From assembly GCF_011065405.1 (NCBI RefSeq), contig NZ_CP047056.1, forward strand, positions 1,138,747-1,202,746: a DNA stretch of 64,000 nucleotides. Direction: 5' to 3'. This stretch comes from Succinivibrio dextrinosolvens. Lineage in GTDB: Bacteria > Pseudomonadota > Gammaproteobacteria > Enterobacterales > Succinivibrionaceae. The notes below the pieces were generated by a model. It did no database searches and was not told where the DNA came from. It saw only the letters and a program-made list of their open reading frames with translations. A program made the position numbers and the translations under genes. Positions 1-64,000 of the stretch are shown piece by piece (position 1 is the stretch's first letter; each line of letters opens with the position of its first letter).

Positions 1-56
1 TTAACGCCTAATGTGTCAACGATAACTTTATTTACGCGCTCTTCAATATTGCTCAT
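1..56 (-). CDS. acpP: Acyl carrier protein, N-terminal part
   Basis: Carries growing acyl chains on a phosphopantetheine arm during type II fatty acid synthesis in the cytoplasm. Only the first 18 codons are in the window; read on the minus strand they give MSNIEERVNKVIVDTLGV, the typical start of bacterial AcpP. The ATG is at 56-54, with an AAGGAA ribosome binding site just upstream. The serine that is modified lies outside the window. It is the next gene after fabG on the same strand, as in the E. coli fab cluster. The fragment is short, but sequence and neighbourhood agree. Confidence 0.93.
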   Translation of the reverse strand, partial: MSNIEERVNKVIVDTLGV

Positions 57-238
57 TTTTTTCCTTGACCAGGCTGCGAAGGCAGCGCTGTCCCTTTGCT
101 AAAAAAACGCCCCAGCCCAATGCTAGGACCCAAACAAAACTTTATGCAATTATATATGTTTTAAATGACTTTTGGTAGTAAAAAAAAGAATAAAATATAC
201 AAAAAGTAATTTAATTCACAAATTCGCATAAATATCAA

Positions 239-985
239 TTAGTTGCAGTGCAGTCCACCATTTACATCAATGGTTGAACCTGTTATATAAGCAGCTAAAT
301 CTGATGCCAAGAATACAGCAGCACCGGCAATATCCTCAACAGTTGCAGCTCTCTTTAAAGGAATAGAATTGGTCCATGCCTTTAGCTGCTCCTCGTTTAA
401 TGCAGCAGTCATATCTGTAGCAACAAAACCAGGAGCAATGCAATTAACTGTAATGCCTCTTGAACCAACTTCCTTAGCTAATGACTTGCTGAAACCAATT
501 AATCCAGCTTTGGCAGCAGCGTAGTTACACTGACCAGCATTACCATCCTGACCGACGATTGAGGAGATGTTGATGATTCTACCAGCTCTCTTCTTCATCA
601 TTGGACCAATAGCCAGCTTACACATCTGAACACATGCAAACAGATTGCACTGAAGAACATCCTCCCAGTCCTGATCCTTCATTCTCATAAACAGAGTATC
701 ACGAGTGATACCAGCATTGTTTACAATAATGTCAGGGCATGAACCAGCATCAGCTACAACAGAATTAAAACAGTCTTCAACGGTCTGCTTGTCAAGAGAA
801 TTCATAACTAATCCCTTGCCGTGACCATTTAAGTATTCAGTAATACCAGCAGCACCATTTTCTGAGGTTGCAGTACCGTAAACTTTAGCACCAAGCTGCT
901 CAAAAGCCTGGGCAATTCCCTTACCGATACCACGTGAAGCACCAGTAACTAAAACAATCTTTCCTGAAAAGTCTAAATTAAACAT
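239..985 (-). CDS. fabG: 3-oxoacyl-ACP reductase FabG
   Basis: NADPH-dependent reduction of 3-oxoacyl-ACP to 3-hydroxyacyl-ACP, the first reductive step of each elongation cycle. The 248-residue protein is a classical short-chain dehydrogenase: cofactor loop TGASRGIG at 14-21, NNAG at 89-92, and catalytic N114, S142, Y155 and K159 (YxxxK). The C-terminus ends in the family's ITGSTIDVNGG segment. Length is normal (E. coli 244). It starts 10 bp downstream of the fabD stop and precedes acpP, so it is an internal gene of the fab operon. Confidence 0.97.
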   Translation of the reverse strand: MFNLDFSGKIVLVTGASRGIGKGIAQAFEQLGAKVYGTATSENGAAGITEYLNGHGKGLVMNSLDKQTVEDCFNSVVADAGSCPDIIVNNAGITRDTLFMRMKDQDWEDVLQCNLFACVQMCKLAIGPMMKKRAGRIINISSIVGQDGNAGQCNYAAAKAGLIGFSKSLAKEVGSRGITVNCIAPGFVATDMTAALNEEQLKAWTNSIPLKRAATVEDIAGAAVFLASDLAAYITGSTIDVNGGLHCN

Positions 986-995
986 AATATGATTC

Positions 996-1928
996 CTATG
1001 CTAATTCTTCTAATGCTTTCTCTAAGGTCTGCTCATTGCAGATGTTTGCACTGCCAAGAGTCTTATCAATACGACGGTTCAAACCACATAGAACTTTGTT
1101 AGGACCACACTCAATAAGAGCTTCCACACCGTCAGACTTCAAAGCCTGAACTGTTTCTACCCAGCGAACAGGCATAGTCAGCTGCTTAACAAGAGCGTCT
1201 ACAAGATCAGACGCCTTAGTTAAAGGCTTAGCTAGAGCATTAACATATACAGGAATAGAAGCGTCATTAATCTTGATTGACTTTAAAGCTTCAGCCAATC
1301 TGTCTGCAGCTGGCTGCATAAGAGGACAGTGGGATGGAGCAGAAACTGCCAGAGGAACAACTCTCTTAGCGCCCATAGCGGTAAACTCAGCACAAGCCTT
1401 GTCAACAGCAGACTTGTTACCAGAAATAACAACCTGACCTGGAGTGTTGAAGTTTGCTGCCCATACTTTTTCTGAATCGGTTGATACCTTTGCACAGGTC
1501 TCGATAATTGCATTGTCATCAATACCAAGAATAGCTGCCATTGCACCAACACCGGCAGGAACAGCTTCCTGCATTGCCTGACCGCGAAGTCTTACTAATC
1601 TTACAGCATCCTTAAAGTCGATAACACCTGCAGCTACCAGTGCGCTGTACTCGCCTAGAGAATGACCTGCAAGAGCAACAGGTTTTTCAGACTTGGAAAT
1701 TAAAACTCTAAATGCAGCAACGGAAGCTGTCAGAATTGCTGGCTGAGTAACCTCAGTCTTGTTAAGTTCGGTATCAGGACCGTTTAAGGTTACAGACTGA
1801 AGATCATAGCCTAAAGCCTCATTAGCTTCAGCATATGTTGCCTTAACAATTTCGTTATCCATAAAATCCGCAAACATTCCAACGCTCTGAGAGCCCTGTC
1901 CTGGAAAAACTGCTGCAAATTTTTTCAT
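996..1928 (-). CDS. fabD: Malonyl-CoA:ACP transacylase FabD
   Basis: Transfers malonyl groups from CoA to ACP, supplying the extender unit for fatty acid synthesis. The 310-residue protein shows the oxyanion segment FPGQGSQ near residues 8-14, the nucleophile elbow GHSLGEYSA with Ser90, and the later APSHCPLM segment that carries the catalytic histidine. Length matches E. coli FabD (309). It lies between fabH and fabG. The 87 bp between the fabH stop and the fabD start is AT-rich, with a GGAGA ribosome binding site close to the ATG. Confidence 0.97.
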   Translation of the reverse strand: MKKFAAVFPGQGSQSVGMFADFMDNEIVKATYAEANEALGYDLQSVTLNGPDTELNKTEVTQPAILTASVAAFRVLISKSEKPVALAGHSLGEYSALVAAGVIDFKDAVRLVRLRGQAMQEAVPAGVGAMAAILGIDDNAIIETCAKVSTDSEKVWAANFNTPGQVVISGNKSAVDKACAEFTAMGAKRVVPLAVSAPSHCPLMQPAADRLAEALKSIKINDASIPVYVNALAKPLTKASDLVDALVKQLTMPVRWVETVQALKSDGVEALIECGPNKVLCGLNRRIDKTLGSANICNEQTLEKALEELA

Positions 1929-2015
1929 AAAGAATCTCCTGAATTTAAGAAAAACTTCTTTTAAAAAAACTAAATTACTGAATCTTACAAAATAGACAAA
2001 AGGTCTTGCGCTACA

Positions 2016-2984
2016 CTAGTAACGTACCAGAGCCGACCCCCAGGTAAAACCGCCGCCGAATGATTCTAAAAGAAGAACATCTCCCCTCTTGATCCTGCCG
2101 GAACGAATACCCTCATCAAGGGCTAGACCAACGGAAGGAGCCGAAGTATTGCCCTGTTTGTCTAAAGTAACAATCACATGCTCCATATCAAGCTTAAGCT
2201 TTCTTGCAGTAGCTGCAATGATCCTCAAATTAGCCTGATGAGGAACAAGAAAATCCAGATCATCTGCTGTCATATTTCCCTTTTCAAGGGTAGTTGTAAC
2301 CAGAGAGGCCAAAACAGTAACAGCATGTTTGAACACATCATTGCCTTTCATATATAGCCATGAATCATCACCGGTAAAATTACCGCGCTTAGGATAAGGC
2401 AATGATAAAAGAGGACCGAATTTTGAATCGGCAGATAGATGGGTAGCAATGGTCCCCTCGGTCTCAGACTCACCTAGGATACAGGCGGCCGCACCGTCAC
2501 CAAACAGAATAATAGTTGTTCTGTCGGTTGGGTCACAAGCTCTTGACATTAAATCAGAACCTACAATCAGAACTTTTTTAGCCTGACCGGAAATAATCAT
2601 AGAATGAGCCAGTGAATAGGCATAGCTGAAGCCAGAACAGGCTGCAGCTAAATCAAATGCAGGTCTATCTTTAATACCTAATAGGCCTGAAATTTCACAG
2701 GCTGCAGAAGGGAAAGCATACTGAGCAGATGTTGTTGCACAGATGACCATGTCAATTTCACATGCGTCAATACCGGCAGCTTCCAATGCTCTTTTAGCGG
2801 CAATCGCTCCCATTGAGGCAGCAGTCTCATCTGGAGCTGCAATACGTCTCTCACTTATACCGGTGCGCTCAATGATCCACTCATTTGAGGTATCAACCAT
2901 CTTTTCCAAATCTGCGTTGGTACGCACCTGTTCAGGTAAATAACTACCTGTTCCAAGAATTCGAGTAAACAAGGAATTCTCCAA
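2016..2984 (-). CDS. fabH: 3-oxoacyl-ACP synthase III FabH
   Basis: Condenses acetyl-CoA with malonyl-ACP to start fatty acid synthesis. The 322-residue thiolase-fold protein has the active-site cysteine C116 in [10 protein letters not shown], the PHQAN histidine segment near 249 and the GNTSAPS asparagine segment near 279, so the Cys-His-Asn triad is complete. Length fits the family (E. coli 317). A 141-bp AT-rich gap separates it from plsX. The order plsX-fabH-fabD-fabG-acpP is that of enterobacteria. Confidence 0.97.
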
Positions 2985-3125
2985 TTTCTACAAAAACAAT
3001 TTCGCTATTTTATCAAGAATAAAGTCTTTTTCATAAAATAATATGTATTTTTTACTTTACTCTGAAAAAAACAGCAAAACGTTAGAAAAAATTTTTTCAG
3101 TGTAATTTCTGGTATTAGGAAAATT

Positions 3126-4094
3126 TTACTGTACTTGTTTTTTTATAGTTTCTACCAGATTCAGCTGAGCAGTCTTTGCAGCCTCAACCAGCGCTACAGC
3201 AACAGCTTCCTTGCCAGCACTGGCATGGCTCTTGATTACAAGACCATCAACACCTAAAAGCACAGAGCCGTTGTACTGCCATGGTTGAAGCCACTCAGGT
3301 CTAGCAAGTTTTGAGAAAAACTTCTTCATTCCCTGAGCATTCAGGAAGGCTGAGGCCACACCTTCTGCGGCCTTAAGAGCAACATTACCGGTAAATCCGT
3401 CGGTAACAATTACATCTGCATCATCTGTAAAGAGCTTATCTGCTTCAACAAAGCCGTAGCAGTTCAGAGAATGATCCTGCTCGATCAGATCACGAGCTTC
3501 CTTAACCAGGGCACTGCCCTTGTTTCTCTCGCTACCAACATTAAGCACACAGACTCTTGGCTTTGAAACATTGTAGAAACATTGATAAGCAGTCTGGCCC
3601 AGGATTGCGAAATCATGAAGATCCTTGGCATTGCTTGATGCATTAGCACCAAGATCCAGCATTAAGGAGTATTTTGAGGGACCAGCAGGGATCTTTGCAC
3701 ATAAGGCAGGTCTTAAACCGCCTATGGTACCAAGAATATGACGGGAAAGGCTGACTAATGGACCAGTACCGCCACTTGACACGGCAACATCAGCTTCCTT
3801 GTCTTTAACAGCTTCGATAACACGACGCATTGCGGAAGTACGATATCCTTCCAGAACAGCTCTAGGATCTTCATCCTGAGGAATGCACTCTGGAGCATCA
3901 ATGAATTCATATCGGCTTGAATCAACTTTCTCAAAAGCAAGAGCAACTTTCAGCTTTTGAGATCCGTAAACCTTGATTTTGATATTAGGATATAAAACCA
4001 ATGCAAAACGAACTGCACTGGCAACTGACTTGGCATCGACATTGTCTCCGCCAGTTCCATCGAGGGCTACAGTAATTTTAGTTTCGCTATTCAC
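3126..4094 (-). CDS. plsX: Phosphate acyltransferase PlsX
   Basis: Makes acyl-phosphate from acyl-ACP, feeding PlsY in phospholipid synthesis, and acts at the inner face of the membrane. The 322-residue protein has PlsX hallmarks (CIPQDEDPRAVLEGYR-type loop, a long VSSGGTGPLVSLSR segment, IVTDGFTGNVALKAAEG near the C-terminus). The usual N-terminal ALDAMGGD motif reads ALDGTGGDN here, and the VSSGNTGA-type loop reads VSSGGTGPL; both are conservative but unusual. It lies 90 bp downstream of rpmF and 141 bp upstream of fabH, as in E. coli. Confidence 0.94.
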   Translation of the reverse strand: MNSETKITVALDGTGGDNVDAKSVASAVRFALVLYPNIKIKVYGSQKLKVALAFEKVDSSRYEFIDAPECIPQDEDPRAVLEGYRTSAMRRVIEAVKDKEADVAVSSGGTGPLVSLSRHILGTIGGLRPALCAKIPAGPSKYSLMLDLGANASSNAKDLHDFAILGQTAYQCFYNVSKPRVCVLNVGSERNKGSALVKEARDLIEQDHSLNCYGFVEADKLFTDDADVIVTDGFTGNVALKAAEGVASAFLNAQGMKKFFSKLARPEWLQPWQYNGSVLLGVDGLVIKSHASAGKEAVAVALVEAAKTAQLNLVETIKKQVQ

Positions 4095-4184
4095 AATTCA
4101 AAAAGGGCATAGAGACTTTGTCCCTGTGCCCTTCTCCATTAATTCATACTTGATAAGAATCTTATCGACAAAAAAAGTTATGAC

Positions 4185-4367
4185 TTAAGCCTTAGCAGGA
4201 GTTAAGTTTAACTTCTCACCACGGTAGTAACCACCCTTGGTGATATTGTGACGAATATGAACTTCCTCTGAAGTCTTATCAATTGATAAACGCATTGCTG
4301 ATAAAGCATCGTGTGAACGACGCATGTCACGACGTGAACGGGACTTATGGTTCTGCTGAACAGCCAT
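4185..4367 (-). CDS. rpmF: 50S ribosomal protein L32
   Basis: Structural protein of the large ribosomal subunit. The 60-residue basic protein begins [20 protein letters not shown], the standard L32 start, and continues [16 protein letters not shown]. It lacks zinc-ribbon cysteines, so it is the zinc-independent form usual in gammaproteobacteria. An AGGAGACAATAAAA ribosome binding region precedes the ATG. It lies between yceD and plsX. A good promoter about 105 bp upstream suggests that rpmF, plsX and the fab genes can be transcribed independently of yceD. Confidence 0.97.
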
Positions 4368-4471
4368 TTTTATTGTCTCCTAAAAATTACTTAATTTGCG
4401 GAGAACTTGAATGCCCCGCTTTCTCTGATTTTTAACTAACTTTCGCCACCATCTGTGGCACTAATCGCGGT

Positions 4472-4500
4472 ATTATACTTGGATAAATAATTATTTTCAA
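4472..4500 (-). promoter_or_regulatory. Sigma-70 promoter for rpmF-plsX-fab operon
   Basis: On the minus strand the sequence reads TTGAAA, 17 bp, TATAAT: five of six -35 matches and a perfect -10 at optimal spacing. It lies in the 203-bp gap between yceD and rpmF, about 105 bp upstream of the rpmF ATG. The leader between them contains a small GCCAC/GTGGC stem. Position and quality fit an operon promoter; no transcript evidence is available here. Confidence 0.7.
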
Positions 4501-4570
4501 GCAAAAAACTAAATAACATTATCTTATGCTTTCTAATACCACTAACTCTCTAATTAATATAAAGAAAAAA

Positions 4571-5104
4571 CTATTTCTTGAATTTATCCTTCAACTCGGC
4601 AAGAGCGGAAAAAGGATTCTGCTGAGCCTCTTCAGCAAGTTCACCGAATGTCCAGCTGTCTTCAGAACTTACACATTCAGGATCATCCTCATCATGTGAA
4701 GTGATATAAGGAATTTCAAGCAGAATACAGTCTTCAAGAAAAGAGAGAAGATTAAAAGATCCATCCTCATTCAGCTCAACTATATCTAATTTCTCCTCAA
4801 GCTTTAGACTTCTAGCCTTTTCTTCATCACAGGTTGACTGGAAGTGTCCTGTTATTTCCTTGTCGAATTCTTTCTGACATCTCTGACATACAAAGCGAAC
4901 CTTTGCGCTAAAGGAACCTTCAATTGTTCTTAGCCCCTGAAGATCCTCATAGAATCTGAACTCAACCCTCACCGGCTGAAGAACACTGCTGCAAGCCTCT
5001 GCTAATCTTGGTAAATATGAAGGATCAATTGTAGTTTTGTATTCAGCACAGTTGGATACAAGTTTTTCAAAATTAACTATTTCGTTAAAGGCCAAATCCG
5101 CCAT
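4571..5104 (-). CDS. yceD: YceD/DUF177 family 23S rRNA accumulation protein
   Basis: YceD-family proteins are encoded upstream of rpmF in most bacteria and are linked to 23S rRNA processing or accumulation; the biochemical role is poorly known. The 177-residue protein has the family's central FVCQRCQKEF segment with a CxxC pair and the acidic C-terminal half (VELNEDGSFNLLSFLEDCILLEIPY), ending in a short AEEAQQNPFSALAELK segment. It is the first gene of the minus-strand cluster and is divergent from the exported-protein gene at 5207. Confidence 0.92.
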   Translation of the reverse strand: MADLAFNEIVNFEKLVSNCAEYKTTIDPSYLPRLAEACSSVLQPVRVEFRFYEDLQGLRTIEGSFSAKVRFVCQRCQKEFDKEITGHFQSTCDEEKARSLKLEEKLDIVELNEDGSFNLLSFLEDCILLEIPYITSHDEDDPECVSSEDSWTFGELAEEAQQNPFSALAELKDKFKK

Positions 5105-5206
5105 GATATCTACCTAAAATTTATGAAAATTTGATACAAATTCTGATTATTTTTGAGTTTACAGTATACACTAGAAAAAGGAATTGTCTGATTTTAAGGT
5201 GACCGC

Positions 5207-5896
5207 ATGACTATAAAATCTTTCATTACAATGTGTGTATGTGCTTTTTGCTCCATTGGTGTGGCTAATGCCTATAAAATTGAAGCAAGATTTGAAACCC
5301 AGCATTACGGTGTTTATCAGGTTATTCTTGGTAAAGGTGAAGTTTACGGTATTTCTTTAAAACAGATCATTGCCAAGGATTTAAGTTCAAGAAAGAAATT
5401 CCAGGCAACAGCAGCAGTCTATCCTTATGGAAGTGCTGCCATGAATGGTACAATCAAGGAGCCAACAGTTGGAGTCATCACCACAGAAAACTATGACGGC
5501 TCAGCATCAGTTACCGTCAACCTTAATGACAAAGCAAAAAATTCAAGCTATGTCGGTATATATTTAAACTTCAAGCAGCTCTCAAAAATAGCTGATAACA
5601 GGACAGTAAATTCACTGGCCTCAGAACTTGCCCAGATGCCTCTGGTTTTAGAAGGTGTTCCTGTCGATGTTGTATCAAGAGACTTTAGAGGTAACCTTTA
5701 CTATACGGCTGCAACCGGAGCAGTAATTCTCGATTTCAATGTCATTGACAGTCTTTACTATGATAAAAAGAAACTTGAGTCTGTAACCGATAAGTGTACA
5801 GTAAATATTTTATCACTTCCAGACAGACACACTAACGAGTCTCCGCTGTATATAGCAGGACATGGAGCTGTGAACGATATTATCTGCGACAGATAA
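5207..5896 (+). CDS. Hypothetical exported protein
   Basis: No family recognised. The 229-residue protein starts with a clear Sec signal peptide (short basic start, hydrophobic stretch MCVCAFCSIGV, likely cleavage after ANA at residue 22) and is probably periplasmic. The mature part is beta-rich in appearance, with a single Cys near residue 198 (DKCTVNIL) and another at the C-terminus (DIICDR). An AAGGTGA ribosome binding site lies just upstream of the ATG. The gene stands alone, divergent from yceD and convergent with the HAD gene, and ends at a shared bidirectional terminator. It occupies the position where E. coli carries yceF (maf family), to which it shows no resemblance. Confidence 0.8.
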   Translation: MTIKSFITMCVCAFCSIGVANAYKIEARFETQHYGVYQVILGKGEVYGISLKQIIAKDLSSRKKFQATAAVYPYGSAAMNGTIKEPTVGVITTENYDGSASVTVNLNDKAKNSSYVGIYLNFKQLSKIADNRTVNSLASELAQMPLVLEGVPVDVVSRDFRGNLYYTAATGAVILDFNVIDSLYYDKKKLESVTDKCTVNILSLPDRHTNESPLYIAGHGAVNDIICDR

Positions 5897-5911
5897 AAAA
5901 AAACAAACATC

Positions 5912-5946
5912 AAAAATACTCACTGTCATATAGTGAGTATTTTTTT
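5912..5946. terminator. Bidirectional intrinsic terminator
   Basis: A perfect 13-bp inverted repeat (AAAAATACTCACT / AGTGAGTATTTTT) with a 7-nt loop has an A-run on the left and a T-run on the right. It can therefore terminate both the exported-protein gene on the plus strand and the HAD gene on the minus strand, which converge here. The HAD stop codon lies at its right edge. Confidence 0.9.
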
Positions 5947-6673
5947 AAATGAGATCTATGTAGGCTTCCAAATCAGAAACACTAGGAAGAATCATATCAG
6001 GCTTAAGAGAGAATAGCGCATCTCCGCTCCACACACCGGTCTGAACACCTAGAGAACGGTTATTGGCATCAATAAACATCTTGATATCTAAAGATGAATC
6101 TCCTACGCCAAGTATACTCTCTGAATGAACATCAAGTCTTCTTGCCATAAGATTCATCATCTCAGGATTTGGCTTAGGAATTTCAGAACCGCCACAGATG
6201 GCATCACAGTAGTCTCCAAGAATAGTCGCATCCAGTGTCTTTTTAATACCGGCTGTTGAACGTCCAGAAGCATAACCAATCTTAAGACCTTTATCTCTGA
6301 TTTTCTTCATCAGAGACTCAACTCCGGTAAATAAAGTATCTATCTGCAGTTCTGGTGACTGTAGGTATACCTCTCTATAAAAGGAGGTAATCTTCTTGTA
6401 TTCAGGCTTTTTTTCTTCAGGAAGCAGCTGTCTAATGCCTTCACTAAGTTCAAGTCCAATGGTACTCATAATTTCCCTTTCATCAGGACGAGGAAGACCT
6501 AAAAGAGAAAAAGATTTATGGGTACAGGCTATAATCTGAGTAATACTGTCAGTTAAAGTGCCATCCAAATCAAAAACCACAGCCTTAATAGAGTCCTTGA
6601 ATTCAGTAAAAGAAGAATCGACAACCAGATCTCTTCTTCCATCTATATAAGAGTATTCGTTACAGGAAGTCAT
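5945..6673 (-). CDS. HAD-family phosphatase (phosphoglycolate phosphatase-like)
   Basis: Haloacid dehalogenase hydrolase of the PGP/beta-phosphoglucomutase-like subfamily; substrate unknown. The 242-residue protein has motif I DLDGTLTDS near residues 36-44, an alpha-helical cap, motif II in YASGRS, a lysine in EIPKPNP and motif III GVGDSSLDIKMF. The first about 30 residues are an extension before the usual start, but the ATG is 2 bp after the rluC stop with a GATGAG site overlapping the rluC end, so translational coupling is likely and the long start is plausible. In several gammaproteobacteria a HAD gene follows rluC, which fits. Confidence 0.88.
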   Translation of the reverse strand: MTSCNEYSYIDGRRDLVVDSSFTEFKDSIKAVVFDLDGTLTDSITQIIACTHKSFSLLGLPRPDEREIMSTIGLELSEGIRQLLPEEKKPEYKKITSFYREVYLQSPELQIDTLFTGVESLMKKIRDKGLKIGYASGRSTAGIKKTLDATILGDYCDAICGGSEIPKPNPEMMNLMARRLDVHSESILGVGDSSLDIKMFIDANNRSLGVQTGVWSGDALFSLKPDMILPSVSDLEAYIDLI

Positions 6674-6675
6674 AA

Positions 6676-7647
6676 TTACTCATCAGCCTTTTTTCTTAAG
6701 ATCTCCACAGCGTGTTCAAGCTCTGGAGGAAGAGGCGCTTCCACCTTAAGCATCTTTCCATCAGCTGGATTTATAAAGGTAATCTTGAAGGCATGAAGAA
6801 ACATTCTCTTTAGGCCAATGGATTTCAAAAAAGCATTAAAATCCTTGTCTCCATACTTTTCATCTCCACCTACAGGATGTTTAACATATGCAGAATGTAC
6901 ACGAATCTGGTGAGTTCGGCCTGTATGAGGCATAGCCGCCATTAGAGTTGCACCATTTAAAAACTCAACCACATCATAACCAGTTGAAGAAGGAGCTCCA
7001 TTTTTGAAGCTTACCTCAACCATGCGCTCGCCAGATCTAAGTTCATTTCTGACAAGTGGAGCATCAACCAGATGAACTCTTCTGTCCCATTTTCCAGGAA
7101 CTAAAGTCAGATAGCGCTTCTTTACAATTCTCTGACGAAACTGCTCATGAAGATTTCTAAGTGCAGATCTTCTCTTTGCAACTATCAGACAGCCAGAGGT
7201 TTCCTTATCTAAACGATGAGCAAGCTCTAGGAATCTCTGCTCTGGTTTTAAAGCTCTTAAAGATTCAATCAGACCGAATTCAATACCGCTGCCACCATGA
7301 GCTGCAAGGCCTGCAGGTTTATTTACCACCAGCAGATCCTCATTTTCAAAGAGGATTCTATCCTTCAGATCCTGAACTAAATGAAGATTTGAAGATGGAA
7401 TAGTAACAGGTCCCTCCGTAACACTTACAGGCGGAATACGTATTACATCACCGGCCTTTAGCTTATAGGAAGGCGATACTCTTCCCTTGTTGACACGGAC
7501 CTCTCCTCTTCTAAGAATTCTATAGAGCATACTTCTAGGTACACCTTTTAAAACTCTTGCAAGATAATTGTCCAGTCTCTGACCTTCGTCATCTTCATTA
7601 GCGGTGTTATAACTTACACCGTGTGATACAACATGCTTATCTGACAT
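6676..7647 (-). CDS. rluC: 23S rRNA pseudouridine synthase RluC
   Basis: Forms pseudouridines in 23S rRNA (positions 955, 2504 and 2580 in E. coli). From the ATG at 7647 the protein is 323 residues (E. coli 319) and begins MSDKHVVSHGV. An in-frame ATG 45 bp further upstream would add MVLRYNVCSFFYGIF, which is not found in the family. An N-terminal S4 domain (QRLDNYLARVLKGVPRSMLYRILRRGEVRVN) is followed by the synthase domain with catalytic Asp147 in HRLDKETSG and TGRTHQIRVH. In E. coli it lies next to and divergent from rne; here rne is 4.9 kb away with two ATPase genes between. Confidence 0.96.
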   Translation of the reverse strand: MSDKHVVSHGVSYNTANEDDEGQRLDNYLARVLKGVPRSMLYRILRRGEVRVNKGRVSPSYKLKAGDVIRIPPVSVTEGPVTIPSSNLHLVQDLKDRILFENEDLLVVNKPAGLAAHGGSGIEFGLIESLRALKPEQRFLELAHRLDKETSGCLIVAKRRSALRNLHEQFRQRIVKKRYLTLVPGKWDRRVHLVDAPLVRNELRSGERMVEVSFKNGAPSSTGYDVVEFLNGATLMAAMPHTGRTHQIRVHSAYVKHPVGGDEKYGDKDFNAFLKSIGLKRMFLHAFKITFINPADGKMLKVEAPLPPELEHAVEILRKKADE

Positions 7648-7849
7648 AAAAATCCCATAAAAAAAACTGCACACATTGTACCGTAAAACCATGCTAATTT
7701 GATTTTAATTTTTCCTTGAAAATCAATGACAGAAAAATTGTGTCAACGGATAGAGATCTCATTTAAGGAAAAAAACACAAAGAAAAAAAAACTGTGTTTA
7801 AATTATAGATATGGATAATGACTGTTCAATTAGTCAGAAGAGTCTATTT

Positions 7850-9463
7850 TTAGAAAATCTTCCACAAAGATACAGCATTATCTTTTGCACTGATAACCAC
7901 ACCGATTCTTATTAGTTCCTTTATCGGAAGAATTTCACCATAGCGCTTATCACAGGAGTGTTCAAGAGCTTCGTCTAGTAGTAGGGCCTCTGAGCCTTTT
8001 GTTCTTGCAAGCTTGAACTCAAAAACATATCTTTTTCCTGGCATTTCTACAACAAGATCGGCACTGCCGATTGAGCTAATAACTTCCTTTCTGGAATTAA
8101 TACCGGCAACAGTCATCGCAAGTTCAATAAAATCTCTGCAGTTACGTTCATCGGTGAAAGCTACCTTATTATCGTAACCAAAGCTGTTTAAAATAACGTT
8201 AAAATGTTTAATGAGATTTTCATAACTCTGATTATTAAAATCTGAAACCAGTGCACTGGCTGTATCCTCGTCATCCTCGGTAATAGGAGTTTGTCTAACT
8301 TTCTTCAGATACAGTTTAGATAAGGCAGATTTCACCTCAAGATTAGGAGGTACTAGGAAAAGACTCTGGCCTCCAAGAGCATTTTCTTCAACTCTTAACG
8401 ACAGATATCCGGTCTGATATAGAATACTTAACGGAGTAACTGTAAAGTAATCAAAAAAATTTGACAATTCATCAGATCCGATTTCTGTTTTCTGAATACT
8501 TTCCAATGGAACCTGCTGAATATTCTCAATATAGTTTGCAATCAGAGTTGGATAAGCTCCTCCGGTTTCATACCAGAAGTTTTTAAAGCCATTTTCTGGA
8601 GCGGATAAGAAATTTAGAACAGACCATGGATTATGTAGTAGAGTTTCGTTGTTTACATGGAATCTATAGCCATCATAATGAGCCTTTATCTGAGCATAGC
8701 ACTCTTCTTTTGAGAGTTTTAGTATATTGGCTGCATTCTCAACATACTCATCAAAATACTGATGCATATCAGCTTCTGTATACCCCAATAGCGGAGCAAA
8801 CTTGGCTTCAAGCCCTAAATCTCTTAGATTATTAAGCTGAGAAAATACTGAGGTTTTAGCAAAACGGCCTACACCTGTAATAAAGATGAATCTCATCTTT
8901 CCTGATAGGGCTTTTATTGTTCCAAAAAGTCCCTGTATATATTTTCTATACTCTTCAAATAACTCTTTGTCGTCAAGTGAATGTGTTAGAGGATAATCAT
9001 ACTCGTCGATTAGAAGAACAAATTCACCGGGAGCACTGGAAATAATATCTGTTAAAAGGGCATCTGATTTATATGTTCCTGAGTAATTTTTTTGTGTAAT
9101 CTCTAAACAATTTGCAGTATTAGCGAGGGTATCGTAGATTTTTGTGTCAAAATCCACAGGACTTATATAGGCAAAAGAAGAAAAATCAAGGTGAATAACC
9201 TTATATGTCTTTCCTTGTTCTCTTTTCTCCCATAGCTTTTCTATCTTAAGCCCCTTAAAGAACTCTGTACCATGAGAAAAAAGAGATTCCAGAGTAGAGA
9301 TTAAAAGTGACTTGCCAAAACGACGAGGTCTTGAGAGAAAATTAGGTCCATCCAAATAAGCAAATTCATAAATCAAATCTGTGTGATCAACGTAAATCTG
9401 ATTTTGCGAACGTAATTCTTCGAATCCGCTTTTTGCTTTTGGAAGCTTTGTAATATCTACCAT
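7850..9463 (-). CDS. AAA-ATPase with C-terminal PD-(D/E)XK nuclease domain (DUF1703 type), paralogue 1
   Basis: Predicted ATPase of the AAA-ATPase-like/DUF1703 type, a family common in anaerobes with no settled function. The 537-residue protein has a variant Walker A RPRRFGKS at 45-52, Walker B LLIDEYD (D153, E154) and a sensor-like FIFITGVGRF. The C-terminal domain has a PD-(D/E)XK core, D469 and E482-x-K484 (FEFK). A YVDHTDLIYEF segment before the P-loop is the family signature. The ATG follows an ATAGAGA region. It is one of five such genes here, is closest in size to the one at 29677, and is divergent from paralogue 2 with a 645-bp gap. It separates rluC from rne. Confidence 0.88.
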   Translation of the reverse strand: MVDITKLPKAKSGFEELRSQNQIYVDHTDLIYEFAYLDGPNFLSRPRRFGKSLLISTLESLFSHGTEFFKGLKIEKLWEKREQGKTYKVIHLDFSSFAYISPVDFDTKIYDTLANTANCLEITQKNYSGTYKSDALLTDIISSAPGEFVLLIDEYDYPLTHSLDDKELFEEYRKYIQGLFGTIKALSGKMRFIFITGVGRFAKTSVFSQLNNLRDLGLEAKFAPLLGYTEADMHQYFDEYVENAANILKLSKEECYAQIKAHYDGYRFHVNNETLLHNPWSVLNFLSAPENGFKNFWYETGGAYPTLIANYIENIQQVPLESIQKTEIGSDELSNFFDYFTVTPLSILYQTGYLSLRVEENALGGQSLFLVPPNLEVKSALSKLYLKKVRQTPITEDDEDTASALVSDFNNQSYENLIKHFNVILNSFGYDNKVAFTDERNCRDFIELAMTVAGINSRKEVISSIGSADLVVEMPGKRYVFEFKLARTKGSEALLLDEALEHSCDKRYGEILPIKELIRIGVVISAKDNAVSLWKIF

Positions 9464-10108
9464 TGTTCTCTATCTCATGAATTCGGATCATACAACTATC
9501 CGTCAAACTCTAATATTACTATACAGATGGGTTATCTTGAAGATGCAAAGAACTTTTTTATGTTTTAAGGCAACCTTTATCTTGTTTCAGCCAGAATCCT
9601 GAAGCTGACAGGGCAGGTTAAAAATATCCGATTTTCGACAGGTTACAGAAGAGACACCTATCCTAAGCCTTATTTGGCAAAGCTTCATTCATGTTACGCT
9701 TTTCTATAATTTTCTGTACATCTCTGACAGCTCTCTATTTTTTTATGTAAAGAAGAATAGAAAACAAGAAAACCTGCATAAATGTTAGGCAAAATTGCAG
9801 AATTCTGCCAGAGCTGCTCATCATAATCTTTTTTCCCTCCCAAATTTATAGCCATCTAAGAATTTCAATTAATTACAGCAAAATTAAAGAGTGTAAAGAT
9901 TAAGAGTTACAGAATGTAAGATTTGAACAATGTTATTAAAAACAGGAAGAAAAAAAACTTATCCTCTCTCATTCCTGCTCTCATAACGTCATTAAAATAC
10001 CAAGGATTTTCAACAGATCATCCTAATTATGACAGCATTAACCTCCTCTTTGGTATCTGATTCAATTCCTGTGCTAAAATTATATTCAGAGACCGTAAAG
10101 AGGCGTGT
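9464..10108. other. Intergenic region between divergent ATPase paralogues
   Basis: 645 bp without a credible gene between the starts of paralogues 1 and 2. It is AT-rich, with no inverted repeat long enough to call a terminator, no tRNA and no obvious transposon end. Promoters for both divergent genes are expected here; I see no convincing -35/-10 pair. Confidence 0.5.
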
Positions 10109-11935
10109 ATGAAGAAAGATGTTTTGCTATATACCGGTGGAGAGGACTTTGCTGAAATTATCAATGGAGGAGGTTACTTCGTTGATAAAACAGCTTATCT
10201 GAAAGAGCTCCTTATTACCGATGCTATAAAAAATTCCCTCTTTATACGTCCTCGCAGATTTGGCAAAACTCTTAATCTTGACATGATAAGGCAGTTCTGC
10301 AGACTTAATTACCAAAATCCCGGGGATAAATCCTATCAGCAGAAACTCTTTGTAGATAACGGCAGAAATCTTGCTGTTGCCGGTGATGATTACAAAGAAT
10401 TCCGAGAAAAGATTATGGGAGAATTCCCCGTCATCAGTATTTCTTTCAGAGCTGTGGAGGGGAATTTTTTCTATCAGGCTGTATCTCAGCTTATCTATAA
10501 AGTTGGACTGCTTTATGACGAGTTTGTTTTTCTGACTGAAAGCTCAAAGCAGGAGTCTGATGATATAGAGAAATTCAAAAAGAATAAATCCTTTTGTAAA
10601 GACAAACAGGATGAAATGAATGATCCTCAAAATTTAAGCAGAGCAATATCAATTTTAGGTACAGCTATTCCTCAGATTGCCTCCATGCTGTACAAAGAGT
10701 ACGGACGTAAGGTTATTGTGATCATTGATGAATATGACGTTCCTCTGCAGAAAGCTGTTATCGCAAAAGAACCTTACTATGATGACATGCTCAGTATCAT
10801 CCGAACCTTAAGCGGTAATATCTTCAAAAAAGACAATGAGCCATGGCTATACAAGGGAATCGTCTCAGGCTGTCTGCGTATTGCACATCAGAGTGAGTTC
10901 ACCGATGCCAATAACTTTACAACCTTTGGAATGAATGACGAGCCTTATACAGGATTCTTTGGCTTCACAGAAAAAGAGACAGAAAAGCTCTTAGCTGACT
11001 GTGGACTTTCAGATAAGGAAAGTGAGGTTAAGGAATGGTATGACGGCTACAGATTTGGTAACAAGCATATCTTCTGCCCATGGAGCTTAATCAGCTACTG
11101 CTATGCCGCGACACAGAAGGATAACACTGTTCCTCAGCCATTCTGGGTAAATACCAGTGGCAACGATCTTATCACCATGTTCACTGACAACAGTATGGAA
11201 TCTCACAATGCAGAGAATATTGATAAACTGCAAAAACTGATGGAAGGAGAGAATGTTGATATCAGTTTAATGGAATTTACCACCTATCCAGACCTTAGAA
11301 ACAGAGTAAGCTTTGATGTCTTTATGACCATGATGCTGCATACAGGCTATGTAACCTTTGCAGAAGGTTCAGATATTACTGGCAAGGTAACTGTAAGAAT
11401 TCCAAATCAGGAAGTGCTGGCATGTTTTAATGAGAAAAGAGAATATCTTTACGGAGAAGATAACCCATACTGGTACAATCAGGCCCTAAAGCTGGTGGAT
11501 TTGCTCATGGTAAATAATACTGATGATGCACAGATGCTTATCAGCACCATGCTAAAGGAGTTTTTAAGTATCAGAAACACCGGAAATGAACTCTACTATC
11601 ATGGCTTTATGACCGGTATTCTGGGACTGGCTTCCGCAACAAAGAATTTTAGATATCTCGAGGAAATCGAATCCGGAACCGGTTTCTCTGATATTATCAT
11701 TGATAGCTTTGATAACAAAACAGCCTGTATCTTAGAGCTGAAAAAGACTGAAAATCTTGAAGACTGCTATGACGTAGCTGATGCCGCCACAAAGCAGATC
11801 ATCAAAAAAGATTACGCCTCAAAATTTATATCCAGAAGATATAAGAAGGTCTATGGAATAGGTATTGGATTTGCCCAAAAGAGCTGTGAGATGGTTTCCC
11901 TTGGAAATCTGGTTGAAAATTCTGCTTTTCAGTAG
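10109..11935 (+). CDS. AAA-ATPase with PD-(D/E)XK nuclease domain (DUF1703 type), paralogue 2
   Basis: The 608-residue protein has FVDKTAYLKE, Walker A RPRRFGKT (47-54), Walker B VIVIIDEYD (D207, E208), the GCLRIAHQSEFTDANNF segment, WYDGYRFG, and a C-terminal nuclease core with D528 and E543-x-K545 (LELKK). It is a close paralogue of the gene at 50280: both share NGRNLAVAGDDY, KIMGEFPVISISFR and YYHGFMTGILG, so the two derive from a recent duplication or from transfer of the same subfamily. Start ATG has an AAAGAGG site upstream. All ATPase and nuclease residues are kept, so it looks functional. Function unknown; a DNA-acting role is inference from the nuclease fold. Confidence 0.88.
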   Translation: MKKDVLLYTGGEDFAEIINGGGYFVDKTAYLKELLITDAIKNSLFIRPRRFGKTLNLDMIRQFCRLNYQNPGDKSYQQKLFVDNGRNLAVAGDDYKEFREKIMGEFPVISISFRAVEGNFFYQAVSQLIYKVGLLYDEFVFLTESSKQESDDIEKFKKNKSFCKDKQDEMNDPQNLSRAISILGTAIPQIASMLYKEYGRKVIVIIDEYDVPLQKAVIAKEPYYDDMLSIIRTLSGNIFKKDNEPWLYKGIVSGCLRIAHQSEFTDANNFTTFGMNDEPYTGFFGFTEKETEKLLADCGLSDKESEVKEWYDGYRFGNKHIFCPWSLISYCYAATQKDNTVPQPFWVNTSGNDLITMFTDNSMESHNAENIDKLQKLMEGENVDISLMEFTTYPDLRNRVSFDVFMTMMLHTGYVTFAEGSDITGKVTVRIPNQEVLACFNEKREYLYGEDNPYWYNQALKLVDLLMVNNTDDAQMLISTMLKEFLSIRNTGNELYYHGFMTGILGLASATKNFRYLEEIESGTGFSDIIIDSFDNKTACILELKKTENLEDCYDVADAATKQIIKKDYASKFISRRYKKVYGIGIGFAQKSCEMVSLGNLVENSAFQ

Positions 11936-12217
11936 AAAAAAAATAGTGATAGCTAGTAGATTCCTGTTTTACAGACCACCGCATACGAACAAAGTCTTGC
12001 ACAATCACTAGAAGAATTGGTCCTCGGTAGCAATAATTTTCTGGCTCTTAAGAGCCAAGTAAAAGGATCATATTCCATGAACAGTAATATTATATAGTCC
12101 CATCTCCCGATAAAAAGAGATTTTCTCATAACAATCTACGTAATTTCTCTCTTGATGCACTTCAAAAAAAACAATAATTTTGCATCCTCTAGATACGTAT
12201 AAAGCTTGCTTTTGTGG

Positions 12218-12512
12218 CATAATATCGGCGGCGAAGTGCGATAATCGCTATGTTCATGATTTCAACTCGCCTTATAACTAATCAGAAGTCTGCAAGGGAT
12301 GCCTTGCGTCTTTCTGCGCAAATGCATGAAGGATAAAGACCGACGATTAAGGTTGCCGATAAATCGACCCCACTTTTTAGAAAGTATTGGCGCGTCATTT
12401 AAAGGTGTAAGAAAAACTTGTTTTCAATGCATTGGCTCTGCCGAAAGGCTGCTTATAACAGAGCCTGGTTGGGTTTTGCATTTTTGAAAACCATAAATTA
12501 GGATGATTTCTC
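12218..12512 (+). promoter_or_regulatory. rne promoter candidate and structured 5' leader
   Basis: A TGGCATAAT extended -10 (CATAAT at 12218-12223) with no clear -35 lies about 290 bp before the rne start. The leader folds just upstream of rne: GTTTTCAA (12420-12427) pairs with TTGAAAAC (12484-12491), continued by TGCA/TGCA, and encloses a GGCTCTG (12434-12440) / CAGAGCC (12459-12465) stem. E. coli rne has a long structured leader that RNase E itself recognises to limit its own synthesis; position and design suggest the same here. The bases from 11936 to 12217, after the ATPase stop, show nothing recognisable. Confidence 0.55.
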
Positions 12513-15089
12513 GTGAAGAGAATGCTTATTAACGCAACACAGCTTGAAGAAATCCGTGTTGCCTTAGTCGATGGTCAGAAGCTGTATGATCTAGACATTG
12601 AATCTCCACAGCACGCCAACAAGAAAGCGAATATCTATAAGGGAACCATTACTCGAATCGAGCCTAGCTTAGAAGCTGCTTTTGTCGATTATGGTGTTGA
12701 CCGTCACGGCTTTCTTCCATTAAAAGAAATTGCACGCGAGTATTACCCAGCCGGCACTAATTTCAATGACCACGCTTCAGTCCGTTCCGCACTAAAGGAA
12801 GGAACTGAGGTTATTGTTCAGATTGAAAAAGAAGAACGCGGTCTGAAAGGTGCTGCTCTTACTACGTTCATTTCTCTGGCTGGCAGCTACCTGGTTCTGA
12901 TGCCAAACAATCCTCGTGCAGGCGGTATATCCCGTCGTATCGAAGGAGAAGACAGAACCGAGCTTAAAGCTGCTCTAAAGGGACTTACCGTACCAGAAGG
13001 TATGGGCGTTATCGTTCGTACTGCAGGTGTAGGTAAGAGTGCAGAGGAACTAGAGTGGGATTTATCCATTCTGACCAAGTTATGGGGCATGATTAAACAG
13101 GCTGCCGCTACTCGTCCTGCACCATTCCTGATTCACCAGGAATCCAACATTGCTTTAAGAGCAATTCGTGATTACCTAAGACCAGATATCGGTGAGATCT
13201 TAGTGGACAGTGAAGATGCCTACAAGCAGATCCTTCACTACATTGAGCTTGTAAGACCTGAGTTTGCATCAAAGGTACATCTGTACAACGGTGATATTCC
13301 TCTGTTCAGCAAGTTCCAGATCGAAAGTCAGATTGATACAGCATACCAGAGAGAAGTTAGACTTCCATCCGGTGGTGCGATTGTTATCGATCCTACCGAA
13401 GCTCTAACCTCTATTGATGTTAACTCAGCAAAGGCTACCCGTGGTGGAGACATTGAAGAGACAGCTCTTCAGACTAATATCGAAGCTGCAGAGGAAATTG
13501 CAAGACAGTTAAGATTAAGAGATGTTGGTGGTCTTGTTGTTATCGACTTCATCGATATGACTCCACTGAAGAATCAGCGTGAAATCGAAAACAGAATGAG
13601 AGATGCCGTTCGTCAGGACAGAGCTCGTATTCAGTTCAGCAGACTATCCCGTTTCGGTCTTCTGGAAATGTCACGTCAGAGACTGCGTCCATCCCTAGAG
13701 GAGAGTAGCTCTCATGTATGTCCTATGTGTAACGGTCAGGGTACCTGCCGTGATACCCAGTCTCTTGCTCTTTCAATTCTAAGATTGATTGAGGAAGAGT
13801 CTCACAAAGAGAATGCAGGAGACGTGTTCGCAATTGCCTCCGTCGAAGTAGCAACCTTCATTTTAAATGAGAAGAGAGCTGCCCTAGCTGCAATTGAGGA
13901 AAGAACTCAGACCAGAATCACTATTATTCCTGAAAAGACATACATGCCTCAGGAATATCAGGTAAACCGTTGCATCCAGACTCCAACCAGCAAGGAAAGC
14001 AATATTCACAGCCTAGAAGTTCTTCGTGAACTGGATAAGGACAATCGTCAGAAGGCTGAAAATATCCTTGAAAATCCACTGCTGCAGAAGGTTGTGCAGA
14101 ATGTTGGTATCAGCAATGCAACCAATGATACACCTGCAATCAACAGCGATATCATTTCTTCAACCATGACTGCACCTAAGATTACATCCCAGAAAAAGGA
14201 TGCAAGAAACGGACGCAATAAGGTTCAGGATGAGCCAGGTTCAATCATAGGTTCAATCAAGTCATTCTTCGGCTCTCTATTCGGAGCTCAGAAGAATGAA
14301 GAAGAAACAACTTCTAAGAAGAACGGCAAAGGGTCTCAGAAGAGAGGTTCCAAGCAGCGTTCTGAAACTCAGAACAAACGCGGACAGAGAAATTCTGGCA
14401 AACAGAACTCACGTGCTTCACAGGCAAAGCAGGACAAGGCAGAACGCACTGAAAAGACAGAGCGTAACGAAAAGACTGAGAAACAGTCTCGCCAGGAGTC
14501 AAACGAGGCTCCACAGCGTCAGCCAAAACAGCCAAGACAGCGTAAGGGCCGTAATGCTGCTTCTGAAGATGCACCTGCAAAAGAGCCTCGTTCACGTCGT
14601 CAGCCAAAGGAATCAGCTGCAAAGGAAGAGCGCCCTGAACAGCGTTCAACCGCAGAGACTTCTGCTCCTAAGCCAAGAAGAATCAGTACACCTCCAAAGC
14701 CAAAGGCTAGCGAATCTAAAATTAAGGAAGTAAAACCTTATAAGGTTCCAAAGAGAGAATATACTGAGGAAAAGATGGATCAGGGCAATGATTTCTCTGT
14801 TGATTTCTCAAATATTCCATCAGGTCGCAATACTGACGAAAAGCTACACATTGAATATTCAATCAAGGTTGGCGGTCTTCGTGATGCAGAGTTAAACGGC
14901 ATTGAAGGAATTTCAGAACCAACAGTTGAGCCTGTTGATTACACAAACGTTCCTTCCGGAAGAGATTTTGACAAGGGTAATGCGGTTGAAACCTCACCAA
15001 GAGCTGGTGGATTAAACGGCAAAACCTCAAGCGCTGCTACCAAGATAATTGATACTCAGCGTGAAACAGATCCTTTCATTGAGAACTAA
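12513..15089 (+). CDS. rne: Ribonuclease E
   Basis: Essential endoribonuclease and degradosome scaffold. Start is GTG, giving [21 protein letters not shown] as in E. coli. The catalytic half is strongly conserved: S1 domain about 39-119, 5'-sensor and DNase I-like domains with catalytic D302 and D345, and the Zn-link CPMC (C403, C406). Total length is 858 residues against 1061 in E. coli; the shortening is all in the C-terminal half. That half is Lys/Arg/Gln/Glu-rich and disordered (about 525-760), contains an amphipathic [11 protein letters not shown] segment near 577-587 likely to bind the membrane, and ends with two imperfect 45-residue repeats. RhlB, enolase and PNPase sites cannot be assigned by eye. 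Confidence 0.97.
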
Positions 15090-15110
15090 CGTTTAATATA
15101 AAATACTAAT

Positions 15111-15142
15111 AAAGCCGGTAACTAAAATTACCGGCTTTTTTT
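15111..15142 (+). terminator. Intrinsic terminator of rne
   Basis: GCCGGTAA (15114-15121) pairs with TTACCGGC (15128-15135) across a 6-nt loop, flanked by AAA on the left and a run of seven T on the right, 22 bp after the rne stop. Confidence 0.93.
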
Positions 15143-15265
15143 GTGTTAGTATTTTTTTCATATTTCTTTAAAAAAACTAAGGTTTTTCTTGGAAACACGA
15201 ACCCTGTTTAAGAAAGTATTTTTATTTTGCATTAGACTTAACTCATAGTTTAATGAGGGACTACC

Positions 15266-17143
15266 ATGGATAAGTCTTTATTACCGAATATATACGAATT
15301 CATCTCCAAAACATACCCTTTCTCGCAGTTAAGCGAACTTGAGAAAGATGCAACAGCAACCAAGATTCAGATCACCTATCATTCCCCAGGTGATGTACTA
15401 GAGGACGAAACTCTGGCAGGTGCTGGTCTGTTCATGGTAAGAGCTGGTGTTGTGGAAACTAGATATAAGAATGACGGCTCTCTTCGAGGCAGATTCAGTG
15501 TTGGAGACACATTCGGTTTCACTCAGATGGATAAGGAAGGCAAGAGTGACTACAAGGCTGTATTCCTAGAAAATACCCTTCTCTATCTGCTTCCAAGAAC
15601 TGTTCTGCATTATCTGATTGAAAAGAACAAAGCCGTTGGAGATTATTTCGACTCCAAGGAATGGGTCCGTCTATCCTCGTCTCATAACTATGCAGACGAT
15701 ATCTCTGAAGAGGAAAAACAATCCTCTACATTTAAATCAATTGATTCTGTATGCAATCACGATCTTGCAATAGTCACCTCCAGAACCAGCATTGTGGATA
15801 CAGCCATAAAACTTGGTGAACACAATACAGATATGGCTGTAGTAATAGACAATGATGAAATAAAAGGAGTAGTAACAAAGTCAGATATCACCCTTAAGGC
15901 CGTTGCTAAGAGCATGGATATCAACTCCCCTATCAATGAAATCATGACAAGAAATCTCATGACCATCGATGCAAATCAGTCTGTATACGATGCTCTTGAA
16001 ATGATGGTAATGTACGATATCAAAAACATTCCTGTCATGAAAAACAACAAGGTTATCGGTACTGTTTCAACAACCAGTCTTCTGCAGAATTCGCAGCTGC
16101 AGACAGTTTATCTGTGTCAGGAACTGCAGACAGCAAAAGATGTTGAAAAGATTATTGCTCTGTCCAAGCAGAAGCAAGAAATCTTTGAGACGCTGGTGAC
16201 CACCAACGTAAAGCCCCACACCATTCAGAAGGTTATGAGCCATATTGCAGATAACTTTGCTCAGGCCTTTGTCAGAATTGCAGAAGAAAAGTTAGGTAGA
16301 GCACCTGTTGATTACGCGTTCGTGGCTGCAGGTTCTCAGGCCCGTTCAGAAGTTCAGTTCCTGTCCGATCAGGACAACTGCATCATTACCAAGACCGAAC
16401 TTAATGACGAACAGCGTGAATACTTCGTTAAGCTTGCAAAATTTGTAACCGAGAATCTGGATAAGTGCGGGTATCCTTTATGTGACGGTAATTTCATGGC
16501 CTCAAATCCTCGCTGGGTGGCTAGTCTTGATACCTGGAAATCCTATTACACAAAATGGATTTCTGATACCGATCAGGATGCGATTCTCTCAAGTTCAGTA
16601 TTTCTGGATATGAGATGCCTTTACGGTCACACTCTTTTAGTTAAACAGCTGCGTATGCATCTGATTGAAACAGCAAAGAACAATAGCCGCTTTATGGCAA
16701 CACTTATGAATATCTCTGCAGCAGTATCTCCTCCAGTTGGAACATTCAGACAGTTTGTGCTGACAAAGGATGGAGATAACAAGCCTTACCTTAACATCAA
16801 GAAACAGGCTATCAACCTGATTATTGAGATGGCCAGACTCTATGGTATCTGTGCACAGTCAGACACTACTGATACCTACGAGAGACTTAAAGCTGCTGTT
16901 AAAGCTGAACTGTTGAAAGAAGAAGAGTACAAAGAGCTTTCAGAAGCCTATACTTTCCTCAACAGCGTAAGATTCAACCATCAGCTCAAAGCCATGAAGA
17001 ACGGAGAGAAGCTCTCAAACAATATCGTTCCAAATGATCTGAGCCAGTTTGAAAGAAATCACTTAAGAGATGCATTCCAGATTATTGCCAAGCATCAGAA
17101 GGGTGCTCTGTTCAGATTCTCAGGTGGACGTGGAGTTCTATAA
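15266..17143 (+). CDS. cNMP-binding/CBS/DUF294 nucleotidyltransferase-like signalling protein
   Basis: Cytoplasmic signalling protein of unknown target. The 625-residue protein has, in order, a cyclic-nucleotide-binding-like domain (about 15-130), a pair of CBS domains (about 155-280), a DUF294 nucleotidyltransferase-like domain (GSQARSE from residue 356 with SDQDN following) and a C-terminal helical DUF294 domain (about 480-620). The GSxxR...DxD pattern is that of GlnD-type nucleotidyltransferases. It overlaps the exonuclease gene by one base (TAATG), an arrangement common for this pair in Vibrio, Shewanella and Pseudomonas. Neighbouring genes do not reveal the ligand. Confidence 0.9.
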   Translation: MDKSLLPNIYEFISKTYPFSQLSELEKDATATKIQITYHSPGDVLEDETLAGAGLFMVRAGVVETRYKNDGSLRGRFSVGDTFGFTQMDKEGKSDYKAVFLENTLLYLLPRTVLHYLIEKNKAVGDYFDSKEWVRLSSSHNYADDISEEEKQSSTFKSIDSVCNHDLAIVTSRTSIVDTAIKLGEHNTDMAVVIDNDEIKGVVTKSDITLKAVAKSMDINSPINEIMTRNLMTIDANQSVYDALEMMVMYDIKNIPVMKNNKVIGTVSTTSLLQNSQLQTVYLCQELQTAKDVEKIIALSKQKQEIFETLVTTNVKPHTIQKVMSHIADNFAQAFVRIAEEKLGRAPVDYAFVAAGSQARSEVQFLSDQDNCIITKTELNDEQREYFVKLAKFVTENLDKCGYPLCDGNFMASNPRWVASLDTWKSYYTKWISDTDQDAILSSSVFLDMRCLYGHTLLVKQLRMHLIETAKNNSRFMATLMNISAAVSPPVGTFRQFVLTKDGDNKPYLNIKKQAINLIIEMARLYGICAQSDTTDTYERLKAAVKAELLKEEEYKELSEAYTFLNSVRFNHQLKAMKNGEKLSNNIVPNDLSQFERNHLRDAFQIIAKHQKGALFRFSGGRGVL

Positions 17144-17841
17144 TGGAAATCTTAAAGCTATTTGACAGGATTGAGAAACACCGTAAACAGTGCAGGAAAT
17201 TTCTGTCTTCATCCAGATGCACAGATGAAATAAGGCCTTTTTATGAAAGGGAGCTTCCTGCTTCAGATAGCTTTATTGATGAATGCAAATTCACCTCCAT
17301 CGATTTTGAAACCACAGGAGTTGATCCAAAAGACAATTACATCCTCTCAATAGGAGGAATTGGTCTGGTAAAAAACTCCATCGACTTTAACACCTCTTTC
17401 CACTATTTTGTAAACAATTCAAAATACATCAAGAAAGACTCTGCAATTATCAATCAGATCACTCCAGAACAGCTGATTGACGGAAAAGATCCGCTTATAG
17501 CCGTAATTGAACTGTTAGATAAAATCTCTGGCGGCATCGTTCTTGTTCACTGCAAATACATTGAAATGAATTTCATTAAAAAGACTTTAGGGCTTGAGGA
17601 AAAAGATCCTCTGCCTTTTATTGTCTTTGACACAATGTCAATTGAAAGAAATCTAAGACGAAGTGAACCTAATCCAGATGTAAGACTGGTATCTATCCGC
17701 GAAAAACGAGGATTTCCCGCCTACGAGGCCCATAATGCACTGGTTGACTCACTGGCAACAGCTGAAGTGTTCTTAGCTCAGCTTAAAGATCTGTTTGGAA
17801 ACAAACGAGCTACCGTAGGACCTGTTGCAGAAAGATCATAA
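17143..17841 (+). CDS. DnaQ-like 3'-5' exonuclease (DEDDh family)
   Basis: Exonuclease-fold protein encoded with DUF294 signalling proteins; substrate unknown. The 232 residues show ExoI SIDFETTGVD (D54, E56), an ExoII region LVHCKYIEMNF in which the usual Asp is replaced by Glu, and ExoIII EAHNALVDSLATAEVF with the catalytic His and Asp. The Asp-to-Glu change is, as far as I recall, usual in this subfamily rather than a defect. About 45 helical residues precede the exonuclease domain. The start overlaps the stop of the upstream gene by one base, so the two are translationally coupled. Confidence 0.88.
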   Translation: MEILKLFDRIEKHRKQCRKFLSSSRCTDEIRPFYERELPASDSFIDECKFTSIDFETTGVDPKDNYILSIGGIGLVKNSIDFNTSFHYFVNNSKYIKKDSAIINQITPEQLIDGKDPLIAVIELLDKISGGIVLVHCKYIEMNFIKKTLGLEEKDPLPFIVFDTMSIERNLRRSEPNPDVRLVSIREKRGFPAYEAHNALVDSLATAEVFLAQLKDLFGNKRATVGPVAERS

Positions 17842-17931
17842 TTTCAGGCAAGTTCAGAAATAACAAGGCTGTTTTTTTTATGAAGATTGTAAAATTGCGC
17901 CTAGTTATGCGCTTTTTTTGCTTAAATATTT

Positions 17932-18070
17932 ATACTAGTATACTAAAATATTTTTTAAAATATATAAAAGGTTTCAGCATACAAGTATAATATTAAATTA
18001 TTTTAAAAAGATTTCAATATACTAGTATTTTTTTGTAAATTACATATAATTATACTAATATAGTAGTATA
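17932..18070 (+). repeat. Cluster of four ATACTAGTAT-like palindromes before DUF4143 gene
   Basis: ATACTAGTAT occurs at 17932-17941 and 18019-18028, ATACAAGTAT at 17979-17988, and a degenerate copy ATACTAATAT from 18052 runs into AGTAGTATA to 18070. The second and third copies are preceded by TTTCA-containing sequence. Start-to-start distances are 47, 40 and 33 bp. The region is otherwise almost pure A/T. Multiple palindromes directly upstream of a coding start suggest operators for a dimeric repressor, but the protein is unknown. Confidence 0.55.
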
Positions 18071-18096
18071 AATTTATTCTTTAGAAGATTTGCAAA

Positions 18097-19296
18097 ATGA
18101 TTAAACGAAATTCTTATTTAAAGAAAATCATTCCCTTTATAGATACAGACCTCGTCAAAGTTCTTACCGGACTTCGCCGTTCTGGTAAATCGGTAATGAT
18201 GGAGTTGATTAAAGAGGAATTACTTAAAAGAGGTGTGGAAGCTGAGCAGATCCTCTCAGTCAATTTCGAAGATATTAACTATATAGAATTAAGAGAGCAT
18301 TTTAAACTTAATGACTGGGTAAAAGAAAAATCTATAAATATAAAAGGTAAGATTTATCTTTTTCTCGATGAAATTCAGGAAGTAGCTAACTGGGAGCAGA
18401 TTATCAATTCATTACGAGTTTCAATGAACATTGATATCTATATTACAGGCTCGAATGCAAAACTGCTATCTAGTGAGATGGCGACATATCTTGCAGGAAG
18501 ATACGTTCAGTTTAATATCTATCCTTTCTCTTATCAGGAGTATCTTCTTGCACGAGAGACTTCTGACAGTATAAAAGAATTCCAGCAGTATATATTGCTG
18601 GGAGGAATGCCTTTTCTTGTAAATCTATCCTATATGAAAGAGCCGTCCAGACAATATCTTCAGGATGTATATAACTCCGTACTTTTAAAGGATATCATTC
18701 AAAGAAACAGTATCAGAGATACTGATTTATTGGAAAGAATTCTTATGTTTGCTTTTAGCAACATTGGAAATCCATTTAGTGCAGCAAGTATCGCCAAGTT
18801 TCTAAAAAGCGAGAATCGTAAACAGTCCAACGATACAATCCTTAATCACCTTAAAGCATGTACGTCCGCATTCATTATTAATAAAATTCCAAGAATGGAT
18901 CTTCAAGGAAAAAAATTACTGACAATAAATGAAAAATACTATGTTGCAGATCATGGTCTCAGAGAAGCTCTATTAGGAAATAAGCAAGGAGATGTCGGGC
19001 AGCTCCTTGAAAATATCGTCTGTATTGAGCTTTTACGTCGCGGTTATAAAGTTTCAGTTGGGAAAATAGGAAATCTCGAAATAGATTTTGTTGCAGAAAA
19101 AAACGAAAAGAAAATGTATATTCAGGTATCCTACCTGCTAGCTGATGAAGGAACAATAGAAAGAGAATTTGGAGTCTACAGAAAAATTCATGACAACTAT
19201 CCAAAATATGTGCTTTCTCTAGATGATTATGATTTCAGTCGAGACGGTATTATTCACGAGAATATCAGGAATTTTCTTTTACGTGGAGACTGGTAA
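18097..19296 (+). CDS. DUF4143-type AAA ATPase
   Basis: ATPase of the AAA_14/DUF4143 family, function unknown. The 399-residue protein has Walker A GLRRSGKS (25-32), Walker B IYLFLDEIQ (D91, E92), an arginine-rich sensor (ITGSNAKLLSSEMATYLAGR), a winged-helix-like middle part and a C-terminal restriction-endonuclease-like domain (LEIDFVAEKNEKKMYIQVSY) with Gln where PD-(D/E)XK enzymes have Glu, as is usual in this family. It sits alone between the exonuclease gene and convergent suhB, with the palindrome cluster upstream and a hairpin downstream, which looks like a self-contained inserted unit. A decayed relative lies at 61795. Confidence 0.9.
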   Translation: MIKRNSYLKKIIPFIDTDLVKVLTGLRRSGKSVMMELIKEELLKRGVEAEQILSVNFEDINYIELREHFKLNDWVKEKSINIKGKIYLFLDEIQEVANWEQIINSLRVSMNIDIYITGSNAKLLSSEMATYLAGRYVQFNIYPFSYQEYLLARETSDSIKEFQQYILLGGMPFLVNLSYMKEPSRQYLQDVYNSVLLKDIIQRNSIRDTDLLERILMFAFSNIGNPFSAASIAKFLKSENRKQSNDTILNHLKACTSAFIINKIPRMDLQGKKLLTINEKYYVADHGLREALLGNKQGDVGQLLENIVCIELLRRGYKVSVGKIGNLEIDFVAEKNEKKMYIQVSYLLADEGTIEREFGVYRKIHDNYPKYVLSLDDYDFSRDGIIHENIRNFLLRGDW

Positions 19297-19354
19297 CTAT
19301 CGAGCTCGTCTTTTTAATTAAATAACAAGACAAGATAAAGAAAAGGATTTGAGA

Positions 19355-19376
19355 ATTGCGCCTTTTCAGGCGCAAT
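19355..19376. terminator. Hairpin between convergent DUF4143 ATPase and suhB
   Basis: ATTGCGCC (19355-19362) and GGCGCAAT (19369-19376) form a perfect 8-bp stem with a TTTTCA loop. It lies 58 bp after the ATPase stop and 13 bp beyond the suhB stop. On the minus strand it is followed by moderately T-rich sequence, on the plus strand by none, so it more likely serves suhB. Confidence 0.65.
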
Positions 19377-19389
19377 ATACTTTGAGGAA

Positions 19390-20193
19390 TTATTTTAGAA
19401 TTGCAGGTAGGTTCTGAACGTCACAAACCTGAAGAAGAGCTCTTAGAACCTTAGGATTACCCGATACAACGTTTCCGCTCTTAACATAGTTAGGCTCGCC
19501 CATAAAGTCGGTAACAATGCCACCTGCTTCACGCAGAATCAGATCACCTGCAGAGAAATCCCATGCCTTTAATCCCTGCTCTAGGTAACCGTCAAAACGA
19601 CCACAGGCTACGTAGCACAGATCTAAGCTAGCTGCACCCATACGGCGTACATCAGCACAGTTTGAAATTAAACGGGAGAATAGTTCAAGATAAGCGTGCA
19701 TTCTGTCACGGTATCTTGTTGGGAATGCGGTACCTATAATAGCACCGTCTAAAGAATCACGTGAACCAACACGGATTCTGCGGCCATTTAAAAATGCTCC
19801 ACTTCCACGAGCTGCAGTGAACATCTCGTTTAACATTGGATCAAATACAACACCAATTTCAGTCTTGCCATTGTGTCTTAAGGCAATTGATACTGCGCAG
19901 TGACCGATACCCTGAACGAAGTTTGTGGTACCGTCGATTGGATCAATAATCCACTGGTATTCTGAATCAGGGTTACCCTGAACACCACCTTCTTCAGCAA
20001 TAATGCCATGGTCTCGGAAAGCCTTTAATAAAGTGTCAACAATTACTTTTTCACACTGTTTATCAATGCTTGTAACCAAATCATCTTTATTCTTTGTTGC
20101 AACTTCAAAAGTATCTTGCTGGCCAATATTGCGTGCAATTAAATTTCCAGCAGCACGTGCAGCACGAACTGCAATGTTAAGCATTGGATGCAT
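19390..20193 (-). CDS. suhB: Inositol-1-monophosphatase SuhB
   Basis: Mg-dependent monophosphatase; in E. coli SuhB also joins the rRNA transcription antitermination complex. The 267-residue protein (E. coli 267) has the metal-binding EEGG (67-70), DPIDGTTNF (D84, D87) and WDFSAGDLILREAGG near the C-terminus. Start MHPMLNIAVRAARAAGN is canonical. The gene is monocistronic, in convergent orientation to the DUF4143 ATPase and divergent from the lipoprotein gene, with a very AT-rich 185-bp upstream region. Confidence 0.96.
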   Translation of the reverse strand: MHPMLNIAVRAARAAGNLIARNIGQQDTFEVATKNKDDLVTSIDKQCEKVIVDTLLKAFRDHGIIAEEGGVQGNPDSEYQWIIDPIDGTTNFVQGIGHCAVSIALRHNGKTEIGVVFDPMLNEMFTAARGSGAFLNGRRIRVGSRDSLDGAIIGTAFPTRYRDRMHAYLELFSRLISNCADVRRMGAASLDLCYVACGRFDGYLEQGLKAWDFSAGDLILREAGGIVTDFMGEPNYVKSGNVVSGNPKVLRALLQVCDVQNLPAILK

Positions 20194-20378
20194 TTTTAAA
20201 TTCCATTTTTGAAAAAGCGATACACCGAACTGAGGATTTTTCCCACATTGGTGCTAAAAAATTTTGACTAATTATAATATAATTTTTAAAAAATTTTGAA
20301 TTTATTAAAAAAAATTACATTACATTCTGTTTCTTAACTCTTTTTTGTTTAATAAAACAGCTTAATAAGCATTTTTCG

Positions 20379-20672
20379 GTGTTTAGATTTTTTTTATGGT
20401 TACAGCAGAGAACTAAAACAATCACTGCGTTAGTTCTGTGTCTGAGTTTTGTTACCGGCTGTGTGATCTCACACAAAGTACCGGATGCTCCGGACAGAAC
20501 AGAACTTTTAAAACCGGCAATAGTAGAAACTGAAGATGCAACTCAGAACATAGAAACAGAGCAAAAAAACACAGAGGATAACAAAGGTATCGCCTACTAC
20601 CTTTATGTAGGAACAGGTGCTGTATTTTATACCGGTCTTTCTGTTCTAAACGAAATTGTCAGCGGTCATTAA
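20379..20672 (+). CDS. Small predicted lipoprotein
   Basis: No family recognised. The 97-residue product uses GTG at 20379 and has a lipoprotein signal: RTKTITALVLCLSFVTGC, with Cys28 as the probable lipidated residue (lipobox VTGC). After it comes an acidic, Pro/Glu/Thr-rich spacer and a C-terminal segment IAYYLYVGTGAVFYTGLSVL that could associate with a membrane. There is no strong ribosome binding site. It precedes the YgfB-like gene by 49 bp and may be co-transcribed. Existence is supported mainly by the signal peptide. Confidence 0.62.
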   Translation: MFRFFLWLQQRTKTITALVLCLSFVTGCVISHKVPDAPDRTELLKPAIVETEDATQNIETEQKNTEDNKGIAYYLYVGTGAVFYTGLSVLNEIVSGH

Positions 20673-20721
20673 AGCAAGACAACATTGTCTTTTTGACCAT
20701 TCATAGAAGTTGAGAGAAATT

Positions 20722-21243
20722 ATGGCAGATAAAGATTTATATTCAAAGGTAAAGTCTGATTTAACAGAGGCTGGCATTAATGACGGTCATTTTCAGTGGT
20801 ATGCCCTGATGCTCGGAGCCATGGCCAAAGGAATTACTCCAGGCAACAGAGTATTCAACTCCATCTTTTCAAATCTTTTGAACGACGGAGAACCTCTACC
20901 AGGAGCAGTGGTAGCAGCCATGACCAATCTTGCTATGGATTCAGAATCAAAGCTTGAGAATGCAGATGAAGATCTTTTTGCAATGCCAGACTCATCTGTC
21001 GATAAGAAAACCAGACTTCAGGTTCTGGCAGATTTATCCTACGGCCTGACCCTCGGACTAAGCATCAATGCAACTGACGGAACAATGGAAAAAATTAAGG
21101 ATAAAGATCTGCTGGCAGATCTTGCAACCATCTCTGAGGTTTCTAGAGTTGATACTGATGCAGAGCTTGATGAAGAGGATCTGAAAAACGTGCTTGAGTT
21201 TATGCTGGATGTTCTGACAAAAACTTATCAGAAAAATAAGTAA
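20722..21243 (+). CDS. UPF0149 (YgfB/YecA-like) family protein
   Basis: Conserved all-helical protein of unknown biochemical function. The ATG at 20722, with GAGAGA upstream, gives 173 residues beginning MADKDLYSKVKSDL; a TTG four codons earlier is less likely. The family pattern is visible: FQWYALMLGAMAKG near the start, VLADLSYGLTLGLSI in the middle, and an acidic DLATISEVSRVDTDAELDEEDLKNVLEFMLDVL helix matching the YgfB C-terminal segment. The best known relative, E. coli YgfB, is encoded upstream of pepP/ubiH, a context not kept here. Confidence 0.75.
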   Translation: MADKDLYSKVKSDLTEAGINDGHFQWYALMLGAMAKGITPGNRVFNSIFSNLLNDGEPLPGAVVAAMTNLAMDSESKLENADEDLFAMPDSSVDKKTRLQVLADLSYGLTLGLSINATDGTMEKIKDKDLLADLATISEVSRVDTDAELDEEDLKNVLEFMLDVLTKTYQKNK

Positions 21244-21252
21244 GTTACTATA

Positions 21253-21287
21253 CTGAAACACTCTATATCCATACAGGAGTGTTTCAG
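21253..21287. terminator. Hairpin between convergent genes
   Basis: CTGAAACACTC (21253-21263) pairs perfectly with GAGTGTTTCAG (21277-21287), an 11-bp stem with a 13-nt loop, placed between the stop codons of the UPF0149 gene and uvrB. No long T-run follows on either strand, so termination may be weak or the hairpin may act as a 3' stabiliser. Confidence 0.65.
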
Positions 21288-21305
21288 CAATATGATCCTG
21301 TATTA

Positions 21306-23351
21306 CTAATTATTATCCTCAAGCCCTGGCATCAGAATCAGAGCCTGTTTCAGATCAGCAATCTCATCACGCAGAGCAGCAGCTTCCTCAAACTTAAGCT
21401 CTCTTGCAAGTTCAACCATCTTGTCGGTTAGAACCTTGATTCTTGAGGTGATTTCCTTGGCAGTCATTCTGTGAACAGAATTCTTCTTCTCCCATTCCTT
21501 TCTGGACATTGGTCTCTTTCTATCTTCCTCAGGGACCTTGAAGGAGCTGGTATCACTGATCGCAACTTCCATTATATCCAGAATCTTCTTTTCAATCTGT
21601 TTAGGAACAATGCCGTGGTCTTTATTGTATTTTTCCTGAATTTCACGTCGCCTCTGGGTTACATCTATGGTTTCCTGCATAGAAGGAGTAATCTTGTCGG
21701 CATAGAAGATTGCTTTACCGTTAACATTTCTGGCGGCACGTCCGACAGTCTGAATCAGAGATCTTGTAGAACGAAGGAAGCCTTCCTTATCTGCATCCAA
21801 AATTGCAACTAAGGATACTTCCGGCATATCAAGACCTTCACGCAGCAGGTTAATACCAACAAGAGCATCAAATTCGCCCAGTCTTAAATCGCGAATTATT
21901 TCCATGCGCTCTACAGTATCAATGTCAGAGTGGAGATATCTTACCCGAATATCATGTTCTGAAAGATAACCGGTCAGCTCCTCTGCCATCTTCTTAGTCA
22001 GAGTTGTAACCAGAACACGCTCATTTTTTCTGGCACGTTCTCGGATCTCACTCATAACGTCATCAACCTGAGAGGATACAGGTCTTACCTCAATAATCGG
22101 ATCTAACAGGCCTGTTGGTCTTATAATCTGTTCAACAACCTGAGAGGATTCCTTAAGCTCCATTTCAGCAGGAGTTGCAGATACATAAAGAGTCCTTGGC
22201 TGGAGTTTTCTGAACTCGTCAAATTTAAGCGGTCTGTTGTCAAAGGCTGAAGGAAGACGAAAGCCGAAATTCACGAGACTTTCCTTTCTCGAAAAATCAC
22301 CCTTATACATAGCACCTATCTGAGGCACAGTTACATGAGACTCATCAATAATTAAAAGACCATCTGCAGGAAGATAGTCAAACAGACATGGAGGAGGTTC
22401 GCCTTCCTTTCTTCCTGTCAGATATCTTGAGTAATTTTCAATGCCGGAGCAGTACCCAAGCTCATTTATCATCTCAATATCATATGTAGTTCTTTCACGG
22501 ATTCTCTGCTCTTCAAGCAGCTTGCCATTATCAAGGAAATACTGACATCTGTCCTTTAGTTCTTCCTTAATCTGCTCAACCGCATTATCAAGAATATTCT
22601 TTGGAGTAACGTAATGTGTCTTAGGGAAAATTGTAACGCGTGGCAGTACCTGCTTAATTTCTCCGGTGAGAGGATCAAAGGTTTTGATGGACTCTACCTC
22701 TTCATCAAAAAGTTCGATTCTTACTGCATAACCATCAGAATCAGAAGGATAAATATCAATAACATCCCCTCTTACTCTGAAGGTTGAACGGGCAAAGCCA
22801 AGATCGTTTCTGGTGTACTGAAGATCTGATAATCGTCTTGTAATCTGCTCCTGAGAAATGAACTCTCCTCTTGAGACATGGAGCATCATTTTCAGGTAGG
22901 TTTCAGGCTCACCCAGACCATAGATTGCAGATACAGAGCAGACAACAATTACATCCTTGCGCTCCATAAGAGCCTTGGTGGCAGAAAGTCTCATCTGATC
23001 AATATGATCATTTACCTGAGCATCCTTTTCAATATAGGTATCAGAAGCCGCTACATAAGCCTCAGGCTGATAATAATCGTAATAAGAGACGAAATACTCC
23101 ACCGCATTTTCTGGGAAGAACTCTTTCATCTCTCCGTAAAGCTGAGCCGCAAGAGTCTTGTTGTGAGATAGGATCATGGTAGGACGGTTCAAAGCGGCAA
23201 TAATATTTGCCATGGTAAAGGTTTTACCAGAACCTGTAACACCTAATAGAGTCTGAAACTTATCTCCACGCTCAAAGCCCTTACGAATCGCCTCTATCGC
23301 CTGAGGCTGGTCACCAGTAGGCTTAAACTCTGAATGTAGCTTGAAATCCAT
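21306..23351 (-). CDS. uvrB: UvrABC system protein B
   Basis: Damage-verifying helicase-like subunit of nucleotide excision repair. The start chosen is the ATG at 23351 ([19 protein letters not shown]), giving 681 residues (E. coli 673); an upstream in-frame ATG adds 18 residues absent from the family. Walker A GVTGSGKT (37-44), the beta-hairpin [10 protein letters not shown], helicase motifs DESH and QTVGRAARN, and the C-terminal UVR helix pair ([21 protein letters not shown]) that binds UvrC are present. Monocistronic. I see no SOS box in the 130 bp upstream. Confidence 0.97.
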
Positions 23352-23482
23352 AAAACACAAACCGACAAGATTATTTAAAAGGCCGAACAGCCATCTGCTG
23401 ATCAATACTTTGGGTTTATGCTAACACTAAAAGAAACTTATTAGAATTGAAATTGATAATAAAATTTCTTGATAGATTCTTT

Positions 23483-24043
23483 CTAGGCCTGACGTCTGGA
23501 TACATGATGATAGTTCTCATCATAGAACTTACCGTTTCTTATATCATCAGTCATCCCATCATAAGGAGTCTCGTTTATTACATCATCATTATCAGCTCCC
23601 GCATCTCCAATATAAGTGATTGTGGCAAACTCTGGAACAAGGTACTTAGGATATGTTTCGTATTTTTCTCTTGCTTCATACATTCTGTCCAGATGCTTAT
23701 TCTGATAGCAGACAGTAATCTCTGGATGCTCGTGAACCCATTTAGGAAAGAAAATAACACCATTAATTTTCCCCTGTGCCGGCATAAAATCTAAAGCAAC
23801 ATCTGTTCCTGTTGGTTCAGTCCAGGTTATTTTAAAAATACCATCAGCAATCTTAAAAAGATTTATCTCCTGATCTGTTACCCATCTGCCTTTTACCATT
23901 CCCCCGTGGATTCTGTAGCAGCAGGTATGATCATTCTTGCAGTACCATTCATATTCCCAGCCGTTATCGTATGTATAAATAAAGTGTTTACCAATAAAGT
24001 CCTTCAATTCCTTGATTTCATTTGCGTTGACTTTTCCTTGCAT
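23483..24043 (-). CDS. padC: Phenolic acid decarboxylase
   Basis: Non-oxidative decarboxylation of ferulic, p-coumaric and caffeic acids to vinyl phenols, a detoxification step; cytoplasmic. The ATG at 24043 has an AGAGAGG site and gives 186 residues; an upstream ATG at 24091 lies inside the operator. The four catalytic residues of the Bacillus subtilis enzyme (Y11, Y13, R41, E64) are all present at a constant offset: Y23, Y25, R53, E76. The C-terminal half ([32 protein letters not shown]) is nearly identical to B. subtilis PadC from memory, with a short extra tail. Divergent from padR, its likely regulator. Confidence 0.95.
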
Positions 24044-24075
24044 AATAAGCCTCTCTATTTTATGTAAATATTTAT

Positions 24076-24091
24076 ATGTAATTATTAACAT
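24076..24091. promoter_or_regulatory. PadR operator in padC-padR intergenic region
   Basis: ATGTAATTATTAACAT matches the ATGT-8 bp-ACAT dyad described for PadR repressors of phenolic acid decarboxylase genes and is almost fully palindromic. It lies 33 bp upstream of the padC start in the 115-bp divergent intergenic region, ideally placed to block both promoters. Confidence 0.8.
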
Positions 24092-24158
24092 GTTTATTTT
24101 TGATAAATTATATATTATATTTTTCTCAAGTCAATTGCTCTGATCAAAGGATCTTTTT

Positions 24159-24701
24159 ATGGCACAAAAAAATCTGTTACCTCTGATTCTGCTCGGTCTG
24201 CTTAGAGATACCAAAAAAACCGGTTATGAATTAAAAAAAGATTTTGAAACAGAAATTGGTGAATTCTGGTCGGTTCAGCATTCCCAGATTTACCTTGAAC
24301 TTAAACGCTTAACAGAGTTAAAAGAGATTTCTTCTACAAAAGGATTTTTTGGCTCAAAAATAGAGAAAACCTATTATGAAATCACTCCGTTAGGAGAAGA
24401 ACGTTTTGAAAAATGGGAAAAGAGTTTTCAGAATGAACTGGCTGTAAATAAAGACGAATTCGTCTTAAAGCTTTATTTTATAAAAGATAAAAAAGATGGA
24501 AGATTACAACAGCTTATAAAGAACCAGTACGATCTTCATCTTGAGAAACTTGCCCACCTTAACCTAAGAATGAAAGAGGTTTTCTCTAAAATAGACAAAG
24601 AGCAGAATTACGGACATTATCTGATTCTAAATCACGCAATAAAAAGAGAAGAAGAATATACAAAATGGCTTTCTGATTCTTTAGAAAATATCAACAAATA
24701 A
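24159..24701 (+). CDS. padR: PadR-family transcriptional repressor
   Basis: Phenolic-acid-responsive repressor. The 180-residue protein has the N-terminal winged helix typical of PadR (LLPLILLGLLRDTKKTGYELKKDFE, then WSVQHSQIYLELKRLTE, then a wing with YYEITPLGEERF) and a C-terminal Vir-like coiled-coil dimerisation domain (about 95-180). It is divergent from padC, with the palindromic operator between. An AAAGGATC site precedes the ATG. It probably represses padC and itself until phenolic acids bind. Confidence 0.92.
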   Translation: MAQKNLLPLILLGLLRDTKKTGYELKKDFETEIGEFWSVQHSQIYLELKRLTELKEISSTKGFFGSKIEKTYYEITPLGEERFEKWEKSFQNELAVNKDEFVLKLYFIKDKKDGRLQQLIKNQYDLHLEKLAHLNLRMKEVFSKIDKEQNYGHYLILNHAIKREEEYTKWLSDSLENINK

Positions 24702-24884
24702 TTATATTTCATCAGCATTACAACAAAGGCAGGTGCAGCTCTTCTTACAGCATCAAATAAATTTTTTATTCAAGACCTTGTGTGGTTTAATGGTTAAAAA
24801 AAAAAGATGTCTTAAAATTAAAAGGAGGTATTCTGCTGTATAAAATCAGCTTTTTATGATAACCGATGAGCTTGGGATTCTAAA

Positions 24885-26387
24885 TTGAATAACTCAAAAA
24901 AAGATTTTTTCAAAGAGTTCTTGATTAACAACAGGATCAAAATAAACCATTATCTTAACAAGATCTTGTGGTTTTTTGTGATAACCGGACCTGCAATTGC
25001 AATAGGTGTAAAATTAGGTATTTTCCCTTATATCAGCTATAACACCTGTTTTCTTATTTCTCTTCTTGTGATTATTCTGTCAGCAATTCACCTTTTTTTG
25101 CTGACTTGGATACCAAAAGCTGTTTTTACTAGTCTTTTTGCGATTACTGCGCTTGATATTCTGCTGGTTTATATGGATTTTGCCCACGTAAGAGTTTACA
25201 TGACGTGGTTTTTGGTACCTCTTTTGAGCATTCCTTTATGTAGCAAGGGCATTTATTTTTATGCCCTGTCAATTAATTATATTCTCATGTTTTGCTCTGC
25301 GTGGGTTAATGCTCCTTATTACTCCAGCAAGAGTTATTCATTTGATACTGAGTTGTCTTATTTTCTCGATGTTTTTTGTGGATTTACCATAGAAAACATC
25401 ATCATGGCTGGAGCCGGTTATCTGAGTGTAAAAATTGCCCTTAGACATTATGAAGCCCTATTCAACCAGCAAGAACTGATTAGAGCCAAAGAAAACAGTG
25501 AAAATGAAAAAATGAATATTCTCAATTCAATGGCTGAAATCTACGATAAAGTTAATCTTATAGATTTTAATGATAGTAGTGAGATGTCCTTAAGAGATGA
25601 TGAACAGGTTAAGCATTTTATTGATATGAAAAAGCAGACTCATACTCTTATGAATCAGCGCATAAAAAATCAGATTATGCCTGACCAGCTGGAATCATTT
25701 TTAAATTTTACAAATATAAGAACAGTCAGAAATAGACTAACCAACAAAAAAATCATCAGTGCAGATTTTATAGATGCTGTTTCAGGTTGGATCAGAGCTT
25801 CCTACATTACTGTTGATAAAGATATATTTGGCGTTCCTGATATCGTCATATATACAATCAGAAATGTTGATGATGAAAAGAAACGCGAAGAGAATCTTAT
25901 TAGACTGTCTATGACTGATGAGATGACTCGTCTTTTCAATAGAAGATGCTACGATGAAGATCTGAACAAATACAAAGACGGAAATATAGAGGAAGATTTA
26001 GTAATTTTCTCCATTGATGTAAATGCTCTTAAGAAAGTCAACGATACTATTGGACATATGGGAGGAGATGAACTTATTAAAGGTGCAGCTGACTGCCTGT
26101 CTCTTTCAATAAGAGAGTTCGGAAGAAATTACAGGACAGGAGGTGATGAATTTATGGCAATTGTTCATACATTGGATCCTGAAAAAATCAGAGAGCAGAT
26201 AATTAAAAAAGCATCTGAATGGCATGGGATCTATTCAGATGAACTCTCCCTGTCAGTTGGTTATGCAACATATAAAGATCACAAAGATACTTCAATTTTT
26301 GAACTAGAACGGCTAGCAGATGTTGATATGTACAGTGAAAAGAGGAAGTATTACAAATCAAAAGGAATAGACAGAAGATCCCATTAA
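24885..26387 (+). CDS. Membrane-anchored diguanylate cyclase (GGDEF)
   Basis: Synthesises cyclic di-GMP. The 500-residue protein has an N-terminal membrane domain with five to six hydrophobic segments (about 22-185), a linker or PAS-like region (about 195-340), and a GGDEF domain with an intact RTGGDEF signature and SMTDEMTRLFNRR at its start. The allosteric I-site position reads REFG instead of RxxD, so product inhibition may be lost. The only start after an in-frame stop is TTG at 24885, with no good ribosome binding site. A strong AAAGGAGGT occurs about 60 bp upstream, and a 10-codon ORF (ATG 24856) ends overlapping the TTG. Confidence 0.9.
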   Translation: MNNSKKDFFKEFLINNRIKINHYLNKILWFFVITGPAIAIGVKLGIFPYISYNTCFLISLLVIILSAIHLFLLTWIPKAVFTSLFAITALDILLVYMDFAHVRVYMTWFLVPLLSIPLCSKGIYFYALSINYILMFCSAWVNAPYYSSKSYSFDTELSYFLDVFCGFTIENIIMAGAGYLSVKIALRHYEALFNQQELIRAKENSENEKMNILNSMAEIYDKVNLIDFNDSSEMSLRDDEQVKHFIDMKKQTHTLMNQRIKNQIMPDQLESFLNFTNIRTVRNRLTNKKIISADFIDAVSGWIRASYITVDKDIFGVPDIVIYTIRNVDDEKKREENLIRLSMTDEMTRLFNRRCYDEDLNKYKDGNIEEDLVIFSIDVNALKKVNDTIGHMGGDELIKGAADCLSLSIREFGRNYRTGGDEFMAIVHTLDPEKIREQIIKKASEWHGIYSDELSLSVGYATYKDHKDTSIFELERLADVDMYSEKRKYYKSKGIDRRSH

Positions 26388-26754
26388 CAGAAGTTAACAA
26401 GAGAATTACCGCAATTTATGTAAGATAACATATTGTTACAAAAAATTATTCTATTGTTTAAAATGACCTTTTAGTCGTTTCCTTTTTTGTGCAACATATA
26501 GGCATTTTCTATTAAGAGTCTCCAAATACCGCTTTCTTAATAAAAGGAATATCATCAAAGAATCAGCACAAAATGGAGAAGAAGACATAAAAATAAACAG
26601 AATATTCAAATGATCATTCAGAGCCATTGAAAAAAAATATCAGAGTATATTTATCTTTTTCCTAGAATGAGTTATCAAGTTTTCGTTGCTTTTCAAAATC
26701 GATAGGTTACAAAAGGAGCGGATTAGGAGTGTAATTTTTATATGATACAGAAAC
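26388..26754. other. Intergenic region without recognised features
   Basis: 367 bp between the diguanylate cyclase stop and the tRNA terminator. AT-rich, no credible ORF with a ribosome binding site, no strong hairpin. Nothing supportable is seen. Confidence 0.5.
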
Positions 26755-26777
26755 CAAAAAAGCAACCAAAGGTTGCT
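26755..26777 (-). terminator. Intrinsic terminator of tRNA-Asn operon
   Basis: On the minus strand AGCAACC and GGTTGCT form a 7-bp stem with a 3-nt loop followed by TTTTTTG, 7 bp after the second tRNA. Classic Rho-independent terminator. Confidence 0.9.
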
Positions 26778-26784
26778 CTGTGCG

Positions 26785-26860
26785 TGGCTCCTCCTGCGGG
26801 ACTCGAACCTGCGACATACGGATTAACAGTCCGCCGTTCTACCGACTGAACTAAGGAGGA
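26785..26860 (-). tRNA. tRNA-Asn(GTT), copy 2
   Basis: 76 nt read on the minus strand, starting TCCTCCTTAGTTCAG and ending in GGAGGAG plus encoded CCA. The acceptor stem TCCTCCT/AGGAGGA, TTC-arm GTTCGAGTC and anticodon loop CTGTTAA with anticodon GTT identify asparagine. Identical base for base to the other copy and separated from it by 23 bp. Confidence 0.97.
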
Positions 26861-26883
26861 ATACCTAGCTTTCTTTTTTTGAT

Positions 26884-26959
26884 TGGCTCCTCCTGCGGGA
26901 CTCGAACCTGCGACATACGGATTAACAGTCCGCCGTTCTACCGACTGAACTAAGGAGGA
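26884..26959 (-). tRNA. tRNA-Asn(GTT), copy 1
   Basis: Promoter-proximal copy, 76 nt, identical to its neighbour, anticodon GTT, CCA encoded. The precursor leader carries a GTTTTCA/TGAAAAC hairpin (26974-26995) between the promoter and the first tRNA. Confidence 0.97.
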
Positions 26960-27002
26960 ACGCCTCAAATATTGTTTTCACCCTGTCGTGAAAACGTGTG
27001 TC

Positions 27003-27031
27003 ATTATAGAGGCAGAACTCTATACTGTCAA
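27003..27031 (-). promoter_or_regulatory. Consensus sigma-70 promoter of tRNA-Asn operon
   Basis: Minus strand: TTGACA, exactly 17 bp, TATAAT, a perfect match to the consensus at both hexamers, about 45 bp upstream of the first tRNA. Expected for a strongly expressed stable RNA operon. Confidence 0.93.
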
Positions 27032-27119
27032 CACTTAAAAAGAAAAATAATTTCAGAATTTATGAACAAAAGAGCCTTAACATTCGCTGAATATGATATA
27101 TAAGCCATTCAGCACTTAT

Positions 27120-27314
27120 TTAATTTTTTCCACTGTTCAGATAGTCTCTGAAAGTCCCTTTTGATTTCAGATTTGAACGAAGATTAGGAGCAATTCTGAA
27201 AAAAAGCTTCATGCGGTAAAAATTGTCACGGATATAGAAACCTAATGGCACAAACATTACAGCACAGAAAACAATAATCAGCAGGACTTCCTTTTCAATA
27301 ACAACCGATTCCAT
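27120..27314 (-). CDS. bcsF: Cellulose biosynthesis membrane protein BcsF
   Basis: Small inner-membrane protein which in E. coli links BcsE to BcsG in the phosphoethanolamine-cellulose system. The 64-residue protein aligns by eye with E. coli BcsF (63 residues): one N-terminal transmembrane helix (LLIIVFCAVMFVPLGF), then a basic cytoplasmic tail with RMKLFFR and KGTFRD. It starts 8 bp after the bcsE stop with an AGGGGG site, the same bcsE-bcsF order as in enterobacteria. No bcsG follows: the next features downstream are the tRNA genes. Confidence 0.8.
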   Translation of the reverse strand: MESVVIEKEVLLIIVFCAVMFVPLGFYIRDNFYRMKLFFRIAPNLRSNLKSKGTFRDYLNSGKN

Positions 27315-27322
27315 AGTTCCCC

Positions 27323-28825
27323 CTAACTGAGTCTATACAGACTGTGCTCTTTTAGTATTCTGTCGGCAAACTCTTTATCTGAGTGAGAGATACGGTCATT
27401 GTTCTTGATATCAATCAGCTCATCTAAGATCAGATTCTTCTTGGAAATAACTCTGTTGGACTTGAAGAGTTCAATTGAAGTACTGCCTAATACCTGTCCG
27501 AAGATTTCAGGGAAAATATTTTCGACATAATGAGGAATGAATACATAAAGCTCATTATTTATCGCTGTACAGTAGTCTCCACCATGCTTTGGAGAGAATC
27601 TTAAAATACATTCGTCAATTGAAATCTCATCTTTAGGAGAGAGGATCAGAAGACAGGCTTTAATATTCTCATCGTTAATGTGCATGCTTACAATTGAATA
27701 AATCTTATTCACAAAAACTTCTGGATACAAAAAGCCATTTTCCTCTTTGGCTACCAGATGATAGGACTCGACTATATTCTCAAATGAAGGATTCAGAGTC
27801 TTTGAGAAAGACATTGATTTGAGCGATGGCAGCATGGCATTGATATAGTCACTGTTTGAAGTGGACTCAAAAATGAAATTGGCTCCACACTCCAGAAAGT
27901 ATGTTCTTACACAGGAATCCACCTTTGGAACTTTCTCAATGATGATAATCTTAAGGAAGTTGCCACGTTTAGATCTTAGCTCATAAATGTGTTTACCCAG
28001 AAAATCAACCTGTTCTCTTGAGGCCAGACAGAAGATTAAGGTTGCTGCAATAGCCTTGCGGGATGCATCCTCGTAGAGATCATCATTTGAATTATAAAAA
28101 TGAATAGAATTGAAAAGAGACTTATCAATTTCCAGGGCATCCACGTGTGTGTAACAGATTGAGTTGTCGATGGCATTGTCTACACTGTTACTGTCAATCT
28201 TAAACTCATACCCCTTAGGACCAAGCTTTAACAGTGATTCACCGTGAGAAAAAACTCCTTCATTGTTTCTCCACATCTTGGTATCGAGTTTCAGATCTGG
28301 TCCATCATTACATAAAACCGCAAGACCTGAGATATAATGACTTTTCTTGGCAATCTTCTTAACCAGCATCTCCGGATGATCACCGAAACTCACAAACAGC
28401 ATGGCGGTATTGAATCTGGAGGCAAAAATTGAAAATTTGGATAAAAGCTTATCGAGCTCCTTTCCTTCGTATGGTAGTAGAGAAATCTCATCAAACAGAA
28501 CAATAATAAAGGAGTTCTCCTTGGTCATCTTCATGAATTTAAAGTCATTGACCAGAGTTTTTAAAAGATTGTTCCTGTTTTTATTTACAAAGACTTCTGT
28601 ATCAATTCTAAGCAGATAATCAAGATCATAGCCCTGAATAAAGAACTCTTCCCTGTCAACATCACTGACAACAAAATAGCGTTTATAGGATACACTTGAA
28701 TTGTGATACAGACATGACAAAGCCACGTTAATTGCTATATTACGGTTTGAACAGGCAACATAGGAAACACATCCGTTCTGCAGCTCCTGAAGCTCCATAA
28801 CAAGATTCTGTATGCCAAGATACAT
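27323..28825 (-). CDS. bcsE: Cyclic di-GMP-binding cellulose synthesis regulator BcsE
   Basis: BcsE binds c-di-GMP and stimulates cellulose secretion in enterobacteria. The 500-residue protein (E. coli 523) aligns by eye in its middle and C-terminal parts: AATLIFCLASREQVDFLGKH, YELRSKRG, then LLECGAN-like LECGANFIF, and a degenerate GGDEF domain. The c-di-GMP I-site, RTGD in E. coli, reads HGGD at residues 414-417, so the key arginine is a histidine. N-terminal half is RecA-like with IIVLFDEISLLPYEG. It is the first gene of a two-gene operon with bcsF and is divergent from the DJ-1/PfpI gene. An AAAGGTC site precedes the ATG. Confidence 0.83.
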   Translation of the reverse strand: MYLGIQNLVMELQELQNGCVSYVACSNRNIAINVALSCLYHNSSVSYKRYFVVSDVDREEFFIQGYDLDYLLRIDTEVFVNKNRNNLLKTLVNDFKFMKMTKENSFIIVLFDEISLLPYEGKELDKLLSKFSIFASRFNTAMLFVSFGDHPEMLVKKIAKKSHYISGLAVLCNDGPDLKLDTKMWRNNEGVFSHGESLLKLGPKGYEFKIDSNSVDNAIDNSICYTHVDALEIDKSLFNSIHFYNSNDDLYEDASRKAIAATLIFCLASREQVDFLGKHIYELRSKRGNFLKIIIIEKVPKVDSCVRTYFLECGANFIFESTSNSDYINAMLPSLKSMSFSKTLNPSFENIVESYHLVAKEENGFLYPEVFVNKIYSIVSMHINDENIKACLLILSPKDEISIDECILRFSPKHGGDYCTAINNELYVFIPHYVENIFPEIFGQVLGSTSIELFKSNRVISKKNLILDELIDIKNNDRISHSDKEFADRILKEHSLYRLS

Positions 28826-29019
28826 AGGCTGACCTTTGAAAAATAAAGAAACACTCTATCTAAGAGTAGATGATAAATAGAGATTTTTCAGAGAATCTTT
28901 GTAAAAATGAAAGGTAAATTCAGATAATTTTGAAGCACAAACAGAAAATTTTAATTGTATTGTTGCACAATATACTTGTATGAAAATTATTACTCCTACA
29001 AACAGGTAAGGATACAACT

Positions 29020-29574
29020 ATGAAAACAGCTTTGATTTTATACACCAACGGAACAGAGGATATCGAGGTTACTGCAGCTTTGGATGTACTGCACAGAGGT
29101 GGCGTAAAAATTACCACAGCTGCAGTTACAGATGAAAGCTCACGAATGGTGCCTTTAGCACACGGAACCGTCGTTGTATGCGACACCAACATAGATGAGC
29201 TTGAGGGAGAATATGATCTGATTGTAATTCCTGGAGGTCCTGGAACCAGAAATATGGCACAGAATGGCAAGGTTATCGACCTGCTAAAGGATCAGAAGGC
29301 AAAGGGAAAACTTATAGGTGCTATCTGTGCAGCGCCTGGAGTTGTACTTTACTCTCACGGACTTATTGATGATAAGACCACAGCCTCATGCTATCCTGGC
29401 TGTGAATGCGGCAAAAACTTCAGCAAACAGGGAGTTTCTGTTTCAGAGGATGGCAGGATTATAACAGCAAGATCTGCTCACTATGCTATTGCTTTTGGAC
29501 TTGAAATGCTGAAAGCTTTATCTGGAGAAGAGATATCTCTAAAGGTAGCAAGAGATCTTCTGGTTATTGAATAG
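29020..29574 (+). CDS. DJ-1/PfpI family protein (YajL-like)
   Basis: Class I glutamine amidotransferase-like fold; relatives such as YajL act as oxidative-stress chaperones or deglycases, an activity still debated. The 184-residue protein has the nucleophile elbow GAICAAP with Cys103, the early acidic residue that tunes the cysteine in EDIE (Glu16), and IVIPGGPG. Length and order match YajL. The gene is monocistronic, with a GGTAAGGATA ribosome binding region before the ATG. Confidence 0.9.
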   Translation: MKTALILYTNGTEDIEVTAALDVLHRGGVKITTAAVTDESSRMVPLAHGTVVVCDTNIDELEGEYDLIVIPGGPGTRNMAQNGKVIDLLKDQKAKGKLIGAICAAPGVVLYSHGLIDDKTTASCYPGCECGKNFSKQGVSVSEDGRIITARSAHYAIAFGLEMLKALSGEEISLKVARDLLVIE

Positions 29575-29676
29575 TTGTTATGGTATTTTTATACTATTAA
29601 TAAACTGTTACTTTTATATTTTTTTTCTTAAAAGAATAGAGGAACTATCCTCTGTTCTTTCATTTTCATTCAAATA

Positions 29677-31305
29677 CTAATCAACAATCTTATAGAGCGT
29701 AATTTTTCGTTTGTCCTTTGAACCATCAAAAACACAAGCAATCTGGATTAGTTCTCTTCCTTCAAGATATTCAGAAGCGTACTCTTTTTCCTTAATCTGT
29801 TTTACAGCATCCTCAAGAAGAGATTCAACATTCTGTCCTTCATCAGAATATTTCAGCTCAAGAACAATTCTCCTGTTATCAAGATTGATCAGAATATCAC
29901 TTCTACCTTTAAAATTATGCTGTTCAGATCTAACATCGACTCCCTTTCCCATAAGATAAGCTTGAATAACCGCCCTTAATGATGGTTCGTCATGTATAAC
30001 TGTATTCTTATCGTATACCACAGCTGCAGTTACGCTATTGAATAAGGATATCAACTCTTCAACAGAACTTGTTTCAAGAAGATTAACATTATTGTAGGTA
30101 ATGATTTCTATTGTCTTTGAAAACAGTTTCATACTTAGAAGCCTGCACAAGGCAGTTGACACTTCTTTGTTTGCAAAGCCCAGCAATAAAGTAGAACGAT
30201 TAGAATTGATATCAGATTTTAAGGTCAGATACCCAGACTGATACATAAGAACATTTTCGTTCATATCTATTAGAGAAGTTGGATTCTTAAAATCGTCATA
30301 GTTAATAACTATTTCTGATGACTGAAATTTATTCAGATCGATTTCATGAGATTCCATATAATTTCTGAGTATTGATGGAATTCCTCCAACATCGTACCAG
30401 TAATCACCAAAAACAACCTTTCTTCTTTCGGCTATATCCTGTAAAAAGTTGTTTACAGAATAGGTTGAGAAAACTTTGTTTTCAAAAAATTCATCAAAGC
30501 AGTAGCCATCGTAATTAACAGCCATTCTGTCCAGAAGATTCTCTATTTCCTCATCCGACACGGCATCAGTATCTTTATGCTTTTCAAAAGAAACTCCAAG
30601 CTTTAAATAATCAATATAGAATTGCTTAATCTCTTCTCTGGTAAAACCTATCATCTTTGAATAGGCATTATGATAGCTTAAATCCTTGATATCAGAACCT
30701 ACAGAGAAAATTGATACATCCTTAAAGCGAGTTACACCTGTAACTGCAAGAAATCTAATCTGCTTCTTTCCTTTTAGCGCAGCATAAAACTCTCGTATGC
30801 AGTTTCTAAATGACTCATAGAGCTCTGGATTATTGATATTAGCGGTAAGCTGACAATCATACTCATCTATTAGAATAACAATCTTTTTGTCATCAAGAGC
30901 ATTAAAAAGATCAATAATTGCACTATCCGCTTCACAACTTGTAATCGCATCCTTTAAGCCTTGTTTTTCAGCAAATACGGATATTGCCTTTGAGATTTTC
31001 TCATTGAATGCAGCAACGCTATTTACCCTATACTCAAGGAAATTCAGATGGAGAACAGGGTACTTTTCCTGCTCCCATTTATCGTAAATCCAAGTTCCCT
31101 TAAAGTAAGGCTCAACTCCCTGTTCAAAAAGAGTTCCGATAGTATTTAGTGTTAGAGATTTACCGAAACGACGAGGACGAGAAAAGAAGACGCGCTTATA
31201 ATTTCTTATAAGATTATAGATATACTCCGTCTTATCTACATAGATTGAATTACTATCTAAAAAATCCTCGAATCTTTCAGATGAAGCAATCACTTTTATA
31301 GACAC
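29677..31305 (-). CDS. AAA-ATPase with PD-(D/E)XK nuclease domain (DUF1703 type), paralogue 3
   Basis: The 542-residue protein has IYVDKTEYIYNLI, Walker A RPRRFGKS (43-50), Walker B IVILIDEYD (D147, E148), sensor FLAVTGVTRF, NYDGYCFDE, and a nuclease core with D470 and E483-x-K485 (VLELKYSDEG). In length and C-terminal motif it is nearer paralogue 1 than paralogues 2 and 4. It sits just upstream (on the same strand, downstream in transcription) of lonH, with 25 bp between the lonH stop and its ATG, so it may be read from the lonH transcript. All catalytic positions are intact. Function unknown. Confidence 0.88.
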   Translation of the reverse strand: MSIKVIASSERFEDFLDSNSIYVDKTEYIYNLIRNYKRVFFSRPRRFGKSLTLNTIGTLFEQGVEPYFKGTWIYDKWEQEKYPVLHLNFLEYRVNSVAAFNEKISKAISVFAEKQGLKDAITSCEADSAIIDLFNALDDKKIVILIDEYDCQLTANINNPELYESFRNCIREFYAALKGKKQIRFLAVTGVTRFKDVSIFSVGSDIKDLSYHNAYSKMIGFTREEIKQFYIDYLKLGVSFEKHKDTDAVSDEEIENLLDRMAVNYDGYCFDEFFENKVFSTYSVNNFLQDIAERRKVVFGDYWYDVGGIPSILRNYMESHEIDLNKFQSSEIVINYDDFKNPTSLIDMNENVLMYQSGYLTLKSDINSNRSTLLLGFANKEVSTALCRLLSMKLFSKTIEIITYNNVNLLETSSVEELISLFNSVTAAVVYDKNTVIHDEPSLRAVIQAYLMGKGVDVRSEQHNFKGRSDILINLDNRRIVLELKYSDEGQNVESLLEDAVKQIKEKEYASEYLEGRELIQIACVFDGSKDKRKITLYKIVD

Positions 31306-31330
31306 ATTTCCTTTTCCTCACGAGAAATCG

Positions 31331-32905
31331 TTAAAAGAACTTCCACCATGGACGTGGATTCTTGCCGTTACCAATCTCATCGAGTCTTGTGCAGATCTTA
31401 GCGCAGATAGAATTCTCAACCGAACTGTCTCCCCAAGGAGTTTTAAGTAATAACTTGGCTGCTCCGGTTACATGGGAAACAACATAAATATGGAACTTAC
31501 CTTCCTTAACTGCAGAGATAACGGATCCTCTCAATACAAGCTGATCAACACAGGAAGCAGGAATAATTACGCCCTGAGTTCCGGTTAGTCCATGCAGACG
31601 ACAGATCTTGAAAAAGCCTTCAATTTTCTCATTAACACCGCCTACAGGCTGAACATCTCCGAACTGATCAACAGCTCCGGTTACAGCCAGATCCTGACGA
31701 ATAGGCAAATCGGATAATGCAGATATAACCGCACAAAGGCCGGTTAAGGATGCAGAGTCACCATCAATCTCACTGTATGACTGTTCAAAGACCAAACTTG
31801 CAGATACAGGCAGAGGCTGTTCAGCACCAAATTCATTGGCAAGAAAACCATTGATAATCATCATGGCCTTGGCATGAATCTGACCTGCAAGTTCAGCCTT
31901 GCGCTCAATATCTATAACATCCCCTTCTCCACCGGCACGTAAAGTTGCGGTGATTCTGACAGGCTCTCCATATTCATAGGAGGTTCCGGCGGTTTCAATG
32001 ACACTCAGGCCGTTTATCTGCCCTACCTCCTCACCCTCTGTTGCAAGCAGGATCTGGTTGTCACGGTGATTTCTTAATTCAAGCTCAGCAAAATAGTTGA
32101 TACGGTAATCTTCTGCAGCGATTGCCTTTAATACAGCGAGGTTATCAACAGTATTTCCATTTGCATAACGATTGGCAGCTATTACCAGAGTACAAAGTCT
32201 TATCTCAGGAATTCCGAGCCATCTTCTGTCTCCTGACTGTCTTGAAGACCAGATACACAGAAGTTCAATTGCCTCCTGCGAAAAGTTATGAAGCTTATAC
32301 TTTTTAACATAACTTGCCACAAGGGATGCCATAAGCTCGACACCACCGGCAATAGGAAATTCCATGACAATATCTGAGCGTAGCACATTATCAAGTGAAG
32401 GCCAGATCATCTGCAGAGAAGCACACTCGGTGGCATCACCGCACAGAATAAGCTTAAGACTTTCGTTCTGAGCAATGCATGCGTCTGACATATTCAGCCA
32501 TTTTGGATGATCCAGCAGATGAGAGCAAGGCATGATAACATAACCTTTAGAGGTCAGAACACCGTCAACCTTGTCATTACCAAAGAATTCAAACCTGGTT
32601 GGCGCATAGGCAATGGTAGGTTCCTGCCCAGAGAGTTCAGCTACTAGTTCATGAGCAATCTCAATAGTGTTTACTCTTGAACTGCCGCAGAGTATAAGAA
32701 TTTTGGTATAAGGATTGTTTATAAGCTCTTTTACAGCATTTCTTGCTCTTAACTGGAGTCTGGCAAAGGAGCGAGGTCTAAATTCACTTGTATCTTTGAA
32801 ATCTTTTCTTTCAATAACAGGCAGTAAATCCTGATATTCAAGCTCAACAATGGCATCTGCAGCATTCTGAGCTTCTTCGGTTGCTTCTGTAAAAACGTAT
32901 TTCAA
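31331..32905 (-). CDS. Lon-like protease LonH/YcbZ
   Basis: Predicted ATP-dependent-protease relative with a Lon (S16) peptidase domain. The 524-residue protein aligns by eye with E. coli YcbZ (586): LIETEGERIGQINALSVIE-like ILLATEGEEVGQINGLSV, IERKAELAGQIHAKAMMII, FEQSYSEIDGDSAS with catalytic Ser384, and GGVNEKIEGFF with Lys427, the 43-residue spacing of the Lon dyad. The N-terminal ATPase-like half has only a degenerate P-loop (LCGSSRVNT), as in LonH. In E. coli ycbZ precedes fabA; here it is between tamB and an ATPase. Confidence 0.88.
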   Translation of the reverse strand: MKYVFTEATEEAQNAADAIVELEYQDLLPVIERKDFKDTSEFRPRSFARLQLRARNAVKELINNPYTKILILCGSSRVNTIEIAHELVAELSGQEPTIAYAPTRFEFFGNDKVDGVLTSKGYVIMPCSHLLDHPKWLNMSDACIAQNESLKLILCGDATECASLQMIWPSLDNVLRSDIVMEFPIAGGVELMASLVASYVKKYKLHNFSQEAIELLCIWSSRQSGDRRWLGIPEIRLCTLVIAANRYANGNTVDNLAVLKAIAAEDYRINYFAELELRNHRDNQILLATEGEEVGQINGLSVIETAGTSYEYGEPVRITATLRAGGEGDVIDIERKAELAGQIHAKAMMIINGFLANEFGAEQPLPVSASLVFEQSYSEIDGDSASLTGLCAVISALSDLPIRQDLAVTGAVDQFGDVQPVGGVNEKIEGFFKICRLHGLTGTQGVIIPASCVDQLVLRGSVISAVKEGKFHIYVVSHVTGAAKLLLKTPWGDSSVENSICAKICTRLDEIGNGKNPRPWWKFF

Positions 32906-32919
32906 GTGTTATACCTATT

Positions 32920-35900
32920 TTAATTTGTCTCAAAGCTGTAAATAAGATTTACCGACTGATCGATTGATGCGACGAATTCAGCATACAGCTTTCTTATTAG
33001 TTCATACCTGATCTTAAACTCATTAACCGAGTTATAAATACCATATCCATATGAAAGACGCAATCTGTTGTTCACGTAGGTTTGAACTTCAACCTGTGTT
33101 TCCTCTCCGCTTCCAGATGAGCCTAACTGCACACCTTCCATGCCGAATATTCCGACAACAGAATTCAGCATACCAGCTGTGGTTCCAAGACCCAATGACA
33201 TTAAAAGCTGGGTACTTGAGGCATCTGAATTGCCAGAGGAGTTTCGCTCAAGGCCATGACCATATAACAGGTAGCTTAAGATCTCATTCTTACTCATGGC
33301 AGGCTTGGAGAACAGCGTTATCTCAGGATTCTCAGCATATCCGGTAACCTTTACACCAGCCAGCACATCATCGTCAATGGCGCTTGGGTCTGCCACCACT
33401 TCAACATCCAGTGCCGGATTGGTAATATCATTTTTAAAGATGGCATGTCCGTGGTTGATAATAAACTTGTGACCGTACATATCCGCAGTAGCGTGTTCAA
33501 GCGAAATCTTACCATTAGAGAGGACCCTGTTAGAATCAGAAGCCTTGGTGATATTAACACCACCTACAACCTGCGAGCGCACGCCCATAGCGTTAACTCT
33601 GACGTTATCGCCAAGATTGATCTGTACATCAAGGATCATGTCATTATTGATTGCTGCCGCCTTTTTACGGTCAATCATCATACCGCGCAGATTGGTATTG
33701 GAGTCCACAAAGATTTCATCCTTGGATGGGGAGATACTCTTGTTATCAAGAGACTTGAATTTAATGGTGGCATGAGGAATATCAACCTTACCTGTCACCT
33801 TGATAACCTCATTAAGCTCGCACAGAGTATGGATATTTGCCACGGCCTCACCATAGGTTAAAAGGAAGAAAGGCAGATTATCAGCATCTAGATGAAGTCT
33901 GCCTCTGGCGCCTTCAGTCCATTCAAGGTCACCTGTAAGCTTAAGATCCGACTCATTAAGAGTAAACACACCGTTAACCTTACCCTTTGAACCGTCAGCT
34001 TTTACACTGACGTCAAACTTGCTGATCTCTCCTATACTCAAAGCTGGATCGGCTCTGCCGTTTACATTTATGTCACCAAAGAATAAAGGAACATCAAGAG
34101 TACCGCCGAGAGTACCTTTAATATTGGCAAGGCCCTCAAGAAGATTAAGCTGTTTGGTGGTTGCAGTGAACAGATCAAGATTAAGATCTTTTAAAAGTAC
34201 GTTGCCGGATAGCTTCTTTGAAGAATAAGGATCAGTAACCGCTGCACTGACATTCAGGGTTCCAAGCTCTCTTCGTAATTCAACATTGAGATCGGTTGTA
34301 AACTTCTGTCGGTCTGCATCAAAATCAATATGAATATTCTTGTATGGAATAAAGCTTGAGTATGCCATTACCCTGCCGTTTTCAGATTTGATATTACCTT
34401 TTACGTTAGGAATTCCGTTAGTTACATTGATATCTGAATGTCCGGAGAGTTTTCCTGAAAGGTTAACCTCATCAGGGAGATATTTGTTTACCACCTGCAG
34501 ATTAAGCTTATCAAGATCAACAACTGTTTTAAGAGAACCAGGACCAAAGATAGTCTCTGTTGAGATTAGATTAAAGGTTCCGTCTGTGATGGTAACCGGG
34601 GAAATCCTGCCACTCTTATCATTAAGATTCAGATTAATCTCAATAGGCTCTTTTATGAAAATAGGTTCAACCACATTCGATACCACCAGCATATTCATAA
34701 TCTTTGCGGCATAGGAATTCCTGTTTTGATCATAAGAGCCTTCAGCAGAGATGTAACTGCCTCCACCTGAACCGCAGGAAAAAGTAAGTCGGTGATGAGG
34801 AAGATCTCCTGAGAAATCCAGAGAGCATTTCTTATAAGGCTTGATGTATTTTGACACCATAACCGTATTGGCAATCATAGACAGATTCATGTGCATTGAG
34901 GCTAAATCCATTACGGTATCAAACACAAAATTGGACATGAAAATGTTATTGAAGAAAAAGCGCTCAGACTTTCCGGCAAGAGAAATTCTTGGAGATTTTG
35001 CATCCCCGTTTACCGCCAGTCGTCCTTTAAAACTCCCCTTTGCCCCCGGAATAATCAAGGATAAATCAGGCAACTCAAATGAACCGTCCAGATAAGAAGA
35101 GCTTTCGCTTAGATTGCCTTTTAAATTTACCGAGTTTTCCTTCTGATTAAACTCAAATTTCTCTACATGAAATCCTGTATCAGAAACACCGGCTAAATCT
35201 TTTATGACCAGCTCTGATGGATTAGAGTTCAAATAAAATCTCGCATTAACATGATCGACTCCGACTTCAATAGCATTTGATTTTGAATCGGAAAAGACTC
35301 TGAACTGAGAGTCCATCTCAAGACCTCCGCGCAGGAACTCGGATATATCACCTGCATCATCAGCCTTGAAGCTTACCTTGCCGTCAAAGCCTACCTTTTC
35401 ATCAAAGGAGACAAGGCCTTCAGCACTGCCCTTCACCACACGATCACCTAAAAGACCGCTGAGATCAAAATGATGAATCTTAAAGTCTGACAGGGTAAGT
35501 GTTGAGTCCAGCGAAAGCTTGGTCTTTTTAAAGCCGTAACCAGAAAATACGGTATCAAACTTAAGAGGCATCTCTTTGAAAATGGCTCCATCCAATGTCA
35601 GATTAACATTCCTAAAGTGCAAAAGATTGCGTTTTAAATCATCTTCGCTGATGCTTGAGGAGATACCGGTCTCAACAGATTCGATATTAGAAACAATCTC
35701 TTTTACGGTTTCATGCTCAAGCGAGGTTTTAGCCTTTTTCTGCAGTTCCTCTGAGTCCACCATTGGGAAGGTAATGTTGTCGGATTTTACTCCAAGATAA
35801 ACAGGCACTTCATTTGACAGTGTATTTATCCTGGCCTTCACATCTATCTTTTTAGGAGTATTGATGGAGGCATCAAGATTAAGATTAACCAGATCACCTT

Positions 35901-36897
35901 TAATGGTTCCCTCTCCTGTCAGTCCATATAAGGCAGACTCGTAGTGCTCAAGATTGTATTTGGTGTTATAGCCGACACCTGAAACCACAAAATTCATGTT
36001 GTAGTAATCAACAAAATCCATGGTGCCAGATACACTGACCTCACCTAAAGCATGACATGCTCTAACTGAAAAGACCTTTAACAGAGTGTGCTCCCACAGT
36101 GCATTCACTGTGGCATCCACAAGACCGGTATCGTAGCCGTCCTGATAATATCTGCCCTGCTTAATCTTAAGATTGTATAGAGCGCAGTTTAAAGGAAGAT
36201 CAATATCGGTAATCTTCTCGATGGCACCGTTGCCATTGTCAAATGTCAGGATTTCAGGCAGGTTATTAGGCTTCTCTGCATCATCTCCGGTATATTTAAG
36301 ATGGACTGACGGATTTTCAATAACACCTGAGGTTACTCCTGCAAAATCATCATGAGCCTCTAAAACAAGATCAGCCTTTGGGACTCTTACATCCACAATA
36401 TCTGAAAGATAGGCAAAATCCTTCAGTTTTAAGGAATCAATTGCAATCTTTACAAGAAAATCCAGTCGGAATGGCTCTTCATCTTCTGCTTCTACTGCAG
36501 TTAATGCCTCCTCCTCAGAGCTCTCCTCCTCATCAGACTGGTAGGTAAGTTCAACTTCAAGCTTATCGGCAATGAGATGATCGATTTTAAAGACATCTGA
36601 AGAGAGATAGCCTAAGGCATGATATTTGAGATCGAGACTGTTGGCACGGATAATCACCACGTCCTTTACATTGACTTCAAAATAGCTGTCGGTCTTAAAG
36701 CCGTTTAGAACCGAGCCTTCATCAATATCAGCGGTAATGGTCAGAATGTCAGATAAGGAACTGTTGACCTTGGAGACAATAAACTTCATTCCCGATGTTG
36801 TGCCCAGGGCATAATACAGAATTGAGCCCAAAGTCAGCATCAGAACAGCAGTTATCAGTGCAGAAATTTTTAAAATTTTTTTTAATTTTGCATTCAT
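32920..36897 (-). CDS. tamB: Translocation and assembly module protein TamB
   Basis: AsmA-like bridge protein of the envelope, implicated in outer-membrane protein assembly and phospholipid transport. The 1325-residue protein (E. coli 1259) has an N-terminal inner-membrane anchor (ILKISALITAVLMLTLGSILYYAL), a long beta-rich body, and the C-terminal DUF490 domain (ILSYLLYGHGLE, GSSGSGEETQVEVQTYVNNRLRLSYGYGI, KLYAEFVASIDQSVNLIYSFE). An acidic EEESSEEEALTAVEAEDEE stretch near residue 125 is unusual. It follows tamA by 2 bp, so the two are translationally coupled. Confidence 0.95.
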   Translation of the reverse strand: MNAKLKKILKISALITAVLMLTLGSILYYALGTTSGMKFIVSKVNSSLSDILTITADIDEGSVLNGFKTDSYFEVNVKDVVIIRANSLDLKYHALGYLSSDVFKIDHLIADKLEVELTYQSDEEESSEEEALTAVEAEDEEPFRLDFLVKIAIDSLKLKDFAYLSDIVDVRVPKADLVLEAHDDFAGVTSGVIENPSVHLKYTGDDAEKPNNLPEILTFDNGNGAIEKITDIDLPLNCALYNLKIKQGRYYQDGYDTGLVDATVNALWEHTLLKVFSVRACHALGEVSVSGTMDFVDYYNMNFVVSGVGYNTKYNLEHYESALYGLTGEGTIKGDLVNLNLDASINTPKKIDVKARINTLSNEVPVYLGVKSDNITFPMVDSEELQKKAKTSLEHETVKEIVSNIESVETGISSSISEDDLKRNLLHFRNVNLTLDGAIFKEMPLKFDTVFSGYGFKKTKLSLDSTLTLSDFKIHHFDLSGLLGDRVVKGSAEGLVSFDEKVGFDGKVSFKADDAGDISEFLRGGLEMDSQFRVFSDSKSNAIEVGVDHVNARFYLNSNPSELVIKDLAGVSDTGFHVEKFEFNQKENSVNLKGNLSESSSYLDGSFELPDLSLIIPGAKGSFKGRLAVNGDAKSPRISLAGKSERFFFNNIFMSNFVFDTVMDLASMHMNLSMIANTVMVSKYIKPYKKCSLDFSGDLPHHRLTFSCGSGGGSYISAEGSYDQNRNSYAAKIMNMLVVSNVVEPIFIKEPIEINLNLNDKSGRISPVTITDGTFNLISTETIFGPGSLKTVVDLDKLNLQVVNKYLPDEVNLSGKLSGHSDINVTNGIPNVKGNIKSENGRVMAYSSFIPYKNIHIDFDADRQKFTTDLNVELRRELGTLNVSAAVTDPYSSKKLSGNVLLKDLNLDLFTATTKQLNLLEGLANIKGTLGGTLDVPLFFGDINVNGRADPALSIGEISKFDVSVKADGSKGKVNGVFTLNESDLKLTGDLEWTEGARGRLHLDADNLPFFLLTYGEAVANIHTLCELNEVIKVTGKVDIPHATIKFKSLDNKSISPSKDEIFVDSNTNLRGMMIDRKKAAAINNDMILDVQINLGDNVRVNAMGVRSQVVGGVNITKASDSNRVLSNGKISLEHATADMYGHKFIINHGHAIFKNDITNPALDVEVVADPSAIDDDVLAGVKVTGYAENPEITLFSKPAMSKNEILSYLLYGHGLERNSSGNSDASSTQLLMSLGLGTTAGMLNSVVGIFGMEGVQLGSSGSGEETQVEVQTYVNNRLRLSYGYGIYNSVNEFKIRYELIRKLYAEFVASIDQSVNLIYSFETN

Positions 36898-36899
36898 AT

Positions 36900-38717
36900 T
36901 TAAAATTCTGGGCCAAACTGCAGGTGTAATCTTACGCCGTGCTTGTCACGATGATTGTCAATTCCGTATGCAATATCAATCTTGGCAATACCGTAAGGCG
37001 TTATGTAGCGGTAGCCGATGCCCGGTCCGTACAGAAAATGATGATCCTCTTTATAGTCGTTGGTAACAATTGCAGAGTCTAGGAATACCGCACCTCTGCT
37101 GTTGCTGATACCAATCGGAAATTCAAATTCTGCGGTGGCACAGGACATATATTTAGAACCAAGAAGCTCATCCTTTGAGTTTCTAGTAGACTGAGACTTA
37201 TAGCTAAAGCCACGCAGAGTCTGATCACCGCCGGCAAAATAACGCATTGAAGGAGGAACCTTTCCTGCATCAGAACCTAAGTTTGCGCCCTGATATAATT
37301 TATATAAAAATCTTGTGTTCTCTGTAGGTGATAATACACCCTTGAAGATCAGTTCACTCTTCCAGAATGTCAGATCTGAGATAATACTCGAGGAGAATTT
37401 GTTGTCAAAAACAATCGAGTAACCAGCTCTAGGGTCAAGACCTCCTGTTGATGTTCTCATAGAGAGCATGGTGCCGAGCATGGTATTGAAGGAATGACCA
37501 TCCTCATCAGCCTGAGTATATTTTTCATACTCTGTTGCCACATAGTAGTCACGGCGCCATTTACCAACCATATTGGCTACATAGTGGAAAGAGCCATGAG
37601 AAATATCTGACAGGGTATCGTTCAGATCGATTCTGGTCTGAGAGAGCTTGATAAAGAAATAATCTAAATTAGGATTCTTGTGCGGAATCTTGTAGATAGC
37701 CTGAGCTGTCTGTTTCTTCTTAGAGGCTCTGACAAAGGATGAGAAGGAATGACCTCTTGAACTGATAAGAGGCTTATCCCAGCCTAAAATTCCACGGATA
37801 CCTTCATCTGTTGAAAAACCAATACCGACACGGTACTGATTCTTAGCCTGTCGTTCTAGACCTAGTTTTACAGGAACCTGACCATCCTTACGCTCCTCCA
37901 CAACCGGCTGTACATCCACAGAACGGTAGTAGTTGGTCTGTGACAGTGAAGTTGAGAAACTGTTCAGTGTATGAGAGGAGAAATAATCTCCTTCCTTGAA
38001 GTTAATAAGCGATCTTGAAGGAGTTAAAAGCCAGTCGGTTTTCTCATCAGTTATCAGCTTGCCGAATTTATAGCGCTTGCCGGTATCGTAGATTAGAACA
38101 ATATCTGCAGCATTCTGCTCCTGGTATACCAGAATTCTTGAACTGATAAGCTTTGAATCAAAAAAGCCCAGAGAGATGGCATTATCCTTGAGCGCAGCCT
38201 TGAGCTGCTCGTATTTACCATGGTCAAGCAGAGTATATGGACCGATTCCGCTCTTCTCTACAATCTTTTTAAAGGACTGATAAAAAGCTCCCTCACCCAG
38301 AATCTCAATCTGGAAATTTCTGATGAAAAGAGGCTTTCCTAAATCAACGTCGGCTACAAGCTCTCTTGATTTGGAATCCCTCTTAGGATAATCAAGATTT
38401 ATCTTAGGATGGTAGTAACCGTAGGAGTGAACTGCAAGCGTAATCTTATCGGAAATTTCCTTGCCATAGAGTCGGGATTTTTCCTTGGCAATCTGGGGCA
38501 GCGAGGACAGATATCCGTATACGTTATCCCTTACATCCTGTCTATTGATACCGTTAACCTTGATGGTTATAGGATTTGGTACGGTGTTGACGGATTTAAC
38601 AGGCTTGCCGTCAGAAGAGCAGCCACCAGCCACAGAGACAGCAATAGCCAGAGCACATTCAATTATAAAGGTGCTCTTCTTAAGTCTGAACCTAACCTTA
38701 TGCTGGCGATTAAACAT
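36900..38717 (-). CDS. tamA: Translocation and assembly module outer-membrane protein TamA
   Basis: Omp85-superfamily barrel that works with TamB. The 605-residue protein has POTRA-like repeats (about 45-270) and a C-terminal 16-strand barrel region with the family's RYFAGGDQTLRGF motif and GPGIGYRYITPYGIAKIDIAYGI near the end, finishing in LQFGPEF with terminal Phe. The signal sequence is odd: a basic start, a hydrophobic stretch, then SVAGGCSS, which resembles a weak lipobox with Cys33. It is the first gene of the tamA-tamB operon, divergent from carA. Confidence 0.93.
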   Translation of the reverse strand: MFNRQHKVRFRLKKSTFIIECALAIAVSVAGGCSSDGKPVKSVNTVPNPITIKVNGINRQDVRDNVYGYLSSLPQIAKEKSRLYGKEISDKITLAVHSYGYYHPKINLDYPKRDSKSRELVADVDLGKPLFIRNFQIEILGEGAFYQSFKKIVEKSGIGPYTLLDHGKYEQLKAALKDNAISLGFFDSKLISSRILVYQEQNAADIVLIYDTGKRYKFGKLITDEKTDWLLTPSRSLINFKEGDYFSSHTLNSFSTSLSQTNYYRSVDVQPVVEERKDGQVPVKLGLERQAKNQYRVGIGFSTDEGIRGILGWDKPLISSRGHSFSSFVRASKKKQTAQAIYKIPHKNPNLDYFFIKLSQTRIDLNDTLSDISHGSFHYVANMVGKWRRDYYVATEYEKYTQADEDGHSFNTMLGTMLSMRTSTGGLDPRAGYSIVFDNKFSSSIISDLTFWKSELIFKGVLSPTENTRFLYKLYQGANLGSDAGKVPPSMRYFAGGDQTLRGFSYKSQSTRNSKDELLGSKYMSCATAEFEFPIGISNSRGAVFLDSAIVTNDYKEDHHFLYGPGIGYRYITPYGIAKIDIAYGIDNHRDKHGVRLHLQFGPEF

Positions 38718-38876
38718 TCTTAGAAAACAATATCCGAATACGCTTATTTATAGTAATTTTTTTACCCTAATTATATCGAACTTTCTTATTTCAGTTATAG
38801 GAAGCAGGAATAATTGTGAAAAAAAACAAAGAAAAAGGACATCATATAACCAAATTGGTTCAAATATGTTTTTTTC

Positions 38877-38904
38877 TTGAAAAAGTATGAGATTCATCTA
38901 AAAT
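38877..38904 (+). promoter_or_regulatory. Probable sigma-70 promoter of carAB
   Basis: TTGAAA (38877-38882), 16 bp, TAAAAT (38899-38904), about 87 bp before the carA GTG. Only an ATTCA half resembling an ARG box overlaps the spacer, so arginine control is not shown. Confidence 0.55.
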
Positions 38905-38990
38905 ATTGCAGACTATGGTCCTGGTGAAAAAAATACTGCACCAAAGATCAGCGTCACTTTGTGTTCTCAATCATTTTTTTGGGGGTCTTT

Positions 38991-40130
38991 GTGGTCGCAT
39001 CCGCAATTCTGGCTCTCGCTGACGGAACAGTATTTAAAGGAAAAGCGTTCGGCGCTGAAAATACTACCACCGTTGGTGAAGTCGTATTCAATACATCCAT
39101 GACAGGATATCAGGAAATTCTTACCGATCCTTCATACGCTAGTCAAATCGTCACTCTTACTTATCCTCACATCGGCAATTACGGTACAAATGAAGAAGAC
39201 ATCGAATCTCGGGATGTTTTTGCAATGGGTCTGGTTGTAAGAGATCTGTCTCTGGTAGCTTCAAACTTCCGCAGCACCATGAACCTGAGCGATTTCCTTG
39301 CAAAGTATAAAAAGCCAGGAATTTACGGAATTGATACCAGAATGCTGACAAGAATCCTTCGTGAGAAAGGTGCCCAGAATGCATGTCTGTCAACCGATCC
39401 TAAAATGACTGCTGAAAAAGCTCTAAAGCTTGCAAGAGAATTCGCTGGAATCAAGGGAATGGATCTTGCCAAGGTTGTAAGTACCAAAGAAATATACGAC
39501 TGGAACGAAGGTACCTGGGAACTTGGTTCTGGCTATGTAAACAAAAGCCGTACCGAGTTTAACGTTGTAGCCTACGATTTCGGTGTTAAGTACAACATCC
39601 TAAGAATTCTGACTTCACTTGGATGCAAGGTTACCGTTGTACCTGCAATGACACCTGCAAGTGAAGTAATAAAAATGAATCCAGACGGTATCTTCCTGTC
39701 CAACGGACCTGGAGATCCTGAACCATGTACTTATGCACAGGAAGCTATCAGAACATTCTTAGAGCATAAGATCCCATTATTCGGCATTTGTCTTGGACAT
39801 CAGCTTTTGTCCTTAGCCTCAGGTGCTAAGACCATCAAGATGAAGTGCGGTCATCACGGAGCCAACCACCCTGTAAGAGATTTGGAGAGCGGAGTAGTTT
39901 ACATCACCTCTCAGAACCATGGTTTCTGTGTAGATGAGGCAACTCTTCCAGCCAATCTGAAGGCAACTCACAAATCACTGTTCGATGGAACCCTGCAGGG
40001 CGTTGAACGTACCGATGCACCAGCCTTCAGCTTCCAGGGACATCCTGAAGCAAGTCCAGGTCCACACGATCCAATGGCTTTATTTAAACATTTCGTTGAG
40101 CTTATGCGCAAATACAGAGAAAAAGCTTAG
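38991..40130 (+). CDS. carA: Carbamoyl-phosphate synthase small subunit
   Basis: Glutaminase subunit that passes ammonia to CarB for carbamoyl phosphate, the precursor of arginine and pyrimidines. The start is taken as GTG at 38991, five bases after GGGGGT, giving 379 residues beginning [12 protein letters not shown] like other CarA proteins (E. coli 382). An earlier in-frame GTG at 38961 would add ten hydrophobic residues not seen in the family. The class I amidotransferase domain has nucleophile Cys267 in GICLGHQL and [10 protein letters not shown] near the end. carB follows 10 bp later. Confidence 0.95.
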
Positions 40131-40140
40131 GGGATAACAG

Positions 40141-43100
40141 ATGCCAAAACGTACAGACATAAAAAAAATCTTAATCTTAGGCGCAGGCCCAATTGTTATC
40201 GGCCAGGCCTGTGAGTTTGACTACTCAGGTACTCAGGCATGCAGAGCCCTAAGAGAGGAAGGCTACAAGGTTATCCTTGTAAACTCAAACCCTGCAACCA
40301 TCATGACCGATCCTGATGTTGCAGATGTTACCTACATTGAGCCTATCCACTGGAAGGTTGTAGAGAACATCATCGAGAAGGAACGTCCAGATGCAGTACT
40401 GCCAACCATGGGCGGTCAGACCGCTCTAAACTGCGCCCTTGATCTTGAAAAGCACGGTGTACTTGCCAAGTACAATGTAGAGATGATCGGTGCTAAGGCC
40501 GATGCAATCGATAAGGCTGAGAACCGTGAAAGATTCGACAAGGCCATGAAGGCAATCGGTCTTGAGTGTCCTCGTGCCGGTATTGCGCACAGCATGCAGG
40601 AAGCCTGGGAAGTTCAGAAACAGGTTGGTTTCCCTTGTATTATCAGACCATCCTTCACTATGGGCGGCACCGGTGGCGGTATTGCCTACAACCCAGAGGA
40701 GTTCGAGGATATCTGTAACAAGGGCTTAGAACTCTCCCCTACCCACGAACTTTTAATTGACGAATCACTCATCGGCTGGAAAGAGTACGAGATGGAGGTT
40801 GTCCGTGATCACAAGGATAACTGCATCATTGTCTGCTCCATCGAAAACCTTGACCCAATGGGAATTCACACCGGTGACTCCATCACTGTAGCACCAGCTC
40901 AGACACTGACCGATAAGGAATACCAGATCATGCGTGACGCCGCTATGGCTGTTCTGCGTGAAATCGGTGTTGAGACTGGCGGTTCAAATGTTCAGTTCGG
41001 TATCAATCCAAAGAACGGACGTATGGTTATCATTGAGATGAACCCACGTGTATCCCGTTCATCAGCTTTAGCATCAAAGGCAACCGGCTTCCCTATCGCC
41101 AAGATTGCCGCCAAGCTGGCTGTAGGTTATACCTTAGATGAGCTTGGAAATGACATCACCGGCGACAAGACTCCAGCTTCATTTGAGCCAAGTCTTGACT
41201 ATGTTGTTACCAAGATCCCTCGTTTCAACTTTGAAAAATTCCCTAACTCAGATGATCGCCTGACCACTCAGATGAAGTCTGTAGGTGAAGTTATGGCTAT
41301 CGGCCGTACCTTCGAGGAATCTCTGCAGAAAGCTCTGCGCGGTCTTGAAACCGGCAAGAGCGGTTTCGACCCTCGTCTTGACATGAAGAAACCAGACGCA
41401 AGATTGAAACTTCTGCACGAACTTGAGACTGCAGGTGCACATCGTATCTGGTACATTGGCGATGCTTTCCGTTTAGGCATGACCGTTGAGGAGGTATTCG
41501 GTTATACTCAGATTGACCCATGGTTCCTGTGTCAGATTAAGGAAATCATTGATATTGAGCAGTCTTTAGGCGGCAGAACCTTAAAGTCTATTGATGCCGA
41601 CGAGATGAAAGATCTCAAGTCCCGCGGTTTCTCAGATGCAAGACTTGCCAAACTTTTAAAGACTACTGAGGATAAGGTTCGCGCTCGCAGATGGCTCTTT
41701 GAGGTTTACCCAACCTACAAGAGAGTTGATACCTGTGCTGCTGAGTTTGCTACCTCCACCGCTTATATGTACTCAACCTATGAGCAGGAATGTGAGGCCC
41801 GTCCATCCGATAAGAAGAAGGTTATCGTTTTAGGTGGCGGCCCTAACCGTATCGGTCAGGGTATCGAGTTCGACTACTGCTGTGTTCATGCCTCAATGGC
41901 ACTTCGTGAAGACGGCTACGAGTCAATCATGGTTAACTGTAACCCAGAGACTGTATCAACCGACTACGATATTTCAGACAGACTGTACTTTGAGCCTGTA
42001 ACCCTTGAAGATGTTCTTGAAATTGCCCGTGTTGAAAAGCCTGTCGGTGTGATTGTTCAGTTCGGTGGCCAGACACCTCTGAAACTAGCCAAGAAGCTGG
42101 AGGCTGAAGGAGTGCCTATCATCGGTACTTCTCCTACCGATATCGACCGCGCCGAAGATCGTAAGCTGTTCCAGGAAGTTGTTAACAAGCTTGAACTGCT
42201 GCAGCCTAAGAACGGAACAGCAACATCTCTGAATCAGGCTATTACTGTTGCCAGCGAAATTGGCTACCCTCTGGTTGTACGTCCATCTTACGTTTTAGGC
42301 GGTCGTGCCATGGAAGTTGTCTACGGTGAAGACGATCTGCGCACCTACTTCGCTGAAGCTGTTAAGGTTTCAAACAAGTCACCAGTTCTTCTGGATAAGT
42401 TCCTGGATCACGCTACCGAAATCGACGTTGATGCTGTAGCAGACGGCAAAGATGTTGTAATCGGGGGCATCATGGAGCACGTTGAGGAGTGTGGTGTTCA
42501 CTCAGGTGACGCTTCCTGTGTTCTGCCTCCATATCACTTAAAGCAGGATATGATTGACAGACTCACCAAGATCTCAAAAGATCTTGCTTTAGCCTTAAAT
42601 GTTAAAGGTCTGATGAATGTTCAGCTGGCAATCCGTGAGGACAAGATTTATCTAATCGAAGTTAACCCACGTGCCGCACGTACCATTCCATTCGTATCCA
42701 AGGCAACCGGACTACCAATGGCCAAGATTGCAGCTCGTGTAATGACAGGTAAGACTCTGGCTGAACAGGGTATCACCCATGAGGTGGTTCCTCCATACTA
42801 CTCAGTTAAGGAAGTTGTGCTGCCATTTGCCAAGTTCCCAGGTTCAGATCCTCTGTTAGGACCTGAAATGAGATCAACCGGTGAAACCATGGGTACAGCA
42901 ACTTCATTCCCAGAGGCATTTGCTAAAGCTCAGCTAGCAGCCAAGTCTCCTATCCAGAGATCTGGTACTGTTCTGCTTTCAATCAAGAAGTCAGATCAGA
43001 ACAGACTGCCTGAGTTTGGACGTAAACTGGTTGAAGCAGGCTTCAAGCTTGAGGCTACTCAGGGTACCTGTCAGACTCTAAGAGATGCAGGCATTGAATG

Positions 43101-43374
43101 TACCCACGTACACAAAGTTTATGAAGCTAGACCAAACTTACTGGACTTCATTAAATCAGGTAAGTACAACTGGGTTATCAATTCAACCGAAGGACGTCAG
43201 TCTGTAGAGGATTCCCGTTCACTGCGTCGCAGCTGTCTGCGTTATGATATCTGCTATACCACAACCTTAAATGCAGCTATTGCTTCTGTTGAGGCAATCA
43301 ATGCTGATGAGTATGCAACTGTTCATTCTCTTCAGGAACTGCATGAGATGGTAAATCAGAAGTATAAGAAGTAA
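40141..43374 (+). CDS. carB: Carbamoyl-phosphate synthase large subunit
   Basis: Synthesises carbamoyl phosphate from bicarbonate, ammonia and two ATP. The 1077-residue protein (E. coli 1073) shows the expected internal duplication: two ATP-grasp units, each with a GAGP/GGGP-type entry loop ([19 protein letters not shown] and [18 protein letters not shown]), metal-binding [18 protein letters not shown] and [18 protein letters not shown], an oligomerisation region between them and a C-terminal MGS-like allosteric domain (about 940-1077). A GGGGATAACAG site precedes the ATG. Translation is clean throughout. Confidence 0.98.
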
Positions 43375-43400
43375 AAACTTCTTGTAGTGATATATAAAGG

Positions 43401-43431
43401 ATCCGAAGCCCAAAAGCTTCGGATTTTTTTT
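43401..43431 (+). terminator. Intrinsic terminator of carAB
   Basis: ATCCGAAGC (43401-43409) pairs with GCTTCGGAT (43416-43424) across a 6-nt loop, followed by a run of T, 27 bp after the carB stop. Confidence 0.95.
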
Positions 43432-43643
43432 ATGGTGTTGATGATAAAGAGGAGTAGAGTCTAATATCAATTAATAGATAGTTAGACATAGATTAACTAT
43501 ATATTTATAAGTAACGAAGAACGTCTTTCCAACAAATTACATTTTTTTCATTAACTATCCTGCATAAACTATTTTTCATATTTACCCCCATTGTTTTTTT
43601 AGTATTTTCCATACTATGGAATAACTCTGTCATATATTTATCT

Positions 43644-43663
43644 TGAACCTTAAGACAGGTTCA
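43644..43663 (+). promoter_or_regulatory. Inverted repeat upstream of the BspA-type gene
   Basis: TGAACCT (43644-43650) and AGGTTCA (43657-43663) form a perfect 7-bp dyad with a 6-bp centre, 34 bp before the coding start. It could be an operator or a leader hairpin. Confidence 0.4.
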
Positions 43664-43696
43664 GTTCTTTAAAAGTTTAAATATGCGGAGGCAATC

Positions 43697-44283
43697 ATGG
43701 CTGTATGTGCTAACTGCGGTTTTGACGAGAAAGACTCTAATGTAAAGTTTTGCAAAATCTGTGGAAGACCATTAACAGGAAAAATAAAAGTACATTCAAG
43801 TGATGAACTTATTGATCTTGTTAATGTGTATTCTGCTCATGCAAATGCCGCTCATTTAGAGCTTCTTGACTTGAACTTTATTGATACCTCAGAACTTACC
43901 TCTATTAAAGCTGTGTTCTTATTTAACGAATACATGGGAAAAGTAGATGTTAGTGGATGGGATGTCAGCAATGTTGAAGATATGGCTCTAGCTTTTAATG
44001 GCTCTCAATTCGATACAGGTTTATCTAATTGGGACATCTCAAAAGTAAAAAACATGAGCCTGATGTTTTGTCAGACTGCAGGAAAAATTACAGGTTTTGG
44101 TAAATGGAATGTTTCAAACGTTACTGACATGAGTCATATGTTTTCAGGTATGAAAAACTCATTTCTGGATATCGAAACGTGGGATGTTTCAAACGTGAAT
44201 ACAATGACTGAAATGTTCGAATCATCTGAATTTGACGGTGATATAGGAGCATGAAATGTATCTAATGTAAAAGATATGAGATT
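43697..44283 (+). pseudogene. Zinc-ribbon/BspA-type repeat protein, 5' half (interrupted)
   Basis: The product starts with a zinc ribbon (C4-x2-C7...C19-x2-C22) and continues in BspA/DUF285-type repeats of about 25 residues with the pattern W(D/N)VSNV..M..MF. No signal peptide, so probably cytoplasmic. Two lesions: TGA at 44252-44254 stands where the repeat demands Trp (TGG to TGA), and a transposon begins at 44284. Reading through the stop and joining to 48571 gives a continuous 340-residue protein with about eight repeats. The start has a strong GCGGAGG site. Function unknown; a protein-binding scaffold is inference from the repeats. Confidence 0.85.
44279..44283 (+). repeat. Target site duplication, left copy
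   Basis: AGATT immediately before the element's TGTTACTG end; the same five bases follow the right end at 48566. Five-bp duplications are the rule for the Tn7/Tn5053/Mu group of transposons. Confidence 0.93.
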
Positions 44284-44363
44284 TGTTACTGCTAGCTAAT
44301 AATGACCACTAATTGATATAAAATCCTGTCTCTTTTTATCCTTATTGCCACAATATTTTGTCC
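44284..44363 (+). repeat. Left transposon end with three transposase-site repeats
   Basis: Counting from the outer T, motifs resembling TTTTGTCC end at positions 24 (ATGACC), 48 (CCTGTCT) and 80 (ATTTTGTCC). The right end has the same series at 24, 48 and 79. Such repeated subterminal sites are where TnsB/TniA/MuA-type transposases bind. Confidence 0.8.
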
Positions 44364-44481
44364 ACCATCTAATAGCGATCTTAAATATTATCTAAAGAGG
44401 CTTTTGTAAGCTGATTTCTGGAATAAAAACAAAAGCTAATCTAAATTTAGGAAAGGAAGTTCTGAATTGAATTTCTGAGGG

Positions 44482-44520
44482 GGGAGTCGTGCCAAAGTTT
44501 TCCCGACTTACACGACTCCC
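44482..44520 (+). other. Strong hairpin in the transposon leader
   Basis: GGGAGTCGTG (44482-44491) pairs perfectly with CACGACTCCC (44511-44520), loop 19 nt; the loop's CGACT offers a competing pairing with AGTCG. It lies 33 bp before the first transposon gene and has no T-run. It may insulate the transposon genes from outside transcripts, as hairpins near IS ends do, or control the first gene. Confidence 0.6.
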
Positions 44521-44553
44521 GTGTCAACCAATACCATTACATAAAAGTTGACA

Positions 44554-45390
44554 ATGCAGATCTTAGCACAGCAGCCTGTTATTACAGTACAAAACTACGA
44601 AGATACTTGCAGAATTTCAATTACAGTCACAAATGATGAATTGAAAACTCTCAGTTGTCCTTACTGCAAATCCTCTCTAACTAGATTTGGCTACTACTAT
44701 AAGCATCCGAGAGCAATTGAGTTTAATATAAAACAGTTGAAACTTACCAATCCTGAAGTCAATAGTTCCATGGGGAAGCTTGAGATTAGAGTTCCACGGC
44801 TGTGCTGTACCTCTAAGAAATGTCCTTTGGTTGAAAGTAATAAAAGCGGAATAACCACCTTTGGGATTTTTAATTCCAGCATATTTATGCCCTTCAGACA
44901 GTATTTACCGGAACTGATGGACTTAACGTCTGACTACATCAACTCTGAAAGCGTAATAAATCAATCTGAGTCAGATATTCAGGAAAAGCAGGCTGCAAGG
45001 AAAATAATAAAATCCCTGAACAGGAAACTCTCTGTAACAGAGGATGAATCTGATAATGATTTTTTTAGAGATTTTATTACGCCCTATAGAAAATCAAGGA
45101 TCGGAGCTTTAGTCTCAGCTCTTAAGAAAAATGTAAACTACTTTTTTGACAAGCTGCTTCTTACAAACTACCTGTCACCTCAGCAATCCTCAGTCCCTTT
45201 AAAGAATCACGACAGTCCGTACTTACATCCAGCAGACAGCCTTATTTCCTCCATGCTGTTTCTGCTCTCAAAATATGTCCCTCATTTACCAACACAGATT
45301 GCAATCTCCTATGCCAGAACCTATTGGAAAATTAGCCTCAAGCGAACTGAAGTGTCGGCAAATGGAGAAAAATTCAATGACAGCAGTTAA
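44554..45390 (+). CDS. Transposon protein with zinc-binding motif (DUF6431-like)
   Basis: First gene of the transposon; 278 residues from ATG at 44554 (a TTG two codons earlier is also possible). The N-terminal half has CPYC (C35, C38) followed by a basic stretch, then RVPRLCCTSKKC (C84, C85, C90) and THGIF-like TTFGIFNSSIFMPFRQY. This resembles zinc-binding DUF6431-type proteins that I recall being found beside rve transposases; that assignment is from memory. The C-terminal half has no recognised motif. Its end overlaps the transposase start by 14 bp. It could be a DNA-binding transposition factor or target selector. No TnsA-type endonuclease motif is apparent. Confidence 0.75.
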   Translation: MQILAQQPVITVQNYEDTCRISITVTNDELKTLSCPYCKSSLTRFGYYYKHPRAIEFNIKQLKLTNPEVNSSMGKLEIRVPRLCCTSKKCPLVESNKSGITTFGIFNSSIFMPFRQYLPELMDLTSDYINSESVINQSESDIQEKQAARKIIKSLNRKLSVTEDESDNDFFRDFITPYRKSRIGALVSALKKNVNYFFDKLLLTNYLSPQQSSVPLKNHDSPYLHPADSLISSMLFLLSKYVPHLPTQIAISYARTYWKISLKRTEVSANGEKFNDSS

Positions 45391-46924
45391 TAAATACCAG
45401 CGCAATAAAGAAGTAAATGGTATTCGTTACCAGATAATCTGTGAACTTATAAATATGCCGGCAGATACTCCTGCCGACGTAAGAGCCCGTGCGTCCAGGA
45501 TTAGGACTGTAGCAGAGAACAACGGACTTTCTGTTAAGACTATCAGACGCTGGCTTAACGCTTATAAAGCTAAAGGTTTTACCGGACTGACTCCGGCATA
45601 CAGAGAAAGCCGTTCAGACAAAAGACTGCCGCAGTGTTTTGAGGAGGCATTAGAAAGAGCTGTAGCCATGCGTCATGCTGACAATACTCTCAGTGTTGCC
45701 AATATTATCCGCTGTCTTGAATCAGAGAATCCTGCTCTTAAAAATCGCATCAAGCGTTCTACGCTGCAGAGGCACCTTCAGGAGCATGAAGCTGCCAGAA
45801 GAGATCTGGTTAGCAATGCACTCCAGCATGGCAGAAGAGTACTGGGTAGGTTTCAGGTTAAAACCAGAATGGCATTACTAGTCGGCGATATCAAGGAGCC
45901 TGCAAGAAAAATCGTATGGAATGATGAGCATACCGAGCTTTTAGACAGGATTTACATTGCCATCCTGATAGATAACTGTCATCGAAAAGTGCTGGACTAT
46001 CAGATTTCAACCACAGGCAATACGGATTTATTCTTATCAGGCCTGTATAACGTTATCAAGCTTTATGGTCAGATTAAGGCATTACATCTGGATTTAGGTT
46101 CTCAGTACAGGAATCAGAAAGTAACCAATGCCTGCAGGCTTCTGAATATCACTCTTAAATACTGTAAGCCCAGGTCTGCCTGGCAGAAAGGCTCTATAGA
46201 AAGACTCAACCGTACCATTGATGATTATCTGGTGGAGGTTGAAAAGGCTAAATCAATGGGATTTACCGCTTTCTGCGAGGGCTTTGCAGAGAGGATCAGA
46301 GTTTATAACGATACTCCTCACTCCAATGAAATTCTCAACGGAAAAACTCCTAATGAGTCTTTTAATAGTGATCTGACTCCTCTTGTATATCTGGATGATT
46401 TGGCTGTTGCCAATGCTTTTGAATTTGCCAAAACATGCAGAGTCTACAGTGATTACATCAAGTATGACAAAAGGAAATGGAAGATTGAACCTCAGTACAT
46501 AAAGGCTGATAAGAAAGTAATGATTATTACCCGCCCCAATTCTCCATGTCCTGAGCTTTACACAGAAACCGACGGCTGTATTCCTCTTAAGGAATACGAG
46601 ATTGGTGAGAAGGTATCTCAAAAGTGTTTTCATGCCTCCTCTCCCTCCGAGGCCTACGAGAAGGAATATCCAATGATTGATTTACTGTTTAGAGAAAAAA
46701 TGAGACAGGAGAATCGCTATACCACTGAAGAGGCCTTTAGAGAATACATGAAAAAGGAGGTTTACAACATAATTTCTGAAAAGGAAGGAAATAAACAGGA
46801 GCTTTCAGACTTTAAAAAGCAGAAGAAAGACGGAGTGTCATCTGAAGATATAAGACAGGCTGCCTCCATCACTTCCCCTTATACCACTTTGGCGGAAATG
46901 AACTCTAAAAAAGATGAGGATTGA
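45377..46924 (+). CDS. DDE transposase (rve integrase core, TniA/TnsB-like)
   Basis: Catalyses strand transfer of the element. The start is taken as ATG 45377, seven bases after GGAGAA, giving 515 residues; the reading frame opens further upstream inside the previous gene. N-terminal helix-turn-helix regions (NGLSVKTIRRWLNAYKAKG) precede the rve core with D171 (GDIKEP), D239 (HLDLGSQ) and E275 (KGSIERLNR): D2 and E are separated by 35 residues, the D,D(35)E pattern. A Mu-like C-terminal region follows. The stop lies 2 bp before the ATPase ATG, so the three genes form a coupled operon. Confidence 0.92.
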   Translation: MTAVNKYQRNKEVNGIRYQIICELINMPADTPADVRARASRIRTVAENNGLSVKTIRRWLNAYKAKGFTGLTPAYRESRSDKRLPQCFEEALERAVAMRHADNTLSVANIIRCLESENPALKNRIKRSTLQRHLQEHEAARRDLVSNALQHGRRVLGRFQVKTRMALLVGDIKEPARKIVWNDEHTELLDRIYIAILIDNCHRKVLDYQISTTGNTDLFLSGLYNVIKLYGQIKALHLDLGSQYRNQKVTNACRLLNITLKYCKPRSAWQKGSIERLNRTIDDYLVEVEKAKSMGFTAFCEGFAERIRVYNDTPHSNEILNGKTPNESFNSDLTPLVYLDDLAVANAFEFAKTCRVYSDYIKYDKRKWKIEPQYIKADKKVMIITRPNSPCPELYTETDGCIPLKEYEIGEKVSQKCFHASSPSEAYEKEYPMIDLLFREKMRQENRYTTEEAFREYMKKEVYNIISEKEGNKQELSDFKKQKKDGVSSEDIRQAASITSPYTTLAEMNSKKDED

Positions 46925-46926
46925 TT

Positions 46927-47781
46927 ATGAACTTCAACATTAAAGAGCATTTTAAATTCGTAAGAATGCCGTTTTCACAGAATATACCGGTGGAATTTCT
47001 ATACCAGAATGACAGGACCAGAGAAATTCTCAGCAAAATGTCATTTGCAGCAGCTGATAACCGTTTTCTGGTGCTGTCAGGCCCTGTAGGTACCGGGAAG
47101 AGCACGGTCCTGCGCTGTTTTACCGGCGGTCTTAATAAGGATGAGTATCAGGTTTTCTATATCTCCTGCTCTGCCATGACTCCAAGATTCTTTTACCTGG
47201 CTCCTCTGCTTCAGATGGGAATAAAACCAAAGTTTTATATGTTTAACCTGAAAGAACAGTTCAACAAGGAGGTAATAAGGCTTACCAGAACCTTAGGAAA
47301 GAAAGTAGTCTACATCATAGATGAAGCTCATCGTCTGGAGCAGACCTCCCGTTATTCAAACGAATGTTTTGAGGAAATACGATTTTTTCTGAACATTGAA
47401 TATGACTCAGGAAATCCTCTATCCCTGATATTGTGCGGACAGGAGGAAATATGGGAACAGAGCTGTCTGGGAAATGCCAAATGTAAAGCCATCGTACAGA
47501 GAATTGATTTGACCTGTAAAACCGAGGCTCTGACAGTTTCTGAGATTGGGGCCTATATTGCTGCTCATCTGAAGGCGGCTGGAGGTACCGATGGTTTATT
47601 TGAAAAAGATGCGATTAAGCTTATTGCCAACAGCAGTGGAGGTATACCAAGAGTAATCAACAAAATCTGCACCCAGGGACTGCTGTACGCAATGTCACAG
47701 TCTGCCAACGTGGTGACTGGAGAGATGATCTCCAGTGTTTTTGCCAATGAAGAGCTTCCAAATATAGTCTTAAGCAAATAA
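46927..47781 (+). CDS. Transposition AAA ATPase (TniB/ExeA-like)
   Basis: The 284-residue protein has Walker A GPVGTGKS (52-59), Walker B VVYIIDEAH (D132, E133), a sensor LILCGQEEIW and an arginine-rich segment IVQRIDL, ending in a lid domain (IPRVINKICTQGLLYA) typical of ExeA/TniB/TnsC-type ATPases. In Tn5053 and Tn7 relatives this protein activates the transposase and mediates target choice and immunity. The ATG at 46927 has GAGGA six bases upstream, within the transposase 3' end. Intact. Confidence 0.9.
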   Translation: MNFNIKEHFKFVRMPFSQNIPVEFLYQNDRTREILSKMSFAAADNRFLVLSGPVGTGKSTVLRCFTGGLNKDEYQVFYISCSAMTPRFFYLAPLLQMGIKPKFYMFNLKEQFNKEVIRLTRTLGKKVVYIIDEAHRLEQTSRYSNECFEEIRFFLNIEYDSGNPLSLILCGQEEIWEQSCLGNAKCKAIVQRIDLTCKTEALTVSEIGAYIAAHLKAAGGTDGLFEKDAIKLIANSSGGIPRVINKICTQGLLYAMSQSANVVTGEMISSVFANEELPNIVLSK

Positions 47782-47794
47782 AAAGGAGAATTCT

Positions 47795-48427
47795 ATGAGT
47801 GAAAATTTAAAGATAAGTTCACCTGTTACGCAGGAGACATCTAATCAGGAAGAGTTCAGCAATACAAACAGTAATCAGAGCTCAGAACACTTTGTTTTCA
47901 ATGATCCGTTGCCTTGGGATAATGGAAGCAATACTGAGCCTTATATTGAAGGATTACCTGATCCTGAATGTGATCCGGTTGCAGATTACCTTGAAGGAGA
48001 GCCGCAATCCTATAGAGCTGCCGATGATCTCTATGAGGAAAAGCCTAAGTTTTACTACGTGGACGCTCTTAAGGACACACATGCTGTAGAACTGGCAACA
48101 GCCATTAAAAGACTTGATCACATAAGAGATAAATACTACAGGATCAATTCTACTCTAAAGAAGAAAACCAGGCTTGTATATCTGGTTGAGCATCTGAACA
48201 GCTACGAAACAAAGGAATTGCTTGAATTCAGTGAAGATTATTTAAACAGTCTTGATAATTTAAACTATGAAATACGCATTTTTGCAAACAGAATAGACGA
48301 AGTTGTTAGGCTGCTAAGACTAATTGATGACGGAGCTGAGAAAATAAAGGAAATAGAAGGAAAAATGAATCTAACCTACGTCTCGGATAAGAATTACAAT
48401 CTGCGGATGGAGCAGTATACAGATTAA
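47795..48427 (+). CDS. Transposon accessory protein, acidic coiled coil
   Basis: No family recognised. The 210-residue protein has a low-complexity acidic N-terminal half (Ser/Asn/Glu/Pro-rich, about 1-90) and a helical C-terminal half with heptad-like stretches (about 97-200, including LEFSEDYLNSLDNLNYEIRI). AAAGGAGA precedes the ATG and the gene begins 13 bp after the ATPase stop, so it belongs to the transposon operon. It sits in the position where Tn5053 relatives carry TniQ but has no TniQ zinc motif. Could be a targeting or regulatory subunit. Confidence 0.75.
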   Translation: MSENLKISSPVTQETSNQEEFSNTNSNQSSEHFVFNDPLPWDNGSNTEPYIEGLPDPECDPVADYLEGEPQSYRAADDLYEEKPKFYYVDALKDTHAVELATAIKRLDHIRDKYYRINSTLKKKTRLVYLVEHLNSYETKELLEFSEDYLNSLDNLNYEIRIFANRIDEVVRLLRLIDDGAEKIKEIEGKMNLTYVSDKNYNLRMEQYTD

Positions 48428-48444
48428 GAGATGGCATTCGTTTT

Positions 48445-48466
48445 AGCCCCTTTTTTGGGGCTTTGT
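48445..48466 (+). terminator. Terminator of the transposon operon
   Basis: AGCCCC (48445-48450), TTTTTT loop, GGGGCT (48457-48462), followed by TTG. Located 17 bp after the last transposon gene, with only a short T tract. Confidence 0.75.
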
Positions 48467-48486
48467 TATCCCTAAATAAATATGAG

Positions 48487-48565
48487 GGACAAAATATTAA
48501 AGCAACTTTTTTATTATGGACAGAATTTAATAGCAGTTTGAGGACAAAATAGGAAATCAGTAACA
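48487..48565 (-). repeat. Right transposon end with three transposase-site repeats
   Basis: Read inward from the outer end on the minus strand, TGTTACTG is followed by TATTTTGTCC ending at position 24, AAATTCTGTCC ending at 48 and AATATTTTGTCC ending at 79, matching the spacing at the left end within one base. Confidence 0.85.
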
Positions 48566-48570
48566 AGATT
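48566..48570 (+). repeat. Target site duplication, right copy
   Basis: AGATT directly after CAGTAACA, identical to 44279-44283. Confidence 0.93.
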
Positions 48571-49006
48571 CATGTTTAAAAACTCCAAATTCAACGGCGA
48601 TATCAGTAAGTGGGATGTATCCATCGTTGAAAATATGTCTGAAATGTTCCTTGAAAGTAAATTTACAGCAGATATAAGCAACTGGAACGTTTGTAATGTT
48701 AGAACAATGGCAAGCATGTTTGAGGACTGTAAAGGCGGTGTGGAAGAAAACAAACTAAAATCAGTAGAGCTAAGCAAATGGAATGTTTCCAGAGTAGTTG
48801 ATTTCTCCAGAATGTTCAAAAATGCAAACTCCGTTTTTGACGTAAGTAAATGGAAAATAGATAGCGCTGTAAACTTCTTTGATACTGGATTAGACTGTAA
48901 TGAAGGATTTGACTTTATCAAAGAACAGTTAAACCAAAAGAAAACAATTGATCTCAATGAGACAGATGAACTTGAGAAACTCAAGGGATACGTTCTAATT
49001 GGGTAA
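48571..49006 (+). pseudogene. BspA-type repeat protein, 3' half (separated by transposon)
   Basis: Continues the interrupted gene in the same frame: FMFKNSKFNGDISKWDVS and three further repeats, ending in a non-repeat tail (DLNETDELEKLKGYVLIG). An internal ATG at 48572 could in principle start a 144-residue fragment, but no ribosome binding site is visible (CAGTAACAAG precedes it). The fragment has no further stops, which with the intact duplication suggests a recent insertion. Confidence 0.85.
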
Positions 49007-49027
49007 CACCAAACAAACTTAACAAAG

Positions 49028-49046
49028 CCCTGGCCAATAACCAGGG
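49028..49046 (+). other. Hairpin between repeat gene and PARG gene
   Basis: CCCTGG (49028-49033) and CCAGGG (49041-49046) with a 7-nt loop, 21 bp after the repeat-protein stop and 16 bp before the PARG start. No T-run follows; ATGAAAGGA after it contains the next gene's ribosome binding site, so it may modulate translation. Confidence 0.5.
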
Positions 49047-49062
49047 ATGAAAGGATACCAAC

Positions 49063-49902
49063 ATGAAGAGTAAAGAAGCAAAACAAAGACAACAGATTTT
49101 CTTAAATACTTTAGATATGATTCGCTCCGACAAAACTCTGTCTGAGGCAGTCGAAGCTTCTATTGAAGATCTGTCTGTCTATGGTGAAAATGAGTATCCC
49201 CGCCTTGCAGATAATATTAAGATCAAAAATACTGTAATTTCCGTTACAGAACACCGCAGCTTTGAAGCTGCAGCACTTATTCATGAGAAAGCACCTGACA
49301 GAAGAATTGCAGTTTTAAACTTTGCAAATGCGTTCTGTGCTGGAGGAGGAGTTAAAGACGGCGCTTCTTCTCAGGAAGAATGTCTTTGTCGTGAATCAAC
49401 CTTATTCCGAGTGCTTGATACGCCTAAAGCATTTAAATATTTCTATAAATATAACCGTTGCAGAGCCGACTACAAAGCACTGGACAATCTGATTTACAGC
49501 CCAGATATTATCGTGTTCAAGGACGATACAGATTTTCCTCAGAACCTACCTGAAGATAAAAGATTTAAGGTTGATGTGATAACCTGCGCTGCCCCTGATT
49601 TAAGAGCTCCTTTTAAAGTAGAATTTCCACGCCAGATACCATATATGTCAGAAGCGGAACAATTTGCTCTGCATGTAAAAAGAGCAGTTCACATTTTAAG
49701 CATTGCTGCTTATAAGGGCGCTGAGTCTCTTGTATTAGGAGCCTTTGGCTGTGGTGTTTTTAATAACAATCCGGAAACAGTAGCAAAAGCTTATAAAACA
49801 GCAATTGAAGTTTTCCCAAAATACTTTGATGAAATAGAATTTGCAGTTTACTGCAGGGATGATAAAACCAACTATCAGGAATTTCTAAAGGTCTTTGGCT
49901 AA
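49063..49902 (+). CDS. Bacterial-type poly(ADP-ribose) glycohydrolase (TIGR02452/DUF2263)
   Basis: Macrodomain-fold hydrolase expected to cleave ADP-ribose polymers or related ADP-ribosyl marks. The 279-residue protein has the PARG signature GGGVKDGASSQEE (G94-G96 to Q104-E105-E106), preceded by VLNFANAFCAGG, and the downstream LGAFGCGVFNNNPETVA loop that binds the diphosphate. Length and motif order match the microbial PARG family exemplified by Thermomonospora curvata PARG. AAAGGATACC precedes the ATG. It follows the interrupted zinc-ribbon/BspA gene on the same strand, possibly as its former operon partner; substrate in this organism unknown. Confidence 0.9.
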   Translation: MKSKEAKQRQQIFLNTLDMIRSDKTLSEAVEASIEDLSVYGENEYPRLADNIKIKNTVISVTEHRSFEAAALIHEKAPDRRIAVLNFANAFCAGGGVKDGASSQEECLCRESTLFRVLDTPKAFKYFYKYNRCRADYKALDNLIYSPDIIVFKDDTDFPQNLPEDKRFKVDVITCAAPDLRAPFKVEFPRQIPYMSEAEQFALHVKRAVHILSIAAYKGAESLVLGAFGCGVFNNNPETVAKAYKTAIEVFPKYFDEIEFAVYCRDDKTNYQEFLKVFG

Positions 49903-49929
49903 GCTGTTTATTAACGGGAAGGTATCAGT

Positions 49930-50172
49930 ATAGATCTAGCTAAGGTATTTAACTTATCTTCATGTCCAAAATGCGGCTGCAGAGAATTCACATCCCATGG
50001 AAGATATCAGACAGTATCACGGGGGTCAGAAGACGATTTAGCTGCTAAAGAAGTGGAGGCTTCAGATGAGCCTTACGCTAAGGTCGTATATATTACGTGC
50101 TGCAACTGCGGTCATGTTGTTAAAGAAGTTTCTGATCAAGCCTTCAGAATGGCGAGATGGACAGAAAACTAA
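49930..50172 (+). CDS. Small zinc-ribbon protein, possible ATA start
   Basis: An 80-codon frame encodes a protein with two paired cysteine motifs, CPKCGC near residue 12 and CCNCGH near residue 57, separated by a polar acidic region, and ending AFRMARWTEN. The composition is typical of a real zinc ribbon and not of a shadow frame. No ATG, GTG or TTG precedes the first cysteine pair in frame. ATA at 49930 lies 7 bases after GGGAAGG, exactly where a start should be, so it is either a rare ATA start or an ATG mutated to ATA and the gene is dying. It follows the PARG gene by 27 bp. Confidence 0.6.
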   Translation: MDLAKVFNLSSCPKCGCREFTSHGRYQTVSRGSEDDLAAKEVEASDEPYAKVVYITCCNCGHVVKEVSDQAFRMARWTEN

Positions 50173-50279
50173 TTAGAAAAGAGACTGTTACATTTATATA
50201 AACAGTTGTTAACACCAATCCATCAATCAATTCATAAAACAGGATTCAGTATATAAATGTAGATTTTAAGGTATGAAGG

Positions 50280-52100
50280 CTATTTCTTCATCGCCATATT
50301 TCCTAATGATTTAACAGTACAGTCTTTACCACCAAAGCCGATGCCTATTCCATACACGTTTCTATAACCTTCTTTAATGTATGGTTCTGCGTACTTCTTT
50401 TTAATAATCTGGTCAATGGCATAATCTGCGCTCTCTGTTAAGGAAGATAAGTCTTTCTTTCCTTTCTTAAATTCAAGCACTGCGGTTGTACGAGTTAATT
50501 TCTTTTTGAGCACCACATCGGGAAAACCATCCCCACTTTCAATCTCCTCATGAAACTCTACTCCTTTAGCAGCACAGGCAAAGCCAAGAATACCAGTCAT
50601 AAACCCGTGATAGTAAAGCTCACTTCCAGAATTTCTCACACTTAAAAAACTAATCAGCATGGAGGATATAAGCTCCTGAGCTTCTTCTGTTCTGTTCTCT
50701 AAAAGCAAATCAACCAATGACATTGCCTGTTTGAACCAGTATGGATTATTTTCTCCGTAAAGAAACTTCTGTTTTGCTCTAAAGCAGGATAAGACTTCCT
50801 GATTTGGAATTCTGATGGTAACCTCACCGGTAAAATCTGAGTCCGCCGTATAAGTAACATAGCCTGTATGCAGCATCAGCGTCATAAAGACATCAAAACT
50901 TACTCTGTTACGAATATCAGGATAAGACGAAAATTCTTCCAAATTGATATTTACACTATCGCCATCGAGCAACAGCTGCATTTTTGAAAGGTTTTCTGCA
51001 TCATGGGCTTCCATATTATTCTGGATAAACAGGTTAATTAGATCATTACCACTGGTGTTAACCCAGAAAGGCTGAGGTTTATCTGTATCGCTATGCAGAG
51101 CTTTATTGCAGTAACAGATTAAGCTCCATGGACAGAAAATATGATTTTTTCCAAATCTGTATCCGTCATACCACTCTTTAACCGAAGCTTTTTTATCTGA
51201 TAAACTACAGTCATCAAGAAGTTTATTTGTCTCATCCTTAGTAAATCCAAAGAATTTTGTATACGGCTCATCACTCAAGCCGTAAGTAGTAAAGTTATTG
51301 GCATCTGTAAAAACACTTTGATGAGCTATTCTCAAACAGCCCGATACTATTCCTTTGTATAGCCATGGATCAGGATTCTGTTTGAAAGTATTACTGCTTA
51401 ATTTTCTTATGATGTTCAGCATATCTTCATAATAAGGATCTTTTGCTACCATTGCTTTCTGTAGTGGAACATCATATTCATCAATAATGACAATAACCTT
51501 TCTGTCAAATTCCTTGTGTAGCATAAAAGCTATTTTAGAGATAAAGCTACTGCAGATAACTATTGCTTTCTGACAGTTTTCAGGATTAGCTAATTCTTCC
51601 TGTTTTGTATTACAGAATTCTAGATTATCAACATAGTTCTGTATGCTACTGTCTGATAATTTATTGCTTTTGGTTAGAAAACTGAATTTTTCGTAGATTT
51701 CGGCAATTTTTAAAATAAGCTGACTTAGGGCATCAGGAAAATTCTCTCCTTCAACTCCTCTAAAAGAGATGCTGATTACAGGAAACTCACCCATGATTTT
51801 TTCTCGAAGTTCTCTGTAATCATCACCTGCTACAGCCAAATTTCTGCCATTATCCACAAAGAGTTTCTGCTGACGTGTCTTATCTCCTGGATTCTGATAA
51901 TTGAGCTCGCAGAACTCTTTGATCATATTAAGATTTAGCGTTTTACCAAATCTGCGAGGGCGAATAAAAAGAGAGTTCTTTACTTCAGAAGTACTTAAGA
52001 AAAGAGTTTTTAAATAGGCAGTCTTATCAACGTAATAAGAATTTCCGTTGATGATTTCTTTAAAATCCTCACTGCCATTATTAAATTTAATATCTTTCAT
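50280..52100 (-). CDS. AAA-ATPase with PD-(D/E)XK nuclease domain (DUF1703 type), paralogue 4
   Basis: The 606-residue protein is a close paralogue of the gene at 10109 over its full length: YYVDKTAYLKTL, Walker A RPRRFGKT (47-54), Walker B VIVIIDEYD (near 207), GIVSGCLRIAHQSVFTDANNF, WYDGYRFGKNH, and a nuclease core ending AVLEFKKGKK. The divergent stretches lie mainly between residues 120 and 200. GAGGATCTT precedes the ATG. It stands alone, convergent with the zinc-ribbon gene, next to the IS1634-like remnant, which fits insertion or exchange in an accessory region. Function unknown. Confidence 0.88.
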   Translation of the reverse strand: MKDIKFNNGSEDFKEIINGNSYYVDKTAYLKTLFLSTSEVKNSLFIRPRRFGKTLNLNMIKEFCELNYQNPGDKTRQQKLFVDNGRNLAVAGDDYRELREKIMGEFPVISISFRGVEGENFPDALSQLILKIAEIYEKFSFLTKSNKLSDSSIQNYVDNLEFCNTKQEELANPENCQKAIVICSSFISKIAFMLHKEFDRKVIVIIDEYDVPLQKAMVAKDPYYEDMLNIIRKLSSNTFKQNPDPWLYKGIVSGCLRIAHQSVFTDANNFTTYGLSDEPYTKFFGFTKDETNKLLDDCSLSDKKASVKEWYDGYRFGKNHIFCPWSLICYCNKALHSDTDKPQPFWVNTSGNDLINLFIQNNMEAHDAENLSKMQLLLDGDSVNINLEEFSSYPDIRNRVSFDVFMTLMLHTGYVTYTADSDFTGEVTIRIPNQEVLSCFRAKQKFLYGENNPYWFKQAMSLVDLLLENRTEEAQELISSMLISFLSVRNSGSELYYHGFMTGILGFACAAKGVEFHEEIESGDGFPDVVLKKKLTRTTAVLEFKKGKKDLSSLTESADYAIDQIIKKKYAEPYIKEGYRNVYGIGIGFGGKDCTVKSLGNMAMKK

Positions 52101-52315
52101 AAGATCCTCGCTTCTGTCATCGAGTTAGATTTTATCACGGATAACAGTAAAGAGAAGAAGGTTTGAGAGCCAGGATTAATCAAATCACAAAATCTAAGCT
52201 AATTATCTAGCATGCAACCGCATATCTATGTTTTATTTCTATGAATTGTATAGTTCATTTTAAAATCAGTTATTTTCAGAGAATATTTGTTGTGAACTAC
52301 ATCGGCTAGATCATC

Positions 52316-52468
52316 CTAAAACCTGGTAAAAATCGAAGAATGCTTTAGGATCATGAAGACGAATTTTACTGTACGCCCTGTTTATGTTAGAAAGAAGAAC
52401 AATATCATTGGACATATCACTCTCTGCATCATTGCTTTAATAATGACAAGAATTCTGGAAATCAAACT
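52316..52468 (+). pseudogene. IS1634-like transposase, C-terminal remnant, left part
   Basis: Translates as VKIEECFRIMK, then TNFTVRPVYVRKKN and GHITLCIIALIMTRILEIKL, the C-terminal catalytic block of IS1634/IS4-type transposases (the E in KIEECFR is the likely third acidic residue). An in-frame stop lies just upstream near 52306 and no N-terminal two thirds are present, so it is a remnant. It breaks off at 52468 where an insertion begins and continues in frame at 54309. An ATG-started 103-codon frame running on to 52664 is an artefact of the junction. Confidence 0.78.
52459..52468 (+). repeat. Target duplication of the ISAs1-type insertion, left copy
   Basis: AAATCAAACT, repeated at 54299-54308. 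Ten bp is within the 8-10 bp range for ISAs1-family elements. Confidence 0.85.
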
Positions 52469-52631
52469 ATGGCGCCAACACGATCAGATCATTATCTCAA
52501 ATCTGTTGAAGCCTGATTTTCAACCAAATCGGCAGGTAATTGTGCCAATTTACAAATTTACAAATCTTTGTCAAAAGCCCTGTTTTATAGTCAGGCACGA
52601 CAAAGTGCCAAGGTTATTCACTAACTTTGGC

Positions 52632-52655
52632 TTTGTTCTTTCAAAATATGATTCA
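52632..52655 (+). repeat. Inner inverted repeat of ISAs1-type element, left
   Basis: 24 bp beginning TTTGTTCTTTCAAAAT and ending GATTCA; pairs with 54181-54204 with one mismatch. Lies 11 bp beyond the transposase stop. Confidence 0.85.
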
Positions 52656-52666
52656 AAGGATTAAAT

Positions 52667-54111
52667 CTAAGTTCGTTTAGCCTTGATTTTATGTCTTCCT
52701 CTAGCAAACTTACCAAGTGGCGTATCATCATTGATACTGGCCTCAAAACCGGTTTCTTTTAGATTGTCAGGAATGTCATTGCCTGTTGGCTCAGCCTCTT
52801 TGTAGACAATGCCGATGAGACCTTCATCGTTCTCAAGCTCTGACATATCCCTGGTAAAGAATGCTTTCATGAACTTGAATCCATAATCATCTTTCTGTGC
52901 AAGCATTCTCAGTGTCTTGAAAGACCATGGTTTATTGTAGTGGTAAGGAATATTGTCCCTGATGTAGCTAAGAATATTGAATGCCATTTTGGTGTAGATT
53001 GTGCTGTTGTTTATATAGTCTCTATTCCTTAATGGCAGCTGATCCTGCTCAAAGACCACATCCAGTACCCAGTGCATTGATTCAACCTTCCATCTCTGGA
53101 GAATGATTTTAAGCATGGTATCGGCAAATTCCTTATCCAGTCCATCTATAACCAGAGAGCTGATATAGAATCTGTCTTCATTCTCAACTATGGTATTAGA
53201 GTTTTTGTAAATTCTTGTGGTTCTTACTCTTATCACAGAATTGACATCAGGCCACTTTTTGCGCATTTCCTTAGAGAGGGCGTACTTGGCATCAAGAATT
53301 GCAATCTCTTTGCCTTCCTTTCTGCCATGAGCCTCAAAGACCATGGTAGATGAAACAGATTCCCCTGGATATTTATCCATATCGTAGAATTGAAATCCGG
53401 TTTTTACGTCATCTATCAGATTACCCTGATTGTCTTTCAGACAAACCAGAAAGTCGGCATTGGCATCAACCACAGCCTTTACAGTATATGGTCTGGTATT
53501 TATGGCATCCCAGGTGAGGATTGCATTTCTCAGATTCAGAGCTTTAATCATATCCAGAATTACTTCTGCCTCATGATTTTCTTGTCTACAGTTCTCTGGG
53601 AGAGAGTAATTCCGTAGGTTGAGGAATGCAGACTAACGATGTCGATGCCAGAATCTTTTCGTGCATCATTACCGTTCTTGCTTGATCTTGTTGCATTGAT
53701 ATTCTGTCCATCTGCTGCTATTACCTCTCTTTCTTTTAAGGGTACTGAACCCAATGGTTTCTCTGAGAGTTCTCTATGATTGGCAAAGTAGTTTGTTAGG
53801 AAGTTTACCGTTTCATTAGTATTAAGAATGCTTACTACTCTTCTTAAGGTCTGCTCTGATGGAACGTCATCATCCAAACCATAGAAACTTTCTTTAAGCC
53901 AAGGCAGCTTTTCTAACCAAAACAGTCTCTGTTCTCTTGCGTCATTACAGTTACATATTCTGGCTAAAATAACTATAGAGCATATGACACTCAGAGGATA
54001 GATAATGCGATCCTGTGCTCGAGGATCAGTTAAATTCAGCTCAACAATTCTCTGAAGAAAGGAAGCATCGTTAATAGTATTGTCAAAAGCATTCTGGTCA
54101 GTTGAAGTCAT
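52667..54111 (-). pseudogene. ISAs1-family transposase, frameshifted
   Basis: The first 183 codons (54111 to 53560) carry the N-terminal ISAs1 region (LEKLPWLKESFYGLDDDVPSEQTLRRV) and VIAADGQNINATR. The frame then ends in a stop and continues in another frame from about 53590 to 52667: VILDMIKALNLRNAILTWDAINTR, FLVCLKDNQGN, and the family's RWKVESMHWVLDVVFEQDQ. Adding one A to the A-run at 53577-53580 (minus strand AAGAAAATC) gives an uninterrupted protein. A simple -1 slippage site is not present, so mutation is more likely than programmed frameshifting. Confidence 0.85.
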
Positions 54112-54180
54112 TTTTATTCTTTCGTATCCGTTACAATTACAGGGAAAGGATATTAATTATTCAACATTAAGTTTGATCCG

Positions 54181-54204
54181 TGAATCACATTTTGAAAGAA
54201 CAAA
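54181..54204 (-). repeat. Inner inverted repeat of ISAs1-type element, right
   Basis: Reverse complement of the left inner repeat apart from one base; 70 bp upstream of the transposase start. Confidence 0.85.
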
Positions 54205-54298
54205 ATCAGTAGGTTAACTAACTGATTAATTTACATTAATTTTTGTAAATTACAAATTTGTAACTATGTGAGCGCCATCATATGGTGTTGACGCCATA

Positions 54299-54308
54299 AA
54301 ATCAAACT
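54299..54308 (+). repeat. Target duplication of the ISAs1-type insertion, right copy
   Basis: AAATCAAACT, identical to 52459-52468. Confidence 0.85.
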
Positions 54309-54693
54309 GGAGAAATGCAATTACCGACTATCATTAAATAAAATTCAGAAAGCTCTGAAGAGTACTGTTACAGCAATCAGTGCAAACGGAACAGACGGTC
54401 TGTTCATCAAGAATAACGCTGTCAGCAATGTATTCACCAAGCAGAATATGCAGAGTCTGTCAGATGAGGAGAAGTTTAGCGATCCAAGAGAACTGGCTGT
54501 CATCCTTTATATAGAAGCACTTAAATACAACAAGACAGATATTGATAAGATAACGGAGGCAGTTAATCTAACCCCACTTCCAAACCTGGCTACCGCATCT
54601 CAGCTATGTGACTGTCTGAAAATCAGAGGTACATACCAGCATCTTATAGGAACTGCTAATTCAGCAATTCAATCCGCCCATTCTAAGAAGTAA
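54309..54693 (+). pseudogene. IS1634-like transposase remnant, right part
   Basis: Continues from 52468 in frame: EKCNYRLSLNKIQKALKS, then a tail of about 100 residues (SANGTDGLFIKNNAVSNVFT and KIRGTYQHLIGTAN) to a stop at 54693. The first segment matches the short helix after the catalytic block in IS1634 transposases. An internal ATG at 54448 starts an 81-codon frame but has no convincing ribosome binding site. Terminal repeats of the old IS1634-like element are not recognisable. Confidence 0.7.
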
Positions 54694-54781
54694 AAAAAAA
54701 TAGCAACAGCTAAATTAAAAAAAGATCATCGCCCGTCCCTGACGGTCTTTTCCATATTTAGGTCAAAAACGCAGGAGTTCG

Positions 54782-54829
54782 GAAGAGACTCTTCGACAGA
54801 GATGAAGCTGCGCAGACTCAGTCTGCGCA
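54782..54829. terminator. Two adjacent palindromes after ATPase paralogue 5
   Basis: GAAGAGACTCTTC (54782-54794) and TGCGCAGACT-C-AGTCTGCGCA (54809-54829) are perfect palindromes 14 bp apart, just beyond the paralogue 5 stop. The second is very stable. There is no T-run on the minus strand, so they may terminate weakly or mark a recombination site. Confidence 0.5.
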
Positions 54830-54836
54830 ATAAAAA

Positions 54837-56615
54837 CTAGTACATCTGACAGTAAACACAATCAGGACCAGCAAAGACCATGGCAAAGGCTTTTACATTT
54901 TTGCCTTTAAAATCCAGAGCTGATTTGTAATTTAAAACCTCAGCTGAAGCATCTTTGATGGCTCTCTTCAGAGATCTTTCACTATTCTTATCAGAAGCCT
55001 CTGTTTTAGTCAGATACTTAAGCTCAATAAGGTAGATACACTCGTTGCTTGTGCCTTTGTTTACAGTTACAACCAAATCTGCAAATCTCTCGCCTACACC
55101 AACGACTCTCAGGGATTTCTGCAGTCTTACCTCAAAATCATCCTTTGAAAGCTCTTCAAGTTTGGCATACAGAACCAGATTTAAGGCTATTTCATTCATA
55201 TGGTATAAGACCTGATTTGACATAATCAGGCTTAAAAACTCTGTGCAGGATGAGGTAAATGAGGATAAATCATCCTTAAGATTCATCATCTCAGAGATAT
55301 CAAGTTTCTGTGATGAGAATACAGCATCTTTTCTGAATCGTAACTTAATGGTACAGTTTGCAAAAAGCTTTGACATGAACTGATTTGGTATTACCAAAGA
55401 CAGGCCGCTATCTAAGGATGAGTTCCGGTTGATGGTCAGATAACCAAGATAATAGAGCATCGATAATAGCTGCTCTCGAGAATACTCTCTTACCTGATTC
55501 AGATTGATATTTTCAGATAGCTTCTGCAGATAAAAAGGTTCTCCCTGAAGATATCTGTCAATGATGGTATCAACAGTTTCTTTATCAGCAAGCCCAAACA
55601 ACTGCTCTAGCTTATATCCATCCTGATCGCAGGCAGGATCAAGATAATCCTCTGGATTTAGTAATGTCTGTTCCTGTCTAACTTTTGTCAGATAATAAAG
55701 ACACATGGAGGAATTGTAGACCGTCTTATCAGCTCTTCTAGAAAAACAGTAGCCGTCATAGACAGGTTTCATTCTCTCAATGATTTCTTTTGTGCTTACA
55801 CCTAACTGTTCTACATCCACAAGCTTTGGAATAAGAATATCCAGTTCATCCTCAGTAAAACCAGCGTACTCATTGAAACAGTCTAAAGATGTAACATTGA
55901 GAGCTATATTAAAACCTGAGGTTAGTGAATCAAGAGAAACTGATGAGACTCCAGTTATGAAGGTCTTGGCAATAGTACTCATTGCCTGATTTTTTATAGC
56001 AGAGTAAAAGGTTTTTAGAAAACCATCCTTACTGGTTATATTCTGAAATAGTTCTAAATCTTTTGATAAAATTTCGTTGGCAAAATTGTCATACTCATCA
56101 ATCATGACATAGAGATTCTGACCGTCAGAATAATCTTTGTAGGCAATTGCAAATTCAGTAAAAAGGGTGGCAGGATCTGTTTTATCCATGTCTGAATAAT
56201 CAAACACAAAATCCTTATATCTGCGCTTAAAGTCCCTTATACCGTCAGTTACAGCTACAAAAAAGCTAGTTAAAAGTTTATTAAGATTTCCTGTTGAAAC
56301 TGCGGAGAAATCAAAATTGATTACATGATAGCTGTTATGAGTTGGGAGATCCTCATCATATATTTTTGAGCCAGAAAACAGCTCCTCATATCTGTCCTGA
56401 TATGAAATGTCGTAATAGCATTTAAGCATACGGACAAAGGTAGATTTGCCAAATCTACGAGGACGCAGGAGAACAGGATATCTACTTGTACCCTTATCAT
56501 CAAGGTATTTAATCATCAGACTTTTATCAACAAAGGCCTGTTCATCCTGACGAAATAAATCAAAAGTTGCCTGTCCATAAGGATTATTAAGTAATTTAAC
56601 TGCACTCTCTGACAT
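54837..56615 (-). CDS. AAA-ATPase with PD-(D/E)XK nuclease domain (DUF1703 type), paralogue 5
   Basis: The most divergent of the five. The 592-residue protein has AFVDKSLMIKYL, Walker A RPRRFGKS (51-58), Walker B LYVMIDEYD (D173, E174), sensor TFITGVSSVSLDS, PVYDGYCFSRRAD, and a C-terminal nuclease core FADLVVTVNKG...IYLIELKYLTK (D and E-x-K present). The spacing between motifs differs from paralogues 1-4, so it represents a separate subfamily. No strong ribosome binding site (TTAAGGAAACAGCTTT). It lies between the IS cluster and trxB. Function unknown. Confidence 0.88.
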   Translation of the reverse strand: MSESAVKLLNNPYGQATFDLFRQDEQAFVDKSLMIKYLDDKGTSRYPVLLRPRRFGKSTFVRMLKCYYDISYQDRYEELFSGSKIYDEDLPTHNSYHVINFDFSAVSTGNLNKLLTSFFVAVTDGIRDFKRRYKDFVFDYSDMDKTDPATLFTEFAIAYKDYSDGQNLYVMIDEYDNFANEILSKDLELFQNITSKDGFLKTFYSAIKNQAMSTIAKTFITGVSSVSLDSLTSGFNIALNVTSLDCFNEYAGFTEDELDILIPKLVDVEQLGVSTKEIIERMKPVYDGYCFSRRADKTVYNSSMCLYYLTKVRQEQTLLNPEDYLDPACDQDGYKLEQLFGLADKETVDTIIDRYLQGEPFYLQKLSENINLNQVREYSREQLLSMLYYLGYLTINRNSSLDSGLSLVIPNQFMSKLFANCTIKLRFRKDAVFSSQKLDISEMMNLKDDLSSFTSSCTEFLSLIMSNQVLYHMNEIALNLVLYAKLEELSKDDFEVRLQKSLRVVGVGERFADLVVTVNKGTSNECIYLIELKYLTKTEASDKNSERSLKRAIKDASAEVLNYKSALDFKGKNVKAFAMVFAGPDCVYCQMY

Positions 56616-56847
56616 AAAGCTGTTTCCTTAAATCTTAGCTGGATTCATTATAGCAGATTAGGATTTTGCTGTTTGTCAATAGAGTAAAGAGTTGCAGGAT
56701 TAGATAGAGAGGATGAAGTTAAAAGGATGTAGAGTTTCTGAATGTATTTTAATTTTTTTTGCGCCTAGCTAGTATGACTCCGTTATCAATCAGGTGATCA
56801 ATAACGTGGTCATACTATTGTATTCGGATCATTTTCTCTGACGACAG

Positions 56848-57786
56848 TTATCCCAAAAGATATTTTTCAACATCTAAAGCAGCCTTGCAGCCTTCACCTG
56901 CAGAGGTTATTGCCTGACGATAAATTCTGTCGGCACAGTCACCAGCGGCGAACACACCTTTTGAAGAAGTTGAGGTTGCAGTTGTAAAGCCAGTCTTAAT
57001 ATAACCGTCTTCATCAAGCTCAAGAGCTTCTTTAAAGATTTGAGTTGCAGGTTCATGTCCAATAGCTACAAAGATACCATCCAGGTTGATACTGCGTGAA
57101 CTGCCATCGGTAAACTTAATGTCAGCTCCGGTAACCTTATTACCGTCCCCTACCACCTTATCCACATTAGCATTGAGGACAAACTCAACCTTACCGGTCT
57201 TTTCAAGTTCTCTTAACTTATCCACAAGAACCTTCTCTGCTCTGAACTGCTCACGTCTGTGAACAATGTAAACCTTGTTACAGAGATTGGTAAGATATAA
57301 CGCTTCAACAAAAGCAGCAGAGCCTCCGCCAATTACCGCAACGTCTTTCTTTCTAAAGAAGAAACCATCACAGGTAGCACATGCGGATACACCTTTTCCC
57401 TTGTACTCTTCCTCTGAATCAAGACCAAGATATCGAGCCTTGGCACCTGTAGAGATGATTACAGTACGAGTCTTGATAACCTCTCCATTATCTAAGGTCA
57501 AGGTTTTAATATCAGATGAAAAATCAACCTCGGTAACCATAGCGGATATGGTTTTAGTTCCAAGTGCTTCTGCGTGTTCTCTTAATGAATCCATCAGAGA
57601 GAATCCGTCAGGAGCATCTTTGCGGCCAGGCCAGTTACCAATTTCAGGAGTTGTGGTCAGCTGACCACCTGGCTCAGGGCCTTTAATCAGCCAAGGATTT
57701 AGCCCGGAACGACAGGCATAAATTGCGGCAGTGTAACCTGCAGGACCAGAGCCGATAATAACGGTGTTTAAAATTTCATCTGACAT
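56848..57786 (-). CDS. trxB: Thioredoxin reductase
   Basis: NADPH-dependent flavoenzyme that reduces thioredoxin. The 312-residue protein (E. coli 321) has the FAD-binding GSGPAGYTAAIYA near 12-24, the redox-active CATCDG (C136, C139), a second dinucleotide motif IGGGSAAFVEALYL, and the C-terminal VFAAGDC segment. Ser-Ala-Ala replaces the usual Asn-Thr-Ala after GGG in the NADPH loop. It follows the peroxidase-like gene by 77 bp on the same strand and is likely co-transcribed, a sensible pairing because such peroxidases are reduced by thioredoxin. Confidence 0.95.
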   Translation of the reverse strand: MSDEILNTVIIGSGPAGYTAAIYACRSGLNPWLIKGPEPGGQLTTTPEIGNWPGRKDAPDGFSLMDSLREHAEALGTKTISAMVTEVDFSSDIKTLTLDNGEVIKTRTVIISTGAKARYLGLDSEEEYKGKGVSACATCDGFFFRKKDVAVIGGGSAAFVEALYLTNLCNKVYIVHRREQFRAEKVLVDKLRELEKTGKVEFVLNANVDKVVGDGNKVTGADIKFTDGSSRSINLDGIFVAIGHEPATQIFKEALELDEDGYIKTGFTTATSTSSKGVFAAGDCADRIYRQAITSAGEGCKAALDVEKYLLG

Positions 57787-57863
57787 AATAGTTCTCCTGT
57801 GATCTTTTTTATTTTCATATTAAAGAGGAGTTGCCTCCTCTTTAAGCACAGTCTGGAGATAGA

Positions 57864-58409
57864 CTATAAAAGAGCTTCAATAGCTGATTCCATCTCTTTA
57901 GGAGTTGTGGTTGGCTCATAGCGGTCTACAACTTCACCCTTCTTGTTGATCAGGAACTTGGTGAAATTCCACTTGATTGAATCACCTTCTAAGTACTCAG
58001 GGAAGTTCTTCTCAAGAGCATCCTTTAGAATCTTAGCAATTGGGTGTTTCATATCAAAGCCTTTAAAGCCCTTCTGAGCAGTTAGATATTTGAATAAAGG
58101 CTGTGCATTCTCACCGCGAACATCACCTTTCTCAAAGATAGTGAAGGTTACACCATAGTTAATCTTACAGAACTCAGTGATCTCAGCAGCAGAACCTGGC
58201 TCCTGCTCAGCAAACTGATTGCAAGGGAAACCAAGAATCTCAAGGCCCTGATCCTTATACTTCTTGTATAAAGCTTCAAGCTCTTCATACTGAGGAGTAA
58301 AACCACACTTGCTTGCAGTGTTCACGATCAGCACTACCTTACCCTCATAGTCCTTTAAAGATACTTTCTTACCCTTTAGAGTATTAACTTCAAAATCATA
58401 AATGCTCAT
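57864..58409 (-). CDS. Glutathione peroxidase family (thioredoxin-dependent) peroxidase
   Basis: Reduces hydroperoxides. The start ATG 58409 has a GAGGTG site and gives 181 residues ([18 protein letters not shown]); an ATG four codons earlier is less likely. Peroxidatic Cys35 in [26 protein letters not shown] with the conserved Gln, and KWNFTKFLI with the conserved Trp and Asn are present. The enzyme is a Cys rather than Sec form, resembling E. coli BtuE/GpxA, which use thioredoxin. Upstream of trxB in the same orientation. Confidence 0.93.
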
Positions 58410-58813
58410 AATGCACCTCATTAACTGATTGAAAATTTGTGTGTTTCTTAAGATATTTTATATTGTACAAAATTTAATTGTATCAAATCAATATAAAATT
58501 ACATTAAATGATAAATCTTATCGTTTTACTTACTTTTGCTTTAGATATCAGTAAGTTCATTTAAAGAACAAAAGAGAGAGCTCCTGCCAAAATACAAAAG
58601 AAAGATAAGTCATAAAAGAATAATTCTTCTTTAGTTATTAGTCGCCCAAACGTCGGATAAGTGCAAATTCCCAAAAAAAATATTAAGTTAACAGACTTAA
58701 CCGTTGTCCACATTAATTTTTTTATCAATAAAGAAAGAATAATGAAAATTTCTTATATTTTTCATTATTATTTCTATAATCATAAATAGGAGTACTATTA
58801 CAGGAGACAACAT
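58410..58813. other. Intergenic region before the toxin-antitoxin remnant
   Basis: 404 bp, strongly AT-rich. It must hold the promoters for the divergent peroxidase and antitoxin genes. A TATAAT at 58775-58780 lies 33 bp before the antitoxin start, with no good -35. An ATAG-5-CTAT dyad (58786-58798) close to the antitoxin start may be an antitoxin operator. Nothing else is seen. Confidence 0.45.
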
Positions 58814-59077
58814 ATGGCCCAGACTGTAAACGTAAATTTTAAATTGGACTATGAGATCAAGAAGAAAATGGAAAATGCTTGTGCTGCAATGGGCTTATCC
58901 TTAAGTACAGCCTTTACATTATTTGCAAGAAAAGTTGGAAATGAAAGAAGAATTCCCTTTGAGATTTCAGCAGATCCATTTGAAAGCGAGGAACACATTG
59001 AGATGTTGGAAAAGAGGATTGCAGATCTTAAAGCAAAGAAAAATACTCATGAGCATGAGCTTATTGAGGATCTGTAA
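58814..59077 (+). CDS. RelB/DinJ family antitoxin
   Basis: Ribbon-helix-helix antitoxin of 87 residues: AQTVNVNFKLDYEIKKKMENACAAMGLSLSTAFTLFARKV is the DNA-binding half, with the SADPF/FESEEHIEMLEKRI segment and a C-terminal toxin-binding helix. An AGGAG site lies before the ATG. The stop overlaps the next ATG by one base (TAATG), the usual toxin-antitoxin coupling, but the toxin is broken. The antitoxin itself is intact. Confidence 0.9.
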   Translation: MAQTVNVNFKLDYEIKKKMENACAAMGLSLSTAFTLFARKVGNERRIPFEISADPFESEEHIEMLEKRIADLKAKKNTHEHELIEDL

Positions 59078-59313
59078 TGCGAAAAATCTGGCATGATGCT
59101 GCATGGGAAGAATATCTTAACTGGCAGTCAGTTGATAACAAAATCGGTAACCAAGTTAGCGTTACAGAAAATATTAGATTTCTTTCGGCACACATTATTT
59201 TCATACAAAAAGAACTATGTGTGCCGAACATATACAAGATACATTCATATTCCTTCTTAATATTTCCATTTCAGAATTTCATACAAAGCAATAAATCACA
59301 AAAAACACATTAA
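59077..59313 (+). pseudogene. YoeB-type toxin, truncated
   Basis: The first 23 codons, MRKIWHDAAWEEYLNWQSVDNKI, match the N-terminus of YoeB mRNA interferases. After that the sequence bears no relation to the family: the central beta-sheet and the catalytic Glu, Arg, His and terminal Tyr residues are missing, and the frame runs through AT-rich sequence to a stop at 59311-59313. The break lies near 59146. The toxin should be inactive. Confidence 0.8.
59184..59228. repeat. Inverted repeat at the broken toxin
   Basis: TTCGGCACACA (59184-59194) pairs perfectly with TGTGTGCCGAA (59218-59228) across 23 nt, about 40 bp after homology to YoeB ends. It is G+C-richer than its surroundings and could be the trace of a small mobile element that replaced the toxin 3' end, or a terminator. 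Confidence 0.55.
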
Positions 59314-59456
59314 AAACAGCATAAAAAAGCTCATTAACATATGAACTTTGGTGAACTTTGTCACATAATTAATTCAATTATAATGGAAAAATAATCCTAC
59401 TATTTTAAAATGTTTTATAGATCAACAAGTAAGATTTACTAAAATCTGAGGTTTCT

Positions 59457-59948
59457 ATGATTACAGTCAGAAAAGCAACTAGTGAAGATGTAGGCGTTCT
59501 ACAGAAACTTGCTTCAGAGCTTGTACCAACTTCATTCAAAGGAGTTCTTACCACTGCACAGATTGATTTTATGCTAGATAAGCTTTATTCACAGCAGGCT
59601 CTGTCAGACGCCATAGGTGCAGGAACAGACTATTTCATTGCCACCTACAATGGAGAAGATCTTGGAGTTGTATCTGTAATTCAGCAGGGCCCTAACCTGT
59701 TTTTAATGCAGAAGATTTATGTAAATGAGCATTTCATCGGAAAAGGAATCGGAACCGCGCTCTTTACCAAGGTAAAGGAATATGTCCGCTCTAAGATTCT
59801 GCCTTGCACAATTGAGCTGATTATCAATGCCCATAATCCTGGTCTAGATTTCTACAAGAATAAAGGCATGCAGAAAGTAAGAGATACAGGTCTTGATATG
59901 GGAGATTTCTTCATCAACGAGGAAGTCTATTCTTTAGAGCTTAACTAA
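59457..59948 (+). CDS. GNAT family N-acetyltransferase
   Basis: Acetyl-CoA-dependent acetyltransferase of unknown substrate. The 163-residue protein has the GNAT fold: ITVRKATSEDVGVLQKLA, the beta4 strand LFLMQKIYVNEHFIGKGIGTALF with the acetyl-CoA-binding Q/R-x-x-G-x-G/A loop (FIGKGIGTAL), and the C-terminal NAHNPGLDFYKNKGMQKVRD. The start has ATCTGAGGTTTCT upstream (GAGGT). It is monocistronic with its own terminator. Confidence 0.88.
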   Translation: MITVRKATSEDVGVLQKLASELVPTSFKGVLTTAQIDFMLDKLYSQQALSDAIGAGTDYFIATYNGEDLGVVSVIQQGPNLFLMQKIYVNEHFIGKGIGTALFTKVKEYVRSKILPCTIELIINAHNPGLDFYKNKGMQKVRDTGLDMGDFFINEEVYSLELN

Positions 59949-59963
59949 TAAGTCACATCTCAT

Positions 59964-59997
59964 CATCAGCTGATTTTTCAGCTGATGTTATCTTTTT
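59964..59997 (+). terminator. Intrinsic terminator of GNAT gene
   Basis: CATCAGCTGA (59964-59973) pairs with TCAGCTGATG (59978-59987), 4-nt loop, then TTATCTTTTTT. Confidence 0.93.
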
Positions 59998-60334
59998 TGA
60001 TGCTTTTCTATTGCTCCAATAAAGTGCAATTGTTTTTATTTATAATTAATTTTTCACTTTACTAAAAACTCTATTTTTCAAGTAATTGTCTTGCAAGTCA
60101 TACATATAGAGCCAAATTAAATCTTTAACGCCATGATAATTAAATGATTTTTTTGAAAAATTCTTCCTTAAAAAAGTGCAGATAATTTGCCCGCGTCTCA
60201 CCCATATAGTAAAATCTAGCCTTGTTTTTTTAAGCCTCAAAAATAACCTTTGACTTAGAAGATATATTTGACGAAAATCACACCCATAAAAAAAAATGGA
60301 GCTGGTTTTTTCTTTAATAATTAGGAGCACCTAA
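59998..60334 (+). other. glnA upstream region
   Basis: 337 bp before glnA. TTGACT (60250-60255), 17 bp, GAAAAT (60273-60278) is a possible sigma-70 promoter about 57 bp before the start. I find no sigma-54 GG/GC pair or NtrC-type TGCACC dyad. AGGAGCACCTAA provides the ribosome binding site. A 94-codon minus-strand frame here is not credible as a gene. Confidence 0.45.
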
Positions 60335-61744
60335 ATGGATTTCAACGCAGTAAGCAATCTCATCAAAGAAAATGATGTTGTCTTTGCTGATCTAAGATTT
60401 ACCGATACCAAAGGTAAAGAACAGCACATCACTCTTCCAATTTCCTGCATCAATGAGAAGTTCTTCGATCAGGGAAAGATGTTTGATGGCTCTTCAATCG
60501 AAGGCTGGTGTGGTATTGATAAATCAGACATGATTCTAATGCCTGATATCAACACTGTTCAGTTAGATCCATTCTACGCAGATCCTACCATCATCGTCCG
60601 CTGTGACATTCTTGAAACAGAGACTCTAACCGGCTACAGCCGTGATCCTCGCTCAGTTGCAAAAAGAGCGGAAGAATACCTGAAGTCAACCGGTATCGGT
60701 GATGTTTCATATTTTGGTCCTGAACCAGAGTTCTTCCTGTTTGACGATGTTCGTTTCAAGTCAGATATTTCAGGCTCATTCGTAGCTATTGATGATATTG
60801 AGGCAGCATGGAACAGTGCTACCGAATACGAAAGTGGTAACAAAGGTTATCGTCCAGGAGTTAAAGGTGGTTACTTCCCAGTTCCTCCTGTAGATTCTTC
60901 ACAGGATATCCGTTCTGCAATGTGTAAGGTTATGCAGCAGATGGGGCTGGTAATAGAGGCTCATCACCACGAAGTTGCTACCGCAGGTCAGAACGAGATT
61001 GCAACAGAATTCAATTCATTAACCAAGAAGGCCGATGAGGTTCAGATCTACAAATACGTTGTTCAGAACGTTGCCCATCAGTACGGTAAGACCGCAACCT
61101 TCATGCCAAAGCCAATCTTTGGAGACAACGGCTCAGGCATGCACTGCCACCAGTCAATCTACAAGAACGGCAACAACATCTTTGCTGGCAACCTGTATGG
61201 CGGTCTGTCACAGGAAGCATTATGGTATATCGGCGGTATCATCAAGCATGCTAAGTCATTAAATGCCTTCACCAATCCTGCAACCAACTCTTACAAGCGT
61301 CTAGTTCCTGGCTTTGAAGCTCCTTTAATGCTGGCTTATTCTGCTGCCAACCGTTCAGCTTCAATCCGTATTCCATATGCATTAAATCCAAAAACAGCTC
61401 ATATCGAGGTTCGTTTCCCTGACTGCTGTGCAAACCCATATCTTGCATTCGCTGCAATGCTTATGGCTGGTCTTGACGGTATCAAGAACAAGATTAACCC
61501 TGGTGAGCCTATGGATAAGAACCTGTATGATTTACCTCCTGAGGAGGCAGCAAACATTCCTCAGGTTTGTGGCTCACTAGATGAGGCTCTAAAGGCTCTT
61601 AAGAACGATCATGAATATCTGCTGGAAGGCGGTGTATTCTCTGAGGATATGCTCAACGCTTACATCGAGCTTAAGGCAGCTGAGGATACAAGAGTTCGTT
61701 CAACACCACATCCTGCTGAGTTTGAGCTTTACTATAGCTTATAA
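60335..61744 (+). CDS. glnA: Glutamine synthetase type I
   Basis: ATP-dependent amidation of glutamate, the central nitrogen-assimilation step; dodecameric cytoplasmic enzyme. The 469-residue protein (E. coli 469) contains FDGSSIEGW, the metal-binding [26 protein letters not shown], the ATP-binding [17 protein letters not shown], and NLYDLPPEE with Tyr398, the adenylylated tyrosine of the GS-I beta type. Regulation by GlnE adenylylation is therefore likely. No glnL or glnG follows: the downstream sequence is a decayed ATPase gene. Confidence 0.98.
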
Positions 61745-61762
61745 TTCATCACCGAATTCCGA

Positions 61763-61794
61763 AAATGCCTCGTTATCTAACGAGGTATTTTTTT
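61763..61794 (+). terminator. Intrinsic terminator of glnA
   Basis: CCTCGTT (61768-61774) pairs with AACGAGG (61779-61785), extended by A-T and G-T pairs, with a 4-nt loop and a following T-run, about 20 bp after the stop. Confidence 0.93.
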
Positions 61795-62471
61795 CTTATT
61801 ACCAAAGATTGCCGAAAAATTCCTGGCATTTATCCTTTGGAAGATGTCAATCAAAGGAATACAAAAAGTTTAAATACAGTCTGGTCAACGTCAAAGGTCA
61901 TTCTCCTCAAAGGGCTGAGGGACTTTTGTATCTTGAGGACGTAGGACTCATTGTCCGGGCCTGTAATACCACCGAGATCTCCTACCCGCTTGAAGGTGCC
62001 TGTCTGCCATCTGAGTTCAAGGTATTCTATGCAGATACAGGACTTCTGATATCGCAGCTTGGAGATGATGTACCTTTGAAAATCCTCTCAGGAGATATCA
62101 GCTCTTACAAGGGAGCTATTGCTGAAAACATGGTTGCAGCAGCTTATCACAGTCGCGGCGTCAAGCTGTACTACTATCATGCACCAAGCGGCTCTCCTGA
62201 AATTGATTTTCTGACAGAGGACGAAGGTGAGGTGGTGATGATAGAATGCAAGGCATCTAACAACCGAGCCACCGGTATGAAATTTGTCATTGCCAGCTCA
62301 AAAAAATATGGAAAACACAAGGCAGTAAAGTATTCTGATACGAACGTTGGAGAAGGAGATGGTTTTGTAACACTGCCTCTGTATGCAGCAGGCTTTGCAA
62401 AACACAGGCAGCACAGTCAGTATGTAAAAATGGTCAATCTTTCAGAGATGAAGGTTCCTGAAGGTGAGTAG
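61795..62471 (+). pseudogene. DUF4143-type ATPase, C-terminal remnant
   Basis: Translates as the C-terminal half of a DUF4143 ATPase: KEYKKFKYSLVNVKGHSPQR, YLEDVGLIVRACNTTEISYPL, KVFYADTGLLISQLGDD, YKGAIAENMVAAAY, then PSGSPEIDFLTEDEGEVVMIECKAS with an E-x-K nuclease-like core. The P-loop half is absent, and homology begins abruptly a few bases after the glnA terminator, with scrambled sequence near 61800-61855 suggesting a frameshift there. An open frame extends back into glnA only by chance. It belongs to a different subfamily from the intact gene at 18097 (E-x-K rather than Q-x-S core). Confidence 0.82.
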
Positions 62472-62490
62472 AAAACAGTCGCCTAATCTT

Positions 62491-63060
62491 CTACTCAAAT
62501 TCAAAGAGAACCGGTACATCGTTCATCTGGCATGGAATATACTCTATCCTCCGGTTTTTCTTATCAGAGCTGTCCACAATTCGGCTTAGATGATTAGACT
62601 GAAACACCTCAAAATAATCTCCTTCAAAATGAGGATAGCATTTGCCGCCATGCTGATAGTTGACTCTGATAACTACCGCACAGTTTCCTGCATAGGTAAT
62701 GCTACGGTTATAATCTGAATATCGCCCGTTCTCGTTATTGTCGATAGGTACTCCTCCAAGTTCGTTCTTTGAAAAACAGCCCCAGAGAACAGCAGGATAC
62801 CTTGTCAGAACCGAGGTTTTTACAATCTTTCCCTGACCTTTTAAGGAATCAGTTTTAAGACGGCAGACAGAGTAGTTGTCATTTCCCTCAAAAACGGTTT
62901 TTTCAAAATCAGAGGCCCTGCAGGTAAGAACGGTGCCTTTGATGAAGGGAACTCCTGCGACATCGTTGAAGTCCTGAGATGCGGCATATAAAGGCATCAC
63001 AGCTGCTACCGCAAATACTGAGACAGCACCTAGAAGCCTAAGTTTTTTTGAACTGCTCAT
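62491..63060 (-). CDS. Hypothetical exported protein
   Basis: No family recognised. The 189-residue protein has a signal peptide (KKLRLLGAVSVFAVAAVMPLYAA, probable cleavage after YAA or AAS) and a mature domain with five cysteines (in TCRAS, SVCRL, WGCFS, AGNCA, GKCYP) plus one near the end (YIPCQ), suggesting periplasmic disulfides. A CTGGAG site precedes the ATG. Last gene of a minus-strand group of three that may act together in the periplasm. Confidence 0.8.
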   Translation of the reverse strand: MSSSKKLRLLGAVSVFAVAAVMPLYAASQDFNDVAGVPFIKGTVLTCRASDFEKTVFEGNDNYSVCRLKTDSLKGQGKIVKTSVLTRYPAVLWGCFSKNELGGVPIDNNENGRYSDYNRSITYAGNCAVVIRVNYQHGGKCYPHFEGDYFEVFQSNHLSRIVDSSDKKNRRIEYIPCQMNDVPVLFEFE

Positions 63061-63082
63061 ATGAGACTCCAGAGTTTAGTTA

Positions 63083-63475
63083 TCACCATATTCCAAAGAT
63101 CCTGTTGCCGCCGCGATATTCGGCACACCAGTTCTCTCTTGAATACACACAGATTGAATCAATATAGGAGTAGTATTCCTTAAGAGCCTTCTGCATTTTT
63201 GGATCTTTAAGTTTTTTCTCGTGAAATTCCCTGTAGAGATCCCCCGGATCAAACTGACAGTTATGCTCCACAAGATCGGTTGTCGCCATGATCATAGCAA
63301 CTCTTGCTTCCTCATGGGTTATCCCCATACGCTTTGAAAATTCCTCCACCGCATTCCACTCCTTAACCGTAGGCTCGACACTGTCACGGGGAAAGTCTGA
63401 AGCATAAGAGACCATGCATAAAAGCAGAGCACACAGAAGAGATAATGCATTGTAAAGCAGACAGGAAAATCTCAT
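63083..63475 (-). CDS. Hypothetical exported small protein
   Basis: No family recognised. The 130-residue protein has a hydrophobic signal peptide (CLLYNALSLLCALLLCMVSYA, cleavage probably after SYA) and a helical mature part with three cysteines (EHNCQF, SICVY, NWCAEY). A strong AAGGAGAAACT site precedes the ATG. It lies 12 bp after the upstream gene's stop and 22 bp before the next gene, so all three are in one operon. Confidence 0.8.
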   Translation of the reverse strand: MRFSCLLYNALSLLCALLLCMVSYASDFPRDSVEPTVKEWNAVEEFSKRMGITHEEARVAMIMATTDLVEHNCQFDPGDLYREFHEKKLKDPKMQKALKEYYSYIDSICVYSRENWCAEYRGGNRIFGIW

Positions 63476-63487
63476 AGTTTCTCCTTT

Positions 63488-64000
63488 TTAATGCTTATCC
63501 TCGGCAAGACGTCTGAAGAGATTAACTCCAAAGTCCTGAAAACGTCTGTCTGATGATTTCATGGCCTGATCCATTTTAAAATCACCACCATAGAAATTTC
63601 CATCCACAAAGACATGAGTCTGACCTCGAATGGAGTGCTTTACTCCGTCCCTGTACATGAATACCTTGAGTTCATCAGGACTTACATCTCCATGACAGCC
63701 TTTGTAATAGGAGATCCAGACTTCCTTTCTGCCATCTCCGTCAAGATCGGTAACCATCGGACTGTCCTTTGAGAACTCCAGTCTTGCAGAGGTTTCACAG
63801 TCATGAACAAAATCATAGAGCTTCCACTTTAAAACCGGAGGCACCTTGCTATTCTCGCCGAAGTCATAGACATGAATTTCATTGTTCATGCAGATATTCT
63901 CGGGATACTGAGGATCGGGAGTGGATTTGAAATAGCCTGATTCGGTCTGCATGACCACATGATTTTCACCGTTACTGCTGTAGGTAACCTTGTTCAGAAA
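63488..64000 (-). CDS. Hypothetical protein with FG-GAP-like repeat, 5' end outside window
   Basis: The frame is open to the window edge (171 codons visible, C-terminus at 63488). The translation contains VTDLDGDGRKEVWISYYKGCHGD, a DxDxDG calcium-binding or FG-GAP-type motif seen in extracellular beta-propellers and dockerin-like loops, two cysteines that could pair (ENICMN, HDCETS) and a polar C-terminus. Probably exported like its two downstream neighbours, but the signal region is missing here. Function unknown. Confidence 0.75.
   Translation of the reverse strand, partial: FLNKVTYSSNGENHVVMQTESGYFKSTPDPQYPENICMNNEIHVYDFGENSKVPPVLKWKLYDFVHDCETSARLEFSKDSPMVTDLDGDGRKEVWISYYKGCHGDVSPDELKVFMYRDGVKHSIRGQTHVFVDGNFYGGDFKMDQAMKSSDRRFQDFGVNLFRRLAEDKH

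Follow-up and report, generated by a model that had tools for sequence, protein, structure and literature searches.

Positions 44284-48565 of the window, the 64,000-nt stretch of Succinivibrio dextrinosolvens DNA analysed here, form a complete 4,282-bp DNA transposon carrying four genes (A to D), which likely belongs with a widespread group of DUF6431-DDE-AAA transposons that is apparently undescribed in the literature searched. We give about an even chance to the reading in which, within this complete transposon, the predicted transposase B joins the ends to the target under the predicted ATPase C, with the DUF6431-like protein A as a TniQ-like target-selection adaptor.

A complete element with three repeats at each end

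The borders and the four open reading frames of the first-pass annotation were recovered from the sequence and the ORF list, and its claim of exact ends, an AGATT duplication and a complete 4,282-bp element was borne out by the sequence and by copies elsewhere in the genome. The element and its flanks comprise:

43697..44254, + strand: 5′ portion of the host DUF285 gene, closed by an in-frame TGA (44252-44254)
44279..44283, no strand: target-site duplication AGATT, left copy (sequence and copy comparison)
44284..44370, no strand: left end, tip TGTTACTG plus three inward repeats of about 20 bp (repeat test)
about 44289-44308, 44313-44332 and 44344-44364: left-end repeats with a TGTCC core, which is degenerate in the first two of this copy
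44554..45390, + strand: gene A, encoding a zinc-ribbon-type protein of 278 aa that is likely a divergent DUF6431 relative and a predicted adaptor
45377..46924, + strand: gene B (515 aa), encoding a DDE (rve) transposase of an IS481/IS21-side lineage
46927..47781, + strand: gene C, 284 aa, AAA ATPase (AAA_22; ExeA/TniB-like)
47795..48427, + strand: gene D (210 aa), whose product has an acidic N-terminal part and a likely coiled-coil C-terminal half
48445..48464, + strand: likely terminator of the A-B-C-D operon, a GCCCC/GGGGC hairpin with T's after it (read in the sequence)
48480..48565, no strand: right end, three inward repeats plus tip CAGTAACA (repeat test)
about 48541-48560, 48517-48536 and 48486-48506: right-end repeats
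48566..48570, no strand: target-site duplication AGATT, right copy (sequence and copy comparison)
48572..49006, + strand: 3′ portion of the host DUF285 gene, continuing the frame of the 5′ portion after removal of the element and one duplication copy

The ends read TGT...ACA, with several inward repeats at each and a 5-bp duplication outside them (4 bp in one of five copies). The ends of copy L003 contained 32 pairs of similar 16-mers (at most 3 mismatches, between or within ends), whereas none of 60 single-base shuffles of the same ends gave more than 6, and copy L001 displayed the same inward repeats. No further forward-strand ORF of at least 80 aa was listed within the element, and inspection by eye revealed no outward junction promoter across the abutted ends. 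The dN/dS values of all four genes were below 1 (0.08-0.33): 0.33 for A, 0.19 for B, 0.08 for C and 0.15 for D. Gene D is lineage-specific, and sister elements carry other proteins in its place.

Five copies in the genome and an interrupted host gene

Searching the genome for further copies with the same ends and gene order yielded five full-length copies, 96-100% alike, together with a 150-bp left-end remnant. Four of the five are flanked by 5-bp duplications (AGATT, TCTGT, CCACC and CCTCA) and the fifth, L003, by CAAT, 4 bp only; this similarity and the duplications support the recent mobility that had been suggested. The accompanying description of the genes as intact holds for the window copy and one other, in which all four genes are open, but B is frame-shifted in three of the five copies and C in one, through 1-nt indels. 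Compared with the window copy, D lacks 5 codons in all four others, the second open one included. A 24-bp end pattern had nine exact matches in the genome, each at an end of one of the five copies, and the tenth end, the left end in the window, deviates by one mismatch. There was no further exact end in the genome that could mark a mini-element, and with up to 2 mismatches the pattern matched 109 times, versus 87 for a reversed control pattern. Among the five insertion sites we found no shared target sequence. Two of the sites are inside genes whose reading frame continues across the join. Separately, two of the five lie in or near look-alike genes.

In the window, the interrupted gene belongs to the DUF285 type. 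Taking out the element and one copy of the duplication restores the reading frame, which sustains one part of the frame-perfect host repair originally claimed, but not an intact gene, because some 25 bp upstream of the target duplication the frame is closed by a TGA. Aligned DUF285 homologues from two genomes of the genus carry TGG at this codon. The comparison with empty sites likewise gave a divided answer: homologous DUF285 genes continue across the predicted join, but a search of 19 genomes of the genus yielded no orthologous empty site. In one of them, G011, similarity to the right flank (94.7%) begins 102 bp out and does not include the DUF285 repeats of the insertion site, so that this genome provides no clean empty site.

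Transposase B lies on the IS481/IS21 side

The residues D171, D239 and E275 constitute the D,D(35)E triad of an rve transposase in gene B, as first proposed, and gene C contains Walker A (GPVGTGKS) and Walker B (VVYIIDEAH) motifs. The proposed pairing of a DDE transposase with an AAA ATPase is supported by domain matches. Against PDB sequences, the best match of B had an E of 0.039, and C retrieved one ABC ATPase at E 0.0047.

The first-pass annotation had called the element Tn7/Tn5053-like, with the two unassigned proteins, A and D, possibly replacing TniQ and TnsA. The Tn5053/Tn402 and Tn7 elements do resemble it, as they combine a DDE transposase with an AAA ATPase and have TGT/ACA ends, 5-bp duplications (here in most copies) and repeated binding sites at the ends. 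In contrast to these systems, the window element lacks TniQ, TnsA, a resolvase and Mu-transpos_C, and its transposase falls in a separate clade. None of the 11 domain matches that B gave at an E of 1 or less was Mu-transpos_C (PF09299), and a search of the whole genome found none either, whereas 7 of the 40 genomes in that search have one; TniQ was likewise absent from the whole genome, with 8 of 40 positive. No match to TniQ/TnsD, TnsA or a resolvase was obtained for A, B or D, nor one to TnsA or a resolvase among the best 25 of the 33 domain matches of C; the noted lack of these proteins was therefore upheld by domain matches, the ORF list and the genome search for TniQ. Moreover, B grouped with IS481 and IS21, split with support of 98/95 from seven Mu-transpos_C transposases of relatives, in a tree that held no named TniA, TnsB or IS3 sequences and carried a long-branch warning for L100, L103, L111 and L012. 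The suggested phylogeny against TniA, TnsB and IS21 thus placed B on the IS481/IS21 side. Given the absent Mu-transpos_C domain, the tree split and the absence of TniQ, we rejected membership of Tn7/Tn5053. A divergent branch of that family is very improbable, since a profile of A also matched TniQ at 0.6% and the position of D is taken by other proteins in sister elements; nothing found supports a TnsA-type role for either unassigned protein.

Within the same tree, B fell outside the IS21 clade. The 16-sequence clade that includes it had support of 88/91, under the 95 mark, and all 20 B-type sequences together 56/60; L011, L054 and the partial istA of the genome were left out, L021 was used in place of L041, and L091 and L094 were labelled as a separate group. 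The best named family for B was NCBIfam IS481, at 111.1 bits against a cut-off of 224, whereas the IS21 model gave 37.5 bits against a cut-off of 160. IS21 (IstA/IstB) shares the combination of a DDE transposase and an ATPase with the window element. IS481 elements, in contrast, consist of one gene. The element might be regarded as an IS481-type insertion sequence with A, C and D as passengers. In favour of this stand the IS481 match itself (111 bits) and the TGT/ACA ends common to both, which occur in IS481 elements according to PMC11406308. We nevertheless deem it improbable: the match lies below the family cut-off, each end carries three repeats, and A and C, with dN/dS below 1, accompany B across phyla.

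Gene A probably encodes a highly divergent DUF6431 relative

The cysteines of gene A (C35-x2-C38 ... C85-x4-C90) indicate that its product is likely a zinc-binding protein. In Pfam it gave three weak matches, none at cut-off, and DUF6431 was absent among matches at E up to 1. Profile comparison linked A to three Succinivibrionaceae DUF6431 proteins with 95.7% probability, and these three to 18 Bacillota-type DUF6431 proteins with 96.8%; directly, A matched the 18 weakly, at 62%. The linking profile was built from only the three matching proteins among seven scanned Succinivibrionaceae counterparts, the other four (L010, L011, L016 and L021) having no DUF6431 match. Comparisons against six TniQ proteins yielded 0.6% for A, and 0.1% and 0.3% otherwise. 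Gene A is thus likely a very divergent DUF6431 relative, and the zinc protein is probably not the orphan it had seemed, as the profiles connect it to DUF6431 rather than TniQ and DUF6431-DDE-AAA operons are widespread. The relatives of A are short and have a predicted zinc ribbon and a helical tail. No convincing PDB match resulted from either of the two fold models.

The A-B-C order recurs across phyla, and DUF6431-like genes also lead IS21-like elements

The DUF6431-DDE-AAA order is found in numerous Bacillota as well as in some other bacteria, and the same A-B-C order recurs across phyla. In a census of 64 loci found by their transposase, with neighbours scored by HMM, 49 had an A-like gene upstream and 44 a C-like gene downstream. 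Among loci with enough room for the neighbour, this was 49 of 61 for A and 43 of 56 for C; both were present in 37 of 53 loci. By HMM, 15 of the 64 lacked A, eight of which (L091-L096, L098 and L099) also lacked C. The end motif GCT-N8-10-TGTC, chosen post hoc, was seen 24 times before A in 26 loci versus 0.9 expected; 12 of the 26 loci were without it, as was the left end in the window.

The operons annotated in Bacillota plasmids and genomes, exemplified by Alicyclobacillus dauci NZ_CP104065, Ruminococcus albus pRUMAL01 and Geobacillus pGeo12a, share the gene order and often have a small fourth gene, to which window D has no recognisable likeness. Their A counterparts are mostly about 140-230 aa, whereas window A has 278 aa and lies below Pfam detection. 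The Eubacteriaceae pair L044 and L045 resembles the window element in its TGTT...AACA ends with inward TGTC repeats, with a 6-bp rather than a 5-bp duplication. Relatives of B occurred in 48 plasmid records, all below 60% identity, and the three annotated plasmids examined among these were all DUF6431-DDE/IS481-AAA; the plasmid records held no relative of A, and viral contigs none of B.

Furthermore, DUF6431-like genes directly precede the istA-type genes of IS21-like elements in the same genome and in three relatives (97-107 bits with the IS21 model, short of its cut-off of 160), a leading position that A occupies in the window element. DUF6431-DDE-AAA operons were already known as annotation in plasmid records; new here is that DUF6431-like genes also come first in IS21-like elements. 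Within the literature searched, DUF6431 came up in a single paper, PMC12323340, where a table of genes lists it next to a DDE transposase. We found no published description or family name for the group in a search that covered few subscription papers and neither bioRxiv nor ISfinder.

A candidate target selector outside the TniQ family

In the proposed mechanism, B would bind the end repeats, nick the TGT...ACA ends and transfer them to a target that C may mark or license, while A would connect target DNA to C; D may be a lineage-specific accessory protein, judging from its acidic and coiled-coil parts. As neither TnsA nor a resolvase was found, the likely product would be either a copied-out circle or a strand-transfer intermediate or cointegrate that host repair or recombination completes. 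That A stands in for TniQ in targeting is plausible. For the same transposon, we see a smaller yet appreciable chance that A is instead an end-binding cofactor or operon repressor regulating B and C. Its place at the head of the operon, adjoining the left-end repeats, would suit such a regulator, as would the short zinc-ribbon and helical-tail shape of its relatives and the lack of a common target sequence; however, A-like genes come first in two DDE and ATPase lineages, as a private repressor need not.

Returning to the adaptor reading, the leading DUF6431-like genes of IS21-like elements make A a candidate non-TniQ target-selection adaptor common to two transposon lineages. We know of no target selector reported for IS21-like elements. 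At 4.3 kb, with defined ends and two copies in which all four genes are open, the element is small enough for laboratory testing. We tentatively suggest that DUF6431-type zinc-ribbon proteins may be TniQ-unrelated target selectors of IS481-side and IS21-like elements alike, and the first-gene protein common to both offers a concrete candidate for that role.

A four-gene element in five full-length copies

The element occupies window positions 44284-48565, with tips TGTTACTG...CAGTAACA and AGATT on both sides, confirming the exact borders and duplication proposed in the first-pass annotation. Because A overlaps B, and the B/C and C/D gaps are 2 and 13 bp, the four genes likely form a single predicted operon.

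Genes of the element
44554-45390, same strand as B, C and D: gene A, zinc-ribbon-type protein
45377-46924, same strand as A, C and D: gene B, DDE transposase
46927-47781, same strand as A, B and D: gene C, AAA ATPase
47795-48427, same strand as A, B and C: gene D, acidic, likely coiled-coil protein

The proposed search for further copies in the element's own genome (3.47 Mb, one contig) recovered five full-length copies, the window copy and L002-L005, and one 150-bp left-end remnant. At aligned bases, L002 was identical to L003 and L004 to L005; the pairs were 99.6% alike, and the window copy was 96.3-96.8% alike to them. Target duplications of 5 bp flanked four of the five copies (AGATT, TCTGT, CCACC and CCTCA), and L003 showed a match of 4 bp only (CAAT). 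The element is mobile now or was until recently. The remnant (C1:1089749-1089898) stands alone, is decayed, and is 84% identical to the element's first 150 bp.

The genes had been described as intact, which holds for A-D in the window copy and for A, B and C in L004, all open at full length, but not for B in L002, L003 and L005 or for C in L005; every frameshift is a 1-nt indel, possibly a sequencing error. D in L002-L005 is 5 codons shorter than in the window copy. Comparison of the window copy with L004 gave dN/dS values of 0.33 for A (29 changes), 0.19 for B (12), 0.08 for C (18) and 0.15 for D (54), all below 1, as for genes retained as proteins, with small counts for B and C. The window copy and L002 diverge chiefly over the initial 1.4 kb and the final 0.6 kb, B and C being nearly invariant over most of their length, and L002 and L004 differed by a 17-base cluster inside 200 bp of C. 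Such mosaic divergence among the five copies suggests gene conversion between them.

Insertion sites and element ends

The window copy lies within a DUF285 gene, L002 within a gene that we take to be AAA-ATPase-like, and L005 between a DUF6431-like gene (PF20020, a predicted zinc-ribbon family) and an istA-type gene; no ORF spans the L003 or L004 site, and no common target sequence was seen across the five sites. L004 lies approximately 0.7 kb from an AAA-ATPase-like gene whose protein looks similar to the product of the gene interrupted by L002. Once the element is taken out together with one AGATT, the two DUF285 parts are in frame, as had been claimed, but an in-frame TGA remains upstream (44252-44254), where aligned homologues in two genomes of the genus have TGG; therefore, the host gene is broken even without the element, the TGA presumably reflecting either an earlier interruption or a sequencing error. 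The suggested comparison of empty sites was partly borne out: DUF285 homologues in these two genomes cross the predicted join ungapped at 69-72% identity, but the 19 genomes of the genus that were searched yielded no orthologous empty site. Elsewhere in the window, two tandem tRNA-Asn (gtt) genes occupy 26785-26959 on the minus strand.

Three repeats point inward at each end, and their TGTCC cores lie about 20, 44 and 75 positions from the tip, as read most clearly in L003. Within and between the two 130-bp ends of L003, we counted 32 pairs of 16-mers with at most three differences; 60 single-base shuffles never gave more than 6 (mean 0.2). Several binding sites per end constitute the end plan of AAA-partnered transposons, which these ends match. 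A Eubacteriaceae pair (L044, and L045 from Acetobacterium fimetarium) has tips TGTT...AACA and similar TGTC repeats, whereas its target duplications are 6 bp (GTATAT and AGCAAT) rather than mostly 5 bp. The motif GCT-N8-10-TGTC occurred before A 24 times versus 0.9 expected from shuffles (26 of the 49 loci with A), an excess to be read knowing that the motif was picked only after inspection of the ends; at least one was present in 14/26 loci and none in 12/26. The window element has none at the left end and two at the right, and the L003 left end has one.

A transposase outside the Tn7/Tn5053 branch and its AAA ATPase

As first annotated, B has an rve domain with a D,D(35)E triad (D171, D239, E275). 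Its best named model was IS481 (111 bits, cut-off 224), and the IS21 model gave 37.5 bits (cut-off 160). Mu-transpos_C, the hallmark of TniA/TnsB, was found neither in B nor anywhere in its own genome. The nearest named relatives of B are from Succinivibrionaceae, and a 36-row tree placed it in a six-row clade of Succinivibrionaceae type (100/100), nested in a group of 16 rows that also takes in Bacillota and other elements (88/91). Rows of the B, IS21 and IS481 types were jointly separated from Mu-transpos_C rows (98/95); all 20 B-type rows formed a single clade with support of just 56/60, some rows having long branches. C matched AAA_22 (72.5 bits), TniB slightly below cut-off (20.6 versus 22.4), ExeA-like TIGR03015 well below cut-off (101.7 versus 324.5) and a family of phage DNA transposition proteins (E 7e-16).

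Gene A, a probable divergent DUF6431 relative, and a variable fourth gene

Pfam returned three weak rows for A, all below cut-off and none DUF6431. Its 36 sequence relatives (34 at 85-94% identity, one at 66%, one at 48%) include a single named one, from an uncultured Succinivibrio. Among seven counterparts in Succinivibrionaceae-type elements, L008 (28.2 bits) and L039 (27.5) exceeded the DUF6431 cut-off, L009 (22.4) fell below it, and L010, L011, L016 and L021 had no match. Profile comparison linked A to the three matching counterparts (95.7% probability, E 8.5e-9), these to 18 Bacillota-type DUF6431 proteins (96.8%), and A directly to the latter at 62%; a control alignment of six TniQ sequences, the target-selection adaptor of Tn7-type elements, gave probabilities of 0.6%, 0.1% and 0.3% with these three profiles. 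Therefore, A is best read, at the profile level, as a very divergent DUF6431 relative, not TniQ. The Tn7/Tn5053-like identity originally assigned was rejected on these TniQ values, the absence of Mu-transpos_C and the tree split. A confident model of a typical DUF6431 protein has long strands bearing paired cysteines, then helices, and gave no convincing match in the PDB.

D (210 aa) has 42 acidic and 24 basic residues (20 and 4 in the first 90), and its relatives comprise 38 proteins, including the window's own, at 60-100% identity. Its slot holds a different 159-aa protein in sister elements L016/L036, KfrA_N, a plasmid-type DNA-binding coiled-coil protein, in L039 (3870-4571) and L009/L042 (3904-4329), and DUF6618 (L044), DUF5348 or small hypothetical proteins in Bacillota elements. 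This variability argues against an essential TnsA-like role. The L036 slot protein (3596-4075) ends in NDEVPF, which we take to resemble the acidic -PF tail of single-strand-binding proteins.

A wider DUF6431-DDE-AAA group

A transposase scan (five-row alignment, one genome per species) found 64 loci. With HMMs built here, an A-like gene lay directly upstream in 49/64 (49/61 where there was room), a C-like gene followed in 44/64 (43/56 where there was room) and both were present in 37/53, counts somewhat inflated by the use of these very loci as the source of the seeds. Of the 15 loci at which the HMM found no A, three (L036, L038 and L041) are close kin whose upstream zinc-motif protein, seen at the locus or in the same contig under another locus number, escapes it. 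Among 48 plasmid records with a transposase match, all three examined had the order DUF6431, DDE-type/IS481 transposase, AAA ATPase; the only literature mention of DUF6431 found was an entry in one paper's gene table. The element is a DDE + AAA transposon and likely a divergent relative of this apparently undescribed group.

Five loci in the element's own genome carry a 203-aa DUF6431-like gene directly before an istA-type gene, one of them interrupted by L005; two of the five proteins score above the Pfam cut-off and three below, and the frame is fully open in two. The istA-type genes scored 97-107 bits against the IS21 model, under the 160-bit cut-off, and are therefore properly labelled IS21-like. 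The 203-aa protein matched in 4/97 genomes, its own included, and in G009, G028 and G216 the gene again immediately precedes an istA-type gene, labelled by resemblance only in G028 and G216; a second G009 match is at a contig edge. Since DUF6431-like genes precede both istA-type genes and B-type transposases, they head two DDE + ATPase lineages. IS21-like elements so headed include L148, L149, L150 and L144 (C1:1486800-1492200); in L144, an apparently broken istB region, assigned as such by its P-loop, precedes two further ORFs, one coiled-coil and the other small and acidic, a layout echoing the A-B-C-D order.

A predicted targeting adaptor

The element is complete, with ends, copies, duplications and a conserved gene order. 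Homology points to B as the enzyme of strand transfer, with C as its partner ATPase. B would bind the end repeats, C would license target DNA, A may bridge target and C in TniQ's place, and D is probably accessory; the product could be a cointegrate, a direct insertion or a circle. We give even chances to this whole reading, a B + C transposon with a predicted A targeting adaptor; what mainly limits it is the role of A, which is a prediction, and the main rival holds that A is regulatory instead. The proposal that DUF6431-type proteins may act in both lineages as targeting partners other than TniQ is testable, and constitutes the main interest of the element.
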